Part shown: positions 1-64,000 of the stretch, one piece after another
How the letters are laid out: each line of letters starts with the position of its first letter
How positions within the stretch are numbered: the stretch's first letter is position 1
Origin: Streptococcus orisratti DSM 15617
Lineage (GTDB): Bacteria > Bacillota > Bacilli > Lactobacillales > Streptococcaceae
Direction: 5' to 3'
Assembly (NCBI RefSeq): GCF_000380105.1
Contig: NZ_KB904526.1
Span: 1 to 64,000, forward strand
Length of the DNA: 64,000 bases
The notes under the pieces: model-generated
Databases searched by the model: none
The model's input: only the letters and a program-made list of their open reading frames with translations
Told to the model about the DNA's origin: nothing
Translations under genes and position numbers: made by a program

Positions 1-205
1 GATAGTTCTTTAATTTTTCTCTATCAATTTTTCTTGGTTTGGTTCCCTTAACTTGGTGATGAAGGTCGCCAGTAGTCTCCATTAATTTTAGCCATTGATA
101 GATGGTGTTGCGTGAAATATCGAAAACAACAGATGCTTCAGTAATACTGCCGGTTTTCTCACAGTATGCGAGAACTTTTTTACGAAAATCTAATGAATAT
201 GCCAT
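1..205 (-). mobile_element. IS630-family transposase, N-terminal part (cut by window edge)
   Basis: This reading frame starts at ATG 205 and runs off the left edge. It begins MAYSLDFRKKVLAYCEKTGS and continues with an ISRNTIYQWLK helix-turn-helix and a KGTKPRKIDR stretch. That pattern is typical of the first ORF of IS630-Spn1-like elements of streptococci, in which a frameshift joins the HTH part to the DDE catalytic part. Only about 68 codons are visible, so the catalytic half and the left end of the element cannot be judged. A TATAAT-like -10 lies just upstream of the start. The family call rests on remembered similarity. Confidence 0.85.
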
Positions 206-258
206 AAATACATTATATCACAAAATGTACTGTTTTTGTTTCATTTTACTATACTAAG

Positions 259-314
259 AAGAGTGAAAACATACAGAGATTGCTAGTCAATTTATGCATG
301 TTTCCACTCTTTTT
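259..314. terminator. Stem-loop between transposase and recR
   Basis: A 14-bp stem with one mismatch pairs 259-272 with 298-311 and is followed on the + strand by a short T-run. It lies downstream of recR, which reads leftward, but the T-run favours the other direction. It may be a weak bidirectional terminator or part of the IS end. Confidence 0.45.
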
Positions 315-349
315 GTAACTATTCAGTTTATATAATACAAACTGAAAGA

Positions 350-946
350 CTACAATTCTGTTCGGTTTTCAATGGCACGCAACAACGTGACCTCATCAGC
401 GTATTCAATGTCAGAACCAACAGCTAAACCGCGCGCTAGGCGGGTAACCTTAATACCTGCTGGTTTAAGAACACGAGAAATGTACATGGAGGTCGCTTCC
501 CCATCAGCGGTTGCATTAGTCGCTACAATGACTTCACTCACTTCGCTATCCATAAGTCTGGTAATCAAAGTTTTAAGATTGATGTCATCTGGGCTAACAC
601 CATTCATCGGTGAAATAAGTCCATGAAGAACATGGTAAAGTCCATGATATTCTTGAATTTTTTCCATAGCGGAGACATCCTTAGAGTCTTCTACTACTAA
701 GATGACGCTTCGATCACGACTCTCATCAGTACAGATATTGCAGGGGTCATCATCCGTAAGGTTACCGCAAATAGAACAGTAAGTTAATTCACGTTTGGCA
801 GCTAAGAGATTTTTAGCAAAGTCATTAACATCTTCATCAGACATGCCAATAGTATAGAAAGCAAGGCGAGTCGCCGTTTTGATGCCAATACCTGGCAACT
901 TTGTAAAGCTTTCAATCAACTTAGCAATCGGAGTAGGATACAGCAA
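350..946 (-). CDS. recR: Recombination mediator protein RecR
   Basis: RecR (198 aa, the usual length) works with RecF and RecO to load RecA at single-strand gaps. The sequence shows the N-terminal helix-hairpin-helix ([17 protein letters not shown]), a four-cysteine zinc finger at about residues 57-72 (CSICGN...CNIC) and a Toprim domain beginning VILVVED near residue 81. The start is TTG at 946, chosen because AAAGGAG lies at the right distance and no ATG fits. It follows pbp2b on the same strand after 227 nt, which is looser than the tight pbp2b-recR spacing I expect in streptococci. Confidence 0.96.
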
Positions 947-1173
947 ATAATTCTCCTTTCAAGAAACTAGGTAAAAAGTCCGAACTCACGTTTTATTTTT
1001 GAAGTTCGTTTCATTTTCAAACTCAAACTATCGCCCAGACAGTTGAGCCCTACAGGTTGGGAGTAGATAAATCAGCACGCTAAAGCATTTTAGCTCATAC
1101 TCATAAACACAAAAACGATAAGAACCCTTGTTGTTTGTTGTGTTTGTTGTGCTCTCTCCCGTTCTAAACTGTT
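947..1173. other. Spacer between pbp2b and recR with small hairpins
   Basis: No ORF was recognised. The minus strand holds CAACAAACA-type short repeats near 1130-1155, a GCTAAA/TTTAGC hairpin near 1077-1095, an imperfect CTCAAACT/AGTTGAG hairpin near 1020-1047, and a CGAACT/AGTTCG pairing near 980-1010. It may be an intergenic repeat or a leader for recR. Confidence 0.4.
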
Positions 1174-3255
1174 TTATTGATTAACATAAGATTGCATATA
1201 GAGGTCAATAATATCTTTAGCAATCAATTGGTTTGAGTAGTTTTCATAACTTGTTAAATGTGGAATGATGACCGCTACCGCAATCTTAGAATCGCTACTA
1301 GTAGAGTAATCATAGGCCAGCACACTTGAATTGACCGTCGTAACAATGTCTCCATTGCTAGCTTTAGCATAGGTTTCCGCCGTACCAGTTTTACCTGCAA
1401 TGGTAACTGATGAACCACGCATTTTGGTTCCGGTCGCATAACCACTTGAGCTATTGACTACTTGATAAAAACCTTGTTGGAGCACTGCCATGTCGTCCGA
1501 AGAGATATTGATTTGATTTAAAACCTTAGTATCTATGGATTTTGACAAGGTTCCCACTCCACCTGAATCATCTGCATCATAAATTCCTTCAACAAGGTGG
1601 GGCGCCACTCGATTTCCGCCATTAGCAACTGTTGCAGCATATTGAGCCAACTGTAGAACGGTGTAAGAATCGTACTGACCAAAGGCTTCAGTCAAGACAT
1701 TGGACGCAGTATAATCTGATGAAGTCAAACCAATAGACTCACCACTAACATCTAATCCAGTATCTACACCTAGACCATATTCTGCAAAAGTAGCTCTAAG
1801 TTTTTCCATAGCTTCCTGCATACCACTTGTCATTAGTGCCATGCCTGAGTAGTATTCCTGTCCCATCATTTTAAGAGCAATTTGAACCATATAAGTATTT
1901 GATGAATATTCTAAGGCTTGTGCTGCTGTGATATTGGTTGAATTGCTTCCCGTAAACCAAGATTTAATTGGGGCAGAACCTGCTAGATTAATTGACTGGT
2001 CAGCCAGAACTTGATTTCCTGAGATAACTCCTGACTCCCATCCAGCCGATATGGTCGCAGCCTTAACAACAGATCCTGGAACAAAGACATCCGTTATCGT
2101 CCCTAGAGCATCTGGACTAGCCGTTGTCTCTCCTGTTTCATGGGATAGCCCCGCCATAGCCAAAACACCACCAGTTTGAGGATTAAGGGCAACAACATAA
2201 GCACCTTCAGAGTAAGTAGCAAAACCAGCATCAAGGTCAGCCTGATAATATTTACTTAAAATATCTTCAACTGCTGTTTGAAAATTAGAATTAATCGTCA
2301 ACTTGAGATTCTTACCGGATTTTCCTTCAGTTGTCACCTGATCTGAGACAATCTTTCCTTTTTTATCAGTTGTAATTTTACGTATCGTATGAGTTCCTTG
2401 AAGATATTCCTCATAGGACTTTTCCAAATAAGAGGTCCCAACACGATCATTCAAGGCGTAGCCCTTTTTAAGATAATCTTCTGCTTCTTCTTTTGGCAAA
2501 CCTGCTTCCTCGGATGACACAGTTCCGATAATGGAAGCAATGGAGGTATTGACCTTTTCGCGTTCCCAATTTGTGGATACTGAAATTCCAGATAGCTTGG
2601 ATTGATTAGCCACGATGTAAGCAATTTGGTCTTCAGTTAAATCTGCTGTTTTTAAATTAACCGAATTAAAAACAGATACCGAATTCATTTGATTAAAGAG
2701 ATAGACCTGCTTTAATTCTTCATCTGAGTAAGCAATTTGATCATCTGTAACTGCCTCAACCGCGTTGGCATAAATGGTGGCTTCTGTCAGTTTATTGCCG
2801 TAATTATCATATTTTTTCTTATCTGGTAAATTTTTAACCACTTGTGCATAGACAGATTGGTCAGCTAAATAATAATCTTTCTTAGCCCTAGTTGTCACTT
2901 TTGTTTCGGTTAAAGTGACAAGTGTGGATAACTTTTGTGCCAAATCTTTCATGTCTTCAGCTGTTGTCGTATTGCTGCGCGTGAAAACCAACACTTGCTT
3001 TATCTCATTAGCTACCAGCACATTACCTGCAGAATCATAGATTTGACCTCGAGGTTGAGACTGTTTCACCGTATAGGTATTGGTAGCAGATAATTTTTTA
3101 TCATAGAAACTCTTGTCCGCAAGCTGCATCTGTGCCAAACGTAAAACGAGAAAGGTAAAGAGACAGACAATCACAAAAAAGAGAAGGTTAATTCGGCGAG
3201 GAATACTGGCCTCCTTCTTGATAATTTTAAATGATTTTTTTGGTTTTTTTGTCAC
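1174..3255 (-). CDS. pbp2b: Penicillin-binding protein 2B (class B transpeptidase)
   Basis: This 693-aa protein is a septal/peripheral class B PBP that cross-links peptidoglycan outside the membrane. It has a short basic cytoplasmic tail, one membrane anchor at about residues 24-43, and a PBP dimerisation domain starting at RGQIYD. The transpeptidase domain has the SVVK active-site motif near residue 392, SSN near 449 and KTGT near 620. The start is GTG at 3255 behind GGGAG. No mosaic or resistance-type change can be judged without an alignment. recR follows downstream, the usual streptococcal neighbour. Confidence 0.95.
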   Translation of the reverse strand: MTKKPKKSFKIIKKEASIPRRINLLFFVIVCLFTFLVLRLAQMQLADKSFYDKKLSATNTYTVKQSQPRGQIYDSAGNVLVANEIKQVLVFTRSNTTTAEDMKDLAQKLSTLVTLTETKVTTRAKKDYYLADQSVYAQVVKNLPDKKKYDNYGNKLTEATIYANAVEAVTDDQIAYSDEELKQVYLFNQMNSVSVFNSVNLKTADLTEDQIAYIVANQSKLSGISVSTNWEREKVNTSIASIIGTVSSEEAGLPKEEAEDYLKKGYALNDRVGTSYLEKSYEEYLQGTHTIRKITTDKKGKIVSDQVTTEGKSGKNLKLTINSNFQTAVEDILSKYYQADLDAGFATYSEGAYVVALNPQTGGVLAMAGLSHETGETTASPDALGTITDVFVPGSVVKAATISAGWESGVISGNQVLADQSINLAGSAPIKSWFTGSNSTNITAAQALEYSSNTYMVQIALKMMGQEYYSGMALMTSGMQEAMEKLRATFAEYGLGVDTGLDVSGESIGLTSSDYTASNVLTEAFGQYDSYTVLQLAQYAATVANGGNRVAPHLVEGIYDADDSGGVGTLSKSIDTKVLNQINISSDDMAVLQQGFYQVVNSSSGYATGTKMRGSSVTIAGKTGTAETYAKASNGDIVTTVNSSVLAYDYSTSSDSKIAVAVIIPHLTSYENYSNQLIAKDIIDLYMQSYVNQ

Positions 3256-3304
3256 TTTGCTGTCTCCCGTTTTTGAAAAGCTATGCTTTCTATTTTATCA
3301 CAAA

Positions 3305-3367
3305 ATAAAAAAAAAGAGCGTGACTGACTAAGAAAAGTTTCACCTTTTTTTCTACGTCATCACGTTC
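3305..3367 (-). terminator. Rho-independent terminator after the formate/nitrite channel gene
   Basis: On the minus strand GAACGTGATGAC (3356-3367) pairs imperfectly with GTCAGTCACGCTC (3316-3328) and is followed by a run of ten T. It begins 10 nt past the stop codon of the FNT gene. Confidence 0.85.
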
Positions 3368-3377
3368 AATCTCAAAA

Positions 3378-4142
3378 TCATTTTTTATGCCCGTAAGCCA
3401 AATAGTAGAATAAACTTACAAAACCTGCACCACCAATAATATTTCCAAGATAGACTAGGACAAAATTTTGAATAAAGTCCAACCAAGTTGCCTGTCCTTC
3501 AAAAATGGCTGCTGGAATGATGAAAGCATTTGCCACACTATGCTGAAATCCCAAAGCAACAAAAGTCATAACAGGAAACCAAGTCCCAAGTAATTTCCCA
3601 GTCGCATCTTCAGCCCCATAGCAAAGCCACAAAGCTAGTCCAACAAACCAGTTACAGCCAATACCGGATACAAAGCTTTGTAAAGGACTCGCTGCTAGTT
3701 TGGCATGAGCTACTTCAACTGTTTCATCCAAATAAATCCCTGAACTAGTCAAGCCTAAAAAATGACCAAACACAAAGGCAACAAATAAAGCACCCAAAAT
3801 GTTAAAAAGGGTAATAACTGCCCAGTTAGCTAACAAGTCTTTACCAGATACTTTTTTTCCAAAAAAGGCTGCTGACACTGCCATCATATTACCAGTGATC
3901 AACTCACCACCAGCCATCAAAATGACAATCAACCCAATAGGAAAAACACAAGCACCAATAAAGCTAGAAAGTGGTCCCAAAACCTCCATGCCACTTGCAG
4001 CTACACGAACATAAAGCAAATAGCCTAGACTAATCATTGCCCCTCCGATAAAGCCCAAAATGGCTCTTGCGAGAAAGGTTTTTTCAATTTTATGCTCTCC
4101 AATATGGATTGTTGTCTCTAAAATAGCTTCAGGTGATTTCAT
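3378..4142 (-). CDS. Formate/nitrite transporter family channel
   Basis: This 254-aa membrane protein has the six hydrophobic segments of the FNT family (FocA, NirC, FNT-lac). Family-typical stretches are the N-terminal FLARAILGFIGGAMISLGY and the central AGGELITGNM. FNT pentamers pass formate, nitrite or related small monovalent anions. The substrate cannot be fixed from sequence, but formate export from pyruvate-formate lyase activity is the likely role in a streptococcus. The start at ATG 4142 follows ATAGGAGGAAAGC. The gene is monocistronic, with a clear terminator and a Rex-like site near its promoter. Confidence 0.9.
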   Translation of the reverse strand: MKSPEAILETTIHIGEHKIEKTFLARAILGFIGGAMISLGYLLYVRVAASGMEVLGPLSSFIGACVFPIGLIVILMAGGELITGNMMAVSAAFFGKKVSGKDLLANWAVITLFNILGALFVAFVFGHFLGLTSSGIYLDETVEVAHAKLAASPLQSFVSGIGCNWFVGLALWLCYGAEDATGKLLGTWFPVMTFVALGFQHSVANAFIIPAAIFEGQATWLDFIQNFVLVYLGNIIGGAGFVSLFYYLAYGHKK

Positions 4143-4154
4143 GCTTTCCTCCTA

Positions 4155-4208
4155 TTGTTACATTTGTCACAAACATAACCATTATATCAAGAAATAGCAA
4201 AATTACAA
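4155..4208 (-). promoter_or_regulatory. FNT gene promoter with Rex-like inverted repeat
   Basis: On the minus strand TTGTAA (4203-4208), 16 nt and TATAAT (4181-4186) form a promoter. Just downstream, TTGTGACAAATGTAACAA (4155-4172) matches the Rex pattern TTGTGA-N6-TCACAA with one mismatch. Redox control of a formate channel is plausible but inferred. Confidence 0.5.
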
Positions 4209-4276
4209 GCGTTTTCACAGAAATAATTTAAAACCCACCAAAATCTTTTCAAATATGACATTGAGAGTTTTTATGA

Positions 4277-7200
4277 TTAAGACGGAATACCAAGAATTTC
4301 TTTAATATCTTGGATAGTCATGCTGGCCCTGCTTTCATTACCATCAAGAACTGTAGTCACAAGGTTTTTCTTACTTTCCTGAAGATCTAAAATTTTCTCT
4401 TCAATAGTCCCTCTTGTAATCAAGCGATAGACTTCAACATTTTCTTTTTGACCAATTCGATGTGCGCGGCTGATAGCTTGCATTTCCACCGCTGGATTCC
4501 ACCAGAGATCAATCAAAACAACGGTATCCGCTCCCGTCAGGTTGAGCCCCACACCACCTGCCTTCAGTGAAATGAGAAAAGTATCCTTAGAGCCATTGTT
4601 GAAGGCTCGAGTCATCTCTTGACGTTCACTGGCTGGTGTTGACCCTGTAATTTTATAAGAAGTCAATCCCAAATCCGCCAATTCCCGCTCTGCGATGTCC
4701 AACATACCACGAAATTGTGAGAAGATTAGAGCTCTGTGGCCATTTTCCTTTATCTGAGTTAAAAGATTACGCAGACTGGCAACCTTGCCACTTTCTCCAT
4801 CATAATCCATAAATAAGCTTGGGGTATCACAAATCTGGCGTAGACGAGTAATGCCCGATAAGATTTCAATCTTATGACGATTAATATCGTCATCCGAAGA
4901 CTCACGAATACGATCTTGCATTTGACGAAGTTGAGCTAGGTAGATAGCCTTCTGACTATCTGCCAATTCATTAGAGTAAGTCACTTCAATCAAGTCTGGT
5001 AATTCAGGCAGGACATCCTCTTTCTTACGCCTCATAATGAAAGGTTTGATGTAGCGAGCAACTTGCTTGGCATCTAGCTTGAGAAAAGCTTTTTTGGCTG
5101 GTAAAAGCCCAGGTAGGACGATCTGGAAGATAGACCAAATTTCCAAAAGTTTATTTTCAATAGGGGTACCTGACAAAGCAAAGCAATTTTTAACCTCAAA
5201 AGCACGCAGATATTGTGCAATCTTGGTCTGAGTATTTTTCATGACTTGAGCTTCATCCAAAATGAGATAATCAAATTGAGATTGCTGATAGGTTTCAAAG
5301 TCTTGTCGGAAGGAAGCATAACTGGTAATAGTAATTTGATGTTTTTGCGCAATAATCTCATCTCTAACAGGCTTAAGGCCATAGGCCACTACCACATCTA
5401 ATTGAGGTGCAAACTTCTTAAACTCGTCTTGCCAATTGTAAATAAGGCTGGATGGGGACAAAATCAGAATGCGACTGTCGACCTCAATTTTACTAGATAG
5501 AAAAGCAATGGTTTGCAATGTCTTACCAAGTCCCATGTCATCGGCTAAAATACCACCAAAACCATAATTATCAAGCATAGACAACCAACGAACACCAGTG
5601 TATTGATAATCGCGAAGTTCAGCCTTGATAGTCATCTCTTCCAATGGAAAGGACTCTGGATGTCGTAAATCGTAGGCTAGCGCTTCAAATTCTTTTGAAA
5701 ACTGAACCGATGGACTATCTTTAAAAAGTTCTGACAATTGGAAGGCCGCTAAACCATCCAATTGAAGATGGCCTTTGGTCGTTTTTTTAGCTCTGAGACT
5801 TTGTAAAACTGAGCTAACTTTTAGGGTTTCCTCATCAAATAAAACGAGCTTTCCACTACGACTGACAAAATAAGGATTGTTTTTAAAAAGCGCTGTTAAA
5901 GCTTCATCAACGTCAACTTCAAAAATTTCAGAGAAGTCAAAAGAAATGTCTAAAAGCCCTGCATTAGAGGAAACCCGAACTTGTGGTCGCTCTGATAAAC
6001 GTAATTCCTCTAGCTCATCTGACAGATAAACTTGTCCCAAACGTCCAAAACGTTCCAAAGTCTGAGTAAAGAAAGAATAAAGTTCCTGAGGTTCAAGCGG
6101 TGGACGTGTACTTGAAAAACTAGCTGCAAAACCCAGTTGAGTAATAAATTTAAAAATACGTTCTTCATGCTTGAAATGACTTGCAAAAGGCAGGTTATCC
6201 AACTCCGTTTTATTTCTGACAAGAATACCATTGCCATAATCAAAGGTTATATTGAGAAGAATACCTTGATTAAAAGCCAAATCAAAATTAAAACGCACCG
6301 TAAAATCACGAATATCAAAACTTTTTGGTGCTTTGACCTGACCAATTTCCTTAAAATCCAAAAGACTGGCTGCTAGTTTGCCCTGATCATCCAAATCAAA
6401 TTTGACATGTTTCTTCAAATCTGCCTCAATCGGCAAGGTTTTAATGGCAGAGACAATCTTATTTTGCTTGGCATTCAGATGATAAAAAGTATCTTGATGA
6501 AGTAAATAGGCATCATTATAAAAGCGATGGACAGATTTTTCGCTAATAATTAATTCAATGAACTGGCGGTGAACCATAACTTCAAAGTCAAAAAGTGCAT
6601 CGTCACCCTCTAATTCCTTAAAATAAAGATGATGGTAGTCTTGAATATGACCTTCAAAGGTAAACTCATATAATTCCTCAAACAGACGAACTCCTTCCTC
6701 AAAAAATCCTACTGGCAAGGAAAGATGACGACCTCTATTTGGTAATAGATAATCTAAATCTAGACGATCGTTGTCCGGGATAAGACGCCAGAGAAAATGA
6801 ATTACTTCTTGGCTGGCTTGATCAAATTGGAGCAGAGATAAGGGTTCGAAGTAATTTTTTCCGATTTGATAACAAGTTTCCTTCCTCACCGTTGATAAAA
6901 AAGCTGAAATATCTCGCACAATGTAACTACGATCATCAGGTAAACGATTAATTTTCAGAGTCCATAAATAATCTGACGAGTACGGATTTCTTTCACCAAC
7001 AACAGATAGACGGTATTTAGTTGTATCATCTTCATTGACCACCAAACCATCCAAAAAGACACTCCCAAAATAATATTGTAACTTCACACTCTTCTGAGAA
7101 TCTGTTTGGGGCCGTAGATCTCCCACTAACTCACGCCCTTGTTCGTCGTTTTTCAAAAAGCACTCCAATGCTGCAATGTGTTCACAGTAAGGCTTTTTCT

Positions 7201-7375
7201 TGAAAAAGTCACAGCTACAAAAGACATTATTATCATCATCTAGTGAGTAATCCACTTCATAAGTGCCTACACGCGCATGAAGCAGACCTGCATCATCGTT
7301 TTCAATCTTTACTTGCCCTTGTTCATAAAGAGCGACACCTTGACTTCGAATACGTCCGGGAATCATTCTTGTCAT
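4277..7375 (-). CDS. SNF2-family DEAD/DEAH helicase with SWIM zinc finger
   Basis: This 1032-aa protein is a Swi2/Snf2-type ATPase that probably translocates on double-stranded DNA or strips proteins from it. Near residues 52-70 there is a SWIM zinc finger (CSCDFF...CEH). A long middle region corresponds to the bacterial SNF2-associated domain. The C-terminal half has Walker A DDMGLGKT, the DEAQ box (LILDEAQ), motif III SGTPIE and the helicase C-terminal region ending SRAHRIGQ. Length fits the streptococcal orthologues. The start ATG 7375 follows AAGGTGG. It appears to be transcribed alone, and its physiological role is not established. Confidence 0.92.
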   Translation of the reverse strand: MTRMIPGRIRSQGVALYEQGQVKIENDDAGLLHARVGTYEVDYSLDDDNNVFCSCDFFKKKPYCEHIAALECFLKNDEQGRELVGDLRPQTDSQKSVKLQYYFGSVFLDGLVVNEDDTTKYRLSVVGERNPYSSDYLWTLKINRLPDDRSYIVRDISAFLSTVRKETCYQIGKNYFEPLSLLQFDQASQEVIHFLWRLIPDNDRLDLDYLLPNRGRHLSLPVGFFEEGVRLFEELYEFTFEGHIQDYHHLYFKELEGDDALFDFEVMVHRQFIELIISEKSVHRFYNDAYLLHQDTFYHLNAKQNKIVSAIKTLPIEADLKKHVKFDLDDQGKLAASLLDFKEIGQVKAPKSFDIRDFTVRFNFDLAFNQGILLNITFDYGNGILVRNKTELDNLPFASHFKHEERIFKFITQLGFAASFSSTRPPLEPQELYSFFTQTLERFGRLGQVYLSDELEELRLSERPQVRVSSNAGLLDISFDFSEIFEVDVDEALTALFKNNPYFVSRSGKLVLFDEETLKVSSVLQSLRAKKTTKGHLQLDGLAAFQLSELFKDSPSVQFSKEFEALAYDLRHPESFPLEEMTIKAELRDYQYTGVRWLSMLDNYGFGGILADDMGLGKTLQTIAFLSSKIEVDSRILILSPSSLIYNWQDEFKKFAPQLDVVVAYGLKPVRDEIIAQKHQITITSYASFRQDFETYQQSQFDYLILDEAQVMKNTQTKIAQYLRAFEVKNCFALSGTPIENKLLEIWSIFQIVLPGLLPAKKAFLKLDAKQVARYIKPFIMRRKKEDVLPELPDLIEVTYSNELADSQKAIYLAQLRQMQDRIRESSDDDINRHKIEILSGITRLRQICDTPSLFMDYDGESGKVASLRNLLTQIKENGHRALIFSQFRGMLDIAERELADLGLTSYKITGSTPASERQEMTRAFNNGSKDTFLISLKAGGVGLNLTGADTVVLIDLWWNPAVEMQAISRAHRIGQKENVEVYRLITRGTIEEKILDLQESKKNLVTTVLDGNESRASMTIQDIKEILGIPS

Positions 7376-7556
7376 TGTATTACCACCTTTATCTTATCCC
7401 ACTATTATAACAAAAATAGCAAAGCTTGGCTGAATAAAATCGTTGAATCACTTACTTCTTGTCAAAATTGTTAAACTTGACATCGTCAAGAAAAATTGAA
7501 ACACACTATCAATTTCCATGAATAAAGTATTTTTATCTAGCAATATGCCCGGTAAC

Positions 7557-7596
7557 AAAAAGGGTCCTAGCAATATCAATGCTGAACCCTTTTTTA
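7557..7596. terminator. Bidirectional terminator
   Basis: AAAAAGGGT (7557-7565) pairs with ACCCTTTTT (7586-7594), with A and T runs on the two sides. It probably ends transcription of the membrane-protein gene that stops at 7798. The rest of the 7376-7797 spacer shows no recognisable gene. Confidence 0.75.
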
Positions 7597-7797
7597 TTAT
7601 TTACAAGCAACTGCATTCGGTACGCCAATGTTTAAGCTTTACTTTTAACCAGCTACTTAGAACTTGTCCACGCAGAATTAGTAAGAAAGTAGCTAGCTGT
7701 AACATGTCTTAAACGAATCATCAGATCCATAATAAGTAAAAGTAATACATTTTACCCACAGTACTAAAACCTTTAGAAGCTACTGTACTTAAAAGGC

Positions 7798-8967
7798 TTA
7801 ATTTGAACATTTCAAAAGTTTAAGGGTGATTTGCCGTTTTTCCGGGCTAATGAGATTTTCTAAATGTTTAAAAAGCGCCATGAGCCAGCTAAAAGCGAGA
7901 AGAAAGGCAGACATTTCAAAAGCTGTTAAGGAAAGATAGTGAATCCCCTGAAAAGCGAACTCCAATATCACAAGTACCCCACCAATAACGTAAGATGTTA
8001 AGATAAAATCCCTACTAACTTTTGGTAATAGCCATCTAATCCCTATAATCAGAGCTAACAAAATGTAGACTAGATAGCCTGCCAGACGTGTATGAATAAG
8101 GTGAGAAGCGGCATCATTTGAAAAATAACCAACAGCCCCCAAATCTAACCCCAATAATGTTAAAAGAACTCTCAAAATCATCAACCTCTTATTATGACCA
8201 AACTTTTGGCTGAGAGCCACAAAAAGATAATCAACCAAAGCAATCAAGATAAGCGCAGATAACATCAAAGTTAGATTAAACTGCCAACTATTCTGAGCCT
8301 CTTTAGTTCCCAGAAAACTCAGATTTACTTGCCACCATTGCTTTGAACTATTGGTCGCCATAGATAAGAGTACTCCTGACAACATAATCAGAGTAAAAAG
8401 ACTGGTCAGCCAGCTTGCTCTTAGCAGCTCTGCTATTCTACTCCAAAAACTACTTACCGTGTAAATCATGATAGCAAATAGCAAAGCAGAAGTATTCAGG
8501 TCAAAAGAAGCGCCACGGAAGAGCTGATTCACCAACCAAGAAAATCCTAATAATAAGACCGCTAGAATAATGCTAAAGGCCATGGTGATAACGGGAAACA
8601 TGCGCCAAAAAAGCCGTGATTTGAGGCCATCTAGAAAAATTCGCCGATTAAGGATAAAGTTGATTGTGAAAAATCCCATACCGAAGAGGACGCCGAAAAG
8701 AACTAAAAAGCCCGTAATCGAATAATCTCCCGCTAATAAGACTTGTCTAGTTTGCTGCCAAAGATGAAAACCATAAAAAAAGGCAGTTGCTATCAAAGTT
8801 CCCACTAAATAACCCCGGTTAGGAATAGCTCGTACTTGTCGTTCTTCCTCCTTGAGTAAAGTTAATCTTTCTGCATCTAGGGTAACTGTCACACTATCCT
8901 TTCCATCCAAATCAAGCTGCTCAATAATTTCAGGACTAAGTTCTAGAGATAACATTTTATTTGTCAT
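7798..8967 (-). CDS. Uncharacterised polytopic membrane protein (possibly DUF998-type)
   Basis: The protein has 389 aa. The first 45 residues look soluble, with an AbrB-like LELSPEIIEQLDLDGKDSV stretch. About eight to ten hydrophobic segments follow from residue 50 to the end. I recall a DUF998-like label for similar streptococcal proteins but cannot confirm it, and no catalytic motif stands out. The start ATG 8967 follows AAAAGGAGGAAGA. It stands alone upstream of the SNF2 gene, separated by a terminator. No function is assigned. Confidence 0.65.
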   Translation of the reverse strand: MTNKMLSLELSPEIIEQLDLDGKDSVTVTLDAERLTLLKEEERQVRAIPNRGYLVGTLIATAFFYGFHLWQQTRQVLLAGDYSITGFLVLFGVLFGMGFFTINFILNRRIFLDGLKSRLFWRMFPVITMAFSIILAVLLLGFSWLVNQLFRGASFDLNTSALLFAIMIYTVSSFWSRIAELLRASWLTSLFTLIMLSGVLLSMATNSSKQWWQVNLSFLGTKEAQNSWQFNLTLMLSALILIALVDYLFVALSQKFGHNKRLMILRVLLTLLGLDLGAVGYFSNDAASHLIHTRLAGYLVYILLALIIGIRWLLPKVSRDFILTSYVIGGVLVILEFAFQGIHYLSLTAFEMSAFLLAFSWLMALFKHLENLISPEKRQITLKLLKCSN

Positions 8968-9165
8968 TCTTCCTCCTTTTCCAGTTCTTTAATTATAATA
9001 TGGCAAGACAAAAATGTAAAATCAAGTCATCATCATAGCAACTCCATAAACACGTATTGGTAATCTGGACAAATTGATAATATTTTAGCATTTTCCAACT
9101 CTCTTTTACAATTCCAATTTTTCCTTTTTCTACAACCGATGACACCTTCGACTAGTAATCCAAAA

Positions 9166-9192
9166 AACGAAGCTAGATTTCCTAACTTCGTT
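9166..9192 (-). terminator. Terminator of the ABC/two-component operon
   Basis: On the minus strand AACGAAG pairs with CTTCGTT and is followed by TTTT. The stem includes the stop codon of the response regulator gene. Confidence 0.7.
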
Positions 9193-9790
9193 TTGTCAAC
9201 CAACCGTTTTTCTGGGCAATATTGACAGCATCCAGACGATTTTTAGCATTGAGTTTGGTCAGAATAGCAGACATATAGTTGCGGATGGTCCCGTTAGACA
9301 AGAAAAGCTGGTTTGCAATTTCTTGATTGGTGAGACCTTGTGACACATGTTCCAGCACCGCCATTTCCTGCTTGCTCAGTGGATTGCTTTGCCCAACCAA
9401 GGTCTCCATGAGTTCAGGTGAGTATTCTTTTTTGCCCGAAAGCACTGCATGGATGGTGACCATTAACTCGTCTATTGAGCGATCCTTAAGCACATAGGCA
9501 TCCACTCCAGCCTTGACAGCCCTTTGAAAATAGCCTGCACGCTTAAAAGTAGTCACAATGATAACTTTGATGTCCTGATGTGCACGAATCCACTCCAACA
9601 CATCAAGACCTGACTGCTTAGGCATTTCCACATCCAAGATAGCCACGTCCACTTTCTCTATCTGCAAAATGCCGATAGCTTCGGCTCCATCCTTGGCCTG
9701 TAAAATCTCGTCAACGTCATCTTCCATGAGTAAGAGCTGGCAGAGCGCATCACGCAGCATAGACTGGTCTTCTGCAATCAATAATTTCAT
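9182..9790 (-). CDS. NarL/LuxR-family response regulator
   Basis: The protein has 202 aa. An N-terminal receiver domain carries the acidic pair ED near residues 7-8, the phospho-acceptor Asp in VAILDVEMP near residue 53, and the conserved Lys in VLKD. A C-terminal LuxR-type helix-turn-helix follows ([20 protein letters not shown]). It pairs with the histidine kinase directly upstream (4-nt overlap) and most likely controls its own six-gene operon, through the palindromes at 12963-12990. The arrangement resembles YvfTU or DesKR modules of bacilli. The signal is unknown. Confidence 0.92.
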
Positions 9791-10881
9791 GCTTTCCCTC
9801 CTTCTTCCAAGGTCACTTCAATGACTGTAGGGTGCTGACTGGATAGGATAACTACCTCTCCCTTGACCAGATGTAACCTTTCTCTAACAGAATGCAGCTC
9901 ATGCCCAGTCAGCTTGGCAAAACCGATACCATCATCCTCTACCCTAACCTTAAGCCCTTCCGAATGCGTTAAACTAATCTGACAGTGATTGGCTTGGGCA
10001 TGTTTGACGATGTTGGTGGTTAATTCCTGTAAAATCATGGTCAGGCTAGATTGGATGACTGGCGATAGGGCATTCAATTCCAGCTGATTGTCCACAGTTA
10101 GTTCAATATCCGACAAAGCAAACATATCGGTGATATTATCCAGCTCCTCAGTAACTGTACGGAATTTGAGGTTATTGATAAGCTCACGGACTTCTTTCAT
10201 GGAATCCTTACTAATCTGATTGAGTTCTTCTAGCTGCTGCTGCACAGCCTCATACTGGCCTTTTTTCATTTGTTTGAGTGCCAACTCTGTCTTCAAACTC
10301 ATCATAGCAAAGGTATGCCCTAACGTATCGTGCAAATCACGGCCAATCCGATTGCGTTCATTTTCTGCAGTGAGGAGGTTAATCTCCTTATTCTTCTGAT
10401 AAATTTCCTTTTGAATTTTATCTTCCATGTAATTTTGCCGCTGAAAATAATGCATAGCCACGACAAAAATTGGAATTAGAATAGACATAATCCGACTAGC
10501 TAGGTTATCTGCAAATAGCAATCCCATGAACGTTACCGATAATAAGCCAATCATGTAAGATAGCATACGGTAAGACCATAGGTCATCCCCAAATCGCCAG
10601 ACCAAAAGGTTGCTGAGAAAGAAGAAAAACCACACCATGCCTCCTTCAAGAAAACACATGCTGACAATGTAAGCTAGCATATAGAACCACAAACAAGCAA
10701 TCGTTTTGGAATACTGGTTGCGAATATGAATAATTAAAATATAAGCTATCATAAAGCAGATAGATGGTCCCAATGTCCACATGGGATAACCAAACCAAAT
10801 TGTACCCGCTAAGGGAAACACCATGAAGACCAATCCTACATAATAGAGCCCATCCGTTCGTTGAAAAGGTCGAAACATCAT
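9787..10881 (-). CDS. Sensor histidine kinase (HisKA_3 / DesK-like)
   Basis: This 364-aa membrane kinase has five or six hydrophobic segments in the first 150 residues and a coiled linker. The HisKA_3 dimerisation helix carries the phospho-accepting His in [10 protein letters not shown] near residue 184. The ATP-binding domain has N-box [12 protein letters not shown] and G-box VEDDGIGF. There is no large extracellular domain, so sensing probably occurs in the membrane, possibly through the adjacent ABC transporter. The start overlaps the permease stop (ATGATG at 10881, second ATG at 10878). Confidence 0.92.
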
Positions 10882-11624
10882 TTTACCTCAAGTTTTTTTC
10901 CAATGACTACAGCAATTACTAGAACTATAATAGCATATCCCATTAAAATTAGCAGGGACTTGATGGAAAAATCACCCTTGAAGTAAGAAATTAAGAGATT
11001 GTTGAGATGATAAGTTGGTGTAAGCTTGGCTAGCTTTTGCATAAAGTCAGGGAAGCTTGACACTGGCATCCAAAGTCCGCCCAAAACTGCCAAGCCCATG
11101 TAGAAGATATTGGCAACAAGGGAGAGACTTTGGGCTGACTTGATATGAGCAAAAAGAGCGCCAAAAGGCATAAAACAGATTGCTCCTACAAATAAAAGAC
11201 TTGCGCTGGTAAGCCATTCTCCGGCAGACATATCAACTCCTTTGACAAAGTATCCTACCGCAAAAACAACCAAAATCGCCAATATAAAATGAACAAGAAT
11301 AGCCAAAATTTTACTAAGGTAGTACTGCCAAATAGGGATAGGACTGTGTTGGATATTTCTAAGACGGTTGCCATTTCGGTCTTCTTGAAAAGCATAGGGT
11401 AAGGAAAAGAAGGCAAAGCTAAGACTAGAAAAAGCTGTCATTTGTATCATATACTGACGTATCCAATAACTCACTTGCTCCTTGGGCATGCTGTCTTCAT
11501 TAGCCCAAATGCTAGTAAATAACAGAAAAAACGCAAGAGGCATCCCTATTCCCATAATTAAGTTAGATAGGGAACGTTTATTGATGAGGTATTCTTGATG
11601 TAAAATAGCTTTAAACGTTTTCAT
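10878..11624 (-). CDS. ABC transporter permease (ABC-2 type)
   Basis: The protein has about 248 aa and six membrane segments of the ABC2 family, with a TPTYHLNNLL stretch before the last segments as in antibiotic/peptide or Na+ export permeases. The start chosen is ATG 11624, because AAAGGAGGAAGACC directly precedes it. A longer frame back to 11648 would run further into the ATPase gene. It works with the ATPase encoded just upstream (14-nt overlap). The substrate is unknown; the pairing with a two-component system suggests defence against a membrane-active compound, which is inference. Confidence 0.88.
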   Translation of the reverse strand: MKTFKAILHQEYLINKRSLSNLIMGIGMPLAFFLLFTSIWANEDSMPKEQVSYWIRQYMIQMTAFSSLSFAFFSLPYAFQEDRNGNRLRNIQHSPIPIWQYYLSKILAILVHFILAILVVFAVGYFVKGVDMSAGEWLTSASLLFVGAICFMPFGALFAHIKSAQSLSLVANIFYMGLAVLGGLWMPVSSFPDFMQKLAKLTPTYHLNNLLISYFKGDFSIKSLLILMGYAIIVLVIAVVIGKKLEVK

Positions 11625-12507
11625 GGTCTTCCTCCTTTGCCATATCAAAGATAGTATTTAGCAGTGTGCGGTTGGTCATTTCAATGTCTTCAATAGGACA
11701 TTGAGCTGCGGCAAGTGCATTCCAAACTACTTGAGGCTGTTTGGTCGTAAAGGTGAGCGTATCTGTCTTAACAACCAAGTCACCTATTACCTGTTCTTTA
11801 ACCACTGACAAATAGTCCGCAGGCAAAGTGAAGACCTTTTCCTTTTCTTCAGAACGTAGGAGATAAGGTGTCGTGTCGCGCAGCAATTTTCCTTCATGCA
11901 AGACTAAAATTCTGTCCGCTGTATGTTCTACTTCTTCAATATAATGACTAGAATAAATAATGGTCTTGCCTGCTTTTTTCAGCTCAGCAATAATTTCCCA
12001 AAAACGCTTTCGTGTACTGGTATCCATACCCGCCGTTGGCTCGTCCAAGATAAGAATATCAGGTTGACCCACCAAGACTTGAACAAAAGCCAAAAGCCGT
12101 CTTTGACCGCCAGATAATTTTTCAGCAAATTGATTTTTCTGCTGTTCTGTAAATTGTAGCAAATCATCAATTTCCTTATCAGACAGAGGAGTGGGATAGA
12201 TTGCCTTTTGAAAGTCTAAAAGCTCTGAAACTTTCATCTTCTGCTCGGTCTGATTTTCCTGAAAAAGAATGCCAACCTTTTCTTTCAGACTTGGATGAGA
12301 CGCTAACTTCTCGAACACTTCTACTGTCCCTGAAGTTGGGACATAATCCCCCAACAAGCAGTTCATTAAGGTTGTCTTACCAGCACCATTTGGACCAATT
12401 AGAGCGAGGCAGTCACCCTCCTTAACCTCAAATGAAATGTCTTGCAAGATTTGTTTCGATTTAAACTGCTTTGAGAGATTCACAACCTTGATAACTGTGT
12501 GTGTCAT
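11611..12507 (-). CDS. ABC transporter ATP-binding protein
   Basis: The protein has 298 aa. The nucleotide-binding domain shows Walker A GPNGAGKT near residue 38, signature LSGGQRR, Walker B ILILDEP and switch His in SSHYIEE. A C-terminal extension of about 80 residues follows, as in drug or peptide exporters of the CcmA/BcrA type. It overlaps the preceding 61-aa gene by 4 nt (ATGA) and the permease by 14 nt, so translation is coupled. Confidence 0.93.
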   Translation of the reverse strand: MTHTVIKVVNLSKQFKSKQILQDISFEVKEGDCLALIGPNGAGKTTLMNCLLGDYVPTSGTVEVFEKLASHPSLKEKVGILFQENQTEQKMKVSELLDFQKAIYPTPLSDKEIDDLLQFTEQQKNQFAEKLSGGQRRLLAFVQVLVGQPDILILDEPTAGMDTSTRKRFWEIIAELKKAGKTIIYSSHYIEEVEHTADRILVLHEGKLLRDTTPYLLRSEEKEKVFTLPADYLSVVKEQVIGDLVVKTDTLTFTTKQPQVVWNALAAAQCPIEDIEMTNRTLLNTIFDMAKEEDHENV

Positions 12508-12689
12508 TTGTCTTTCTCCTTTCTGCCTTGAAAATAGGGAAATGTAACATAAAATACCATCATGTCAATGCCCATAAGTGTGTACACATGCCAAAGCGAT
12601 ACGCCTGCAAAATAATCTGTAGTCAGTGCTAATACTCCAATAAAAAAGGAGATACAGATAAAAGTAACCAATAATGTCAATGATTTCAT
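12504..12689 (-). CDS. Small membrane protein of the ABC/two-component operon (61 aa)
   Basis: The protein is 61 aa with two hydrophobic helices (about residues 3-24 and 33-52) and a charged tail GRKEKDK. It overlaps the ATPase start by 4 nt and follows another tiny membrane gene by 9 nt, so it belongs to this operon. AGGAGGAC precedes the start. No family is recognised. It could be an accessory subunit of the transporter or a sensor modulator, but nothing in the sequence decides this. Confidence 0.75.
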   Translation of the reverse strand: MKSLTLLVTFICISFFIGVLALTTDYFAGVSLWHVYTLMGIDMMVFYVTFPYFQGRKEKDK

Positions 12690-12698
12690 CTTGTCCTC

Positions 12699-12896
12699 CT
12701 AATCCAACAACTCTTTTAGAAGAGATTTTACCATTCCAATAAGGACAGATAGAGAAATCAATCCCCCTATCAAATAGCCCATCCATGAAAAGAGAACTTC
12801 CGCATTGAATGTTTCAAAAATATCTGTAAAGAGACTCAGACCAGCAAAGACAGAGGCGATAATTCCGTATATCATCACAGAGGTTTTATGTTTCAT
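12699..12896 (-). CDS. Small membrane protein, first gene of the ABC/two-component operon (65 aa)
   Basis: The protein is 65 aa with two hydrophobic helices (about residues 7-25 and 34-58) and charged ends. The start ATG 12896 follows AAGGAGTGCTAGCCG. No signal-peptide cleavage site or double-glycine leader is visible, so it does not look like a bacteriocin precursor. It is the promoter-proximal gene of the operon and lies about 70 nt below a pair of palindromes. The function is unknown. Confidence 0.72.
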   Translation of the reverse strand: MKHKTSVMIYGIIASVFAGLSLFTDIFETFNAEVLFSWMGYLIGGLISLSVLIGMVKSLLKELLD

Positions 12897-12962
12897 CGGC
12901 TAGCACTCCTTTTCTTTATATTGTTATTCTACTGAAAAAGAGCTGTACTTTTTAGCCCAAAA

Positions 12963-12990
12963 TGTCATGACATGATATGACTTTTGTCAT
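12963..12990. promoter_or_regulatory. Paired palindromes upstream of the ABC/two-component operon
   Basis: TGTCATGACA (12963-12972) is a perfect 10-bp palindrome. ATGAC-TTTT-GTCAT (12977-12990) is a second inverted repeat with the same half-site. They sit upstream of the first gene of the operon, where a NarL-type regulator dimer would bind. The assignment to the operon's own regulator is inferred. Confidence 0.55.
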
Positions 12991-13065
12991 GGATTCAAAA
13001 CCGATAGGTTTTTACGCTCACTTTTTCGTGTTTTAGTATTACCTACAGATCTCTTCCCTACACTA

Positions 13066-13163
13066 ATACTCTTCGAAAATCAAAATTATCCGTTGTCAAC
13101 TTGCCTTGATGAACTCAAGTTCTATCGTCGGCTTCGTTTCCTAGGCTACTTTTGATTTTCATA
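13066..13163. repeat. BOX-like intergenic repeat, copy 1
   Basis: It starts ATACTCTTCGAAAATC and carries the same internal sequence as the copies at 43064 and 54786. The right end (GATTTTCATAAAATATA) has lost the GAGTAT terminus seen in the others. It resembles boxA/boxC parts of streptococcal BOX elements. It lies in the 12897-13255 spacer between two oppositely flanking minus-strand operons. Confidence 0.85.
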
Positions 13164-13178
13164 AAATATAAAATGAAA

Positions 13179-13222
13179 ACACACTTTAAGAATTAAACTT
13201 GGCGTTTAATCTTAAAGTGTGT
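13179..13222. terminator. Strong bidirectional terminator after the ABC exporter pair
   Basis: ACACACTTTAAG (13179-13190) pairs with CTTAAAGTGTGT (13211-13222), and the inner ATTAAAC/GTTTAAT extends the stem. A T-run follows on the + strand and a TTTTC stretch on the minus strand. Confidence 0.85.
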
Positions 13223-13255
13223 CTTTTTTATTATCAGAGTTTAAGATAAACCTTG

Positions 13256-15001
13256 CTAATTCTCCATCATGCCCGCTTGGAGTTGGTACATCTTGTAGTA
13301 TGTACCCTGTTTGGCAAGTAAGTCCTCGTGACACCCTGACTCGATAATCTTGCCCTTGTCCAGGACATAGATACAGTTGGCATCTTGGATGGTTGACAGG
13401 CGGTGGGCAATGGCAATGGTCGTTCGCCCTTGACGCATTTTGGCTAGAGAGTTTTGCACGATTTGCTCGGTTTCGGAGTCAATATTAGCTGTCGCTTCAT
13501 CTAAAATCAGGATCTTAGGCTGAGTAGCAATGGTTCTAGCAAAAGCCAAAAGTTGCCGTTGACCAGTTGAAAAACTTGATCCACGCTCTGATACGGGTGT
13601 CTGATATTTCTCAGGCAATTTCTGGATAAACTGATCAGCATCAACAAATTCAGCCGCTGCCTGGACCTCCTCATCTGAGAGTTTTTGATACATGCGAATA
13701 TTTGAAGCAATAGTCCCGTGATAGAGGAATGGATCTTGCAAAACAAGTCCGATGTTTTGACGCAATTCGTCTTGAGCATACTGTCGAATATCCCGACCGT
13801 CTAAAAGCACTTGACCAGACTGAAATTCATAGAAGCGCATCAACACATTGATAATGGAAGATTTCCCAGAACCCGTCGCCCCAACAAATGCAATGGTTTC
13901 TCCCTTTTTAACCTTGAAAGAAATCTTATCCAAAATCTGCTTTTTGCCATCGTAAGAAAAACTAACGTCTCTAAACTCAATGGTTCCCTCTTGAACTTTC
14001 GCACTGCTATTTCCTTGAGAAGGCTCATAGGTCAGCTCATCAATCAGGTCAAAGACACGACCTGCAGAAACCATAGAAGTTTGCAAGGTTGAGAAATTTT
14101 GGGTGACCTCAATCAGTGGGTCAAAAAGTCGATTCACATACTGAATAAAGGCATACATAAGACCGGCCGAAATACCAAGCTTCATCCCACGAAAACCAAA
14201 GTAAGCCATCAAAATAGCGTAAGCCAATAGCTTCAGCAAGGACATGGCTGGACGCAAGAACAGAGAATCAAGCGCCATAGAACGATTAGCATACTGGTAG
14301 TGCTCTTGATTGATGATCTCAAATTCATTTTTTAGCCTTTCTTCCTGCCTAAATGCCTGAACAATACGAATGCCTTCAATACTCTCAGCCAGCTTGGCAT
14401 TGATATCTGATAATAAAGAGCGTGTTTTGGCAATGACCTGAACAGACTTTTTACGATAGATATTCACCAAAATAAAAATGAAAGGCAGAAAAAGAGCAAT
14501 CCATCCGGTCAATCCAGCATTTAGGCGCAGCATGGTTAACAGGGTCACTGTAAAAATGAAAATCGCTGAAATAAAGCTAGATAAAATACCTGAAAACATT
14601 TCACTGATAGCTTCAGTATCATTAGTGATGCGGGAAACAATAGAGCCCGCAGGCGTCTTATCAAAATAAGACATACCAAGTTTTTCCATATTAGCAAAGG
14701 CATCGCGGCGAATATCTCGAACGATACTGTAGGAAACGCGAGCAAAAAAGAGATTTCCCAGATATTGAATAATTGTTTGAAGGACATACATAAGGTAATA
14801 ACCTACCAAAATCAGCATAGCTGTCTGATTCATCTGTGTTAAAAAGTGGTCAATAAAATAAGAAGCTACCAGCGGAATCAGGCTCTTGACAATAGTGGTC
14901 AGCAGTAAAAGCCCCAGAGCCAGCGCTGTCAGCCATTTATAGGATTTTAGGTAGGACATGAGCCGTTTGAAGACACGCCATTGATTACTGTTATTCTTCA
15001 T
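13256..15001 (-). CDS. Heterodimeric multidrug ABC exporter subunit (second gene)
   Basis: This 581-aa half transporter has an ABC membrane domain of six helices in residues 20-310 and a nucleotide-binding domain. The latter has Walker A GATGSGKS, a signature region reading FSTGQRQ in place of canonical LSGGQ, Walker B ILILDEATA and switch IAHRLST. It overlaps the partner gene upstream by 11 nt, so the two are translated together. Such pairs (LmrCD, BmrCD, PatAB, SatAB types) export drugs and amphiphiles. Which orthologous group this one belongs to is not settled. Confidence 0.9.
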   Translation of the reverse strand: MKNNSNQWRVFKRLMSYLKSYKWLTALALGLLLLTTIVKSLIPLVASYFIDHFLTQMNQTAMLILVGYYLMYVLQTIIQYLGNLFFARVSYSIVRDIRRDAFANMEKLGMSYFDKTPAGSIVSRITNDTEAISEMFSGILSSFISAIFIFTVTLLTMLRLNAGLTGWIALFLPFIFILVNIYRKKSVQVIAKTRSLLSDINAKLAESIEGIRIVQAFRQEERLKNEFEIINQEHYQYANRSMALDSLFLRPAMSLLKLLAYAILMAYFGFRGMKLGISAGLMYAFIQYVNRLFDPLIEVTQNFSTLQTSMVSAGRVFDLIDELTYEPSQGNSSAKVQEGTIEFRDVSFSYDGKKQILDKISFKVKKGETIAFVGATGSGKSSIINVLMRFYEFQSGQVLLDGRDIRQYAQDELRQNIGLVLQDPFLYHGTIASNIRMYQKLSDEEVQAAAEFVDADQFIQKLPEKYQTPVSERGSSFSTGQRQLLAFARTIATQPKILILDEATANIDSETEQIVQNSLAKMRQGRTTIAIAHRLSTIQDANCIYVLDKGKIIESGCHEDLLAKQGTYYKMYQLQAGMMEN

Positions 15002-16733
15002 TCTCGTCCTCCATTTCTAACTGCTGTGATTCATAAGTCTCTGCATACCAGCCATTCTGAGTCAGTAAGTCTTCGTGGCGCCCACGTTCAATAATCTGTC
15101 CATCCTGCAAAACCAAAATGAGATCTGCATGCACCACTGCCGACAACCGATGTGCCGTGATGATGGTGGTCTTGTCTTGACGCGTTTTCTTGAGATTTTC
15201 AATTATGGCATACTCGGTCTTGGCATCCACCGCTGACAGACTATCATCTAAAATCAAAATTTCAGGATCAAGGATCATAGCACGACTCATGGCAAGACGT
15301 TGCTTTTGGCCTCCAGATAAACTAACCCCTTTTTCACCAATCAAGGTGTCAAAACCCTCTGGCATAGCCATGATATCATCATAAACTTGTGATAGTTTTG
15401 TTGCCTCTACTACTTCGTCCAAGGGCAGTTCGGGATTGCCAAAACGGACATTTTCTAAAATACTAGTGGCAAAGAGAAATTGATCCTGCGGTACATAGCC
15501 AATTAGGCTGCGCAGATCAGATAGTTTATAATCCTTAATATCATGACCATTAATCTTAATGGAACCATGATTTAAATCATACTCACGCAACAAGAGTTTC
15601 AGCAAAGTTGTTTTTCCAGATCCTGTCTGACCGACCACCCCCAGAGTTTGTCCCTTTTCGAGTCCAAAATGAATTTGAGATAAAGTTGGTTCGTTTTCAT
15701 ACTGAAATGACTTGATGTCATAATCCAAACGACCATTTGTAATACTAGACAGGGGATTTTGAGCTTCCTGTACATCTGATTCCTGCTCCAAAAGCGCATT
15801 GATTCGCTCGTAAGATACCGTACCACGCTGCATCATGTTGACAAGAAAACCAACAGCCATCAATGGCCAGACTAGCATATCCAAATAAGTAATGAAGGTA
15901 ACCAAACTCCCCACAGTAACACTTTCAATCGAAACCATGAAAGCCCCCACCAAAAGAGTTAATAGATAGGAAGCACCAACAAAAAGCAAGACTAAGGGAT
16001 CCCACAAGGTGTCGTATTTCATGGTGACCATGTTTTTTGAAAATGTCATATCATTGGTTTCTTGGAAAGAGTGAAGCTCATCAGCCTGATAGCCAAAAGA
16101 CTTGGTAACTTTAATCCCTGACACCGATTCCTGAACCTTATTATTCAATTCTGAAAAGGCTGCTTGAGAATCATTAAAAGCCTTGTGCGTCTTTCTACCT
16201 AAACGGCTAGTCGCAAGAGCCATAAAGGGCAGAGGTATGATGGCAATCAAAGTCATTTGCCAAGAGATAGTAAAAAACATGGTTGCTAAGGTAACTAAGG
16301 CTGTGATAGAAGCATCAACAGCTGACATTACCCCTCCTCCAGCCAGTCGTGTCAAGGCATTGATATCATTGGTAGCATGTGCCATAAGGTCACCTGTCCG
16401 ATATTTTTGATAAAATGAAGGAGACATTTTTGTAAAATGCTCAAAGAGGCGATAACGAATCAGTTGTCCTAAATGATAAGAAGTTCCCAGAATATACATG
16501 CGCCAAATGTAGCGCAGGAGATACATCCCAATAGCTGACAGAACCAACCAGAGTAGGCTCCACAACAAATCAACTTGGCTGAGAGTGCCGCTCGTGATGC
16601 CATCGATTACATTTCCCATGATTTTTGGTGGAATAAGATTGAGCACAGCAACCAAACTCAGTGCTATAATCCCAATCAAGTAACGACGTTTTTCCAGTTT
16701 GAAAAACCACCATAAATTTTTGATAATGGACAT
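14991..16733 (-). CDS. Heterodimeric multidrug ABC exporter subunit (first gene)
   Basis: This half transporter is about 580 aa. The start chosen is ATG 16733, with AGAAAGGGA upstream and the protein beginning MSIIKNLWWFF; the frame could extend to 16769. Six membrane helices are followed by a nucleotide-binding domain with Walker A GQTGSGKT, signature LSGGQKQ and Walker B ILILDDSLS. The Asp in place of the usual catalytic Glu marks the degenerate site typical of heterodimeric exporters, so ATP hydrolysis should fall mainly to the partner. The leader upstream carries an attenuator-like terminator and a 19-codon ORF. Confidence 0.9.
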   Translation of the reverse strand: MSIIKNLWWFFKLEKRRYLIGIIALSLVAVLNLIPPKIMGNVIDGITSGTLSQVDLLWSLLWLVLSAIGMYLLRYIWRMYILGTSYHLGQLIRYRLFEHFTKMSPSFYQKYRTGDLMAHATNDINALTRLAGGGVMSAVDASITALVTLATMFFTISWQMTLIAIIPLPFMALATSRLGRKTHKAFNDSQAAFSELNNKVQESVSGIKVTKSFGYQADELHSFQETNDMTFSKNMVTMKYDTLWDPLVLLFVGASYLLTLLVGAFMVSIESVTVGSLVTFITYLDMLVWPLMAVGFLVNMMQRGTVSYERINALLEQESDVQEAQNPLSSITNGRLDYDIKSFQYENEPTLSQIHFGLEKGQTLGVVGQTGSGKTTLLKLLLREYDLNHGSIKINGHDIKDYKLSDLRSLIGYVPQDQFLFATSILENVRFGNPELPLDEVVEATKLSQVYDDIMAMPEGFDTLIGEKGVSLSGGQKQRLAMSRAMILDPEILILDDSLSAVDAKTEYAIIENLKKTRQDKTTIITAHRLSAVVHADLILVLQDGQIIERGRHEDLLTQNGWYAETYESQQLEMEDENEE

Positions 16734-16735
16734 AA

Positions 16736-16795
16736 CTATCCCTTTCTGTGATAACATGAGAAAAACCACTCTTGAAAAGAAAGAGGGGTTTCCAT
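16736..16795 (-). CDS. Candidate 19-aa leader peptide upstream of the ABC exporter
   Basis: ATG 16795 to TAG 16736 encodes METPLSFQEWFFSCYHRKG. Its stop lies 2 nt before the exporter's ATG and it spans the terminator hairpin. The ATG falls within a few nucleotides of the predicted transcription start and has no clear ribosome binding site, so it would have to be leaderless. Ribosome-controlled attenuation of B. subtilis bmrCD and a transcription attenuator of pneumococcal patAB are established parallels. Translation of this ORF is not proven. Confidence 0.4.
   Translation of the reverse strand: METPLSFQEWFFSCYHRKG
16763..16791 (-). terminator. Attenuator-like terminator in the ABC exporter leader
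   Basis: On the minus strand AAACC-c-CTCTT (16791 down to 16781) pairs with AAGAG-t-GGTTT (16773 down to 16763), and a run of five T closes the stem. It lies between a TATAAT promoter (16805-16810, with TTGACT at 16830-16835 and a 19-nt spacer) and the exporter start, so it would stop most transcripts unless prevented. Confidence 0.65.
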
Positions 16796-16878
16796 TCTAC
16801 TACCATTATACTCCTTGAAGCAGACTCCAAGTCAAGCCATCAGCTCACATATTGACAAGTAAAATTTACTCAACTTTA

Positions 16879-17040
16879 AGAACCTGTATTCACAAGTGAA
16901 GTGCTTTTATATAAGAGATCGTTTTTTGCTAATCAAGGCAGTTTTTTGAAAGAATACTGACTATATATTGAAAAAAACTAAGAATGAGTAGCTCAAAAAC
17001 TCGCCTTAGATAGAAGTACTGAACTGTAAATACAGGTTCT
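16879..17040. repeat. Palindromic MITE-like element, copy 1 (162 bp)
   Basis: The ends AGAACCTGTATTCACA and TGTAAATACAGGTTCT are inverted repeats with one mismatch over 16 bp. The inner sequence is also imperfectly palindromic, so the whole element folds on itself. It has no coding capacity. A second copy of exactly 162 bp lies at 58363-58524 in the same orientation. It sits just downstream of the VanZ-like gene. Confidence 0.85.
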
Positions 17041-17054
17041 AACTATTTTGACAC

Positions 17055-17570
17055 TTACTTCTGCAAGTATTTTGTCAATACTTTTTTCAGCCAATTGTAA
17101 CAAAGGAAAGCCACAGCTCCACCCAATGTATTGGTCCAGAGATCGTCAATTTCAAAGACGCGGTTAGCATTAAAGAGAAGATCAAGGACAACCTGTGTGC
17201 ACTCAATGAAGAGACTAAGACAAAAAGCTAGGTTTAAAATGCTTTTCCAAGAACGCAGTTTAGGTAAAAGCGCCAACATTCCCAAAAGTAAAGGAAAAAG
17301 GAGGAAGATATTCACCAAATTTTGTCCGATAACGACAATCAATTCCAGAGGGGTCCTCAATTCACTCAGACTAACTAGACTATTAAAAGGTACTAGCAAG
17401 ACAACCACTCGTCCGAAATATTGGATATTTGGGGTATCAACACCATCTATAGTATGCTGGGGACCAAAGCACATGTAGCAAATGGCTAACACATAAAGCC
17501 CTACCAGAGTCCAAGTAACCTTACGCCCAAGTTCAGTTAATTCTGCTTTTTCATTCAGAAAAAGTTGCAT
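17055..17570 (-). CDS. VanZ-like family membrane protein
   Basis: The protein is 171 aa with four or five hydrophobic segments and VanZ-family features: the LLVPFNSL stretch, a TQ-containing segment (LSLFIECTQVVLDL) and FEIDDLWTNTLGGAVAF near the C-terminus. VanZ of Tn1546 confers low-level teicoplanin resistance, but the chromosomal relatives of streptococci have no settled role. It shares one nucleotide with the end of rlmN (TAATG), so it is translationally coupled to it. Confidence 0.88.
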   Translation of the reverse strand: MQLFLNEKAELTELGRKVTWTLVGLYVLAICYMCFGPQHTIDGVDTPNIQYFGRVVVLLVPFNSLVSLSELRTPLELIVVIGQNLVNIFLLFPLLLGMLALLPKLRSWKSILNLAFCLSLFIECTQVVLDLLFNANRVFEIDDLWTNTLGGAVAFLCYNWLKKVLTKYLQK

Positions 17571-18718
17571 TATTTGTTCTCTCCACTGAGCGTTTTTTGT
17601 CGGTCACGTTTCATGGTATTTGAACGCAATTGTCCACAAGCCGCATCAATGTCTGTTCCGTGTTCTTGGCGCACTACACAGTTAACACCATTTTTCTTTA
17701 GCACATCGTAAAAAGCTGCTACACGCTCTTTCGTGGAACGACTATACTGGTCATGCTCAGACACAGGGTTGTAAGGAATAAGATTGATGTAAGACAATTT
17801 GCGGATATTTTTGGTCAAATCGGCAAGCTCTTGAGCATTCTCAGGATTGTCATTGACACCGTTAAGCATAATATACTCAAAAGTCACACGACGGTTGGTC
17901 GTTTCAATGTAGTACTCAATAGCCGCAAAGAGTTTTTCTAACGGGAAGGATCTGTTAATTTTCATGATACTTGAACGCAGTTCGTTGTTTGGTGCATGGA
18001 GGGAAACTGCCAAGTTAACTTGAACCCCTTCATTAGCGAAGTCACGGATTTTGTGAGCCAAACCTGAGGTTGACACGGTAATATGACGGGCACCGATAGC
18101 AAGGCCGTTGTCATCGTTGATAGTACGTAGGAATTTGAGCACATTCGTGTAGTTGTCAAAAGGCTCACCAATACCCATCACGACCACATGGCTGACGCGT
18201 TCACTATCACCACGATCATCAAGGTATTTTTGTACCAACATAATTTGGGCAGTGATTTCCCCATTATTAAGGTCACGTTGTTTTTTTATCAAGCCGCTAG
18301 CGCAGAAGGTACAACCAATGTTACAACCTACCTGAGTTGTCACACAGACAGACAGTCCATAGTGCTGGCGCATGAGAACAGTCTCAATCAGCATACCATC
18401 TGGTAATTCAAATAAATATTTGATAGTCCCATCCTTAGACTCCTGCACAATGCGCTGTTTTAAGGGATTGACACAAAAATTCTCATTCAGAACATCAATG
18501 AAATCCTTTGAAATGTTAGTCATTTCTTCAAAAGATTGAACACGTTTGCGGTAAAGCCAGTCCCAGATTTGTGTCGCGCGGAATTTTTTTTGGCCATGTG
18601 CTATAGCCCAATCAATCAATTCATCACGAGTCAAGCTATAAATAGATGGCTTATAGTTTGGCGTATCTTCAACTTTTTGACGGCTTTCCTTTTTTACTTC
18701 TGTACTAGTTTTTGTCAT
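17570..18718 (-). CDS. rlmN: Dual-specificity 23S rRNA/tRNA adenine-C2 methyltransferase RlmN
   Basis: This 382-aa radical-SAM enzyme methylates A2503 of 23S rRNA and A37 of some tRNAs. The iron-sulfur cluster motif [11 protein letters not shown] (CxxxCxxC) lies near residues 130-140. Catalytic cysteines are expected in the C-terminal [16 protein letters not shown] region and at this level look intact. Family stretches GIGEPFDNY and SLHAPNN are present. The N-terminus is extended by a charged tail of about 20 residues. It is followed by the VanZ-like gene and preceded by yutD with a 9-nt gap. Confidence 0.96.
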
Positions 18719-18727
18719 GATTTTTCC

Positions 18728-19312
18728 TTACTTTTTTTCTTTTTTACGAATGACGAAATGCTGTTTAGCAGCTTGAATTTCTCTTTGTTGCTGACGTCTC
18801 ATCTCGCGTTCATCTCGCGCTTTGTTATCTTTTCGCTTCTGGGTACTGAAATGCTTCTTCGTTTTGCTCGTACTCGTCTTTGTTTCTTCTTTGGCTGGCT
18901 TAGCAGAATGTTTGCGTGACGACTTCCGACGTTTCGGCAAACGCTCCTCATCAAAGCTAATTTCCCTGGGCTCTGGATTTTCCAAAATAAAATAAGCACA
19001 ACCAAAATTACAATACTCTTTGATGTAATCATCAAGGCGAGAAATACGGTTGGATTTTTTAACATCTCTGTTATCTTTGTAAAAACCTTTCAACCTCAAT
19101 TGTTCATTGCCCCAATCCCCGACGATATAATCATATTTGAGTAGAATTTCAGAATAACGCTGACTAAAGACAGTTGCATTGAAGGCATCTTTGACATTTT
19201 CTAAAATCATAAACTCAATTCCATCACTCTTGACATAATTATCAAAAGAAATGAATTGTGGACCTGGAAACTTATTGTAATTATACATTTCAGGAGAGAT
19301 TTCTTTTCTCAT
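18728..19312 (-). CDS. yutD: YutD-family protein (DUF1027)
   Basis: The protein is about 194 aa from ATG 19312; GAGGAG immediately upstream supports this start over GTG 19324. The first 125 residues match the YutD fold (FISFDNYVKSDGIEFMILEN, DYIVGDWGNEQLRLKGF). The C-terminal 70 residues are a highly basic, low-complexity Lys/Arg tail, which may bind RNA; that is inference. YutD has no established reaction. Its position directly before rlmN is common in streptococci and hints at a translation-related role. Confidence 0.9.
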   Translation of the reverse strand: MRKEISPEMYNYNKFPGPQFISFDNYVKSDGIEFMILENVKDAFNATVFSQRYSEILLKYDYIVGDWGNEQLRLKGFYKDNRDVKKSNRISRLDDYIKEYCNFGCAYFILENPEPREISFDEERLPKRRKSSRKHSAKPAKEETKTSTSKTKKHFSTQKRKDNKARDEREMRRQQQREIQAAKQHFVIRKKEKK

Positions 19313-19618
19313 CTGGCTCCTCACTTTAGGTTAATTTTCATCTGTAATATCACCTCATTGGCGAAATCTACAATTTCTTCTGTAACCTTTTTATTGTACA
19401 CTATTTTTTGATTTTTGTAAGCAAGAAAACCACATCAACCTCGCTGTACGCATGTAGCCAACACTAAACGTAAACTGAAAGATATAAGATCTGAGTCTAT
19501 TTTCAAAGAGAAAGACTAAGAATGGTAAAATTTCCACTTTCAGCATCATTATAATATCATTTTTTCTTCATACATTTGTGACTCTATGACAAAAGATAAG
19601 AAAAAGTGAGTCAAGAAT

Positions 19619-19655
19619 ATATAAAAAGAAAGGGCGGAGATTATAACCCTTTCTT
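19619..19655 (-). terminator. Terminator of the sus operon
   Basis: On the minus strand AAGAAAGGG (19647-19655) pairs with CCCTTTCTT (19626-19634), followed by TTTTTAT. It starts 9 nt past the GH32 gene. The rest of the 19313-19663 spacer holds only the presumed yutD promoter region. Confidence 0.9.
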
Positions 19656-19663
19656 ATCGCTTA

Positions 19664-21025
19664 CTATCTTAAATTTTTTGTCCCTCTTATGTAACAAGTT
19701 GACGTTAAGCTCTCCTCGCCTTTGTTGACGAAAATTTCAATAGAATTTTTATCTATAAATACATCTATTAAGCTAGCTTTCACTGAAGCAGAACGATGTT
19801 TGGTTGACCACTCTTCTTCCCCACTAAATTGTATGATTAAGTGACTCCTGTCGAGGAAAACCTCTTCTCTCTCTGCATCATAGCCAAATTCAAGATAGTC
19901 TTCATTATTTCCAAGACGATAGGTACTTGTTCCAGTAATCGGTAACGATATTTTTCCGACAGATACTTCCTGTCCAATCGCCACAGTGGTGAATGCTTCC
20001 TCTACAGCTTGCGGTAAAGTTTGAAGAAGTTTGTCACCTGAATTTTTCAAAACTCGTGGCAAGGTCATAATTCCATACCACTTATGACCTAAGTCATTGG
20101 TTACAAGTGGACGTCCCCAGGTATGCATCCAGGCAATCATGACGCGTTCTCCTTCTGGACCTTGGGTTGTTTGAGCAGCATAGAAATCATGACCGTGGTC
20201 AATTTCCTTAAAGGAATCTGCCACAAAGACTTTCTTATCCCAGTCCACATGACCCGTCACAAAGATATTGGAATTGATATTAACAAAATCGTTGCCATCT
20301 TTTTGGTAACGCATAGGAGAGACAATCAGGTATTCTTGTCCGTCTACTTCAAAGTAATCAGGGCATTCCCAAACATGACCTTGGTGGACCTCACCTTTTA
20401 AGAAGATGGACTCAAATTGCCAATCCAACAAATCATCTGAACCCAATAGAACGATACAACCAACACCATCTTTGTGCTTTGTCGCTACTACGGAATAGTA
20501 ACGACCATCTTTCTCGAAAATCTTTGGATCACGGAAATCATTAGCAATGACTTCATCTGGCAAGAGGTCTGCAGTTGCAACAGGATTTTGTTCAACTTTT
20601 TCAAAATGAATACCGTCTGTCGAATAGGCCATATTCTGTACCTGTCTGACAGAACCATCTTCATTGACGATATGCCCTGTGTACATGAGCCAGAGGGTAT
20701 CGTCTTTAACAATAGCAGAACCCGAGAAACAGCCATCCTTATCATAGTCCTTATCTGGAGCAAGAGCAACTGGAAGGTGTTCCCAGTTGACCAAGTCCTT
20801 ACTTTTGGCGTGTCCCCAATGAAGTGAGCCCCACACGCTATCATAGGGATTGTATTGATAGAAGAGATGGTATTCTCCTTTGAAATAAACAAATCCATTC
20901 GGGTCATTGATCCAACCAATTGGAGCTGAAAAATGCTTTTCTGGTTTGTATTCTAAATTGACCTCTGTGTGATGATTGTTAATGTAGGCATTTGCGCGTT
21001 CAACACTATGAGTATTTTTTTCCAT
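19664..21025 (-). CDS. susH: GH32 intracellular beta-fructosidase / sucrose-6-phosphate hydrolase
   Basis: This 453-aa glycoside hydrolase family 32 enzyme cleaves terminal fructose from sucrose or fructo-oligosaccharides. Catalytic residues are visible: the nucleophile Asp in WINDPNG near residue 43, the stabilising Asp in FRDPKIF and the acid/base Glu in WECPD. A C-terminal beta-sandwich follows the five-bladed propeller. There is no signal peptide, so it acts on sugar brought in by the ABC transporter encoded upstream. Gene order matches pneumococcal susH (SP_1795). AGGAGATAAT precedes ATG 21025. Confidence 0.93.
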   Translation of the reverse strand: MEKNTHSVERANAYINNHHTEVNLEYKPEKHFSAPIGWINDPNGFVYFKGEYHLFYQYNPYDSVWGSLHWGHAKSKDLVNWEHLPVALAPDKDYDKDGCFSGSAIVKDDTLWLMYTGHIVNEDGSVRQVQNMAYSTDGIHFEKVEQNPVATADLLPDEVIANDFRDPKIFEKDGRYYSVVATKHKDGVGCIVLLGSDDLLDWQFESIFLKGEVHQGHVWECPDYFEVDGQEYLIVSPMRYQKDGNDFVNINSNIFVTGHVDWDKKVFVADSFKEIDHGHDFYAAQTTQGPEGERVMIAWMHTWGRPLVTNDLGHKWYGIMTLPRVLKNSGDKLLQTLPQAVEEAFTTVAIGQEVSVGKISLPITGTSTYRLGNNEDYLEFGYDAEREEVFLDRSHLIIQFSGEEEWSTKHRSASVKASLIDVFIDKNSIEIFVNKGEESLTSTCYIRGTKNLR

Positions 21026-21033
21026 ATTATCTC

Positions 21034-22647
21034 CTATTCTTGTGATTTTTTATAATCATCATAGTAAGTCTGTTTGATTTTAACATAGTCATCTAGACCA
21101 TATTTTTTCAACTCTGCCTTATAACTGTCCCATTCTTTGTCAATATTTCCCTTAGTTATCCATTCAGAACGTTTGCGAGATACATAATCCTTCATGTCAG
21201 CCTCAATTTGTGCTAGTTTATCCAAATCTTTTTCCTCCATAAAGACTTTTGGATAAATTTCCTCGTTATCCATATAAGGGACATAGTTTTCTTTCAAGAT
21301 ATCTAAACGCCATTTTGCATCATCAGGCATTGTTGTCACCTTTCCATAATAACTGTCTAGAATAGCGAGTGGACCCCCAACTTCCGTTTTTTGACGGATT
21401 TCAGTAGGTGCCTTTCCTTCTAAAGGAAGGTGCTTCAACATTTGATTAGTCTTATCAAATTCAAAAATATTCTGCTGTTTTTTATCCCCATATGTTCCCC
21501 AATTATTTTGCACCGATTGAAGAGGTGCGTATTGAGCGTCAATCCACTTGGCCGTTAGTTCAAGATTTTTATTGGCGCTTGTGATAACCATACGATCCCT
21601 TGAAAAGCCAATATTATTAGTCCTTGTAACATGTTTTCTCCCATCAGGACCTGCTAGGACAGGAAGGACATCATAGGTATCATTCGCACCGGTGATATTT
21701 GCTTTGTCCCAAGTAAAGTAAACACCGTAGAGTTGATCTCCCCCTTTTGAAACATAATTATTAAAATCTTGCTCAAAAGCCTCAGTGTCAATCAAACCTT
21801 TCTCATACAGACTACGCATAAATTTGACTCCTTCTTTGTAGGAATCATCATCTGCTGTAAAGTTTACGGTTCCATCATTTTCAACAACAATATGGTCATC
21901 GTTATCTCCCTCTCCATAAGCTCCGAAAAGAAGTTTAAAATCTTCATTCCCACCATCATTTATGAAAGAAATTGGAATTTCATCTGCTTTGCCATTACCG
22001 TTTGGATCTTGAGTCTTAAAAGCTTCTAGAACTTTAACCAAGTCGTCCATTGTTTGAGGCATTTCTAGGCCAAGTTTGTCAAGCCACTCTTTATTAATCC
22101 ATGCCATGTCATTAACACTGTGAATTGATTCCTTGCCTTCCCCTAATTCTTCGATCCAAGGGAAGGAATAGATGTGTCCATCAGGTGCCGTAATCAAGGA
22201 ACGATATTCTGGATTTTCATCTAAAATTTTCTTGAGATTTGGCATATATTTATCAATTAAATCTTCAACTGGAACAATAACCCCTTGTTTAGCCCAAGAC
22301 ATTAATTCGACATCCGAGGCGCCATCATTGTGAATAGCATCTGGTAAATCACCACTGGAGATATCCAGATTTCGTTTTTCTGCAAAATCTGATTGATAAT
22401 TAGTCCAGTCAATGTGAACACCTGTTTCTTTTTCCAAACGCTTCAAAATCAATTTCTCATTAGGATTCTTAGGAGCCATCGTTGAAGTATTAGTCATAAA
22501 CTTTAGAGTAACTTCTTTTTTTAGTGGAAATGTGATATTTTTCAACTCATAGTCTGGACTAGCAGTACTACTTTTAGAACTACAAGCAGTGAGCAAGAGG
22601 GCACTAGCCAAAACCAACATACTCTTCGTGATAGTATTTTTTTTCAT
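21034..22647 (-). CDS. susX: Fructo-oligosaccharide/sucrose ABC transporter substrate-binding lipoprotein
   Basis: The protein is about 537 aa. The start ATG 22647 is supported by AAAGGAG. A signal peptide ends in a lipobox LLTACSS, so it is lipidated and anchored on the outer face of the membrane. The rest is a family-1 extracellular solute-binding protein of the LplA/SusX type. Between residues ~200 and 235 it has an EF-hand-like DPNGNGKADE segment, as in pneumococcal FusA/SusX, where calcium is bound. It presents short fructans or sucrose to the two permeases. The locus encodes no ATPase, so a shared one (MsmK type) is presumably used. Confidence 0.92.
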   Translation of the reverse strand: MKKNTITKSMLVLASALLLTACSSKSSTASPDYELKNITFPLKKEVTLKFMTNTSTMAPKNPNEKLILKRLEKETGVHIDWTNYQSDFAEKRNLDISSGDLPDAIHNDGASDVELMSWAKQGVIVPVEDLIDKYMPNLKKILDENPEYRSLITAPDGHIYSFPWIEELGEGKESIHSVNDMAWINKEWLDKLGLEMPQTMDDLVKVLEAFKTQDPNGNGKADEIPISFINDGGNEDFKLLFGAYGEGDNDDHIVVENDGTVNFTADDDSYKEGVKFMRSLYEKGLIDTEAFEQDFNNYVSKGGDQLYGVYFTWDKANITGANDTYDVLPVLAGPDGRKHVTRTNNIGFSRDRMVITSANKNLELTAKWIDAQYAPLQSVQNNWGTYGDKKQQNIFEFDKTNQMLKHLPLEGKAPTEIRQKTEVGGPLAILDSYYGKVTTMPDDAKWRLDILKENYVPYMDNEEIYPKVFMEEKDLDKLAQIEADMKDYVSRKRSEWITKGNIDKEWDSYKAELKKYGLDDYVKIKQTYYDDYKKSQE

Positions 22648-22785
22648 AATAAACTCCTTTATCATATTATGATATTTTTATTGTTAAGATATTTTAGCTT
22701 AGAAGGGACAATCCATCTGCACTAGCTTCAACAGTCTAGAAAGAAAGCGAACCTAACAACGTCCGAATTTGATTGTCGAAAAGCC

Positions 22786-23673
22786 TTAACCTTTAAGAGA
22801 ACCTGCCATAATCCCTTTATCAAAATATTTTTGAAAGAAGGGATACATTACAATAAGTGGTAAACTTGAAATGATGATGGTAGCATATTTTATCATTTCA
22901 GCCAATTTCTTCATTTCATTTATAGCTGCCTGAGCCCCAATCATATTTTGACCAACCTCATTTTGAATAAGAATATTTCTAAGCACTAATTGCAATGGTG
23001 CTAAATTAGGATCTTTAATGTAAATCATGGCATCAAAGTAAGAATTCCACTGTCCAACAAAGGCATATAAGAATAAAACAAACATGATTGGTTTAGCCAA
23101 AGGAAGCATAATTTTGATAAATATCTGAAAATCATTAGCACCATCAATGACTGCTGCTTCTACTAATTCATTGGGAATATTTTGAAAATAAGTCCTAGCT
23201 AATATGATATTCCAGACATTAACAGCTCCTGGTACAATGATAGCCCAGACAGTATTCAACATTCCCATCTGTTTTACTAAAAGGTAAGTAGGAACTAGGC
23301 CACCGCCAAAAAACATGGTAAAAATCAAGAAGTAATTAATCCAGCGACGTCCCACTAAATCTTTTTTGGACAAGGGATAAGCGGTCATTACTGAAATGGC
23401 AACTGTCAAAATAGCATAAGCCGTTGAATAGAACAGTGAATTTAAGAATCCCCTAAGGATAGAATCATCACTAAAAACTCTTTGGTAACCTTGAACTGTC
23501 CAATCATTCGGATTTAAGCTAATTCCTTTTGTTGCCAATACCTGAGGATCCATGAAAGATGCAATTAGAATGTATCCCATTGGGACGACTGTGATTAAAA
23601 CAAGCAAAGCAATTAAAATTCGATTGACAATTAGGACACGTCTATCAAAGCTTGTAAACATTTTCGTATTCAT
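22786..23673 (-). CDS. susT2: Sugar ABC transporter permease, second subunit
   Basis: This 295-aa, six-helix MalG-type permease of the CUT1 LplC/YtcP branch shows the EAA loop (EAAVIDGANDFQIFIKIMLPLAKP) near residues 188-211, where the ATPase docks. It follows the other permease by 9 nt and precedes the binding protein by 138 nt. Gene order matches pneumococcal susT2 (SP_1797). Confidence 0.92.
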   Translation of the reverse strand: MNTKMFTSFDRRVLIVNRILIALLVLITVVPMGYILIASFMDPQVLATKGISLNPNDWTVQGYQRVFSDDSILRGFLNSLFYSTAYAILTVAISVMTAYPLSKKDLVGRRWINYFLIFTMFFGGGLVPTYLLVKQMGMLNTVWAIIVPGAVNVWNIILARTYFQNIPNELVEAAVIDGANDFQIFIKIMLPLAKPIMFVLFLYAFVGQWNSYFDAMIYIKDPNLAPLQLVLRNILIQNEVGQNMIGAQAAINEMKKLAEMIKYATIIISSLPLIVMYPFFQKYFDKGIMAGSLKG

Positions 23674-23682
23674 TATAACCTC

Positions 23683-24600
23683 CTAAAGTCCTTCGCCATT
23701 ATTCATACGTTCAACGATTTTATTTACTGAAAGGAGTAAAATCATATTGATAATAGAATTAAATAGGCCAACTGCCGTTGAATAAGAATAATCGCCCGAT
23801 ACCAAACCTACTTTATAGACATAAGTCGAAATAATTTCAGAAGCCGTTAGGTTAAGAGAGGTTTGCATCAAAAATGCCTTTTCATAACCAACATTCATAA
23901 TACTTCCAGCCGCAAGAATGAATTGAATGACCATGATTGGTTTCAATGCTGGTAAGTCAATATGGCGGATGCGTTGAAAAATATTAGCACCATCTAGTTG
24001 GGCTGCTTCAATCAAAGAAGTATCTACATTAACTAAAGTTGCAGTATATAGAGTTGAAGCCCAACCCATACCTTGCCAAATACCACTGAAAATATAGAGT
24101 GGCCTAAAAAATTTTGGATCCGTCATAAAGCTAGCCTTGATTCCAAAAACTGATAATAGGCTATTAACAGGCCCTTCTACAGAGAAGAATAGGAAGAGCA
24201 TCCCGACAATAACAATTACTGAAATAAAATTTGGAGCATATAAAATCAGCTGTACACGTTTTTTAACTTTATCACTCATCAGCTGATTAAGCATTATAGC
24301 CAATATAATAGGTGGAAAAAATCCAAGTAAAAGACCATAAACACTCAATTTCAAGGTGTTAGAAAGCAACAATCTAAAATTAGGTGATGAAAGGAATTGT
24401 TGAAATTCCTGAAAACCTACCCATGGACTCTTAAGAATCCCTAGAAGGGGATTGTAATCTTTAAAAGCGATGAGTACACCATACATAGGAATGTACTTGA
24501 AAATAAATGTTAAAAGTAGACCTGGAACCAACAACAGCAAGAGTAACTTCTGTCGTTTGATTCTAACCCATAAACTTGGCTCCGTGACAATTTTTTTCAT
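23683..24600 (-). CDS. susT1: Sugar ABC transporter permease, first subunit
   Basis: The permease is 305 aa from ATG 24600; AAGGAGGAG just upstream decides this start over an in-frame ATG at 24678. It is a six-helix LplB-type permease with EAA loop EAAQLDGANIFQRIRHIDLP near residue 200. It is the first gene of the sus operon, and its leader of about 140 nt carries two identical palindromic operators. It forms the channel with SusT2. Confidence 0.92.
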   Translation of the reverse strand: MKKIVTEPSLWVRIKRQKLLLLLLVPGLLLTFIFKYIPMYGVLIAFKDYNPLLGILKSPWVGFQEFQQFLSSPNFRLLLSNTLKLSVYGLLLGFFPPIILAIMLNQLMSDKVKKRVQLILYAPNFISVIVIVGMLFLFFSVEGPVNSLLSVFGIKASFMTDPKFFRPLYIFSGIWQGMGWASTLYTATLVNVDTSLIEAAQLDGANIFQRIRHIDLPALKPIMVIQFILAAGSIMNVGYEKAFLMQTSLNLTASEIISTYVYKVGLVSGDYSYSTAVGLFNSIINMILLLSVNKIVERMNNGEGL

Positions 24601-24613
24601 GTCTCCTCCTTTT

Positions 24614-24625
24614 TGAAACGTTTCA
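24614..24625. promoter_or_regulatory. LacI-type operator, proximal copy
   Basis: TGAAACGTTTCA is a perfect 12-bp palindrome with the central CG typical of LacI-family sites. It lies 13 nt before the susT1 start codon, overlapping the region next to its ribosome binding site. An identical copy lies 79 bp upstream. The natural reader is SusR. Confidence 0.8.
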
Positions 24626-24692
24626 TTTTTAAAGTTATTATTTAGGGTAAAGTAGCATTCACTAGGAGAATAGCTCATTACCCTTTATTTTT

Positions 24693-24704
24693 TGAAACGT
24701 TTCA
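24693..24704. promoter_or_regulatory. LacI-type operator, distal copy
   Basis: This is a second perfect TGAAACGTTTCA, about 40 nt downstream of the predicted sus transcription start. Two operators spaced 79 bp apart within the leader suggest a roadblock or DNA loop by SusR. The flanks (TTTTTT before, TTTTTT after) are alike in both copies. Confidence 0.8.
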
Positions 24705-24748
24705 TTTTTTGCTTTTAAAAAAAAGTAAAATCACTTACCTACACAAGT

Positions 24749-24777
24749 ATAATAACATTGATAGCGTTTTCTGTCAA
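24749..24777 (-). promoter_or_regulatory. sus operon promoter with embedded cre-like site
   Basis: On the minus strand TTGACA (24772-24777), 17 nt and TATTAT (24749-24754) form a near-consensus promoter. TGATAGCGTTTTCT (24759-24772, + strand) matches the CcpA cre pattern TGWNANCGNTNWCA except for the last base, and fills the spacer. The -35 box overlaps the stop codon of susR. Confidence 0.82.
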
Positions 24778-25784
24778 TATAAATTTTTACTTTTTTCATT
24801 TTTTGTTGTCGGACCTTCAATATAAGTTATTGGTAAAGTTACCTGTAACTTGTATGGCTGATTAGCAATGATACTCATTAAAATTCGAACAGCCTCTTTT
24901 GCCATCTCTTTTAATGGTTGTTTCATAGTGGTAACTGGGTACTCTCTCTCCTCTGCCTGACGAATTCCATCGTAACCAATAACTTGTACATCTTCTGGCG
25001 TTCTTTTCCCCAGTTTTTCTAGTATGCGAATAACATCTAAAGCTGTGAAATCATTGATTGCAAAAACACCATCTATCGTTGGATATTTTTCCAAAAACTC
25101 CCTAAGCTGAATCTGAAAATCACCCGAGTTCTCTTCAAAATCAAAGATATGATAAGTTTGTTTTTGTGATTTTAGATATGCCTCAAAATAGTAACGACGA
25201 TTTTTCGTTTCATTAACAGTATCATTGTGTCCACCAACAAAAGCAAATTCTTTACATCCCTTCTCAATTAATTTCTTCGCCGCTAATTCTGCACCTGACT
25301 TATTATCAGATGTTACACAAGGAATATTTTTATCAGTATAGGTTCGATCAATACTAACAAAAGGGATATTAGTTGCCAGATAATCTTCAATCGGGCTATA
25401 GGTAATTGCTATAATCCCATCAACTTTATTTTCTTGAAGCATCTTGATATATTCAATCTCTCCCTTACCACCTGCAATGTTACATAATAACAATTTATAA
25501 TTAAGGCGACTCAGTTCCCTTTCAACGTAGAAAGCAAACTCTGAAAAAAAAGGATGCCAGATAGTAGGAACGATTATAGCAACTGTTTCTGTTTTATTTT
25601 TTTTCATCCCTCGAGCATAAGCATCTGGAATATAATTTAATTCCTCAATAGCTTGATTAACTTTTTTCAAAGTCACTTCTTTAATTCCATGTTCATGATT
25701 TATCACACGAGAAACCGTACCAACACTTACTCCAGCTAAAGTGGCAACATCTTTCATCGTTACCGATGTCCTATTGTTTTTCAT
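24774..25784 (-). CDS. susR: LacI-family repressor of the sus locus
   Basis: The protein is 336 aa. The N-terminal LacI helix-turn-helix is VTMKDVATLAGVSVGTVSRVIN, and the remainder is a periplasmic-binding-protein-like ligand domain. It should bind the two TGAAACGTTTCA palindromes below the sus promoter and release them when a sucrose or fructan-derived ligand is present. GGAGG precedes ATG 25784. A cre-like site lies above its own start. Gene order and orientation match pneumococcal susR (SP_1799). Confidence 0.92.
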   Translation of the reverse strand: MKNNRTSVTMKDVATLAGVSVGTVSRVINHEHGIKEVTLKKVNQAIEELNYIPDAYARGMKKNKTETVAIIVPTIWHPFFSEFAFYVERELSRLNYKLLLCNIAGGKGEIEYIKMLQENKVDGIIAITYSPIEDYLATNIPFVSIDRTYTDKNIPCVTSDNKSGAELAAKKLIEKGCKEFAFVGGHNDTVNETKNRRYYFEAYLKSQKQTYHIFDFEENSGDFQIQLREFLEKYPTIDGVFAINDFTALDVIRILEKLGKRTPEDVQVIGYDGIRQAEEREYPVTTMKQPLKEMAKEAVRILMSIIANQPYKLQVTLPITYIEGPTTKNEKSKNLY

Positions 25785-25821
25785 TTCATTCCTCCATTAT
25801 TTGTTCTATTCTATCATGATT

Positions 25822-25835
25822 TGAAATCGTTTTCT
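25822..25835. promoter_or_regulatory. cre-like site upstream of susR
   Basis: TGAAATCGTTTTCT matches TGWNANCGNTNWCA at all but the last base and sits 38 nt upstream of the susR start. It suggests CcpA control of the repressor as well as of the operon. Confidence 0.55.
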
Positions 25836-25881
25836 AGTATCTTGAAAATTTTTTTGGAAAAATTATCTCATGCTATTCTCT

Positions 25882-26124
25882 TCACCTCAAGTCCTCTCCT
25901 CGCTTATAGGTTCTCATTTTCAAAATAAAACTGATAATTTCCTGTACTAACCAAAGCAAAATACAACAGAGTGACCAGAGCAATAATGATAACCATTTCA
26001 TTTTTGCAGTCTGATAGATACCATTGCCATCAACCGATCGAATGTAGATTAAAAAAGCACCATCTAAATAAATCATGAGCAAGGCGAGTCGCAATCCTAT
26101 AAGTAAACGTTTTTTCCAAGTCAT
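25882..26124 (-). CDS. Small uncharacterised membrane protein (80 aa)
   Basis: The protein is 80 aa from ATG 26124, with AAAAGGTGG upstream; a GTG at 26133 is possible but lacks a site. Two hydrophobic helices (about residues 7-25 and 43-68) flank a short polar loop, and the C-terminus is basic. It stands between susR and sepM on the same strand. No family is recognised. Confidence 0.6.
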   Translation of the reverse strand: MTWKKRLLIGLRLALLMIYLDGAFLIYIRSVDGNGIYQTAKMKWLSLLLWSLCCILLWLVQEIISFILKMRTYKRGEDLR

Positions 26125-26240
26125 TCTAACCACCTTTTAGATTACTTCATTTTCACTATATAGATTAACAAGGAAAGCTTAAGAAAAAATTAACCAGAAA
26201 GTTATAAAACTTGCCAAAGAAGTTTCTCTGGCAAGTTTTC

Positions 26241-27326
26241 TTAATTTCCTGTTTTCTTTAAGTAGTCAATAGCCTCTTGAGCAGTCGTGACAGGAACAAT
26301 TTTCATTTTTGTCCCAATTTTTTTAGCAGCAGCCAGTGCTTCTTGATAGTTTGTTTGAGCATCAGGATTTGCTTTTAGTGTTGCTTCATCCACTGGATTA
26401 TTTGGAACAAAGAAAATTTCCGCACCAGATTCTGCTGCCGAAACCACTTTGAGTCCTGCACCACCGATATCTCCAACAGAACCATCTGCCTCAATCGTCC
26501 CTGTCCCAGCAATAATGCGACCCTTACGCAAATCAGTACCTACCAACTGGTCATAAATATCAAGGGTAAACATCAATCCTGCACTTGGACCACCCACGCC
26601 TTCTGTTGAAAAATCAATATTGACATCCGAATCAACCTCAGTATGATCTACTAGACCAATTCCGATACCATTCTTACCATTTTCTAGCTTGATAATTTTA
26701 CCTTTAGCTTCTTTTTTCTTATCATCAGAGGTATATTGAACAGTCACTTTAGAGCCTAATTTCAAACTAGACACATATGCTATCAGTTCTTTTGAACTGC
26801 TGAAAGTCTTATCATTAACTCCAGTTACCGTATCAGCAATGTGTAAACTATCCTTAAAAGTAGAATCCTCGCTGATACTTAGGACATACACACCCTTGTA
26901 ATCTAATTTTGCTTTTTCTCCAGCCAATTGCAAAGCTTGATAGGTTGCCGTATTTTGAGAACTTTGCATATAATAATCATTAATGCGTAGATAGTCTTCG
27001 TCACTAGTTCCACCGGTCATCTCTTCAGCACTAATAATTTCAGTAAAAGGCGTAGCCCAAGCATAAATAATCTGAGCAAGGGTAGCACGACTGACAGTCA
27101 CTGCTACAAAATTATAAGAACCTTTTTCCTTATCCTCATCTTTGCCAACGGTTAACACACTGCGAATATCATAAGCTCCCCCAGGCGATTCCATATAATA
27201 TGGTAAAGGGACAAAAAGGCTAAAAATGATAAAAACAACCAAGAGCGACAAGAGCCACCATTTAAAGCGATTTAAAAAGTGACCGATTTTTTTTAAAGGA
27301 TGTTTTTTAATTGTCTTTGTTTCCAA
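26241..27326 (-). CDS. sepM: PDZ-Lon membrane serine protease, SepM-like
   Basis: The protein is about 361 aa. The start is TTG 27326, chosen because GGAGGAAACAT directly precedes it; longer frames run deep into coaD. It has one N-terminal membrane helix, an extracellular PDZ domain (about residues 120-200) and a Lon-type catalytic domain with Ser in GGPSAGLM and Lys in GAGLKVVSAAESG. In S. mutans SepM trims the competence peptide CSP. The substrate here is unknown. It overlaps the end of coaD by 20 nt, so the two are coupled. Confidence 0.88.
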   Translation of the reverse strand: METKTIKKHPLKKIGHFLNRFKWWLLSLLVVFIIFSLFVPLPYYMESPGGAYDIRSVLTVGKDEDKEKGSYNFVAVTVSRATLAQIIYAWATPFTEIISAEEMTGGTSDEDYLRINDYYMQSSQNTATYQALQLAGEKAKLDYKGVYVLSISEDSTFKDSLHIADTVTGVNDKTFSSSKELIAYVSSLKLGSKVTVQYTSDDKKKEAKGKIIKLENGKNGIGIGLVDHTEVDSDVNIDFSTEGVGGPSAGLMFTLDIYDQLVGTDLRKGRIIAGTGTIEADGSVGDIGGAGLKVVSAAESGAEIFFVPNNPVDEATLKANPDAQTNYQEALAAAKKIGTKMKIVPVTTAQEAIDYLKKTGN

Positions 27327-27798
27327 ATGTTTCCTCCACTTCTTTGACGACACTTTCAGGAACATACTTACTGATATCAGTCTTAAAATAAATAAGTTCG
27401 CGAACATGTGTTGAACTAACATACTTCCATTCTAACATGGTCATTAGGTAAACCGTCTCTAACTCGGGTGCTAATTCATGATTGTAAAAATCAAGACGAG
27501 CTTCCAAGTCAATATCCTCTGAACCGCGTAAGCCTCGAACCAGATGCGTCGCCCCAACTTGCTTAGCGACAGTAACCGCTAAAACATCATGCGCTGTTAT
27601 AATCTGGACATTTTCCAAATCTGCCAAAGCCTCAGTCAACATCCGCTGACGCTGCTCAATGCTAAAAAGACCTTTTTTATCCTTATTGTAAAAAATTCCA
27701 ACATATAGCATATCGAAAAGGCAACTAGCACGCTTGATGATATCCACATGCCCATTGGTCACCGGATCAAAGGATCCCGCAAAAAGTCCAATTGTCAT
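27307..27798 (-). CDS. coaD: Phosphopantetheine adenylyltransferase
   Basis: CoaD (163 aa, usual length) transfers AMP from ATP to 4'-phosphopantetheine, the penultimate step of coenzyme A synthesis in the cytoplasm. The nucleotidyltransferase motif GSFDPVTNGHVDII lies at residues 8-21 and the ISSTHVRELI-like motif near residue 128 (VSSTHVRELI). ATG 27798 overlaps the preceding small gene by 4 nt. It is part of the rsmD-orf-coaD-sepM cluster. Confidence 0.96.
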   Translation of the reverse strand: MTIGLFAGSFDPVTNGHVDIIKRASCLFDMLYVGIFYNKDKKGLFSIEQRQRMLTEALADLENVQIITAHDVLAVTVAKQVGATHLVRGLRGSEDIDLEARLDFYNHELAPELETVYLMTMLEWKYVSSTHVRELIYFKTDISKYVPESVVKEVEETFGNKDN

Positions 27799-28085
27799 AC
27801 TTCGACCTTCTCTCTAGCCAGTCCAAGATAAACTAGCGCAGCAAATAGCGGAACCAGAGGTGTTCCAGAACTCCCCTTACCAAGCCAATTGAGCACAGCC
27901 AATATTGCGAAAAGACCCGATACCACCAAATAACCCTTGTTCCAAGTTACTGTCATAGCTGGTACATCTTCACCAGACTCCACTTTGAGACGACGCTTGC
28001 TAGCAACAACGCGAGCCGCACCTAGTTTAACGATGGCCGTTAGTAACACTAAAATCAACAAAAACCAATCACTATTACTTAACAT
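27795..28085 (-). CDS. Small conserved membrane protein between rsmD and coaD (96 aa)
   Basis: The protein is 96 aa with hydrophobic helices near residues 6-25 and 50-86 and a short charged cytoplasmic loop (VVASKRRLKVESGEDV). It overlaps rsmD by 11 nt and coaD by 4 nt, so it is a genuine operon member. AAGGTGACAG precedes the start. No function is known to me. Confidence 0.75.
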   Translation of the reverse strand: MLSNSDWFLLILVLLTAIVKLGAARVVASKRRLKVESGEDVPAMTVTWNKGYLVVSGLFAILAVLNWLGKGSSGTPLVPLFAALVYLGLAREKVEV

Positions 28086-28614
28086 AAACTGTCACCTTGC
28101 TAATTCCATAGACCTTCTGTTTCCAGATTCCAACGCTGGCAATCTCTTCAGGTAAGCCCACCGACTTATCTGTTTCACAGACAATCATCACATGATCCGA
28201 GAGGAGCCCACGCGCATCTAGCATCTCAATAGTTTTAACGATTTCTTCCTTGGCATAGGGTGGGTCTAACAGCACCAAGTCAAACTGACTCAAAAGCTGA
28301 TCTAGCGCACGGTTGGCCTCCATCTTAAGAAGCTTAAACTGTCTCTCGCTTTTGGTCATCTTGATATTTTCTTGGATAATAGCTTGCGCACGCCGGTCAC
28401 GCTCGACCAATACAGCTTCATCCATACCTCGTGAAATAGCCTCAATAGCTAGGCTACCGCTGCCAGAATACAAATCTAACACACGTCCCCCATCAAAGAA
28501 TGGACCAATCATATTATAAATGGCCCCCTTAACCTTATCAGTTGTCGGACGCGTCGTCCTTCCCTCTAGCGTCTTCAGAGGACGCCCACCAAATTTACCT
28601 GCTACAACTCTCAT
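28075..28614 (-). CDS. rsmD: 16S rRNA (guanine-966-N2)-methyltransferase
   Basis: RsmD (179 aa) is an S-adenosylmethionine-dependent enzyme that methylates G966 of 16S rRNA in the assembled 30S subunit. The N-terminal RVVAGKFGGRPLKT, the SAM-binding VLDLYSGSGSLAIEA and the catalytic DPPY motif near residue 117 are all present. It is the first gene of the rsmD-coaD-sepM cluster. The upstream ribosome binding site is weak. Confidence 0.95.
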   Translation of the reverse strand: MRVVAGKFGGRPLKTLEGRTTRPTTDKVKGAIYNMIGPFFDGGRVLDLYSGSGSLAIEAISRGMDEAVLVERDRRAQAIIQENIKMTKSERQFKLLKMEANRALDQLLSQFDLVLLDPPYAKEEIVKTIEMLDARGLLSDHVMIVCETDKSVGLPEEIASVGIWKQKVYGISKVTVYVK

Positions 28615-28733
28615 AAAGACTATTATAGCAGAAATTGGAGAAGCTGAAAATGAAACATCATTTTTTCCGAAACAATAGCATGCAAAAAAGTACCCCCAAT
28701 CATAAACGTCATTGAGAAAGCATTAGGAAAACG

Positions 28734-28762
28734 TTTACAAATTCATTGCAAATTGATATAAT
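28734..28762 (+). promoter_or_regulatory. Promoter of the secreted repeat protein gene
   Basis: TTTACA (28734-28739), a 17-nt spacer and TATAAT (28757-28762) lie 48 nt upstream of the start codon. GAAAACGTTTACAA over the -35 is a weak cre-like sequence; I give that little weight. Confidence 0.75.
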
Positions 28763-28809
28763 AATTTTATATTATTTCACTATTTAAAGTTTTTTAGAGG
28801 AGGATTATT

Positions 28810-29763
28810 ATGAAAAAGGTGAAATGGTTTACTGGGTTAGTGCTAATATTAATGTCACTTCAATCCCCAACAATTAATTCAGTTATTCAGTCTACTTCTG
28901 TAACTAACCAACAAATTAGTGTTGTTTCCGCAACGACTCACTCCAACAAAAAGAGTGCTGTCAATAAAGCTAAAAAAGCAGTCAAAAATCTCGAAAACAA
29001 TCCTACAAGAGACAATCTAAAAAATGCTAAGAAAAGCGTTAAGAAAGTCAAAGTTAAAAAGACTAAAACGCTCTTAAAAAAACGGATTGCCAAAGTTGAG
29101 CAAACCATCCTTATCACCGAAGCAAAGACAGCAGTTGACTACCTCGAAAAGAATCAAGTCCGTAGTAATATAAAAGAAGCTCATGATAAAGTAGCTGCTC
29201 TCAAGTCTAAGACTTTACAAAGCGAACTCAACAAGCGAATTGAGACTGTTTCCAGAGCTATTACTGCTGAGGAAGAGGCTATTGCTGCAGCAGAGACTGC
29301 CATCAAAAATCTTGAAAATAGCCAGATTCGTGATAACATAGCTGATGCTCAAACCAAGACTGATGCAGTCACTTCAACCACTGTTAAAGATGGATTTACC
29401 AAACGAATCAATGCTGTTGTTCAGGCTATTGAAACTAGGGAAGCAGAGAATGCGGCAGAAGCAGCCGTAAAAAATCTCGAAAATAATCAGGTTCGTGAAA
29501 ATATCGCTGATGCACAAAATAAAGTTAATGCCGTAACAGACACAACCAAGAAGGATGCCTTCAATACACGTATTACCGCTGTCACCAACGCCATTGACAC
29601 TCGTGAAGCTCAAGCACAGCAAGCAGCAGAACAACAGGCAGCAGCGGCGGCACAGCAACAAAATACTGGTGGGTATAAAAGAGACTCTCGGGGAAGATGG
29701 CATAGATCAAATGGTCAATATGCATCAAAAGCTGAAATTGCAGCCGCTGGTCTACCTTGGTAA
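28810..29763 (+). CDS. Secreted protein with four ~50-residue repeats and a conserved C-terminal motif
   Basis: The protein is 317 aa. A signal peptide is likely in the first 40 residues (MKKVKWFTGLVLILMSLQSP, cleavage near VVSA). Four degenerate repeats follow, starting near residues 52, 103, 158 and 212, each with a core like NLENNQVRENIADAQ and a xxRI-xxVxxAI end. They are helical and similar to repeat domains of other Gram-positive surface proteins. A Gln/Ala linker leads to a last 30 residues rich in aromatic and basic residues (GYKRDSRGRWHRSNGQYASK). There is no LPXTG anchor. AGAGGAGGATTATT precedes the start. It is monocistronic and the only + strand gene for 28 kb. Function unknown. 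Confidence 0.82.
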   Translation: MKKVKWFTGLVLILMSLQSPTINSVIQSTSVTNQQISVVSATTHSNKKSAVNKAKKAVKNLENNPTRDNLKNAKKSVKKVKVKKTKTLLKKRIAKVEQTILITEAKTAVDYLEKNQVRSNIKEAHDKVAALKSKTLQSELNKRIETVSRAITAEEEAIAAAETAIKNLENSQIRDNIADAQTKTDAVTSTTVKDGFTKRINAVVQAIETREAENAAEAAVKNLENNQVRENIADAQNKVNAVTDTTKKDAFNTRITAVTNAIDTREAQAQQAAEQQAAAAAQQQNTGGYKRDSRGRWHRSNGQYASKAEIAAAGLPW

Positions 29764-29786
29764 AATATTAGCCCGACATAAATATC

Positions 29787-29822
29787 CAAAAAATCCCCGC
29801 GTTAATACGCGAGGACTTTTTT
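29787..29822. terminator. Bidirectional terminator between the repeat protein gene and gltD
   Basis: TCC-c-CGCGT and ACGCG-a-GGA form a stem with a TAAT loop, bounded by A-run and T-run on the two sides. It serves the convergent genes ending at 29763 and 29869. Confidence 0.88.
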
Positions 29823-29868
29823 GAACTCTAGAAAACTATAAAAATAGTCCAGAAATCTCTGATTTCTT

Positions 29869-31308
29869 CTATTGTGCTACCATCACTCGTAGCTCTTGAT
29901 CAATTTTCTCAGCTGTCTTACGCCCCTCACGGATCCCCCAAATAACAAGACTTGGTCCACGGCGTGCATCTCCAGCTACAAAGACTTGATTATTATTAGT
30001 TGAGTAATCATCATAAACACTTTGAACTCCAAATTGTTCAAATAATGATGTTTCAGCTCCAGTGAAGCCCATAGCAAGAAGAACAAGATCAGCCTTGATA
30101 ACTTCTTCTGTTCCTTCAATCGGCTTAAACCCTGGACCAACTTTAACAGTTTTAGCAGCAATAACTTGCCCTCGATCAGCACCAATAAACTCAGTTGTTG
30201 AGGTTGCATAAACTGTCAGTTCTGTATCTTGAACATAGTCGGCTTCTTCTTGACCATAACCTGTACGCTTAACCATAGGATATTGTGGCCAAGGGTTAGT
30301 TGGCAATCGTTTTACTGGTGGTTCTGGAGTGATTTCCAATTGCTTGACACTAGCCGCTCCCAAACGGACAGCAGTTCCGATACAGTCATTACCAGTATCT
30401 CCGCCACCGATAACAAGAACGTGCTTACCTTCCAAGGTGCGACCAAGTTTTTTATTGCCTGAAGCAAGAACATTTTTTGTTGTCTCTGTTAAGAAATCAA
30501 CAGCGAAACGAACACCACTAAGGTGACGGCCCGGAACTTCCAAATCACGAGGCACACTAGCACCAGTTGCTAAAATCACACGATCATATTGCTCCAAAAG
30601 TTCGTCAGCAGTAATATCGCGACCAATTTCAGTATTTGCGACAAAGTTAACTCCCAACTTAGACATGACATCAATACGACGTTGAACAATCTCCTTATCC
30701 AATTTCATATTTGGGATACCGTACATGAGAAGACCACCAAATCGGTCACTACGCTCATAAACAGTCACACTATGACCAAGTTTATTAAGTCTCCATGCTG
30801 CCGATAAGCCAGCCGGACCTGAACCAACCACAGCAATTTTAAAGCCTGTACGCTGAGAAGGACGACCCGATTCTTCGACCCAACCATTTTCAAAAGCAGT
30901 ATCAATGATAAAACGTTCATTGTCATGAATGGTAACACCTGAGCCATTTAATCCTTCTGTACACCCTTTTTCACATGGTGCAGGACAGACACGACCTGTC
31001 ATCTCAGGAAGTGGGTTGGTACGGCTCAATCGCTCAAAGGCACGCTTGAAGTCTCCTTTGTAAACCAAATCATTCCACTCAGGAATCAGGTTGTCGTTAG
31101 GGCATCCTGATACGGCTCGGCCTCCACCATAAAAGGCACCTGAATGGCAGAAAGGAATTCCACAAGCCATACAACGTGCAGCTTGCTTTTGACGTTCCTC
31201 TTCTGATAGTGGTGTTTGTAATTCTTCAAAGTCCAAAATGCGCTCGGCAACAGGACGGTAAGGATTGTCCTTACGTTCATATTTCAAAAATCCAAATGGG
31301 TCTGCCAT
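29869..31308 (-). CDS. gltD: Glutamate synthase (NADPH) small subunit
   Basis: The protein is 479 aa. It passes electrons from NADPH to the large subunit for conversion of glutamine and 2-oxoglutarate to two glutamates. N-terminal cysteine clusters (CMACGIPFCHSG and later CPAPCEKGC) bind iron-sulfur centres. The FAD-binding VVGSGPAGLSAAW and the NADPH-binding VLVIGGGDTGNDC follow. The start lies 1 nt after the gltB stop. It completes GOGAT with gltB. Confidence 0.96.
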   Translation of the reverse strand: MADPFGFLKYERKDNPYRPVAERILDFEELQTPLSEEERQKQAARCMACGIPFCHSGAFYGGGRAVSGCPNDNLIPEWNDLVYKGDFKRAFERLSRTNPLPEMTGRVCPAPCEKGCTEGLNGSGVTIHDNERFIIDTAFENGWVEESGRPSQRTGFKIAVVGSGPAGLSAAWRLNKLGHSVTVYERSDRFGGLLMYGIPNMKLDKEIVQRRIDVMSKLGVNFVANTEIGRDITADELLEQYDRVILATGASVPRDLEVPGRHLSGVRFAVDFLTETTKNVLASGNKKLGRTLEGKHVLVIGGGDTGNDCIGTAVRLGAASVKQLEITPEPPVKRLPTNPWPQYPMVKRTGYGQEEADYVQDTELTVYATSTTEFIGADRGQVIAAKTVKVGPGFKPIEGTEEVIKADLVLLAMGFTGAETSLFEQFGVQSVYDDYSTNNNQVFVAGDARRGPSLVIWGIREGRKTAEKIDQELRVMVAQ

Positions 31309-31309
31309 C

Positions 31310-34300
31310 TTATTTTCCTCCTGTTACTGTTGCGAGAAGCTCTTCTTTCTCGGCAGCTGTTTCCGCACCACCTGTAGCAATCTCAAAGGTACGTAGTTCA
31401 AGTTCATCACCTTCAAGACCACGATTGGCGAGAGCATGTTCAATATTGTTGATTTCATGGAATTCAGTTGGGTAAACCTTGATAAACTTACCAACTTCAT
31501 TAGCCCAATTATCCAAAAGACGCTTAGCCTTGGCACTGCCTGTATATTCGTAATGTTTTTGAATCATATCAACAAGAACATCATCACCACGTGTTTCACC
31601 GACTTTGTAAAGGTCAACCATTTCAGTGTTAACTTTTTCAGCAAAATCACCATTAACATCATAGACGTAGGCAACACCACCAGACATACCAGCCGCAAAG
31701 TTTCGTCCTGTTGTTCCAAGGATAACCGCAACACCACCAGTCATGTATTCACAACCATGTGCACCAACACCTTCAACCACAACCTTGGCACCAGAGTTAC
31801 GTACACAGAAACGCTCTCCCGCACGGCCAGCGAAGTAAGCTTCTCCATTGACTGCACCAAATAGTGATACGTTTCCAACAATAGGAGAATTTTCAATATC
31901 ATAACCAGCATCATGTGGTGGTTTTACGATGAGACGGCCACCAGACATGGACTTGGCAATATAGTCATTAGCTTCTCCAATGAGAGTTAATTCCATCCCT
32001 TGTGTAATAAAGCTTGCAAATGATTGACCAGCAATACCAGTGTATTCATACTTGATGAGTCCTGGTTCAACAGTGTCATTACCATAACGTTCTGCCATCC
32101 ATCCAGCCATACGGGCACCAACAGCACGTTGCACATTATTGATACTTTCCTTGATAGTCACGCTAGTTTCACTGTCAATAGCTGCCGCTGCAAAACCATC
32201 TAATTCCCTCCACTGACGTGGGTCAGCAAATGGGTCCTCTGTCTTGCGTTCAATTGGATAGGCTGTACCCAAAATACGAGAGAAATCTAGTGACTTCGCC
32301 TTTCCTTTTGGAATGAATTTAGCCTTGAGGATTTCAGAATGTCCAACCATTTCATCTACAGAGCGGAAACCAAGTTCTGCCATATATTCGCGCAGTTCTT
32401 CTGCCATAAAGAACATCATATTGATGACATGTTCAGGCTTACCAGCAAAATGCTTCCGCAAGTCAGGATTTTGAGTCGCAACACCAACTGGACAAGTGTT
32501 GAGCGAGCAAACTCGCATCATAACACAACCTACTGATACAAGAGCCAAACTAGCAAACGAATATTCTTCAGCTCCAAGAAGTGCCGCTACCGCTACATCA
32601 CGGCCTGTCATAAGTTTACCATCTGTTTCAAGTGTCATACGTTGACGAAGACGGTTGAGTGACAGCGTTTGATGTGCTTCAGCCAGCCCCATTTCCCAAG
32701 GGAGACCAGCATCGCGAACAGAGTTACGAGGCGAAGCCCCTGTACCACCATCATATCCAGAGATAACAACCTTGTCAGCGCCAGCTTTCACACAACCCGT
32801 TGCAATGGTACCAACACCCGTGCTTGATACCAGTTTAACATTAATTTTAGCATAAGGATTGATAGCTTTGAGGTCATAAATCAGCTGTGCCAAATCTTCA
32901 ATTGAATAAATATCATGGTGCGGTGGTGGGGAAATCAAGCGAACACCAGGCGTTGCACCACGGATTTCAGCAACCCAAGGGAATACTTTTTGTCCAGGAA
33001 GTTGACCACCTTCACCAGGTTTCGCACCCTGAGCCAACTTAATTTGTAGTTCTTCAGCAGACATGAGGTATTCAGCATTGACACCAAAACGACCAGATGC
33101 CACTTGTTTGATTTTAGAATTGAGATTACGACCATCAGGTTGAACTTTGAAACGATTTCGGTTTTCGCCACCTTCACCAGAGTTGGATTTAGCACCAATA
33201 CGGTTCATGGCTTCTGCAATAGTTTCATGTGCCTCTTTTGATAGAGAACCAAAACTCATGGCACCAACCTTAAAGCGTTTGACTATACTTTCAGCTGGTT
33301 CAACTTCTGAAAGGTCAACTCTAGGACGGTTAGAATGAAATTCCCAAATAGAACGAAGCGTCGTTGGATGCTCAAGTGCTTCTTTATCCAGCTCAGTAGT
33401 ATAAGTCTTGAAGAGGTTATAATCCCCTCTACGAACTGCTTGTTGGAAATTATAAATAGTCTGTGGATTGAAGAGATGATATTCACCATCCGCTTTAAAT
33501 TGGTAACTGCCACCGCTCTGAAGATAGTCATCACGTCTTGCACCAAAGGCGTCCTCAATACGCTGCAGGTATTCTGCTTCGATTTGGTCAAGTGATAAAC
33601 CGCCAATGCGAGTCACCGTTCCTGTAAAGTATTGGTTCACAACAGCATCAGACAGACCAACGGCTTCAAATAATTGGGCTCCCTTATAACCAAGAATGGT
33701 TGAGATTCCCATACGACTCATGACTTTTACGATACCTTTTTCTGCTGCTTTCCGATATTTTTCATATGCTGTTTCATCCTTGCCATAGTCTGCAAGTGTC
33801 GCATACGCACCATAAGGATGGATAGCCGCTGCGCCATAGCCAACCAAGGTCGCAAAGTGGTGAACTTCAGTCGCTTCAGCTGTATCAACAACAATTGAGA
33901 ACTGGCTAGCTTTTCCTTTGACAACCATATAGTTATTCAAGCCAGATACAGCTAACAGGATTGGAATAGCAGACTGCCCCTCCTTGACACCACGGTCTGA
34001 TAAAATGATGATTTTGCTACCGTTATCTACTGCTTTTTCTGCTGCTTTGAAAAGATTTTCCAGAGCACGTTGCAAACGATTTCGGCTAGGTTCAACTAAA
34101 TCATAAACTGTTGATAATGTTGTCGAACTATAACGGACATCAGTCAACTGAGCCAGTTTGGCAAAATCCTGATTAGAGAGTACTGGGCTATCAATTTTGA
34201 CCTTAACACAATTATCCGCACCATCTACAGTAAAATTCCCATCTCCTCCCAAATACACACTAGTGGATACTACGATTTTTTCACGAATAGCATCAATTGG

Positions 34301-35827
34301 CGGGTTCGTTACTTGGGCAAACTGTTGTTTGAAGAAAGTAAAGAGGGACTGATTTTTATTTGACAAAACAGCCAATGGGCTGTCAAATCCCATAGAAATG
34401 ACAGGTTCCTCTCCTCTTTCAGCCATAGGAAGAATAACTGTACGAATCACTTCCTCTGTGTAACCATATGTTTTCCACAAGGTTGTGATGTTACCTACCT
34501 CTTCTTTAACTTCTACTGCTTCAAAATCATTGAGATGGGCGATATTTTCTTCAACCCATTTTTTATAAGGATATTGAGCTGAATAATAAGCCTTAACTTC
34601 CTCATTTTTCATGAGTTTACCAGAAGTCGTATCAATCAACATCATGTTACCAGGACCAAGCACACCTTTTTCAACAACACGACTTGGTTCTAAGTCAACA
34701 ACACCTGATTCGGATGAACAAATCAAAAAGTTATCCTTAGTTAATGAATAACGACTTGGTCGGAGACCATTACGGTCAAGACGAGCACCAACCATATCTC
34801 CGTCTGTGAAAACAAGGGCAGCTGGTCCATCCCAAGGGGCCACGAAACTTGAAGCATATTCGTAGAAAGCCTTCAACTCGTCAGAAAGACCGGATTGCTC
34901 ACCCCAGGCTTCTGGCACCATCATCAATAAACTTTGTGGAATATCACGTCCGTGACGATAAAGATATTCCAAGCAGTTTTCTAGTTTAGCTGAATCAGAA
35001 TTTTCTTCATTATAAACTTCAATTTGATGGCTGTGCATCCAGTTTTCAGCACCACGTAGGGTATTAATTTCACCATTATGGGCTAAGAAACGAAATGGTT
35101 GTGCGCGGTCCCAAGATGGAAAAGTATTTGTTGAAAAGCGTGAATGTGTCAGAGCGATATGTGACTTGAATAACTCATCCGTCAAATCAGGATAAAAAAG
35201 CCCAACTTGAAACGCATGCAACATTCCCTTATAAACAATCGTTTTACTAGACAAAGAACAAATGAAAAATTCATCCGCTGAAAAACTCTTCTCTAGTTGA
35301 CGACGCAAACGGAAGAGTTTATCTTCAAACGCTCGCCCAGCTTTAGTATCAGAAGGTTTACTAATAAACAATTGAACAAAACTAGGCATAATTTCTTGTG
35401 CAGCAGGACCGCAATTATCATAATTAAAAGGAACATCTCGCGTAAACAGAACACGATAACCTGCATTTTTAATTTCAGATTTAACAGCAGCTAAAAGACT
35501 GCTTTTTGCCTCAATATCTTGTGGAAGATAAAGCTGTGCAACAGCATAGTCTCCTTTTGATGGCAAAACCAGTCCGGCTTCGGTAGCCTTTGCTTGGAAA
35601 AATTCATCTGGCATAGCCAACAACATTCCTGCACCGTCACCAGTATCAGGTTCTGCGCCTGTCCCACCACGATGATTCATCCGCGTTAACATGGTCAGAG
35701 CATAGTCAATCAGAGTATGACTAGGCTCACCATCAAGCTGTGCAACAAATCCCATTCCACAGGCATCTGATTCAAATGATGGTTCCCAGAGAGTCGTCTG
35801 CTGAGCCTTCAAAGCATCTTCATTCAT
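31310..35827 (-). CDS. gltB: Glutamate synthase (NADPH) large subunit
   Basis: The protein is 1505 aa. The class II glutamine amidotransferase domain should be matured at Cys-23 (DACGMGFVA) after removal of a 22-residue propeptide. A central domain and an FMN-binding synthase domain follow, with a 3Fe-4S cysteine motif (CVMMRVCSLNTCPVG), and a C-terminal beta-helix domain rich in glycine (GANGEAYFAGRAGERF-like region) ends it. Together with GltD it makes glutamate in the cytoplasm. TTGAGGAGAAAAAGCT precedes ATG 35827. No GlnR box is visible upstream, unlike asnA and glnA. Confidence 0.96.
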   Translation of the reverse strand: MNEDALKAQQTTLWEPSFESDACGMGFVAQLDGEPSHTLIDYALTMLTRMNHRGGTGAEPDTGDGAGMLLAMPDEFFQAKATEAGLVLPSKGDYAVAQLYLPQDIEAKSSLLAAVKSEIKNAGYRVLFTRDVPFNYDNCGPAAQEIMPSFVQLFISKPSDTKAGRAFEDKLFRLRRQLEKSFSADEFFICSLSSKTIVYKGMLHAFQVGLFYPDLTDELFKSHIALTHSRFSTNTFPSWDRAQPFRFLAHNGEINTLRGAENWMHSHQIEVYNEENSDSAKLENCLEYLYRHGRDIPQSLLMMVPEAWGEQSGLSDELKAFYEYASSFVAPWDGPAALVFTDGDMVGARLDRNGLRPSRYSLTKDNFLICSSESGVVDLEPSRVVEKGVLGPGNMMLIDTTSGKLMKNEEVKAYYSAQYPYKKWVEENIAHLNDFEAVEVKEEVGNITTLWKTYGYTEEVIRTVILPMAERGEEPVISMGFDSPLAVLSNKNQSLFTFFKQQFAQVTNPPIDAIREKIVVSTSVYLGGDGNFTVDGADNCVKVKIDSPVLSNQDFAKLAQLTDVRYSSTTLSTVYDLVEPSRNRLQRALENLFKAAEKAVDNGSKIIILSDRGVKEGQSAIPILLAVSGLNNYMVVKGKASQFSIVVDTAEATEVHHFATLVGYGAAAIHPYGAYATLADYGKDETAYEKYRKAAEKGIVKVMSRMGISTILGYKGAQLFEAVGLSDAVVNQYFTGTVTRIGGLSLDQIEAEYLQRIEDAFGARRDDYLQSGGSYQFKADGEYHLFNPQTIYNFQQAVRRGDYNLFKTYTTELDKEALEHPTTLRSIWEFHSNRPRVDLSEVEPAESIVKRFKVGAMSFGSLSKEAHETIAEAMNRIGAKSNSGEGGENRNRFKVQPDGRNLNSKIKQVASGRFGVNAEYLMSAEELQIKLAQGAKPGEGGQLPGQKVFPWVAEIRGATPGVRLISPPPHHDIYSIEDLAQLIYDLKAINPYAKINVKLVSSTGVGTIATGCVKAGADKVVISGYDGGTGASPRNSVRDAGLPWEMGLAEAHQTLSLNRLRQRMTLETDGKLMTGRDVAVAALLGAEEYSFASLALVSVGCVMMRVCSLNTCPVGVATQNPDLRKHFAGKPEHVINMMFFMAEELREYMAELGFRSVDEMVGHSEILKAKFIPKGKAKSLDFSRILGTAYPIERKTEDPFADPRQWRELDGFAAAAIDSETSVTIKESINNVQRAVGARMAGWMAERYGNDTVEPGLIKYEYTGIAGQSFASFITQGMELTLIGEANDYIAKSMSGGRLIVKPPHDAGYDIENSPIVGNVSLFGAVNGEAYFAGRAGERFCVRNSGAKVVVEGVGAHGCEYMTGGVAVILGTTGRNFAAGMSGGVAYVYDVNGDFAEKVNTEMVDLYKVGETRGDDVLVDMIQKHYEYTGSAKAKRLLDNWANEVGKFIKVYPTEFHEINNIEHALANRGLEGDELELRTFEIATGGAETAAEKEELLATVTGGK

Positions 35828-35956
35828 AGCTTTTTCTCCTCAATTTATAGAATAAATAGTCAAATTATTCAGAATTTTCATTTTGTATTATATCACAAGT
35901 TTCTTATTTAGAATAGTTATTATTATATATTTTTCGTTTTACTGAATAAAAATTAA

Positions 35957-35990
35957 AAGAGGTTGGGACAAAATGTACCCAACTTCTTGT
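35957..35990 (-). terminator. Hairpin after glnA
   Basis: AAGAGGTTGGG and CCCAACTTCTT pair across a short loop. On the minus strand the TTTTAATTTTT that follows makes a plausible terminator for glnA. The GGTTGGGACAAAA half is a common streptococcal intergenic hairpin motif. Confidence 0.6.
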
Positions 35991-36205
35991 AATTTTGTAA
36001 TTTTACTTGCGAGGCACAGTGGTTACGGAGATTCTATCAACTTTAGTCAATATAAGATTTCCCCTGAATGATTCATTAGCATTAGGTACCAACGAAAATC
36101 TGCTGATTGGCGAGGATAGGCTCAAGTCCGACCTCACCTCTCAGAGTTTGTGTCAACATTCAACACAAAGGTTACTCAACCGTTCCACTCTCAAGGTTAA
36201 ATTTT
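35991..36205. other. Non-coding stretch between glnA and the hairpin
   Basis: About 215 nt separate the glnA stop from the hairpin at 35957-35990. Only short, unconvincing ORFs are present on either strand (for example a 25-codon frame on the minus strand near 36160-36085). Base composition is richer in GC than the rest of the spacer, suggesting a conserved element or a gene remnant. I do not recognise it. Confidence 0.35.
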
Positions 36206-37552
36206 TTAGTAGAGGTTGAGGTAGTTATCAATTTCCCATTGTGAAACAAAGGCAGCATAACTTGACCATTCAATCTTCTTAGCTTCAACAAAGTTAGTAA
36301 AGATGTGTTCACCAAGTGCAGACTTAACAACTTCATCTTCTTGAAGAGCTTTAACCGCATTGTGAAGTGTTGAAGGAAGGTCTTTAATACCTGCAGCCTT
36401 ACGTTCATCTTCTGTCATGACATAAATATTTGTTTCGACTGGAGCTGGCGCTTCAATTTTATTTTCAACACCATCAAGACCTGCTTCCAAAAGAACGGCA
36501 AGAGCAAGATAAGGATTAGCTGTTGGATCAACTGAGCGAAGTTAAAGGCGTGTCCCCATACCACGTGAAGCAGGAACGCGGATAAGTGGTGAACGGTTAC
36601 GTCCAGCCCAAGCAATGTAAACTGGCGCTTCATAACCAGGAACCAAACGCTTGTATGAGTTTACAGTTGGATTCATGATTGCGGTATAGTTGTAAGCGTG
36701 TTTCATCAAACCGCCAAGGAAATCATAGGCAGTTTCTGACAATTGCATTCCTCGTGGGTCTTCTGGGTCAAAGAAAGCATTTTTACCATCTTTATCAAAA
36801 AGAGACATATTACAGTGCATACCTGAACCGTTAATACCGAATTTAGGTTTAGCCATAAATGTCGCATAAAGACCATGTTTACGAGCAATAGTCTTAACAA
36901 CCAGTTTGAAGATTTGGATATTATCACAAGCTTTCAAAACATTAGCGTACTTAAAGTCGATTTCATGTTGACCTACTGCTACCTCGTGGTGACTAGCTTC
37001 AACTTCAAATCCCATTTGGGTCAAAACATTGACGATTTCACGACGTGTATTATCAGCCAAATCTGTAGGAGCAAGGTCAAAGTAACCACCTTGGTCGTTC
37101 ACTTCAAGTGTAGGTTCACCTTTTTCATCCATTTTGAAAAGGAAGAATTCAGGTTCTGGACCAAGGTTGAATGATTTGAAACCAACTTCTTCCATATGAT
37201 GCAATGCACGTTTTAGATTACCACGTGGATCTCCTGCAAAAGGTTCACCTTCAGCAGTATAAACATCACAAATCAAACCAGCAACAGCACCGTTTTCTCC
37301 ACCCCAAGGAAAAACAGTCCAAGTATCAAGATCTGGGTACAAGAACATATCTGATTCATTGATGCGAACAAATCCTTCAATTGATGAGCCATCAAACATA
37401 GCTTTGTTTGATAAAACTTTTTCAAGTTGTTCATCAGTTGCTGGAATTTCAACATTTTTCAATGTTCCTGCGATGTCTGTAAACATCAAACGTAAGAAGG
37501 TAACATTTTTTTCTTTAATATCTTTTTTGATATCAGCAGCAGTAAGTGTCAT
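36206..37552 (-). pseudogene. glnA: Glutamine synthetase type I with an in-frame stop codon
   Basis: The full frame would be 448 aa from ATG 37552 (AAAGGAG upstream) to 36206. Family motifs are intact: the beta-grasp N-terminus, DGSSIEGF, the GPEPEFFLF metal-site segment, [10 protein letters not shown] and [13 protein letters not shown]. At 36542-36544 a TAA interrupts TRL[15 protein letters not shown]. Intact enzymes have Glu here (TRLELRS or TRVEVRS), a metal-binding residue, so GAA to TAA by one transversion is the simplest reading. The product would stop after residue 336, losing the C-terminal 111 residues. The frame beyond is otherwise open and well conserved, so the change is recent or a base-call error. 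glnR is not next to it. Confidence 0.9.
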
Positions 37553-37696
37553 GGTGTTCTCCTTTGTTAACAAAAATACCAATACACATGTGAAATGTGC
37601 AGAAATTGATGTTTTTTATAGGTTAAATCTTTGATTTATGATGAATTTTCTTTAAATCCATGAACATTATTCAAATAATTCAACTTATCTAGATTC

Positions 37697-37725
37697 ATTA
37701 TAATCTTATCAGAATATTTTGTCAA
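37697..37725 (-). promoter_or_regulatory. glnA promoter
   Basis: On the minus strand TTGACA (37720-37725), a 17-nt spacer and TATAAT (37697-37702) form a consensus sigma-A promoter about 145 nt above the glnA start. A perfect GlnR box lies just upstream of the -35. Confidence 0.9.
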
Positions 37726-37731
37726 GTCTAA

Positions 37732-37750
37732 ATGTTATAAAATGTAACAT
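37732..37750. promoter_or_regulatory. GlnR box upstream of glnA
   Basis: ATGTTATAAAATGTAACAT fits ATGTNA-N7-TNACAT without mismatch. It lies 6 bp upstream of the glnA -35 box. GlnR with glutamine-bound glutamine synthetase represses such promoters in streptococci, so a truncated GlnA may also alter feedback on this site. Confidence 0.88.
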
Positions 37751-37765
37751 CATTTCCAAAAAAAT

Positions 37766-37793
37766 AAAAGAACCAAGAAAACTTGATTCTTTT
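37766..37793 (-). terminator. Terminator after asnA
   Basis: On the minus strand AAAAGAATCAAG pairs with CTTGGTTCTTTT, followed by A then a seven-T run. It separates asnA from glnA, whose GlnR box starts 16 nt further on. Confidence 0.85.
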
Positions 37794-37805
37794 AAATAAG
37801 TATGC

Positions 37806-38798
37806 TTACAAAATGTTATCAAACGTTTCACGAACTTCTTTTGGCCAAACACTAGATTGTACTTCACCAATATGTTTCTTACGAAGCAAGAACATTGCCA
37901 TACGAGATTGACCGATACCACCACCTATGGTAAGTGGGAATAGACCATTAAGAAGAGCCTTATGCCATTCTAATTGTAAACGATCTTCGTCACCTGTAAT
38001 CTTGACTTGGCGTTTAAGCGCCTCCTCATCGACACGAATACCCATAGATGATAATTCAAACGCTGAACCAAGCGCTTCGTTCCAAACGATAATATCACCA
38101 TTTAAACCATGATAACCATTTTCAGATTCTGAAGTCCAGTCATCATAGTCAGGTGCACGTCCATCGTGGCGTTCACCATCTGGCAAAATGCCACCAATAC
38201 CGATAAGGAAAATAGCTCCAAATTCTTTAGCAGCAGCATTTTCACGTTCTTTTGGTGTCAAATCTGGATATTTTTCAACCAATTCTTCAGTGTGAATAAA
38301 TGTAATCTTTTTAGGCAAAACAGCTTCAATATCAAAGCGTGCTTCAACTGCTAATTCTGTCAATCGAATAGCTTTATAAACTTGTTCAACTGTTTCTTTC
38401 AAATAAGTAATATCACGACGACCATTAGGAATTACTTTCTCCCAATCCCATTGATCCACATAAATAGAGTGGATGGGATCCAAATCCTCTTCGTCTGGTC
38501 GGAGAGCTTTCATGTGTACGAAAAGCCCTTCTCCTTCATTGAAGCCAAAACGTGCCAAAGTGTGACGTTTCCACTTAGCAAGTGAATGAACAACTTCAAA
38601 TTCAGCATCTGGAATGCGTTTAACGTGCACTGAAACAGGATTTTCGATACCACTCAAATTATCTTGCATACCATCCCCGACCTGACTAAGAATAGGTCCT
38701 TGCACTTCAACAATTTCAAGTTTGTCAATCAAATATTGTGTAAAAGTATTCTTGACAAAAGAAATCTCCTGTTGCTGATGAATAAAGCTTTTCTTCAT
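37806..38798 (-). CDS. asnA: Aspartate-ammonia ligase (asparagine synthetase A)
   Basis: The protein is 330 aa, the usual AsnA length. It joins ammonia to aspartate using ATP, giving asparagine, AMP and pyrophosphate, in the cytoplasm. The class II aminoacyl-tRNA-synthetase-like fold is recognisable, with [19 protein letters not shown] near residue 33, [11 protein letters not shown], and the C-terminal [12 protein letters not shown] nucleotide-binding segment. AAAGGAGGAGCAAAC precedes ATG 38798. A perfect GlnR box lies 111 nt upstream, which links its expression to nitrogen status together with glnA. Confidence 0.96.
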
Positions 38799-38908
38799 GT
38801 TTGCTCCTCCTTTAAAAATTAAGATAGGGCTATTATATACCTTTCAAAAGCAAAAGAAAACCCCTTTTTCAAAATTTTTGCAATTTTTCTGCCAATTTCG
38901 AACCTTTT

Positions 38909-38927
38909 ATGTTATATAATCTAACAT
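38909..38927. promoter_or_regulatory. GlnR box upstream of asnA
   Basis: ATGTTATATAATCTAACAT fits ATGTNA-N7-TNACAT without mismatch. It overlaps the stop codon region of the acetyltransferase gene and lies upstream of a TATAAT (near 38832-38837 on the minus strand) that probably drives asnA. Confidence 0.82.
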
Positions 38928-39355
38928 TTGTCCCAGTTTTTTATAAATCTCTTTTGTTCTGGTCTTTCCACATAACCCATTTTTTTATAAAATGCATGAG
39001 CGCCCCTTCTAGATATACCTGAATTAACACGGATACCTGAGATATTGGACCGCTGGGCCAACTTTTCTAATTTCGACAAAAGAGCTGCTCCAAAACCTTT
39101 CCCTTGATAATCTTGAGATACAGCTAGCGCCATTAGATTCCATAAAGGTTTAAAATACAGTGTTTCATAGAGCTGGGCATGCACATAACCGACCACGTGA
39201 CCATTTTCTTCAGCTACCAAAATGGTGTGATTAGAGTCCTGTAAAAGCTTCTCAAGCTGAGCCTTAGTTGCTGACATATCACTATCATAGCCCAAACTAT
39301 CACGGTTAATGGCATAGAGCGCTTGGACATCTGATAAACGAGCCGATCTAATCAT
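38921..39355 (-). CDS. GNAT-family N-acetyltransferase
   Basis: The protein is 144 aa and covers a complete GNAT fold. The acetyl-CoA binding motif A is visible as AVSQDYQGKGFGAALLSKLE near residues 78-97, and the C-terminal YKKMGYVERPEQKRF is typical. It overlaps the end of the MmcQ/EVE gene by 8 nt. The substrate cannot be inferred; related streptococcal enzymes acetylate small molecules or protein N-termini. Confidence 0.88.
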   Translation of the reverse strand: MIRSARLSDVQALYAINRDSLGYDSDMSATKAQLEKLLQDSNHTILVAEENGHVVGYVHAQLYETLYFKPLWNLMALAVSQDYQGKGFGAALLSKLEKLAQRSNISGIRVNSGISRRGAHAFYKKMGYVERPEQKRFIKNWDKC

Positions 39356-40406
39356 TTAGGGTTTCCTCAACTTTCTCAATGAGTTCTTTGGTCATGCGAC
39401 GCGGTCCACGGATATTACTGACACCCAGTTCTTCGAGAACGGATGCCGGAAATTTGCCATCATCAAACTGTCGAATAAGCTCAATGCGCATGAGTCTCTT
39501 GATGTCTGGATGGTTGCGGTAGCCGTTATTGTCCGTATCGGCTTCTAAGACTCGGCAGAGATAGCGGAGCATCCGACTAGGTGCAGTGATGTAAATGCCC
39601 ACATAGTCTCCCTTCTTGATGGAGGCTTTTTGAGTCCAGTCAATAATTTTATTTTCCGTAAACTCTGCATCAATGTCATAATACTTAGGATTAGCAGGAA
39701 TCAGCCAGAAATTTGGCCCTTGGCTGCGACCTAGTAGATTAGGAGCAGCTAGACTACGACTTTGGGTAACTAATTCCCAAAGTTCTTCATCTGATAAACT
39801 ATCGTCAAGCACTACCGAAACCCAGCTCTTCTTGGACATGTGGTAACTAGGAAAAATGCCGTCTTTACTGAGTAAATTTGCTATTTCAGTTGGCTCAACC
39901 TTGAGATTAACCACTTCAACTTCCTGCTCTGCTATTGCCCCCGAAAATCCTAACTTTTCCAACTTAAGTGGAAAAATCAAGGCATACCACTTACCACCAA
40001 CACGATAGGAAGCATACTGAGGATATTTCTCAAAAGGGTAATCGACGGGATCGCCCCACTCACTCGCAATCCAATCAGCTAGGCGGTTGGCCTGGTCGTT
40101 GGAAAATGGCAGAGCTTGACAGCAATTGCTAGCTATGCGCTCCAAAACATCCAGATAGGCCTCACGCACTTGGCCGACAAAGCTACCACTAGCACGCTCA
40201 ACATAAAGAGCCAGATACTCTTCATTTAATTCCGAATCCATGACCTTACTAGCTATTTGCCCGTCAAATGTGACCTGTATCCGCACTTCAAAATCACCAT
40301 TTAAAATAGTTTCATGGTAAGTGTAGCCATTCTCCGACTGAATAAAGCCAAAAGGCAACAGTTTTTCAAAACAAATTCGTTTTTTTGCAAATATAGAAGA
40401 ACTCAA
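39348..40406 (-). CDS. MmcQ/YjbR-domain protein with C-terminal EVE-like domain
   Basis: The protein is 352 aa from TTG 40406, chosen because GGAGGGGGTGAC precedes it. The middle third reads like an MmcQ/YjbR (CyaY-like fold) domain: KWYALIF near residue 143 and SYHMSKKSWVSVVLD near 190. From about residue 232 the sequence PNFWLIPANPKYYDID through GDYVGIYITAP to CRVLEAD matches an EVE/PUA-like nucleic-acid-binding domain. The first 90 residues are unassigned. EVE domains often read modified bases, so a nucleic-acid role is plausible, but no activity is known. It is coupled to a GNAT gene by overlap. Confidence 0.75.
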   Translation of the reverse strand: MSSSIFAKKRICFEKLLPFGFIQSENGYTYHETILNGDFEVRIQVTFDGQIASKVMDSELNEEYLALYVERASGSFVGQVREAYLDVLERIASNCCQALPFSNDQANRLADWIASEWGDPVDYPFEKYPQYASYRVGGKWYALIFPLKLEKLGFSGAIAEQEVEVVNLKVEPTEIANLLSKDGIFPSYHMSKKSWVSVVLDDSLSDEELWELVTQSRSLAAPNLLGRSQGPNFWLIPANPKYYDIDAEFTENKIIDWTQKASIKKGDYVGIYITAPSRMLRYLCRVLEADTDNNGYRNHPDIKRLMRIELIRQFDDGKFPASVLEELGVSNIRGPRRMTKELIEKVEETLND

Positions 40407-40442
40407 GTCACCCCCTCCTTTCTCTTATAGCCATTATAACAA

Positions 40443-40479
40443 AAAAGGAAGCCAGAATAGACTTCTTAACTTCCTTTTC
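40443..40479 (-). terminator. Terminator after oleate hydratase
   Basis: On the minus strand AAAAGGAAG pairs with CTTCCTTTT and leads into TTTTGTT. It lies a few nt past the ohyA stop. Confidence 0.75.
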
Positions 40480-40482
40480 TTT

Positions 40483-42258
40483 TTAAACGACATGGTAACG
40501 TTTCAGGAGTTTCTCAATATCTGTCCCTTCTGTCTTACGAAGGGCTTGCTTAAGAATAAATTTTTCGACAAAGTTCAGCTTCATATCAGTGATAGCCTTG
40601 CCATCACGCAGTGCAACTGTCGCATGAAGCAAGTCACGCACATCATAGGTGCTGCCCCAAACTTCTGGGACACCACGGTCAATGTCTAATAAGGTGTAAA
40701 CAGCTTCCATACCTGTCCGAATAGAGTATTCTGTAGTAAAAATGGTATCACGCTGCGTTTCCGCAAATTGTCCTAAAAAGGCAAAGTTAAGAGCGCCATC
40801 AGGTACGACATTTGGGCGATCTCCTTTTTCACGCGGCATAAAGAATGCTGTTATGTAAGGCATCATACAAGGAACAGTTTTGGCACTGTGACGCGACAAA
40901 TTATCAATTTCTGCTACTGGTACGCCCATATGATAAAGCCATTCGGCACAAATTTCCTGACCGGTGCAATCGCGCATTGTTTTTTTGATATAGTCGCCTT
41001 CCTTATCAGAAAATAGCCCATAAACCCAAACCACTAATTCATTTTTAGCTTGATTTCTGAACTGTGGTTGGCGGTTAACCGTCCAGCTCATCAGCCAACT
41101 TGAATCCTTGACAGTGACAATTCCACCTGTAACAACCTTACCTGAAAATGGGTCTCGCTTACAAATCTTTTGAATATAAGCTGGAATCTTATCATCAGTT
41201 GTGGTTACTGTGGCACTCATCCAGTTAGATTGTTCAGGGTCATAACAGAATTTGTCTGGATGACCAAAGCTAGCATCTTGTGCCGCAATCTTCCGCCACA
41301 TATCCCAGCCACCACCTGGACGAATTTCCTTATTAAAGCTAGCAGGCTTATCTTGGCTGCCGTAACTTGAATTTTCAACACAGCCGCCATTGGTGATAAA
41401 GACCAAATCATTTTCAGTCAGGTCAATGCTATCTTCTTGCCCATCACGAATAACTTCAATCTTTTTAGCAACCTTCTTATCTTTTTGACAGTCAAAGAGG
41501 ACATTGACCACCTTGGTATTGTAATGGAAAACAACGCCAAAAGATTCCAGATACTTAACCATCGGCAAAATCATAGATTCGTATTGATTGTAGCGGGTAA
41601 AGCGCAGAGCTGTGAAATCAGGCAAACCACTGATATGGTGAATAAAGCGTTTGATATAAAGCTTCATCTCCAGAGCAGAATGCCAATTTTCAAAAGCAAA
41701 CATGGTCCGCCAATAAAGCCAGAAATTAGAGTCAAAAACTTCATCATCAAAAACTTCATTGATTCGTTTGTTATAAAGATCTTCATCAGGTGTGAAGAAG
41801 AGTTTCATAATTTCCATAGCCGCCTTGTCAGACAAGCCAAACTTCTTATCTGTATGTGCATCTTGACCTTGTTTTTCAGTAGCACGGCAGAGCGAATAGT
41901 TAGGGTCTGCTTTATTGAGCCAATAATATTCGTCCAAGACACTGACACCATCCGTTTCAATGGAAGGAATGGAGCGGAAAAGATCCCACATGCATTCAAA
42001 ATGATTGTCCATCTCACGGCCGCCCCGCATGACATAACCGATATCACTGTATTGATAACCATCGCAGGCACCACCAGGAATCGGATCCTTTTCTAAGATA
42101 TGGACTTGTTTACCAGGCATTTGCCCATCACGAACAAGAAAGCAAGCAGCTGAAAGAGCGGCTAAGCCAGAGCCTATGATATAGGCTGATTTGTGATCAA
42201 CACCAGCTGGCTTTTGAGGACGAGCAAAAGCTTCATAATTACCACTAGAATAATACAT
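40483..42258 (-). CDS. ohyA: Oleate hydratase (67-kDa myosin-cross-reactive antigen family)
   Basis: The protein is 591 aa from ATG 42258, supported by GAGAGG upstream; the frame extends to 42273. This FAD enzyme hydrates cis-9 double bonds of oleate and linoleate to 10-hydroxy fatty acids, which detoxifies host fatty acids. The dinucleotide-binding IIGSGLAALSAACFLVRDG lies near residue 27. Family stretches include FALPGGACDGYQ-like PGGACDGYQYSD and MRGGREMDNHFECMWDLF. Length matches the family. A TetR-type gene lies directly upstream and may control it. Confidence 0.94.
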   Translation of the reverse strand: MYYSSGNYEAFARPQKPAGVDHKSAYIIGSGLAALSAACFLVRDGQMPGKQVHILEKDPIPGGACDGYQYSDIGYVMRGGREMDNHFECMWDLFRSIPSIETDGVSVLDEYYWLNKADPNYSLCRATEKQGQDAHTDKKFGLSDKAAMEIMKLFFTPDEDLYNKRINEVFDDEVFDSNFWLYWRTMFAFENWHSALEMKLYIKRFIHHISGLPDFTALRFTRYNQYESMILPMVKYLESFGVVFHYNTKVVNVLFDCQKDKKVAKKIEVIRDGQEDSIDLTENDLVFITNGGCVENSSYGSQDKPASFNKEIRPGGGWDMWRKIAAQDASFGHPDKFCYDPEQSNWMSATVTTTDDKIPAYIQKICKRDPFSGKVVTGGIVTVKDSSWLMSWTVNRQPQFRNQAKNELVVWVYGLFSDKEGDYIKKTMRDCTGQEICAEWLYHMGVPVAEIDNLSRHSAKTVPCMMPYITAFFMPREKGDRPNVVPDGALNFAFLGQFAETQRDTIFTTEYSIRTGMEAVYTLLDIDRGVPEVWGSTYDVRDLLHATVALRDGKAITDMKLNFVEKFILKQALRKTEGTDIEKLLKRYHVV

Positions 42259-42330
42259 CTTGATACCTCTCATCTTTTTTATTTATCTCTATTGTAAAAG
42301 CCTCCCTGCCTAAGAACAATAAACAAAAAA

Positions 42331-42361
42331 GCTTAAATGATAATTTTTTTATCATTTAAGC
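42331..42361. terminator. 13-bp perfect inverted repeat between the TetR gene and ohyA
   Basis: GCTTAAATGATAA (42331-42343) pairs with TTATCATTTAAGC (42349-42361) across five T. On the minus strand it is followed by TTTTTTG, so it can terminate the regulator transcript. It is also long and symmetric enough to be an operator. Confidence 0.7.
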
Positions 42362-42381
42362 ATATTTGATAAAAAGCAGAA

Positions 42382-42945
42382 CTATCTCCCTTTAGTATCA
42401 TAATGTTGCAGAGCAACTACGATATTACCATGCACTAAGATGGCCAGACGATTGACCAAGTCTTGAGGGTCTTCTCTCATGTCCTTTTTAATCCAATCCA
42501 ACATGAGCCCGACTAGGGCATACTTGTAAAAGTCTGCTATAAAGTCCTTATCTTCAGTGCTGACGCGTAAACCAACTGCCTTTTCCTCAACCACATCAAT
42601 CATGAGCTGATAGGTCAACTGATAGAGATAGGTTTCAATCTGCTCCCGACTCACCGAGTGATAAACATTAAGGATAAAAGGCTTATTTTCCCTGACTGCT
42701 TTAAAAATATCCAGCAACCCTTCCTCCCAGCTATCATAATGCCGATTTTCACCAAGAGCCTTTTGCGCATCTTCCTCACAAGACCACTCCACCAAATCAT
42801 AAATATCCTTGAAGTGATAATAAAAAGTCATCCGACTAATCCCACAGTCATCCGTAATATCCTGAATGGTGATCTTGGGTAAAGGCTTTTGCAGCAACAG
42901 GTGCTTCAAAGACGCTTCCAAAGCTTTTTTCGTTATTTGTGCCAT
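42382..42945 (-). CDS. TetR-family regulator (DhaS-like)
   Basis: The protein is 187 aa from ATG 42945, supported by GAAAGAGGAAACT; the frame extends to 42990. The N-terminal helix-turn-helix reads ITIQDITDDCGISRMTFYYHFKD, followed by a TetR_C_8-like C-terminal domain with FYKYALVGLMLDWIKKDM. DhaS in lactococci is an activator of this subfamily, so repression should not be assumed. Its position directly before ohyA suggests it responds to fatty acids or membrane stress; this is inference. Confidence 0.88.
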   Translation of the reverse strand: MAQITKKALEASLKHLLLQKPLPKITIQDITDDCGISRMTFYYHFKDIYDLVEWSCEEDAQKALGENRHYDSWEEGLLDIFKAVRENKPFILNVYHSVSREQIETYLYQLTYQLMIDVVEEKAVGLRVSTEDKDFIADFYKYALVGLMLDWIKKDMREDPQDLVNRLAILVHGNIVVALQHYDTKGR

Positions 42946-43063
42946 AGTTTCCTCTTTCAATACCTTTATTATACCAAAAAGTAAAGCCAAGCATAGTATT
43001 AGACTTGATTATAAGATGTAACTTTTACAATGCTAAGGAGCTATTCCATTTATCTGTTGATTA

Positions 43064-43167
43064 ATACTCTTCGAAAATCAAAAATATCCGTTGTCAACTT
43101 GCCTTGATGAACTCAAGTTCTATCGTCGGCTTCGTTTCCTAGACTACTTTTGATTTTCATTGAGTAT
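43064..43167. repeat. BOX-like intergenic repeat, copy 2 (104 bp)
   Basis: It starts ATACTCTTCGAAAATCAAAA and ends TTTTGATTTTCATTGAGTAT; these ends are inverted repeats matching at 17 of 20 positions. The core (CCGTTGTCAACTTGCCTTGA) is identical to copy 3. It replaces the 3' part of the hsdS remnant. Confidence 0.9.
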
Positions 43168-43895
43168 AAAAGTGCCATCTACTTGTAAAAGACCAATCAT
43201 ACCAATGTTGCCGATTGAATTTACTAAAATACTTCCTTTCGGTATATGCCTTGAAACATTCCAACCTAATTCAGTTAAACTTTCGCTTGCAAAAATCAAA
43301 TTTTTTCCCTGTAATAAATCAGTTGGTTTGAAGAATGGATAATTGCCATTGTAATACTCTTCATATTTTTCGAAGGTGTATTACCCGTGACTACTTCTCC
43401 AATATTTTGTATAGATGGGGTACACCAATTGATTGGAACCTTCCCATAATAGGTGTTGTCATCAGTTAAAACGGGTTCAATTTCGACTAAGCCTTTCTTC
43501 TTGAGTTTCCCTTTCTCAAAGAACCGTTGCTTTTCTGCACGAATTTTTTTCCAATAAAACTGAAGCGGGTTCATCATTGGGGTCTTGTGGGACCAACTTT
43601 CCTTGCATAGCCACATCCAGAACTTTTTGTCGGAGTTATTCTGATAATTGTTGAAGTTCTACTTGGTTTTGATTGATGATATCTAGAAGATTGAAATAGT
43701 GTTGGATTTGTTTAGCGATTCGTCGTTGTTCAGAAATTGGTGGGATAGGGAATAGAAAATCTTCTAAAAATATTTTGGGAATCCTTTGTTGTCCAACAAC
43801 ACCAGTAAAATTATCACACTTAAACTTACATTTTCTTATTATTAGTGATGTATTCACAGAGTTTATGCCTTTAAACGGCAACCATCCAAAGAAAA
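43168..43895 (-). pseudogene. hsdS: Decayed type I restriction specificity subunit (hsdS)
   Basis: Three blocks on the minus strand assemble into one HsdS: the end of the first recognition domain (QQRIPKIFLEDFLFPIPPIS then EQRRIAKQI), the central conserved helix (QKVLDVAMQGKLVPQDPNDE) and the start of the second recognition domain (GEVVTGNTPSK...FKPTDLLQGKNLIFAS). A TAA at 43636-43638 breaks the first two. A seven-A run at 43544-43550 shifts the frame, and a short A-run at 43366-43370 shifts it back. The 5' end is missing and the 3' end is cut by the BOX-like element. No hsdM or hsdR is in the window. Confidence 0.88.
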
Positions 43896-43935
43896 TACTA
43901 GAAAAATACTAGATTACAAATTTTGAGAAAAATTA

Positions 43936-43964
43936 TTGACATAAGGATGAAAATAGGGTAAACT
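43936..43964 (+). promoter_or_regulatory. rplJL promoter
   Basis: TTGACA (43936-43941), 17 nt and TAAACT (43959-43964) lie 170 nt upstream of rplJ, placing the L10 leader inside the transcript. Confidence 0.8.
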
Positions 43965-43971
43965 ACTAAAT

Positions 43972-44105
43972 GGTTCTGTGTGAACTGACCTAAGACAGCA
44001 GGGGAGCGGTGCTCATAAGATTCCTGCCGAGGCACAAAACGTCATTATGAAATAACGTCTTTGTACTTTCGTGTCTAGGTTTAGGTGCGATTTTTTTGTG
44101 CCTAG
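43972..44105 (+). ncRNA. Ribosomal protein L10 leader
   Basis: The sequence CTAAGACAGCAGGGGAGCGG followed by TTCCTGCCGAGGCAC is the conserved core of the L10(L12)4-binding leader of Firmicutes. Further hairpins follow up to the GTGCCTAG near 44098. Excess L10-L12 complex binds this RNA and lowers expression of rplJL. Confidence 0.88.
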
Positions 44106-44133
44106 CCCAAAAATAAAAACGGAGGTAAAACTA

Positions 44134-44637
44134 ATGAGTGAAGCAATTATTGCTAAAAAAGCTGAACAAGTTGAGCTCGTTGCTGAAAAAATGAAGGCAG
44201 CTGCAAGTATCGTCGTTGTTGATTCACGTGGTCTTACAGTTGAGCAAGATACAAATCTTCGTCGTTCACTTCGTGAAAGCGGTGTTGAGTTCAAAGTTAT
44301 CAAAAACTCAATCTTGACTCGTGCAGCTGAAAAAGCAGGTCTTGACGATTTGAAAGAATTGTTTGTAGGCCCATCTGCAGTAGCATTTTCTAACGAAGAT
44401 GTTATCGCACCAGCAAAAGTTCTTAGTGACTTTGCAAAAGATGCAGAAGCTCTTGAAATTAAAGGTGGTTCAGTAGACGGTAAATTCACTTCTGTTGAAG
44501 AAATTAACGCTCTTGCTAAATTGCCAAACAAAGAAGGTATGCTTTCTATGCTCCTTTCTGTACTTCAAGCGCCAGTTCGCAACGTTGCATATGCTGTCAA
44601 AGCTGTTGCAGAAAACAAAGAAGAAGGCGCAGCTTAA
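44134..44637 (+). CDS. rplJ: 50S ribosomal protein L10
   Basis: The protein is 167 aa from ATG 44134, supported by CGGAGGTAAAACTA; the open frame starts earlier at 44071. L10 anchors the L7/L12 stalk on the large subunit. The N-terminal rRNA-binding part ([16 protein letters not shown]) and the C-terminal L12-binding helix are both complete. Codon use is strongly biased, as expected for a highly expressed gene. It lies 70 nt upstream of rplL under the L10 leader. Confidence 0.97.
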
Positions 44638-44707
44638 TGCGTCAGCCCGTAGCAGCTTAATGCTATCTTATTAAACCTAATTTAAAACATATTTGGAGGA
44701 AATTACA

Positions 44708-45076
44708 ATGGCATTGAACATTGAAAACATTATTGCTGAAATTAAAGAAGCTTCAATCCTTGAATTGAACGACCTTGTAAAAGCTATCGAAGAAGAATTT
44801 GGTGTAACTGCAGCTGCTCCTGTAGCTGTAGCTGGTGCAGCAGGCGGAGAAGAAGCTGCTGCTAAAGATTCATTCGACGTTGAATTGACTGCAGCTGGCG
44901 ACAAAAAAGTTGGCGTTATCAAAGTTGTTCGTGAAATCACAGGTCTTGGTCTTAAAGAAGCTAAAGCTCTTGTTGATGGTGCACCAGAAGTTATCAAAGA
45001 AGGTGCATCTGCAGCTGAAGCTGAAGAAATCAAAGCTAAACTTGAAGAAGCTGGAGCTTCTGTTACTCTTAAATAA
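44708..45076 (+). CDS. rplL: 50S ribosomal protein L7/L12
   Basis: The protein is 122 aa from ATG 44708, supported by TTGGAGGAAATTACA. It is the stalk protein that recruits translation GTPases, present as several dimers on L10. The N-terminal dimerisation domain, the Ala-rich hinge ([16 protein letters not shown]) and the C-terminal domain with [20 protein letters not shown] are complete. The terminator follows 35 nt past the stop. Confidence 0.98.
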
Positions 45077-45111
45077 TAGAGCGACTACTCAATTAGCCTA
45101 AAAACATGATT

Positions 45112-45143
45112 AAACCGCTATTCTTAGGAATAGCGGTTTTTAT
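45112..45143 (+). terminator. Terminator of rplJL
   Basis: AAACCGCTATTC (45112-45123) and GAATAGCGGTTT (45128-45139) form a perfect 12-bp stem with a TTAG loop, followed by TTATTTTTG. Confidence 0.95.
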
Positions 45144-45291
45144 TTTTGTCGGTAGATTTCAAGTCCAAGTTAGCCATCGTTTACACTTCTCAAAGTAATC
45201 TCCTTATTACTGAGTTTAACATTAAAGACATCTACCTTATTCACTACTATTAACTTATGATAATTTACATCAAACCGATTCTTAATTATTT
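45140..45291 (-). pseudogene. Possible C-terminal gene fragment
   Basis: On the minus strand an open frame reads NRFDVNYHKLIVVNKVDV then FNVKLSNKEITLRSVNDG, a stop at 45170-45172, and LGLEIYRQK before a final stop at 45140. The sequence looks protein-like rather than random but has no start codon, and it lies between the rplL terminator and the clpL promoter. I do not recognise the parent gene. Confidence 0.3.
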
Positions 45292-45312
45292 TTTAAAATT
45301 TTCTCGTTTTGT

Positions 45313-45342
45313 ATTGACCTTCACTGACCAAAGGTGTATAAT
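45313..45342 (+). promoter_or_regulatory. clpL promoter with CtsR operator
   Basis: TTGACC (45314-45319), 17 nt and TATAAT (45337-45342) form the promoter. ATTGACC-TTC-ACTGACC (45313-45329) is a CtsR tandem heptad repeat on the opposite strand (GGTCAGT and GGTCAAT with 3-nt spacing) that covers the -35 box. CtsR repression of clp genes is established. Confidence 0.88.
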
Positions 45343-45495
45343 ATCATCAGAAGATGGTTAGGAAAACCAATACAATCACCTTAAATACGACCTCTCTACC
45401 CATTTGTATAGACTAAGGTGTTTGTTCTTCAACGACATATAAATCAGATTATAATACTACTTGTGATCTATTTTTAGAAAAAGAGGTAACTAATT

Positions 45496-47610
45496 ATGGC
45501 TAACAACAACTTTTATGGAAGAGATCCTTTTGGAAATATGGACGACATTTTCAACCAACTCATGGGAAATATGGGAGGCTACAATTCCGAAAATAAACGT
45601 TATTTGATTAACGGACGCGAAGTCACCCCTGAAGAATTTGCGCAATATCGTCAAACTGGTAAATTACCAGGTAATCCAGACATGCAACAAGCATCTGCTG
45701 CTACTGCTCCTAAAGAAGATGGTATTTTGGCAAAACTTGGTACCAACTTGACCGAACAAGCACGCCAAAATGAACTTGACCCAGTCATTGGACGCAACAA
45801 AGAAATCCAAGAAACTGCTGAAATCTTATCACGCCGTACGAAGAACAATCCTGTTCTTGTCGGTGATGCCGGCGTTGGTAAAACTGCGGTTGTTGAAGGT
45901 TTGGCGCAAGCTATTGTCAATGGTGATGTACCTGCGACGATTAAAAATAAAGAAATCATTTCAATTGATATTTCAGGGCTTGAAGCAGGTACGCAATACC
46001 GCGGTAGCTTTGAAGAAAATATTCAAAATTTGGTTAAGGAAGTCAAAGATGCAGGTAATATCATCCTCTTCTTTGATGAAATTCATCAAATTTTAGGTGC
46101 TGGCTCAACCGGTGGTGACTCTGGTTCCAAAGGCTTGGCTGACATTCTTAAACCTGCCCTTTCGCGTGGTGAATTAACTGTGATTGGTGCGACTACACAA
46201 GACGAATATCGTAACACCATTTTGAAAAATGCTGCGCTAGCACGTCGTTTCAATGAAGTTAAGGTTAATGCACCATCTGCACAGGACAGTTTTAATATCC
46301 TCATGGGTATTCGTGATTTGTACGAAAGGCACCACAACGTCATTTTGCCGGATGATGTCTTGAAAGCAGCTGTTGATTTCTCTATCCAATATATTCCACA
46401 GCGTAGCTTGCCAGACAAGGCTATTGATTTAATTGACATGACTGCTGCTCACTTAGCAGCTCAAAATAAGGTCACTGACATTAAGACTTTGGAAAAGGAA
46501 ATTGCTGATCAAAAAGCTAAACAAGAGGCCGCTGCTGCTAAAGAGGATTACGAAACTGCACTCAATGCCAAAGTACGGATTGAAGAATTACAAAAACAAA
46601 TTGATAACCACACAGAGGGTCAAAAAGTAACTGCTACGGTCAATGACGTGGCAGAATCCGTTGAACGTTTAACTGGTGTGCCTGTTTCCAATATGGGCGC
46701 AAGCGACATTGAGCGTTTGAAAGAAATGGCTAGTCGTTTAAAGGGTAAAGTCATCGGTCAAAACGAAGCTGTTGAAGCAGTGTCACGCGCCATCCGTCGT
46801 AACCGTGCTGGTTTTGATGAGGGTAACCGCCCAATCGGTAGCTTTCTTTTCGTGGGTCCAACAGGAGTTGGTAAGACCGAATTGGCTAAACAATTAGCAC
46901 TTGATATGTTTGGTTCCAAAGATTCTATCATTCGTCTGGATATGTCGGAATACAGCGACCGCACTGCCGTTTCTAAATTAATTGGTACTACCGCTGGTTA
47001 TGTTGGCTACGATGATAATAACAATACTCTTACAGAACGTGTTCGCCGCAACCCTTACTCAATCGTGCTTTTAGATGAAATTGAAAAGGCAGACCCTCAA
47101 GTCATCACACTTCTGCTTCAAGTCTTGGATGATGGTCGTCTAACCGATGGTCAAGGTAACACGATTAACTTCAAAAATACGGTTATCATTGCTACATCTA
47201 ATGCTGGATTTGGTAACGAAGCTTTAACTGGTCAAGATGATAAGGATAAGAAAATCATGGATCGTATCGCTCCTTACTTCCGTCCAGAATTTCTCAATCG
47301 TTTCAACGGTATCATCGAATTCTCTCATTTGACTAAGGAAGACTTGAATGAAATTGTCGACCTGATGTTAGATGAAGTCAGCAAGACAATTGCTAAGAAA
47401 GGTATTGATCTTGAAGTCACAGACACTGCCAAAGCCCACTTGATTGAACTAGGGTATGATGAAGCGATGGGGGTTCGTCCACTGCGTCGTGTTATCGAAC
47501 AAGAAATTCGCGATAAAATCACTGACTTCTATCTTGATCACACAGATGTTAAACATCTTAAAGCTGATATTACAGACAATGTCATGGTTATTTCTGAAAA
47601 GCAAAATTAA
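45496..47610 (+). CDS. clpL: ATP-dependent chaperone ClpL
   Basis: The protein is 704 aa, a HSP100/Clp protein with two AAA+ modules. Residues 1-70 hold the ClpL-type N-terminus with [19 protein letters not shown] and [16 protein letters not shown]. Walker A sites are GDAGVGKT (near 120) and GPTGVGKT (near 457). A short coiled middle domain with a UVR-like stretch ([20 protein letters not shown]) lies near residues 350-375. No ClpP-binding tripeptide is evident, so it acts as a disaggregase. AAAAGAGGTAAC precedes the start. The 5' untranslated region is about 145 nt. Confidence 0.96.
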
Positions 47611-47674
47611 TATATACACAGTAGAATTGATGTTTATCAGAACTTGACACCAAGACAATTTCCCTTAATGATAC

Positions 47675-47712
47675 AAAAAAACTGATTCTCAGACGAGTAT
47701 CAGTTTTTTTAA
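47675..47712 (+). terminator. Terminator of clpL
   Basis: AAAAAACTGAT with CTC pairs with GAG and ATCAGTTTTTTT. It lies 65 nt past the clpL stop. Confidence 0.88.
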
Positions 47713-47874
47713 ATTTTAATTATTGCTACACAAATTGGTATAAAGGGATAATAAGGTGACACCACTGACATATCATTTTGATTTTCTAAAACCATCAAAT
47801 GATGTCAACTCTAATCACTTGTCCCCCTTCTTAGTTGAAGCGATAAGATTTGCTTAGCACTGCTATTTTTCTAC

Positions 47875-48198
47875 CTAGAACACCAGACGTAAGACCGCTA
47901 CGGCTGCAACTCCTATGAGAACTGCCAACATGACATTTTTGCTTTTTGCAACAACTAGAAATGTTGGAGCTACTGCTACCAGTTCAATCCACTTAATTTG
48001 AGGGAGATGCCCTTTTTCAACTGTAAAAATACTAGATAAAATCAAAGCGAAAATAATGGTTATTGGTAGATAACCTAAAAATTTAATAACCTTTGGAGGT
48101 AATTCAGCAAAGCGCACAAGTATATAAGGAAAGACCCTTGGAATCCATGTAACCAACATCGATATGACAATGGCCGCTATAACATATGAACTAATCAT
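47875..48198 (-). CDS. azlD: Branched-chain amino acid exporter small subunit AzlD
   Basis: The protein is about 107 aa from ATG 48198, overlapping the azlC stop; the frame extends to 48216. Four hydrophobic helices and the WIPRVFPYILV and FLGYLPITIIFALILSS stretches are typical of the AzlD family. With AzlC it forms a LIV-E type exporter for branched-chain amino acids and analogues. It is translationally coupled to azlC. Confidence 0.9.
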   Translation of the reverse strand: MISSYVIAAIVISMLVTWIPRVFPYILVRFAELPPKVIKFLGYLPITIIFALILSSIFTVEKGHLPQIKWIELVAVAPTFLVVAKSKNVMLAVLIGVAAVAVLRLVF

Positions 48199-48886
48199 CA
48201 AGCAAAACCCCCACAAAGCATCCTAAGAGTGTCGCAACCAACACCGCTAGAGCACTCGATATGATGACACTAAGTAAAATATAAGAAAGAAAAACCGTCA
48301 CTAAAATCCAAGTAATTTTCTGCCATTTAACCCGCCGAACCATACCTTCCAACTGACTAGAGAATATAGCCACAAACATAGCGATTAATGCAAAATCTAT
48401 CCCAAAGGAATCTGGATTAGGAATGAGACCTCCTAAAACACAACCAATTATAGAAGCAGTTGCCCATGTGAAATAACCTGCAAAATTATTCCCATACATC
48501 CAGATGACTGAAATATCTTTATGACGAATATGCTCCCCTAGTAAAATACCATAACTTTCGTCTGTCATGAAACTTCCAATCAGTAACTGCTGTCCTATGC
48601 TTGCCTTTGGAAAAATCGTTGAGGTGTGCAAATTCATCAAAAAATGCCTCAGGTTGATTAAAAAAATGGTAAGTCCAATGGAAGGTAACGAAGCCTTTGC
48701 CAAAATAAGACCACAAAGAGCAAATTGACCAGAACCAGAATAAACAATAATGCTCATCAAACCAATTTCCAGCGGTGTCAGACCAGACTTTGCTCCCACA
48801 ATTCCCAAAGCCATTCCTATCGATATATATCCAAAAACCGTTGGTGTAGCTGCCTTGACACCATCCCAAAATCCTTTTTCCTGCAT
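48191..48886 (-). CDS. azlC: Branched-chain amino acid exporter large subunit AzlC
   Basis: The protein is 231 aa with seven to eight hydrophobic helices. AzlC features are GYISIGMALGIVGAKSGL, the SGSGQFALCGL motif and FMTDESYGILL. TTCAAGGAGGAACT precedes ATG 48886. It forms a two-component exporter with AzlD. Confidence 0.92.
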   Translation of the reverse strand: MQEKGFWDGVKAATPTVFGYISIGMALGIVGAKSGLTPLEIGLMSIIVYSGSGQFALCGLILAKASLPSIGLTIFLINLRHFLMNLHTSTIFPKASIGQQLLIGSFMTDESYGILLGEHIRHKDISVIWMYGNNFAGYFTWATASIIGCVLGGLIPNPDSFGIDFALIAMFVAIFSSQLEGMVRRVKWQKITWILVTVFLSYILLSVIISSALAVLVATLLGCFVGVLLDD

Positions 48887-49119
48887 AGTTCCTCCTTGAA
48901 TTACCAGAATTTTCCTATATTATAACATAAGTTTAGTACTGCCTACCACTCATTTAAATAGGAGATTCTTTTGTTGTTTTTCTAAATGATGGAGTAACAA
49001 TCCAAAAATTTACCCACTTATTATGTACTGATGCCCTAGATTCGTTGACGATTAAAGAAACTTTTTTAATAGCGGAAACAATAATAAACAAATAACTATG
49101 AAATATTGATAGCTAGTAA

Positions 49120-50133
49120 TCATTCTTCCACTGTTTCAAATGCCAAACTTGGCTTGGCATTTAAGTCAAGGCTTGCAAAGTGTTTTTTTTCATATTCAAT
49201 TGCAGCTGCAAGTGCAATCATCCCCGCATTGTCTCCACAGAGCCGCAAAGGAGGAATAACGACAGTAGTCTCTGTGATTTCTTCTGCCAATCGTTCACGT
49301 AAACCACGATTAGCAGCCACACCTCCAGCTACAACTAATGTCTTAACAGCATAACTTTTAAGTGCCTTTTTAGTTTTGGACATAAGAATATCTAGCACAG
49401 CTGCTTGAAAAGAGGCACACAAATCTTCTTTGACAAGTTTTTTACCTTTTTGTTGGGCATTGTGGCTCAGGTTAATAAAAGCTGATTTGAGTCCAGAAAA
49501 TGAAAATTCCAGATTATCCTCTTTCATCATAGCACGAGGAAAATCATAGACGTCCCGTCCCTTATGTGCTAACTCATCAATTTCTCGGCCTGCTGGATAG
49601 GTCAATCCCATGACACGACCAACCTTATCATAAGCTTCGCCAACTGCGTCATCACGAGTCTCTCCCACAATTTTATAATTGCCAGGTTCAGAGACATAAA
49701 CTAATTCTGTATGACCTCCAGATACTAAAAGCGCTAAAAGTGGATACTCCAACTTCTGAACTTGGCGTGCAGCCATTAAGTGGCCAGCCATGTGATTGAC
49801 AGGAACCAAAGGAAGTTGATTTGCCCAAGCAAAAGCTTTCGCGGCAGCCATTCCCACTAAAAGTGCTCCAACCAAACCAGGACCATAAGTTACCGCCACA
49901 GCATCCAGTTGACTTGCTTCAATCCCTGCTTCCAGCAAAGCATCTTCAATACAAAGTGTAATAACCTCAACATGATGACGACTAGCTACCTCAGGAACAA
50001 CTCCTCCAAAGCGCTTATGACTCTCCACTTGGCTAGCAATAATGTTACTCAGCAGTTCTTTGTCATTCTTTAAAACAGCGACACTTGTTTCATCACATGA
50101 ACTTTCCACTGCCAATATATATCTGTCCTTCAT
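49120..50133 (-). CDS. tsaD: tRNA N6-threonylcarbamoyladenosine transferase TsaD
   Basis: The protein is 337 aa. It transfers threonylcarbamoyl to A37 of ANN-decoding tRNAs, in complex with TsaB and TsaE. It has an ASKHA fold: N-terminal [13 protein letters not shown], metal-binding HMAGHLMAA near residue 111, [12 protein letters not shown] and C-terminal [13 protein letters not shown]. The start follows the rimI stop immediately (TAAATG). TsaB is encoded two genes upstream, so two parts of the complex share the operon. Confidence 0.97.
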
Positions 50134-50571
50134 TTACTCGATTCCCTCACGTTTCATGATAATGGCATCTTCAACTGGATCATGGTAGTAATTTTTCCGA
50201 TGTCCGATTGCATTAAAGCCATTTTTTTGGTACAAGGCTTGTGCAGCATTGTTGGATGCTCTCACCTCAAGAAAAATCGGAAAATCAACCTCATTGAGGA
50301 AAGCCATGAGCTGCGCTCCCAGACCTTGTCCCTGATAGCTTTTTTTTACCGCTATATTCGTGATTTCCAACTCTCCTACTAACTGCTGTACCGATATAAA
50401 ACCAACAACTTGCGTCTCAACTTCTACAAAAAAATAATCAACGTTGCTTTGTTGCATGTCTGCTAAAATCTGTTTTTCTGACCAAGGTGATTTGGCATAA
50501 ACATCTGACAAAATATCATAGACAGCTACAACATTTTCTTCCAATGTCCGCATATCATACCCGTTTAACAT
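50134..50571 (-). CDS. rimI: Ribosomal-protein-alanine N-acetyltransferase RimI
   Basis: The protein is about 145 aa, a GNAT enzyme acetylating the N-terminus of ribosomal protein S18. Motif A is TNIAVKKSYQGQGLGAQLMA, followed by FLEVRASNNAAQALYQKNGF. The start is uncertain: ATG at 50592, 50571 or 50553 all overlap or abut the tsaB end at 50555. I place it at 50571, which has AGG at a workable distance. The gene sits between tsaB and tsaD, its usual place in Firmicutes. Confidence 0.9.
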   Translation of the reverse strand: MLNGYDMRTLEENVVAVYDILSDVYAKSPWSEKQILADMQQSNVDYFFVEVETQVVGFISVQQLVGELEITNIAVKKSYQGQGLGAQLMAFLNEVDFPIFLEVRASNNAAQALYQKNGFNAIGHRKNYYHDPVEDAIIMKREGIE

Positions 50572-51244
50572 AGTCAGCCTGTGAATCTTCATGATGGTCT
50601 TTCAACCAATTTTCTTCAGCCTCAACTCGTTTAAGATAGTTTGGAACAAAGGCATTCACATCTACCGCAGGTAAAGTTTGACCTAGTTTGCCAATTTCGT
50701 ATGCTGATGGTAATGTTTGGATAACTGTTGCCTGCGGAAGGTGTTCTTCAATTTGAGTTCGAAAACTTTCCACTTCTCCAACAAAGGTCACTTTTTCTTG
50801 GAGTTTCAAACTTTCTAGAACATCCGTAAGAGCTAAATGTCTGTCTGGTTCAACCGCTCTGCCATTGTCATAAAAACCAGCATAAACATTATTGCGTCTA
50901 GCATCTATAATAGGAACGACCAATCCGGATTTTTTAGCAGGTGCTGCGAGAGCATAGAGACTTGATACTCCGACCAAATCAATCTTGAGGCTGTAAGCAA
51001 GAGTCTTGGCTGTTGCTACTGCGATGCGGAGCCCTGTATAAGAACCTGGACCCTGAGCAACCACAATGCGCTGCAAATCACTAGGCTGCATATCAACTGA
51101 GTGCATTAAAAAATCAATAGTGGGCATGAGGCTGATACTATGATTCTTTTTTATATTAAGCGTAACTTCTGCTAATAATTCTTCTCCATCTAAGATTGCA
51201 AGTGACAATGACTTACATGAAGTATCAAAGGCTAAAACTTTCAT
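50555..51244 (-). CDS. tsaB: tRNA threonylcarbamoyladenosine biosynthesis protein TsaB
   Basis: The protein is 229 aa from ATG 51244, supported by AGAAGGAAACAAG; the open frame extends to 51403 without a better start. This ASKHA-fold partner of TsaD has VLAFDTSCKSLSLAIL at the N-terminus and VAQGPGSYTGLRIAVATAKT near residue 68. It is the first gene of tsaB-rimI-tsaD, divergent from rpoY-rnjA. Confidence 0.95.
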   Translation of the reverse strand: MKVLAFDTSCKSLSLAILDGEELLAEVTLNIKKNHSISLMPTIDFLMHSVDMQPSDLQRIVVAQGPGSYTGLRIAVATAKTLAYSLKIDLVGVSSLYALAAPAKKSGLVVPIIDARRNNVYAGFYDNGRAVEPDRHLALTDVLESLKLQEKVTFVGEVESFRTQIEEHLPQATVIQTLPSAYEIGKLGQTLPAVDVNAFVPNYLKRVEAEENWLKDHHEDSQADYVKRV

Positions 51245-51332
51245 CTTGTTTCCTTCTGATTTGAAATTTCTTTTCCAATTATAACATAAAAAAACATCCG
51301 ATACATGACTGATGTTCAATAAGACTCTAGAG

Positions 51333-51362
51333 TTAGACGAAAAAAGGTTTCTATGGTATAAT
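51333..51362 (+). promoter_or_regulatory. rpoY-rnjA promoter
   Basis: TTAGAC (51333-51338), 18 nt and TATAAT (51357-51362) lie about 130 nt upstream of rpoY in the divergent region. Confidence 0.65.
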
Positions 51363-51494
51363 TGAAATAATTGTAACGAATCAAAGTAAAATCTATTACT
51401 CATAAAATTTCATAAACGATGGCCGATTGAAATACGTTTAATCTGGCAGACTTTTTGTAGTTATGATTTTACTTGTCATAAAGAAAGGAATCCT

Positions 51495-51725
51495 ATGATT
51501 TACAAAGTTTTTTATCAAGAAACAAAAACACGTAGCCCACGTCGTGAACAGACAAAAGCGCTCTATCTCGACATTGATGCCACTGATGAACTTGAGGGAC
51601 GCATTAAGGCGCGTAAACTCGTTGAAGAAAAGACTGCCTACAACATTGAGTTTATTGAACTCCTCTCAGACAAACACCTCGAATATGAAAAAGAATCAGG
51701 TGTTTTCGCCCTAACGGAGTTATAA
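51495..51725 (+). CDS. rpoY: RNA polymerase epsilon subunit
   Basis: The protein is 76 aa, the usual length. RpoY is a small Gram-positive RNA polymerase subunit that binds near the secondary channel and resembles the phage protein Gp2. The start [20 protein letters not shown] is highly characteristic. AAGAAAGGAATCCT precedes ATG 51495. It lies 1 nt upstream of rnjA, a linkage conserved in streptococci. Confidence 0.94.
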
Positions 51726-51726
51726 T

Positions 51727-53406
51727 ATGAGCAATATCAATCTTAAACCTGAAGAAGTTGGGGTTTATGCGATTGGTGGCCTTGGTGAAATCGGAAAAAA
51801 TACCTATGGAATTGAATACAAAGATGAAATCATCATAGTTGATGCCGGTATCAAATTTCCAGAAGATGATTTGTTAGGTATTGACTATGTTATCCCTGAC
51901 TATTCTTACATCGTTGAAAATCTTGACCGCGTGAAAGCTTTGGTTATTACTCACGGACACGAAGATCATATCGGCGGTATCCCATTTCTTCTGAAACAAG
52001 CCAATGTTCCCATCTATGCAGGACCACTTGCTCTTGCTCTAATCAAAGGCAAACTGGAAGAACACGGCCTCTTGCGTGAAGCTAAGCTATATGAAATCAA
52101 TGCTAATACCGAGCTGACCTTCAAGAACCTCAGTGTTACTTTCTTCCGTACAACTCACTCTATTCCAGAACCCTTGGGAATTGTTATCCATACTCCTCAA
52201 GGTAAAGTTGTCTGCACAGGAGACTTCAAATTTGACTGGACCCCTGTTGGCGAGCCAGCTGACATTCATCGCATGGCTGCTCTGGGAGAAGAAGGTGTTC
52301 TTTGCTTACTCTCAGACTCAACCAATGCCGAAGTACCAACTTTTACAAATTCCGAAAAAGTTGTCGGTCAGTCTATTATGAAGATTATCGAAGGTATTCA
52401 TGGACGTATTATCTTTGCTTCTTTCGCTTCCAATATCTTCCGCCTTCAACAGGCTGCTGAGGCTGCTGTTAAGACAGGCCGTAAGATTGCTGTTTTTGGA
52501 CGTTCCATGGAAAAAGCCATCGTTAATGGAGTTGAACTCGGTTATATCAAGGTTCCAAAAGGCACCTTTATTGATGCCAGTGAATTGAAAAATTACCATG
52601 CGAGCGAAATTTTGATTATGTGTACTGGCTCTCAAGGAGAGTCGATGGCTGCCTTAGCTCGTATTGCTAACGGGACTCACCGTCAAGTTACCCTACAGCC
52701 CGGTGACACGGTTATCTTTTCATCAAGTCCAATTCCAGGTAATACAACCAGTGTCAACAAACTTATCAACACCATTCAAGAAGCTGGTGTTGAGGTTATT
52801 CATGGTAAGGTTAATAATATCCATACTTCTGGACACGGTGGTCAACAAGAACAAAAACTGATGCTTCGCCTCATGAAACCAAAATTCTTCATGCCTGTCC
52901 ATGGGGAATACCGTATGCAAAAAGTCCACGCTGGTTTGGCTGTTGATACTGGTGTTCCTAAAGAAAATATCTTTATCATGGAAAATGGTGATGTTCTTGC
53001 GCTCACTAAGGATACCGCTCGTCGCGCTGGTCATTTCAATGCCCAAGATATCTACGTTGATGGCAATGGTATTGGTGACATAGGTGCCGCTGTCCTCCGC
53101 GATCGTCGTGATCTATCTGAAGATGGTGTCGTCTTAGCTGTAGCAACTGTTGACTTTGAGTCACAGATGATTTTGGCAGGACCTGACATCCTCAGTCGTG
53201 GCTTCATCTATATGCGTGAATCTGGAGATTTAATTCGTGAAAGCCAACGCATTCTTTTCAACGCTATTCGAATCGCCCTGAAAAACAAAGATGCCAGCAT
53301 TCAAACAGTTAATGGTGCTATAGTCAACGCTTTGCGTCCTTTCCTCTACGAAAAGACAGAGCGAGAACCTATCATTATCCCAATGATACTGACCCCTGAT
53401 AAATAA
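51727..53406 (+). CDS. rnjA: Ribonuclease J1
   Basis: The protein is 559 aa. This metallo-beta-lactamase/beta-CASP nuclease has 5'-to-3' exonuclease and endonuclease activity in mRNA decay and rRNA maturation. The zinc ligands are visible in [11 protein letters not shown] near residue 77, [11 protein letters not shown] and the C-terminal VHGEYRM. The beta-CASP stretch SSSPIPGNT is present. It is co-transcribed with rpoY and ends in a bidirectional terminator. Confidence 0.97.
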
Positions 53407-53447
53407 AAAAAGCAGGAGATAAGTTTTCTTATCTCACTGCTTTTTTA
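53404..53447. terminator. Bidirectional terminator between rnjA and the EamA gene
   Basis: AAAAAAGCAG and GAGATAAG pair with CTTATCTC and CTGCTTTTTT across a TTTT loop. It serves convergent genes on both strands. Confidence 0.93.
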
Positions 53448-53450
53448 TAC

Positions 53451-54365
53451 TCAAAGCTGACTATTTTTATTGACTGCTAGCAAATCTTTGAGTGAAATGA
53501 GGAGTACGGCTGCAAAAATGAAAATCATTCCTAGAATATCAATGACGTAAAAAACTTCTTTCATCAAGAGAACTGTCAAAAGTACCGAAGCTATGGGCTC
53601 AACTGCAGCTAAAAGACTGCCTTTTACTGGACCAACAATACTAGTGCCTTTCAGAAAGGCTGTGTAAGCAAACACGGTCCCAACGCCTATCATCCCAACA
53701 TAAGCTAAAAGATTATTTCCAATTCCTAAAGCAATATCGTACCGCCAAGCCTGTGTAAAAATTGGGAAAACAATTCCTCCCATGAGCATACCAAGACCAA
53801 TAACTAAAATACTTCCCCACTCATGAATCAGTTTGACTGGAATGATGATGTAAGCCGCGTAAGTAACCGCTGAAAAGAGCCCCCAAAATAAACCAACCGG
53901 AGTGATAGCTAAATTACCTAACTGACCATGAGTAGCTATGATAAAAGTTCCCAAAACAGCTAGGATAATAGATAGCAATTCAACCATTGTCGGCGCTGTG
54001 CGATTTTTCAAACAAACCAAAACCAAAATTAAGATAGGGGTCACATACTGCAAGACCGTTGCCGTTCCAGCATTAGTATGCTGAATAGCTTGCAAATAGG
54101 CAAACTGATTGAGAACTAGCCCAAACAGGCTAAACAAGAATGTTCCTAGAAGAAGAGATCTATTTGTCAAAGCTTTTTGCAATTGGTTAGGCTGTTTAAT
54201 TACGAGAATAGTAAGTAAGATGAGCCCTGCTATCAATAGCCTAAGACTAGTAAGGAGATTGATATGGACTCCATATGACATTAAATATTGTCCGCTAACT
54301 CCTGAAATTCCCCAAGCACAGCCCGCAATAATGACCAAGAGACTGCCTTTTAAATTTTTTGACAT
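53451..54365 (-). CDS. EamA-family (DMT superfamily) transporter
   Basis: The protein is 304 aa with ten hydrophobic helices arranged as two EamA repeats, beginning SLLVIIAGCAWGISGVSGQY and, in the second half, TPVGLFWGLFSAVTYAAYII. Members export amino acids or other metabolites or drugs, so the substrate is unknown. AAAAGGAG lies upstream of ATG 54365. It is apparently monocistronic. Confidence 0.88.
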   Translation of the reverse strand: MSKNLKGSLLVIIAGCAWGISGVSGQYLMSYGVHINLLTSLRLLIAGLILLTILVIKQPNQLQKALTNRSLLLGTFLFSLFGLVLNQFAYLQAIQHTNAGTATVLQYVTPILILVLVCLKNRTAPTMVELLSIILAVLGTFIIATHGQLGNLAITPVGLFWGLFSAVTYAAYIIIPVKLIHEWGSILVIGLGMLMGGIVFPIFTQAWRYDIALGIGNNLLAYVGMIGVGTVFAYTAFLKGTSIVGPVKGSLLAAVEPIASVLLTVLLMKEVFYVIDILGMIFIFAAVLLISLKDLLAVNKNSQL

Positions 54366-54785
54366 TTCGTTAAACTCCTTTTGTAAACTCCTTTCATTTT
54401 ATCATACAAAATTTGCTTTGGAGAAAAAATCTTCATATTCTTTTTCCCAGAATAGTTGGAGCAATAATTTATATCAATCCAAGAAGCAAATGGACAACCA
54501 AACCTATTACTTTCAAAAGTATTTCTATAAGTAAATCCTAAAAAGTTTTTACGTACCAATCAGTTTAACGGTTCTCCACAAGTAACTAGCTCTATCATTT
54601 CGTTACCAAAATTGAGACGTCTATCACTAACATTAACTGGGGATGAGGCATCTCTTTCAAAAGGAGACATAACTACTCAAAAAGGCTCTACAATTTCTGA
54701 AGTTAATTTTCCAACTTTAGAAATTAAAGAGTCTTTCATTAAAACAATTCACTGTATGCCACACAAATTACTGCTAAGGATATTT
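54366..54785. other. Spacer with a possible + strand gene remnant
   Basis: From 54531 the + strand is open up to the BOX-like element. It reads RTNQFNGSPQVTSSIISLPK and then TGDEASLSKGDITTQKG, with no ATG start or ribosome binding site. A TTG at 54612 is a conceivable start. The frame runs into the repeat, so it may be a gene cut short by it. The family is not recognised. Confidence 0.3.
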
Positions 54786-54889
54786 ATACTCTTCGAAAAT
54801 CAAAATTATCCGTTGTCAACTTGCCTTGATGAACTCAAGTTCCATCGTCGGCTTCGTTTCCTAGGCTACTTTTGATTTTCATTGAGTAT
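54786..54889. repeat. BOX-like intergenic repeat, copy 3 (104 bp)
   Basis: It has the same length and ends as copy 2, with a few substitutions. Its right terminus GAGTAT overlaps the first base of the gatB stop codon, so the element forms the immediate 3' end of the gatCAB transcript. The pairing of its ends could act as a terminator or mRNA stabiliser. Confidence 0.9.
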
Positions 54890-56334
54890 TAGTCGTTTTC
54901 TTTCAACTTCGCCAACTCTTGTGCTAAAAGTTTTAAGGCAACTTGCGGATTGGCTTGGCCTTTTGTTGCTTTCATAAGAAATCCTGTGAAGGCTTTGTCA
55001 GCATTACGTTTTCCAGACTTGAAGTCAGCGACAGCCGCTTCATTGTCTGCAAAGACTTGGTGAATAATTGGAATAAGCACATCAGGATCTGAGATTTGTA
55101 CCAGACCAGCCTTTTCGACAAATTCACGGGCACCCCCACCATTTTTGGCCAAATGAACAAAAACTTTTTTAGCAATTTTAGAGGAGATGGTACCATCTTC
55201 GATAATGGCAATCATTTCAACCAAGTTTTCTGGTGTCAGCTGGATTTGATCCAAGGTCTTGCTCTCAGCATTTAAGAACTGCGCCACTTCTCCCTGCAAC
55301 CAGTTAGAAACCTGTTTAGCATCACCTCCAAGGGCAACCGCTTTTTCAAAGAAATCAGACGTTACTTTTGTTGATGTCAACTGACCAGCATCATAGGCTG
55401 ACAACCCAAGCTCTGAAATATAGCGGGCACGGCGGTCTTTCGGAAATTCTGGTAAACTAGTACGAACTTCTTCAATCCATTCACCAGACACTTCAAACAA
55501 TGGCAAATCTGGCTCTGGGAAGTAACGGTAGTCAGCAGCGCCTTCCTTGACACGCATCAAAATAGTAGCCTTGTTTGCTTCATCATAGCGGCGAGTTTCT
55601 TGACGAATTTGCCCACCAGCACGCAGAATCTTTTCTTGACGTGCCACTTCATATTCAAGCCCTTTACGGACATTTGAGAAAGAATTGAGATTTTTCAGTT
55701 CAGTCTTAACACCAAATGCTTCTTGACCGTACGGACGAAGGGAAATGTTGGCATCAACACGCATAGACCCCTCTTCCATCTTGACATCAGAGATGCCTGT
55801 GTACTGGATGACTTCCTTAAGTGCGGTTAAGTAAGCATAGGCTTCTTCGGGACTGCGCATGTCAGCGTCAGATACAATTTCAATCAAAGGTACCCCTTGA
55901 CGATTGAGGTCAACGTAAGAATAACCGTCGGTTCCGTGCGTATTTTTCCCAGCATCTTCTTCCAAATGAGCGCGTTCAATGCCAATTTTCTTAGTTGAAC
56001 CATCTTCCAATTCAATTTCAATCCAGCCATCGTAGCCAATAGGCTCATCAAATTGTGAAATTTGGTAGGCTTTTGGATTATCAGGATAGAAATAATTCTT
56101 TCGGTCAAAGTGCATGTGCTGATGGATGTCCATATTAAGTGCCAACGCAGCTTTGATTCCCGCATCAATAACACCTTTGTTCATGACTGGTAGAACACCT
56201 GGAAAAGACCAATCAATAACGTTAGTATTAGCATTTTGATCATTACCGAAATGGGCTGATGTTGGTGAGAAAATTTTGGAATTAGTGTTCAACTCAACGT
56301 GAACTTCAAGTCCGATAATTGTTTCAAAGTTCAT
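54889..56334 (-). CDS. gatB: Aspartyl/glutamyl-tRNA amidotransferase subunit B
   Basis: The protein is 481 aa. It is the kinase/tRNA-binding subunit that activates Glu-tRNA(Gln) or Asp-tRNA(Asn) for amidation. It begins [20 protein letters not shown] and carries [19 protein letters not shown] and [12 protein letters not shown]. The C-terminal YqeY-like tail domain is complete. It shares one nucleotide with the gatA stop. A BOX-like repeat starts at its stop codon. Confidence 0.97.
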
Positions 56335-57800
56335 TATTTGTCACCTCCAAAAATCACTGGTTGTTGTTTGTGATGGTCTGTTGTTGCTTCAAAGGCAGCA
56401 GCAGCTTGATAAATGGTCTCCTCACTGTATTTTGGACCAATCAACTGCAAACCAACAGGCAAACCTTGAGCAAAGCCGGCAGGAATGGAAATCCCTGGCA
56501 AACCTGCCAAATTTACTGGGATGGTCAAGATATCTGCCAGATACATGGCAACAGGGTCATGATTTAAAGAGTCCAAGTCATAAGCAACACTAGGGGCGGT
56601 TGGTCCTAAGATTAAATCGTAATCCGCAAAAACATTTTCGAAGTCTTGGATAATCAGAGTACGCACAGCACCAGCCTTTTTGAAATAAGCATCGTAGTAA
56701 CCCGATGACAAGCTGAAGGTTCCTAGCATGATACGACGTTTGACTTCATCACCAAATCCTTCGCTACGGGTATTAACATAGATGTCTTCAAGATTGCTGA
56801 AGTTTTCCGTACGGTAACCATAGCGGATACCATCAAAACGCTGTAAGTTTGAAGAAGCTTCTGATGAAGCGATAATGTAGTAAACTGCCACACCGTACTT
56901 GCTATGTGGAAGACTAATTTCTTCCACTGTTGCTCCTAATTTTTCAAAATGTTTCGCAGCATTAAGGATGGTTTCTTTCACCTCAGGGTCAATTCCTTCG
57001 CCCAGATATTCTTTCGGAAGTGCGATTCTCATCCCTTTGATGTCTTGACCAATTTTAGAAGTAAAATCAGCTACTTCGTTAATTGCTGATGTAGAATCTT
57101 TAGCATCATATCCTGAAATAACATTTAAAAGCTGTGCATTTTCCTTAACAGTTGGGGCAAATGGACCGATTTGATCTAATGAAGAACCAAAGGCAATCAG
57201 CCCAAAACGTGAAACTGTCCCATAGGTTGGTTTCAGCCCAACAACGCCATTAAAAGCAGCTGGCTGGCGAATTGAACCACCTGTATCTGACCCCAAGGAA
57301 AGACGTACTTGACCAGAGGCAACTGCTGTTGCAGAACCTCCTGATGAACCACCCGGAACTTTATTTTGATCCCAAGCATTCTTGGTTCTCTTAAAATATG
57401 ATGTTTCGGTTGACCCACCCATGGCAAATTCATCCATGTTAGTCTTTCCGATAACAATCATATCCTTTCCATAAAGTTTTTCAACGGCCGTCGCATCAAA
57501 AATTGGTTCATAATTATAGAGCATTTTTGAAGCTGCTGTGGTCAAGATACCCTTGGTTGAGATATTGTCTTTGACAGCTAAAGGAATACCAGACATGACA
57601 TTATCAACGTCAATGCCCTTTTCATCAATCGCTTTTGCCTGTGCCAGCGCAGCTTCTTCTGAAATCGTGATAAACGAGTCAACAGCGGTTTCGCGTTTTT
57701 TGATGTCTTCAAGTGTCAACTTAGTTAGCTCAGTTGCTGAGATTTCTTTCTTGACAAGGAGATCATGCAACTCGTCAATTGATTTTGTATTGAATGACAT
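56334..57800 (-). CDS. gatA: Aspartyl/glutamyl-tRNA amidotransferase subunit A
   Basis: The protein is 488 aa. This amidase subunit releases ammonia from glutamine for GatB. The Ser-cisSer-Lys triad is visible: Lys in PLAVKDNI, and the two Ser in the glycine-rich GGSSGGSA and [14 protein letters not shown] region. The start overlaps the gatC stop by one base. Streptococci lack glutaminyl-tRNA synthetase and depend on this complex. Confidence 0.97.
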
Positions 57801-58102
57801 TAGGCATCTCCTCCATCTTCTAAGATAGCTGGTACTTTGATGTAATAGTTTTCAGCTTGTGGTACATTTTTGAACAATTCATCTCGATTTGTGCCTTTTT
57901 CAGCCACATCATTACGCATAACTGTCTTACGATCAGCCATGGTTGTGGTAATAGGCACACCGTTTGTATCAACTTCATTCAATAGTTCTACCATATCAAC
58001 AATTTTTGACAAAGTGGTCGCAAATTCTACTGTTTCTTCGTCTGAAAATGCTAATTTAGATAGACTCGCCACATGGCGAACTTCTTCTTCAGAAATTTTC
58101 AT
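57800..58102 (-). CDS. gatC: Aspartyl/glutamyl-tRNA amidotransferase subunit C
   Basis: The protein is 100 aa. This small subunit wraps around GatA and GatB and stabilises them. It begins [20 protein letters not shown], which is typical, and ends in the [12 protein letters not shown] tail. GGAGAAATGCG precedes ATG 58102. It is the first gene of gatCAB. Confidence 0.96.
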
Positions 58103-58208
58103 CGCATTTCTCCATTATTTTTACATAGTCTTACCAATTATACCATAAACTGTGTTGCTCCGCTATTTTATACTTAGTCCAAATTAAAACCGTTCAAATT
58201 AAAATCCC

Positions 58209-58306
58209 TAAATTCTCAAAGTAACTTCTGGAAGGACAGGAACTAGAACTTACTTTGAGAATTTACCACAAACGCATGAAAACTTTCTTTGATAAAAAAG
58301 AAAGTT
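58209..58306. repeat. Two perfect stem-loops upstream of gatC
   Basis: TAAATTCTCAAAGTAA (58209-58224) and TTACTTTGAGAATTTA (58250-58265) are a perfect 16-bp inverted repeat around a 25-nt loop. AACTTTCTTT (58281-58290) and AAAGAAAGTT (58297-58306) form a second 10-bp stem. They could be the end of a decayed mobile element or regulatory hairpins; no ORF is associated. Confidence 0.6.
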
Positions 58307-58362
58307 CATCAAGATCTTTTTGAAGACTGCAACCAAAAGATTGCCTGAATAGATAAAAAATT

Positions 58363-58524
58363 AGAACCTACATTCACAAGCAAGGTACTCTTAGATAAGA
58401 GATAGTTTTTCGCTAATCAAGGTAGTTTTTTGAGAGAATACTGACTGTATTTTGAAAAAAACTGACAATGAGTAGCTGAAAAATTATTCTTAGATGGAAG
58501 TGCTGAACTGTGAATGCAGGTTCT
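58363..58524. repeat. Palindromic MITE-like element, copy 2 (162 bp)
   Basis: It is the same length and orientation as the copy at 16879-17040, with ends AGAACCTACATTCACA and TGTGAATGCAGGTTCT. Differences are spread along the element, suggesting age. It lies in the gene-free 58103-58962 stretch between gatC and the cation ATPase. Confidence 0.85.
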
Positions 58525-58675
58525 TAGTTGTCATACCAAAAATATATCCCTGAATGAGAATAAAAATTGTTCAGTACATTGTCGGTTGATTTAGTAGTTT
58601 TATGTGTGCTTTATTTAATCTTGCTCTATTTTTTCTTCTGGCAGTAGAATCCCAGTGATTCTATCACGAAAACAA

Positions 58676-58713
58676 TTTTTTTGGATAACAAACTTACTTA
58701 TTATCCAAAAAAA
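58676..58713. terminator. Bidirectional terminator-like hairpin
   Basis: TTTTTTTGGATAA (58676-58688) and TTATCCAAAAAAA (58701-58713) form a 13-bp stem flanked by T and A runs. A smaller perfect hairpin TAGAATC/GATTCTA lies at 58645-58663. No gene explains either one; they sit between the ATPase terminator and gatC. Confidence 0.6.
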
Positions 58714-58917
58714 CTAACTGATGTACAAGATAACACCCAGTTAGAATAAAATCAGAATTTTTCTGACCTAGTGTGAGTACAAGTTCAATCTCAAGAAAAA
58801 TTGAAATACAAGATTTCAACTGTAGTAATAAAGTGGTGAAACAATTATTTTACGATAATCAACCCTAACTAATTGGGGTGTAAAGAATATTTTTCGGACA
58901 TTCAGAATAATTAAAAA

Positions 58918-58946
58918 GAAAATGTGGAAGGCAAATCCACATTTTC
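58918..58946 (-). terminator. Terminator of the cation ATPase gene
   Basis: GAAAATGTGGA (58918-58928) and TCCACATTTTC (58936-58946) form a perfect 11-bp stem, followed on the minus strand by TTTTTAATT. Confidence 0.9.
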
Positions 58947-58962
58947 TAAAAGTCTCATTCTG

Positions 58963-61752
58963 CTAATGATCAGCGAGGCGTTTTCTAAGTTCCTCCATGC
59001 CAACTATAACAAAAGGACAGAGTAACAGATAACACCAATGCCACAGACCAAGACTAGCAGTATTAAAAAGTTCATGGAAGAAAGGCAAGTAAACCAGCAT
59101 CAAAAAGACGAGTAGTTCAACCGCCAAACCAATATCAATCAATGAATTAGAGAAAAGCCTCAATTGCCGAATGGATTGGTCTGAAGTGCGGCTGTTCATA
59201 ACCATGCCAATCTGGCAAAAGATGATGGCTCCCAAAGTCATAGTTGTGGCTTCACGATAGAGTTGTCCTGAGGCAACTAGATGAGAGAGATTTCCATTAT
59301 GCAAATAATAAGTGACGAAGAAGGCTCCCATAGCAAGAGCAGACTCAATCAAACCATACCAGAGGAAGGCTTTGATAAGCAGAGATTTACTGAGAAGTCT
59401 ATCCGTTAATTTTCGAGGCGGATGGTGCATAACATCAGGTTCCGGAGGCTCTACACCCAAACCAAGGGCAGGAATCATGTCCGTCCCTAGGTCAACTGCC
59501 AAAATCTGCATAACGGTCAGAGGAAGGGGAACAAAGCCCTTTGAAAGGAGGAAAAAGGCGGATGGCACAGCTTCCGGAGTATTGGAATTAAAAATATAGG
59601 TCAGAAATTTTTTGATGTTGTGATAAACGGCTCTCCCCTCTTCCACCGCATGGACGATAGAAGCAAAGTGATCATCGGTCAAAATCATGTCAGCCGATTC
59701 TTTGGCTACGTCTGTCCCAGTGATTCCCATCGCAATACCTATATCTGCTTTTTTGAGAGCAGGAGCGTCATTGACACCGTCACCAGTTACTGCAACTACT
59801 TCTCCCAGTTCTTGCAGAGCTGTCACGACACGATATTTTTGTTCAGGAGCTACGCGGGCAAAGACAATTTCACCTTTGAGTGCCTCTTTGAGCTGACTGT
59901 CAGATAAAGTTTCCAGTTCAAGTCCTGTCACCACACGTGCGTCATCTCCACGGACAATACCAATTTTCTTGGCAATGCTGAGTGCTGTCAAACCATAGTC
60001 TCCTGTCACCATGATAATACGAATACTAGCTCGGTGGCATTTTTCGATAGCTTCGCGAACACCTTCTCGAGGCGGATCACTCATGGCAACTAAACCAAGA
60101 AAGACCATATCCATTTCCAGATACTCTTGTGTCCAAGAAGTCTCATCTGTCAGAGCCTCCCTTTCCAGTGGACGATAAGCAATAGCCAAGACACGTAACC
60201 CATCTTGCGCAAAATTGTCATTGGCCGATAAGATTTGCTGACGGACACTATCAGTCATTGTGTGAAGGCCAGTTCGATCCCTATAAAAGTGGCAAAGTTC
60301 TACCATTTCCTTGGGGGCTCCTTTGGTGATAGAAAGATGCTGGCTACCATCAATAGTCTCACTCAATTCATGCACAGTAGTCATGCGTTTTCGGACAGAG
60401 TCAAAGGGCAGTTCTTTGAGGCGAGGAGCCCAAGTATGGTTATTATGAAGGGTAAGTCCAGCTTTTTCTGCCAAAACATTTAGACAAGCCTCAGTTGGAT
60501 CGCCTAAAACGGTGTAAGTAGCACGGTCTTGGTCAGGTGGCAAAACTTGAGCATTGCTGCAAAGATGGGCAAAGCGAACCAAGTATTCGAGAGATTTGTT
60601 GTCCACAAGCGAAGCTTTTTTACCATCTACCTTGCGCATGTCACCTTCTGTGGCATAACCGAGACCAGTAACATCGTACTGGTCTGAGACTTGCCAAAGG
60701 TGGTTGACAGTCATCTCGTTTTGAGTTAAAGTTCCTGTCTTATCCGAGCATATGACAGAAGTGGCTCCCAAAGTTTCAACCGAAGACAGTTTTTTGACCA
60801 GAGCATTATCCTTTGCCATGCGTTGCACCGCCATTGCCAATGAAAGGGTAACGGTAGGAAGTAACCCTTCTGGGATAAAAGCAACAATCATGCCTAAGGC
60901 GAAAATAAAAGCTTGAGCAAGAGGCTGATGGACAAAAAAACTTGCTGCAAAAAAGAAAACAACTCCAACCGTGATGGCGATGATTGAAATTTGCTTGGTC
61001 AAATGATCCAATTCCTTTTGCAGAGGGCTTTTATCATCAACCATAGTTTGCGTCAGGTGGGCAATTTGTCCAAATTGTGTCTCCATACCGATGGCTGAGA
61101 CAATCATTTTAGCAGATCCAGAAGATACAGTAGTTCCTGCAAAAACCATATTGTCACGCTCCAGAAGACTTTTATCAGGAACTTCATCAGCCTGATTAGT
61201 CTTATAAACGGGGTTTGATTCCCCAGTTAAGGCAGACTGATTGACTTGCAAGTCTGTCGCAAAAACCACACGCCCATCTGCCGAAATTCGGTCCCCTTCT
61301 TCAATAAGAACCAAATCTCCTGGTACCAACTCTTCGGCAAGGATTTTTTCTTCCTGACCTTCGCGGACAACACGGGCATAAGAAGGCAGCATCTTTTTTA
61401 GAGCTTCTGTTGCTTGGCTAGCACGATACTCTTGGACAAAGCTGAAAATACCATTAACAATATTAACAAACCAAATGGCAATTCCTAATTCTATGCTGTG
61501 GGATAGCAAGGCTACAGCACCACCAACCCAAAGTAATATAGCCATCAAACTCGTAAAATTTTTAACAAAGGTCAGCACGATAGGCTCTTTTGATGCTTCT
61601 TTAAGTCTATTTGGTCCATAGATTTGCTGACGATTGCTGACTTCCTCTTTGGTAAGTCCAGAAGCTCGGCTGGAGGCGGCTTGATAAACGTCGTCTACTG
61701 CATAAGTTTCAAGGCTCTTTTGAGAAGTCCGAGAATAATTATGACTACTCAT
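58963..61752 (-). CDS. P2-type cation-transporting ATPase
   Basis: The protein is 929 aa with all P-type motifs: actuator TGES (ALTGESNPV), phosphorylation DKTGTLT near residue 339, KGAPK-like TKGAPKEM and hinge TGDGVNDAPALKKADIGIAMG. There are ten membrane helices. Helix M4 reads FIPEGLLPTVTLSLA. PEGLL-TVT resembles the Na+/K+-ATPase-like P2 branch more than the PEGLPAV of Ca2+ pumps, so calcium specificity should not be assumed. AATTGAGGAAATCAT precedes ATG 61752. It is monocistronic. Confidence 0.9.
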   Translation of the reverse strand: MSSHNYSRTSQKSLETYAVDDVYQAASSRASGLTKEEVSNRQQIYGPNRLKEASKEPIVLTFVKNFTSLMAILLWVGGAVALLSHSIELGIAIWFVNIVNGIFSFVQEYRASQATEALKKMLPSYARVVREGQEEKILAEELVPGDLVLIEEGDRISADGRVVFATDLQVNQSALTGESNPVYKTNQADEVPDKSLLERDNMVFAGTTVSSGSAKMIVSAIGMETQFGQIAHLTQTMVDDKSPLQKELDHLTKQISIIAITVGVVFFFAASFFVHQPLAQAFIFALGMIVAFIPEGLLPTVTLSLAMAVQRMAKDNALVKKLSSVETLGATSVICSDKTGTLTQNEMTVNHLWQVSDQYDVTGLGYATEGDMRKVDGKKASLVDNKSLEYLVRFAHLCSNAQVLPPDQDRATYTVLGDPTEACLNVLAEKAGLTLHNNHTWAPRLKELPFDSVRKRMTTVHELSETIDGSQHLSITKGAPKEMVELCHFYRDRTGLHTMTDSVRQQILSANDNFAQDGLRVLAIAYRPLEREALTDETSWTQEYLEMDMVFLGLVAMSDPPREGVREAIEKCHRASIRIIMVTGDYGLTALSIAKKIGIVRGDDARVVTGLELETLSDSQLKEALKGEIVFARVAPEQKYRVVTALQELGEVVAVTGDGVNDAPALKKADIGIAMGITGTDVAKESADMILTDDHFASIVHAVEEGRAVYHNIKKFLTYIFNSNTPEAVPSAFFLLSKGFVPLPLTVMQILAVDLGTDMIPALGLGVEPPEPDVMHHPPRKLTDRLLSKSLLIKAFLWYGLIESALAMGAFFVTYYLHNGNLSHLVASGQLYREATTMTLGAIIFCQIGMVMNSRTSDQSIRQLRLFSNSLIDIGLAVELLVFLMLVYLPFFHELFNTASLGLWHWCYLLLCPFVIVGMEELRKRLADH

Positions 61753-61990
61753 ATGATTTCCTCAATTCTAAATCAATATTTCAGAGACAATATAGCCTAC
61801 ATTGAAAAAGGTGAAAACGTTTTTCTATACTGTCATTATACTCCTTTTTAAGCAAAGTGAACAAAAAAAAGTCTGATTGTCACAGACATTTTCTGAAAAA
61901 TAAAAAGATGATAAATTATTGGCACAAGTTGTTTTTTCTCTTTAAAGTCTATACCAAATGGAATGATTTATAGTCTTTTAGTACTAGGCA

Positions 61991-62143
61991 ACTAGCTGCA
62001 GGTTGCTAGAACAGCCTAGGGGCTGTTCTAGGTTGGAAATAAGACATGCGAAGCAAGTCACTTTCGTAAAGTACGGCAAGGAGAGTTCAAACAAGCCAGT
62101 GGAGTGTTTGAAGTTGGAAATAAGGAAACGGAGTTTCTCTTAT
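61991..62143. repeat. Array of hairpins with an 81-bp degenerate tandem repeat
   Basis: GTTGGAAATAAG occurs at 62032-62043 and 62113-62124, exactly 81 bp apart, each preceded by AGCC and a stem. The stems are CTAGAACAGCC/GGCTGTTCTAG (62006-62031), ACTTT/AAAGT (62060-62072), TTCAAACA/TGTTTGAA (62086-62112) and ATAAGGAAAC/GTTTC-t-CTTAT (62120-62143). A further CTAGC/GCTAG pair lies upstream. Such order suggests a structured RNA or a repeat family. The remainder of the 61753-62294 spacer shows nothing else. Confidence 0.65.
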
Positions 62144-62294
62144 GTCGAAGTAATCAAAGATAAACTAATTGACTATAAAAGCTCTAGCTCACTTTTCAGA
62201 GATAGTCTTACAATTTCAGTATAGCAATATTATCCATTCACCGTCTCTTCACACCTACCTTTTATCTTCAATAAGCCCTAAAATTTAAGAACCA

Positions 62295-62759
62295 TCATTT
62301 ACTTAAGTTGAGAACTCTTCTTTGAAAATTTCCAAGTATAAAGCGGGCAATAGGACCAACTACGAGAAGATTCAAGGGTAAGGCAAATACGAAATTAGTT
62401 ATCCAGGTACGGCCATAAATCCCATAAGAAATCGGAATACGGTTGAACAGCAACCCATAAAGCGACATACAACTTACCATAAAAAGAACCATCATCCCGG
62501 AAACAGCAATAATTCTCACCCACTTTTTCCCTTGATAATCAATGCGTTCTAGAATTGCCAAAGCCAGTTTTTTTGCAATTGGTCCTGCAAGCACAATATC
62601 AAGAAAAAGTGCAACTATAAAACCTGGAAGATAACTTGACGCTAGGTGTCCCCACGAGAAATGTCCAGCTACAATCAAATTCCAGGTAGTCATCCCAAGC
62701 ACCATCATCACACACATCAGACCGGTAAAAAAGAGTGATTCTTTGAAATTACGAGGCAT
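62295..62759 (-). CDS. DUF2798-type membrane protein
   Basis: The protein is 154 aa with four hydrophobic helices forming two similar halves. Each half has a SLFFTGLMCVMMVLGMT-like first helix and a FVxALxLxxVxxGPIAxx second helix (FIVALFLDIVLAGPIAKKL and FVFALPLNLLVVGPIARFI). This is the internal duplication of DUF2798 proteins. No function is known. GGAGAATTTTT precedes ATG 62759. Confidence 0.8.
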   Translation of the reverse strand: MPRNFKESLFFTGLMCVMMVLGMTTWNLIVAGHFSWGHLASSYLPGFIVALFLDIVLAGPIAKKLALAILERIDYQGKKWVRIIAVSGMMVLFMVSCMSLYGLLFNRIPISYGIYGRTWITNFVFALPLNLLVVGPIARFILGNFQRRVLNLSK

Positions 62760-62859
62760 AAAAATTCTCCATTTTCTTTATTTTTATGTCTTCTGATTTT
62801 TTAAATCATACAACTGGAGTTATTTTAACATAAATATTTTTTTCTTGTAAGTCAAATTT

Positions 62860-63333
62860 TTAATCTTCACCTAAAATCTGTTCCATACAAGTCTCACGTG
62901 GTGTCATCCCTTGGTTTTGGTAAAATCGCAGAGCACCTAGGTTATCATTCCAAACATTGAGCGTTAGGGCATAGCATCCAATTCTTTTGGCATAATCAAT
63001 TGCAAAGCGATAAAGTTGTTCTCCGATTTTTTGGCCGCGCGTTTCTTGGTCAACACACAAATCATCAATAAAAAGGGTTTTGTGAACAACAGATGGTGCT
63101 TTACTCTCTTGAATCATGGTAAACAGATGCCCCAGAACCCGTCCTTCGCAATCTTCATAGACGAAGATTGGGCGTTGGTCATCTTGGATAAGTTCCTCCA
63201 ATTCAGTTTCCGTATACTTACTCCCTTCTGCTTCAAAAAGATCTGGTCGTGCCTGATGATGCACATAGAGAACTTGTCTCAAAAGCTCTTGTAGTGCTGG
63301 GATATCTCTTACTTCTGCTCGTCTGATTGTCAT
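62860..63333 (-). CDS. GNAT-family N-acetyltransferase
   Basis: The protein is 157 aa. Motif A reads IDDLCVDQETRGQKIGEQLY near residues 89-108, and the end LNVWNDNLGALRFYQNQGM is typical of GNAT enzymes. AAAAGGAGAAAAA precedes ATG 63333. It lies 27 nt after the HD phosphohydrolase gene and is probably co-transcribed with it. The substrate is unknown. Confidence 0.88.
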   Translation of the reverse strand: MTIRRAEVRDIPALQELLRQVLYVHHQARPDLFEAEGSKYTETELEELIQDDQRPIFVYEDCEGRVLGHLFTMIQESKAPSVVHKTLFIDDLCVDQETRGQKIGEQLYRFAIDYAKRIGCYALTLNVWNDNLGALRFYQNQGMTPRETCMEQILGED

Positions 63334-63360
63334 TTTTTCTCCTTTTCTTTTGGGTGATGG

Positions 63361-63996
63361 CTAGCGCTGGCCATCCCATTCTGCATAAAATTCTCTCAAA
63401 AAATTTTCTAAATACTGGTGGCGCTGCTCTGCCATTTTCCGACCAAAATCAGTATTCATCAAGTCCTTGAGTTTAAGCAATTTTTCATAAAAATGCATGA
63501 TAGCCGTATCTTGACCATTCCGATACTCATCAGGAGTTAGCCGCTCCCGCGGTTGCTTGGCTGGATCGTGGATAAGCCGCCCCTTACTACCAGAATAAGC
63601 CATGCAGCGAGCAATACCTATAGCCCCGATGGCATCCAATCTATCCGCATCCTGAACAATTTTCCCTTCCAAGGACACCATAGGTTGACCGCCACCACCT
63701 TTGAAGGACATAGTGGTAATGATTTGAATAATGTCAGATATCATCACCTCCGTCAAACCTTGACTAGCTAACCAAAGCTGTAAATTAGCCAGTTCTACTT
63801 CTGGCTGGTCTGTTAGCTTATCATCTGCCATATCATGAAGTAGCGCAGCCATTTCACAAAGAAAGACATCTGCCTTTTCTTCCATAGCAATCGTACGGGC
63901 GGTGTTTCGTACCCTAACAATATGCCACCAATCATGACCGCTGGAGTCACCTTCTAAGCGGCTACGAACCAGTTGCTCCGCTTTTTCTAAAATCAT
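63361..63996 (-). CDS. HD-domain phosphohydrolase (YpgQ-like)
   Basis: The protein is 211 aa. The HD metal-binding residues are visible: GHDWWHIVRV near residue 20, LLHDMADDK near 52 and VQDADRLDAIGAIGIAR near 113. Related small HD enzymes such as B. subtilis YpgQ hydrolyse nucleotides to pyrophosphate. The start ATG 63996 is only 4 nt from the window edge, so its ribosome binding site is out of view and a longer protein cannot be excluded. Confidence 0.85.
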   Translation of the reverse strand: MILEKAEQLVRSRLEGDSSGHDWWHIVRVRNTARTIAMEEKADVFLCEMAALLHDMADDKLTDQPEVELANLQLWLASQGLTEVMISDIIQIITTMSFKGGGGQPMVSLEGKIVQDADRLDAIGAIGIARCMAYSGSKGRLIHDPAKQPRERLTPDEYRNGQDTAIMHFYEKLLKLKDLMNTDFGRKMAEQRHQYLENFLREFYAEWDGQR

Positions 63997-64000
63997 TTTC

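Follow-up and report, generated by a model that had tools for sequence, protein, structure and literature searches.

The type I glutamine synthetase (GS) of low-GC Gram-positive bacteria, of the GSI-alpha kind, is encoded in the glnRA operon. A table in PMC3412718 records one glnA and one gltAB for Streptococcus mutans UA159 and one glnA for other streptococci, so that streptococci normally have a single GS and the loss of a spare one is no surprise. The structural account in PMC9249791 places the Y loop at residues 365-373 of the B. subtilis enzyme, and attributes to the C-terminal helices alpha14 and alpha15 both the holding together of the two GS rings and the contact with the GlnR tail. 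The window, that is the whole stretch of 64,000 nucleotides analysed here, contains a glnA gene in another setting, in the order asnA, glnA, gltB, gltD, an oppositely oriented surface-protein-like gene, rsmD, coaD and a PDZ protease gene, the last three names being those that we presume for the flanking genes. A literature search, judged by title and the start of the abstract, returned no paper on the subject of a second streptococcal glnA.

A stop codon inside the window glnA

The GS frame of the window (minus strand, 37552 to 36206) comprises 448 codons and is complete apart from a single internal stop, a TAA that directly follows the residues ASRGMGTRL (Table 1). Homology to Gln-synt_N and Gln-synt_C, the beta-Grasp domain included, extends along the entire frame and places the gene in the type I GS lineage. 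Each half matches Gln-synt_C separately, at profile positions 2-238 and 240-344 of 344, which means that just one codon is missing; a complete catalytic domain in one frame is absent. As 1344 bases of conserved frame contain one stop, the arrangement is not due to chance. A general change of the genetic code was rejected as well, since the frame holds no other stop and gltB, gltD and asnA are open.

The site of the stop was compared with 53 other Streptococcaceae GS genes, taken from 44 Streptococcus genomes (hand-picked from 60 further loci), from 8 named records including Floricoccus (8 of at least 80 matching loci) and from the second GS copy of the host on contig C46. The G031 gene in this alignment lacks the last 23 residues, and G246 shares an identical gene with Streptococcus sp. 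DD12. All 53 genes encode Glu at the site and none has a stop there. The original prediction of an in-frame stop at a conserved Glu codon of glnA, in a frame open and family-conserved on both sides, is thus borne out, and no relative keeping a GS with the same stop, the finding named as able to refute it, was met among the genes aligned. The site aligns with about residue 333 of the B. subtilis GS in deduced numbering, and we take this Glu to be a metal ligand seen in GS structures; the term Glu333 did not occur in the results of a literature search.

By comparison with the structures of PMC9249791, the Y loop, alpha14 and alpha15 all lie behind the stop. The 336-residue part consists of the beta-Grasp domain plus some two thirds of the catalytic domain; without the Y loop and the C-terminal helices, such a product is expected to be inactive, to fail to assemble into the oligomer and to take no part in GlnR feedback.

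Table 1. Features of the glnA-gltBD region (window coordinates)
Feature	Position	Strand	Basis or remark
rsmD-like gene, flanking the block on its far side; then coaD-like and PDZ-protease-like genes	28075..28614	-	
gltD, glutamate synthase small subunit, intact	29869..31308	-	479 codons
gltB, glutamate synthase large subunit, intact	31310..35827	-	1505 codons
TGTGA-TATAAT, presumed own promoter of gltB, TGTGATATAAT	35887..35897	-	by eye
Terminator-like hairpin with a T-rich stretch behind it, lying between broken glnA and gltB	35956..35988	-	by eye and fold
3' remnant of glnA, 111 codons and original stop, conservation kept	36206..36541	-	alignment, dN/dS, Gln-synt_C match
In-frame TAA, codon 337 of 448	36542..36544	-	frame reading and alignment, Glu in 53/53 others
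5' part of second GS gene, would give 336 residues	36542..37552	-	
Sigma-70 promoter match TTGACA-N17-TATAAT, 12/12	37697..37725	-	promoter scan
GlnR-box match TGTTA-N7-TAACA before glnA	37733..37749	-	just upstream of -35 box
asnA, upstream flank of the block	37806..38798	-	330 codons; GlnR-box match at 38910-38926

Two glutamine synthetase genes of different ancestry

The host genome, a draft of 2,416,134 bases in 90 contigs (100% complete, 0.18% contamination), contains two GS genes, namely the window gene and a gene without stops at C46:27646-28986. The latter lies directly behind glnR, which encodes a MerR-type regulator and was matched once in the genome, on C46 only. The original prediction had taken the window gene for the glnA of the strain; it is rather a second, probably acquired copy. 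One of the alternatives then offered was a recent pseudogene with another GS elsewhere, and the genome search proposed for a second glnA beside glnR found precisely that, an intact glnA adjoining the only glnR match. This first alternative fits best.

The two GS proteins are 88% identical over their full length and the two genes 79% identical in DNA. Ten genes at the C46 locus, glnR and glnA among them, are collinear with those of Streptococcus henryi (G103), by which the C46 glnA looks native; no paper on the S. henryi genome was found by title in the literature search. The C46 locus is the single locus by which the host would be placed near S. henryi, and the RNase J protein of the host is equally close (96%) to those of G263, G103 and G130.

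A tree of 53 GS DNA rows separated the two copies. The C46 gene was sister to the S. henryi glnA with a support of 100/99, and the window gene was placed next to ten glnA genes whose genomes all carry gltB (91/81, not starred), in a tree that left out the gltB-bearing genomes G094, G156, G177, G213, G251 and G298 as well as the shortened gene of G031. A more inclusive group of 20 rows (89/92) contains in addition G111, G112, G231, G234 and G246, which have no gltB. Forcing the two host copies together lowered the log-likelihood by 65.7 and was rejected (p-AU 0.001); with 79% DNA identity between the copies, a recent duplication within the host genome was likewise rejected. The gltB protein tree put the window gene in a group of 12 that also contains G067 and those same ten genomes (SH-aLRT 99). 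The window and C46 copies differ in ancestry.

Match counts for GS, asnA and glnR were taken from per-genome tables. Of 284 Streptococcus genomes, GS was matched in 283 and more than once in only five (G000, G170, G245, G264 and G197). The matches in G170, G245 and G264 are pieces of one GS gene; those in G197 are two copies of equal score and opposite orientation near a contig start, with fragments at the other contig end. This leaves the host, G000, as the only genome in which two full-length copies of divergent sequence were observed. Beyond the genus a pair of GS genes is no rarity: G036, G037, G040, G044 and G052, five of the 23 genomes of the same order, each have two of full length. It should also be noted that G264 (L334, L339, G264:C39) has its GS only in broken form, in pieces with five stops, and that G183 gave neither a GS nor a glnR match at the cut-offs used; these two may be glutamine auxotrophs by nature, or their assemblies may be faulty.

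The glnA-gltBD block, its site and its control

Both the stop and the glnA-gltBD block were observed in one isolate, and one genome per species was compared. Among the 284 Streptococcus genomes gltB is present in 19, S. henryi not being one of these. Ten asnA loci from other genomes were inspected: in nine of them (G103, G067, G096, G130, G263, G132, G091, G060 and G203) rsmD lies close to asnA and nothing between the two matches glnA, gltB or gltD, and in the tenth (G246) only asnA is shown. Together with the intact C46 copy and the separate ancestry, the position of the block between asnA and rsmD, a site without it in relatives, argues that the window glnA is a redundant and probably acquired copy. 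The patchiness of gltB could also reflect losses, and repeated loss of gltBD is then an alternative to transfer.

Counterparts of the block have the order glnR-glnA-gltB-gltD in G067, G096, G130 and G132 and likewise in the cluster of Floricoccus tropicus. G263 (L299, L300) is a separate case of glnA apart from glnR: its glnR adjoins RNase J, and its glnA-gltBD lies on another contig with its own GlnR-box-like site.

The two sides of the block do not have the same relatedness to G067. On the asnA side, window positions 37806-42993 share 96.0% identity with G067 across 5189 aligned bases. This tract of 5.2 kb, which carries a tetR-type regulator gene, an MCRA-family (oleate hydratase-like) gene, two small genes and asnA, ends sharply at the asnA stop codon. 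On the far side, rsmD and beyond are 71-76% identical to G067, a difference that points to at least one recent exchange between species beside the block. The block itself is 83.5-84.3% identical to the glnA-gltBD that G067 carries elsewhere; from these values the asnA side and the block may have arrived at different times, and the block would come from a lineage outside the sampled genomes. Next to rsmD, positions 28810-29763 encode a repeat protein rich in lysine and alanine, which begins with a signal-like segment and has no Pfam match, and variable relatives of it (41-51% identity) lie near rsmD in seven of the ten asnA loci fetched. A comparison with phage records gave no match.

The GlnR box, the promoter and the downstream gltBD, described from the outset as looking intact, were indeed found: a box match and a 12/12 sigma-70 match precede glnA, and gltB and gltD are full-length. 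The window contains four matches to the GlnR-box consensus of PMC4959772 for 1.76 expected (at least four in 9 of 100 shuffles, weak alone), and the promoter scan as a whole gave five sigma-70 matches for 6.0 expected by chance. With counts so close to chance, box and promoter are backed by their place and perfection and not by their number. A second perfect GlnR-box match lies before asnA, and since G067 and S. henryi also have a GlnR box upstream of asnA, this gene may belong to the GlnR regulon.

Between glnA and gltB, a terminator-like hairpin is followed by a promoter-like sequence, so that expression of gltBD need not depend on the broken glnA; a polar loss of gltBD was rejected on this predicted arrangement. 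The hairpin is unlisted by the terminator scan, which admits loops of 3-8. The motif TGTGRTATAAT was also found by eye in the spacers of G067, G096 and G130 and not in that of G263 (three of the four compared). The spacer before gltB measures 378 bases in the window against 147-177 in these four genomes. About 200 bases of it (35990-36200, minus strand) have no counterpart in the spacers of the four relatives and fold better than shuffled sequences (z -2.63, 3/200 as good). Parts of this segment, mostly 33-97 of 216 bases, recur in 19 others of the 284 Streptococcus genomes, twice in seven of the 19 (two candidates scored per genome), and it is possibly a small repeated element. Rfam gave no match over 28600-39000 at E 0.1, and over 35900-36260 it gave four matches, all far under the gathering scores.

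Fate of the broken copy and comparison with known systems

Intact relatives, one inactivating change and an intact second copy in the genome were found for the window glnA, as for a pseudogene; an ancestry unlike that of the native copy and a block-less site in nine of ten asnA loci were found for the block, as for an acquired one. We consider it probable that the window glnA is a redundant second GS that came with gltBD, probably by transfer, and whose nonsense codon would be tolerated given the native glnRA. In the proposed course of events, glnA and gltBD would have reached the lineage together, probably from another streptococcus, and now lie between asnA and rsmD. The native glnRA on the other contig would supply glutamine as well as the GS that feeds back on GlnR, and because that copy is present the nonsense mutation would have cost little; the function of gltBD may be kept through its own promoter-like sequence behind the hairpin.

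Besides the stop, the window glnA has no change at sites on which 95% or more of the 52 others agree; among the full-length genes of that alignment the number of such changes runs from 0 to 16. Its dN/dS against six relatives was 0.036-0.054 ahead of the stop, where four pairs of intact GS genes gave 0.007-0.059, and 0.065-0.087 behind it, where these pairs gave 0.029-0.095, so that both values lie inside the range of intact genes. Neither the conserved positions nor dN/dS gave any sign of relaxed constraint or further decay. With no other departure and low dN/dS on both sides, the break would be recent, or else the base call is in error.

A base-call or assembly error, which would leave the genome with two working glutamine synthetases, is rather unlikely in our judgement. 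It would account for a stop that is the sole defect of the gene, with constraint behind it that looks unrelaxed, and damaged lone GS genes do occur in other public assemblies, with one TGA in G031, five stops in pieces in G264, and pieces also in G170 and G245. However, that damage may itself be real, the neighbouring gltB, gltD and asnA (1505, 479 and 330 codons) are free of defects, and a nonsense codon in a redundant copy is what a real mutation would look like.

It is very unlikely that the 336-residue product is made and acts, either as a poison subunit in the rings of the C46 enzyme or as a GlnR partner that blunts feedback. The gene is preceded by promoter and GlnR-box matches, about two thirds of the catalytic domain is kept, with the E flap included by position, and the two copies are similar enough that mixed oligomers could form in principle. 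Against this, the Y loop, alpha14 and alpha15, which according to the account in PMC9249791 concern the rings and the GlnR tail, are missing, and constraint behind the stop is the same as in intact genes, so that any new role would be very young. A more elaborate version, in which a short GS expressed under GlnR control serves as a regulatory or poison subunit that tunes nitrogen control after the gain of glutamate synthase, appears highly improbable, and we give the same small credence to its proposed means, the joining of native-enzyme rings or the occupation of GlnR. Reading through of the TAA, with some full-length enzyme made, is extremely doubtful: frame and conservation do go on behind the stop, but none of the 53 other genes has a stop there, the second GS makes readthrough unnecessary, and the tRNA scan detected no tRNA gene in the window and hence no suppressor candidate. 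Finally, the suggestion of glutamine auxotrophy in the strain, combined with altered GlnR feedback, for which nothing speaks beyond the stop itself and the possible existence of streptococcal genomes without intact GS (no match in G183, only a broken gene in G264), was rejected as next to impossible because the glnRA pair on C46 is intact, and glutamine auxotrophy is not expected.

The reading we prefer, a redundant and probably acquired copy, makes this a case of ordinary pseudogenisation, with nothing unusual and a mildly interesting history. A gene that looks essential and broken is a spare, which explains away what looked like a serious defect; a streptococcus with a probable gain of glutamate synthase through a glnA-gltBD block has apparently been caught shedding the redundant glnA. 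For annotators, one broken copy is no ground for calling auxotrophy.

Compared with known systems, the C46 locus of the host is a glnRA pair of the kind described for low-GC Gram-positive bacteria. The window copy resembles such a pair in the 88% protein identity of its GS to that of C46 and in similar GlnR-box and promoter matches, and differs from it in having no adjoining glnR, in preceding gltBD and in carrying a nonsense codon. With the glnR-glnA-gltB-gltD clusters of G067, G096, G130, G132 and Floricoccus tropicus it shares the order glnA-gltB-gltD and, for G067, G096 and G130, TGTGRTATAAT before gltB; the window GS (first 336 residues) and GltB proteins are 91-94% identical to those of G067 and the ten nearest genomes. 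By contrast with these clusters, the window block is without glnR, occupies the asnA-rsmD site, has the longer spacer before gltB and contains a broken glnA. It also corresponds to the pseudogene of a horizontally acquired duplicate, being redundant, of other ancestry, inactivated by one change and accompanied by block neighbours that are kept, except that the window glnA is only at the earliest stage of decay.
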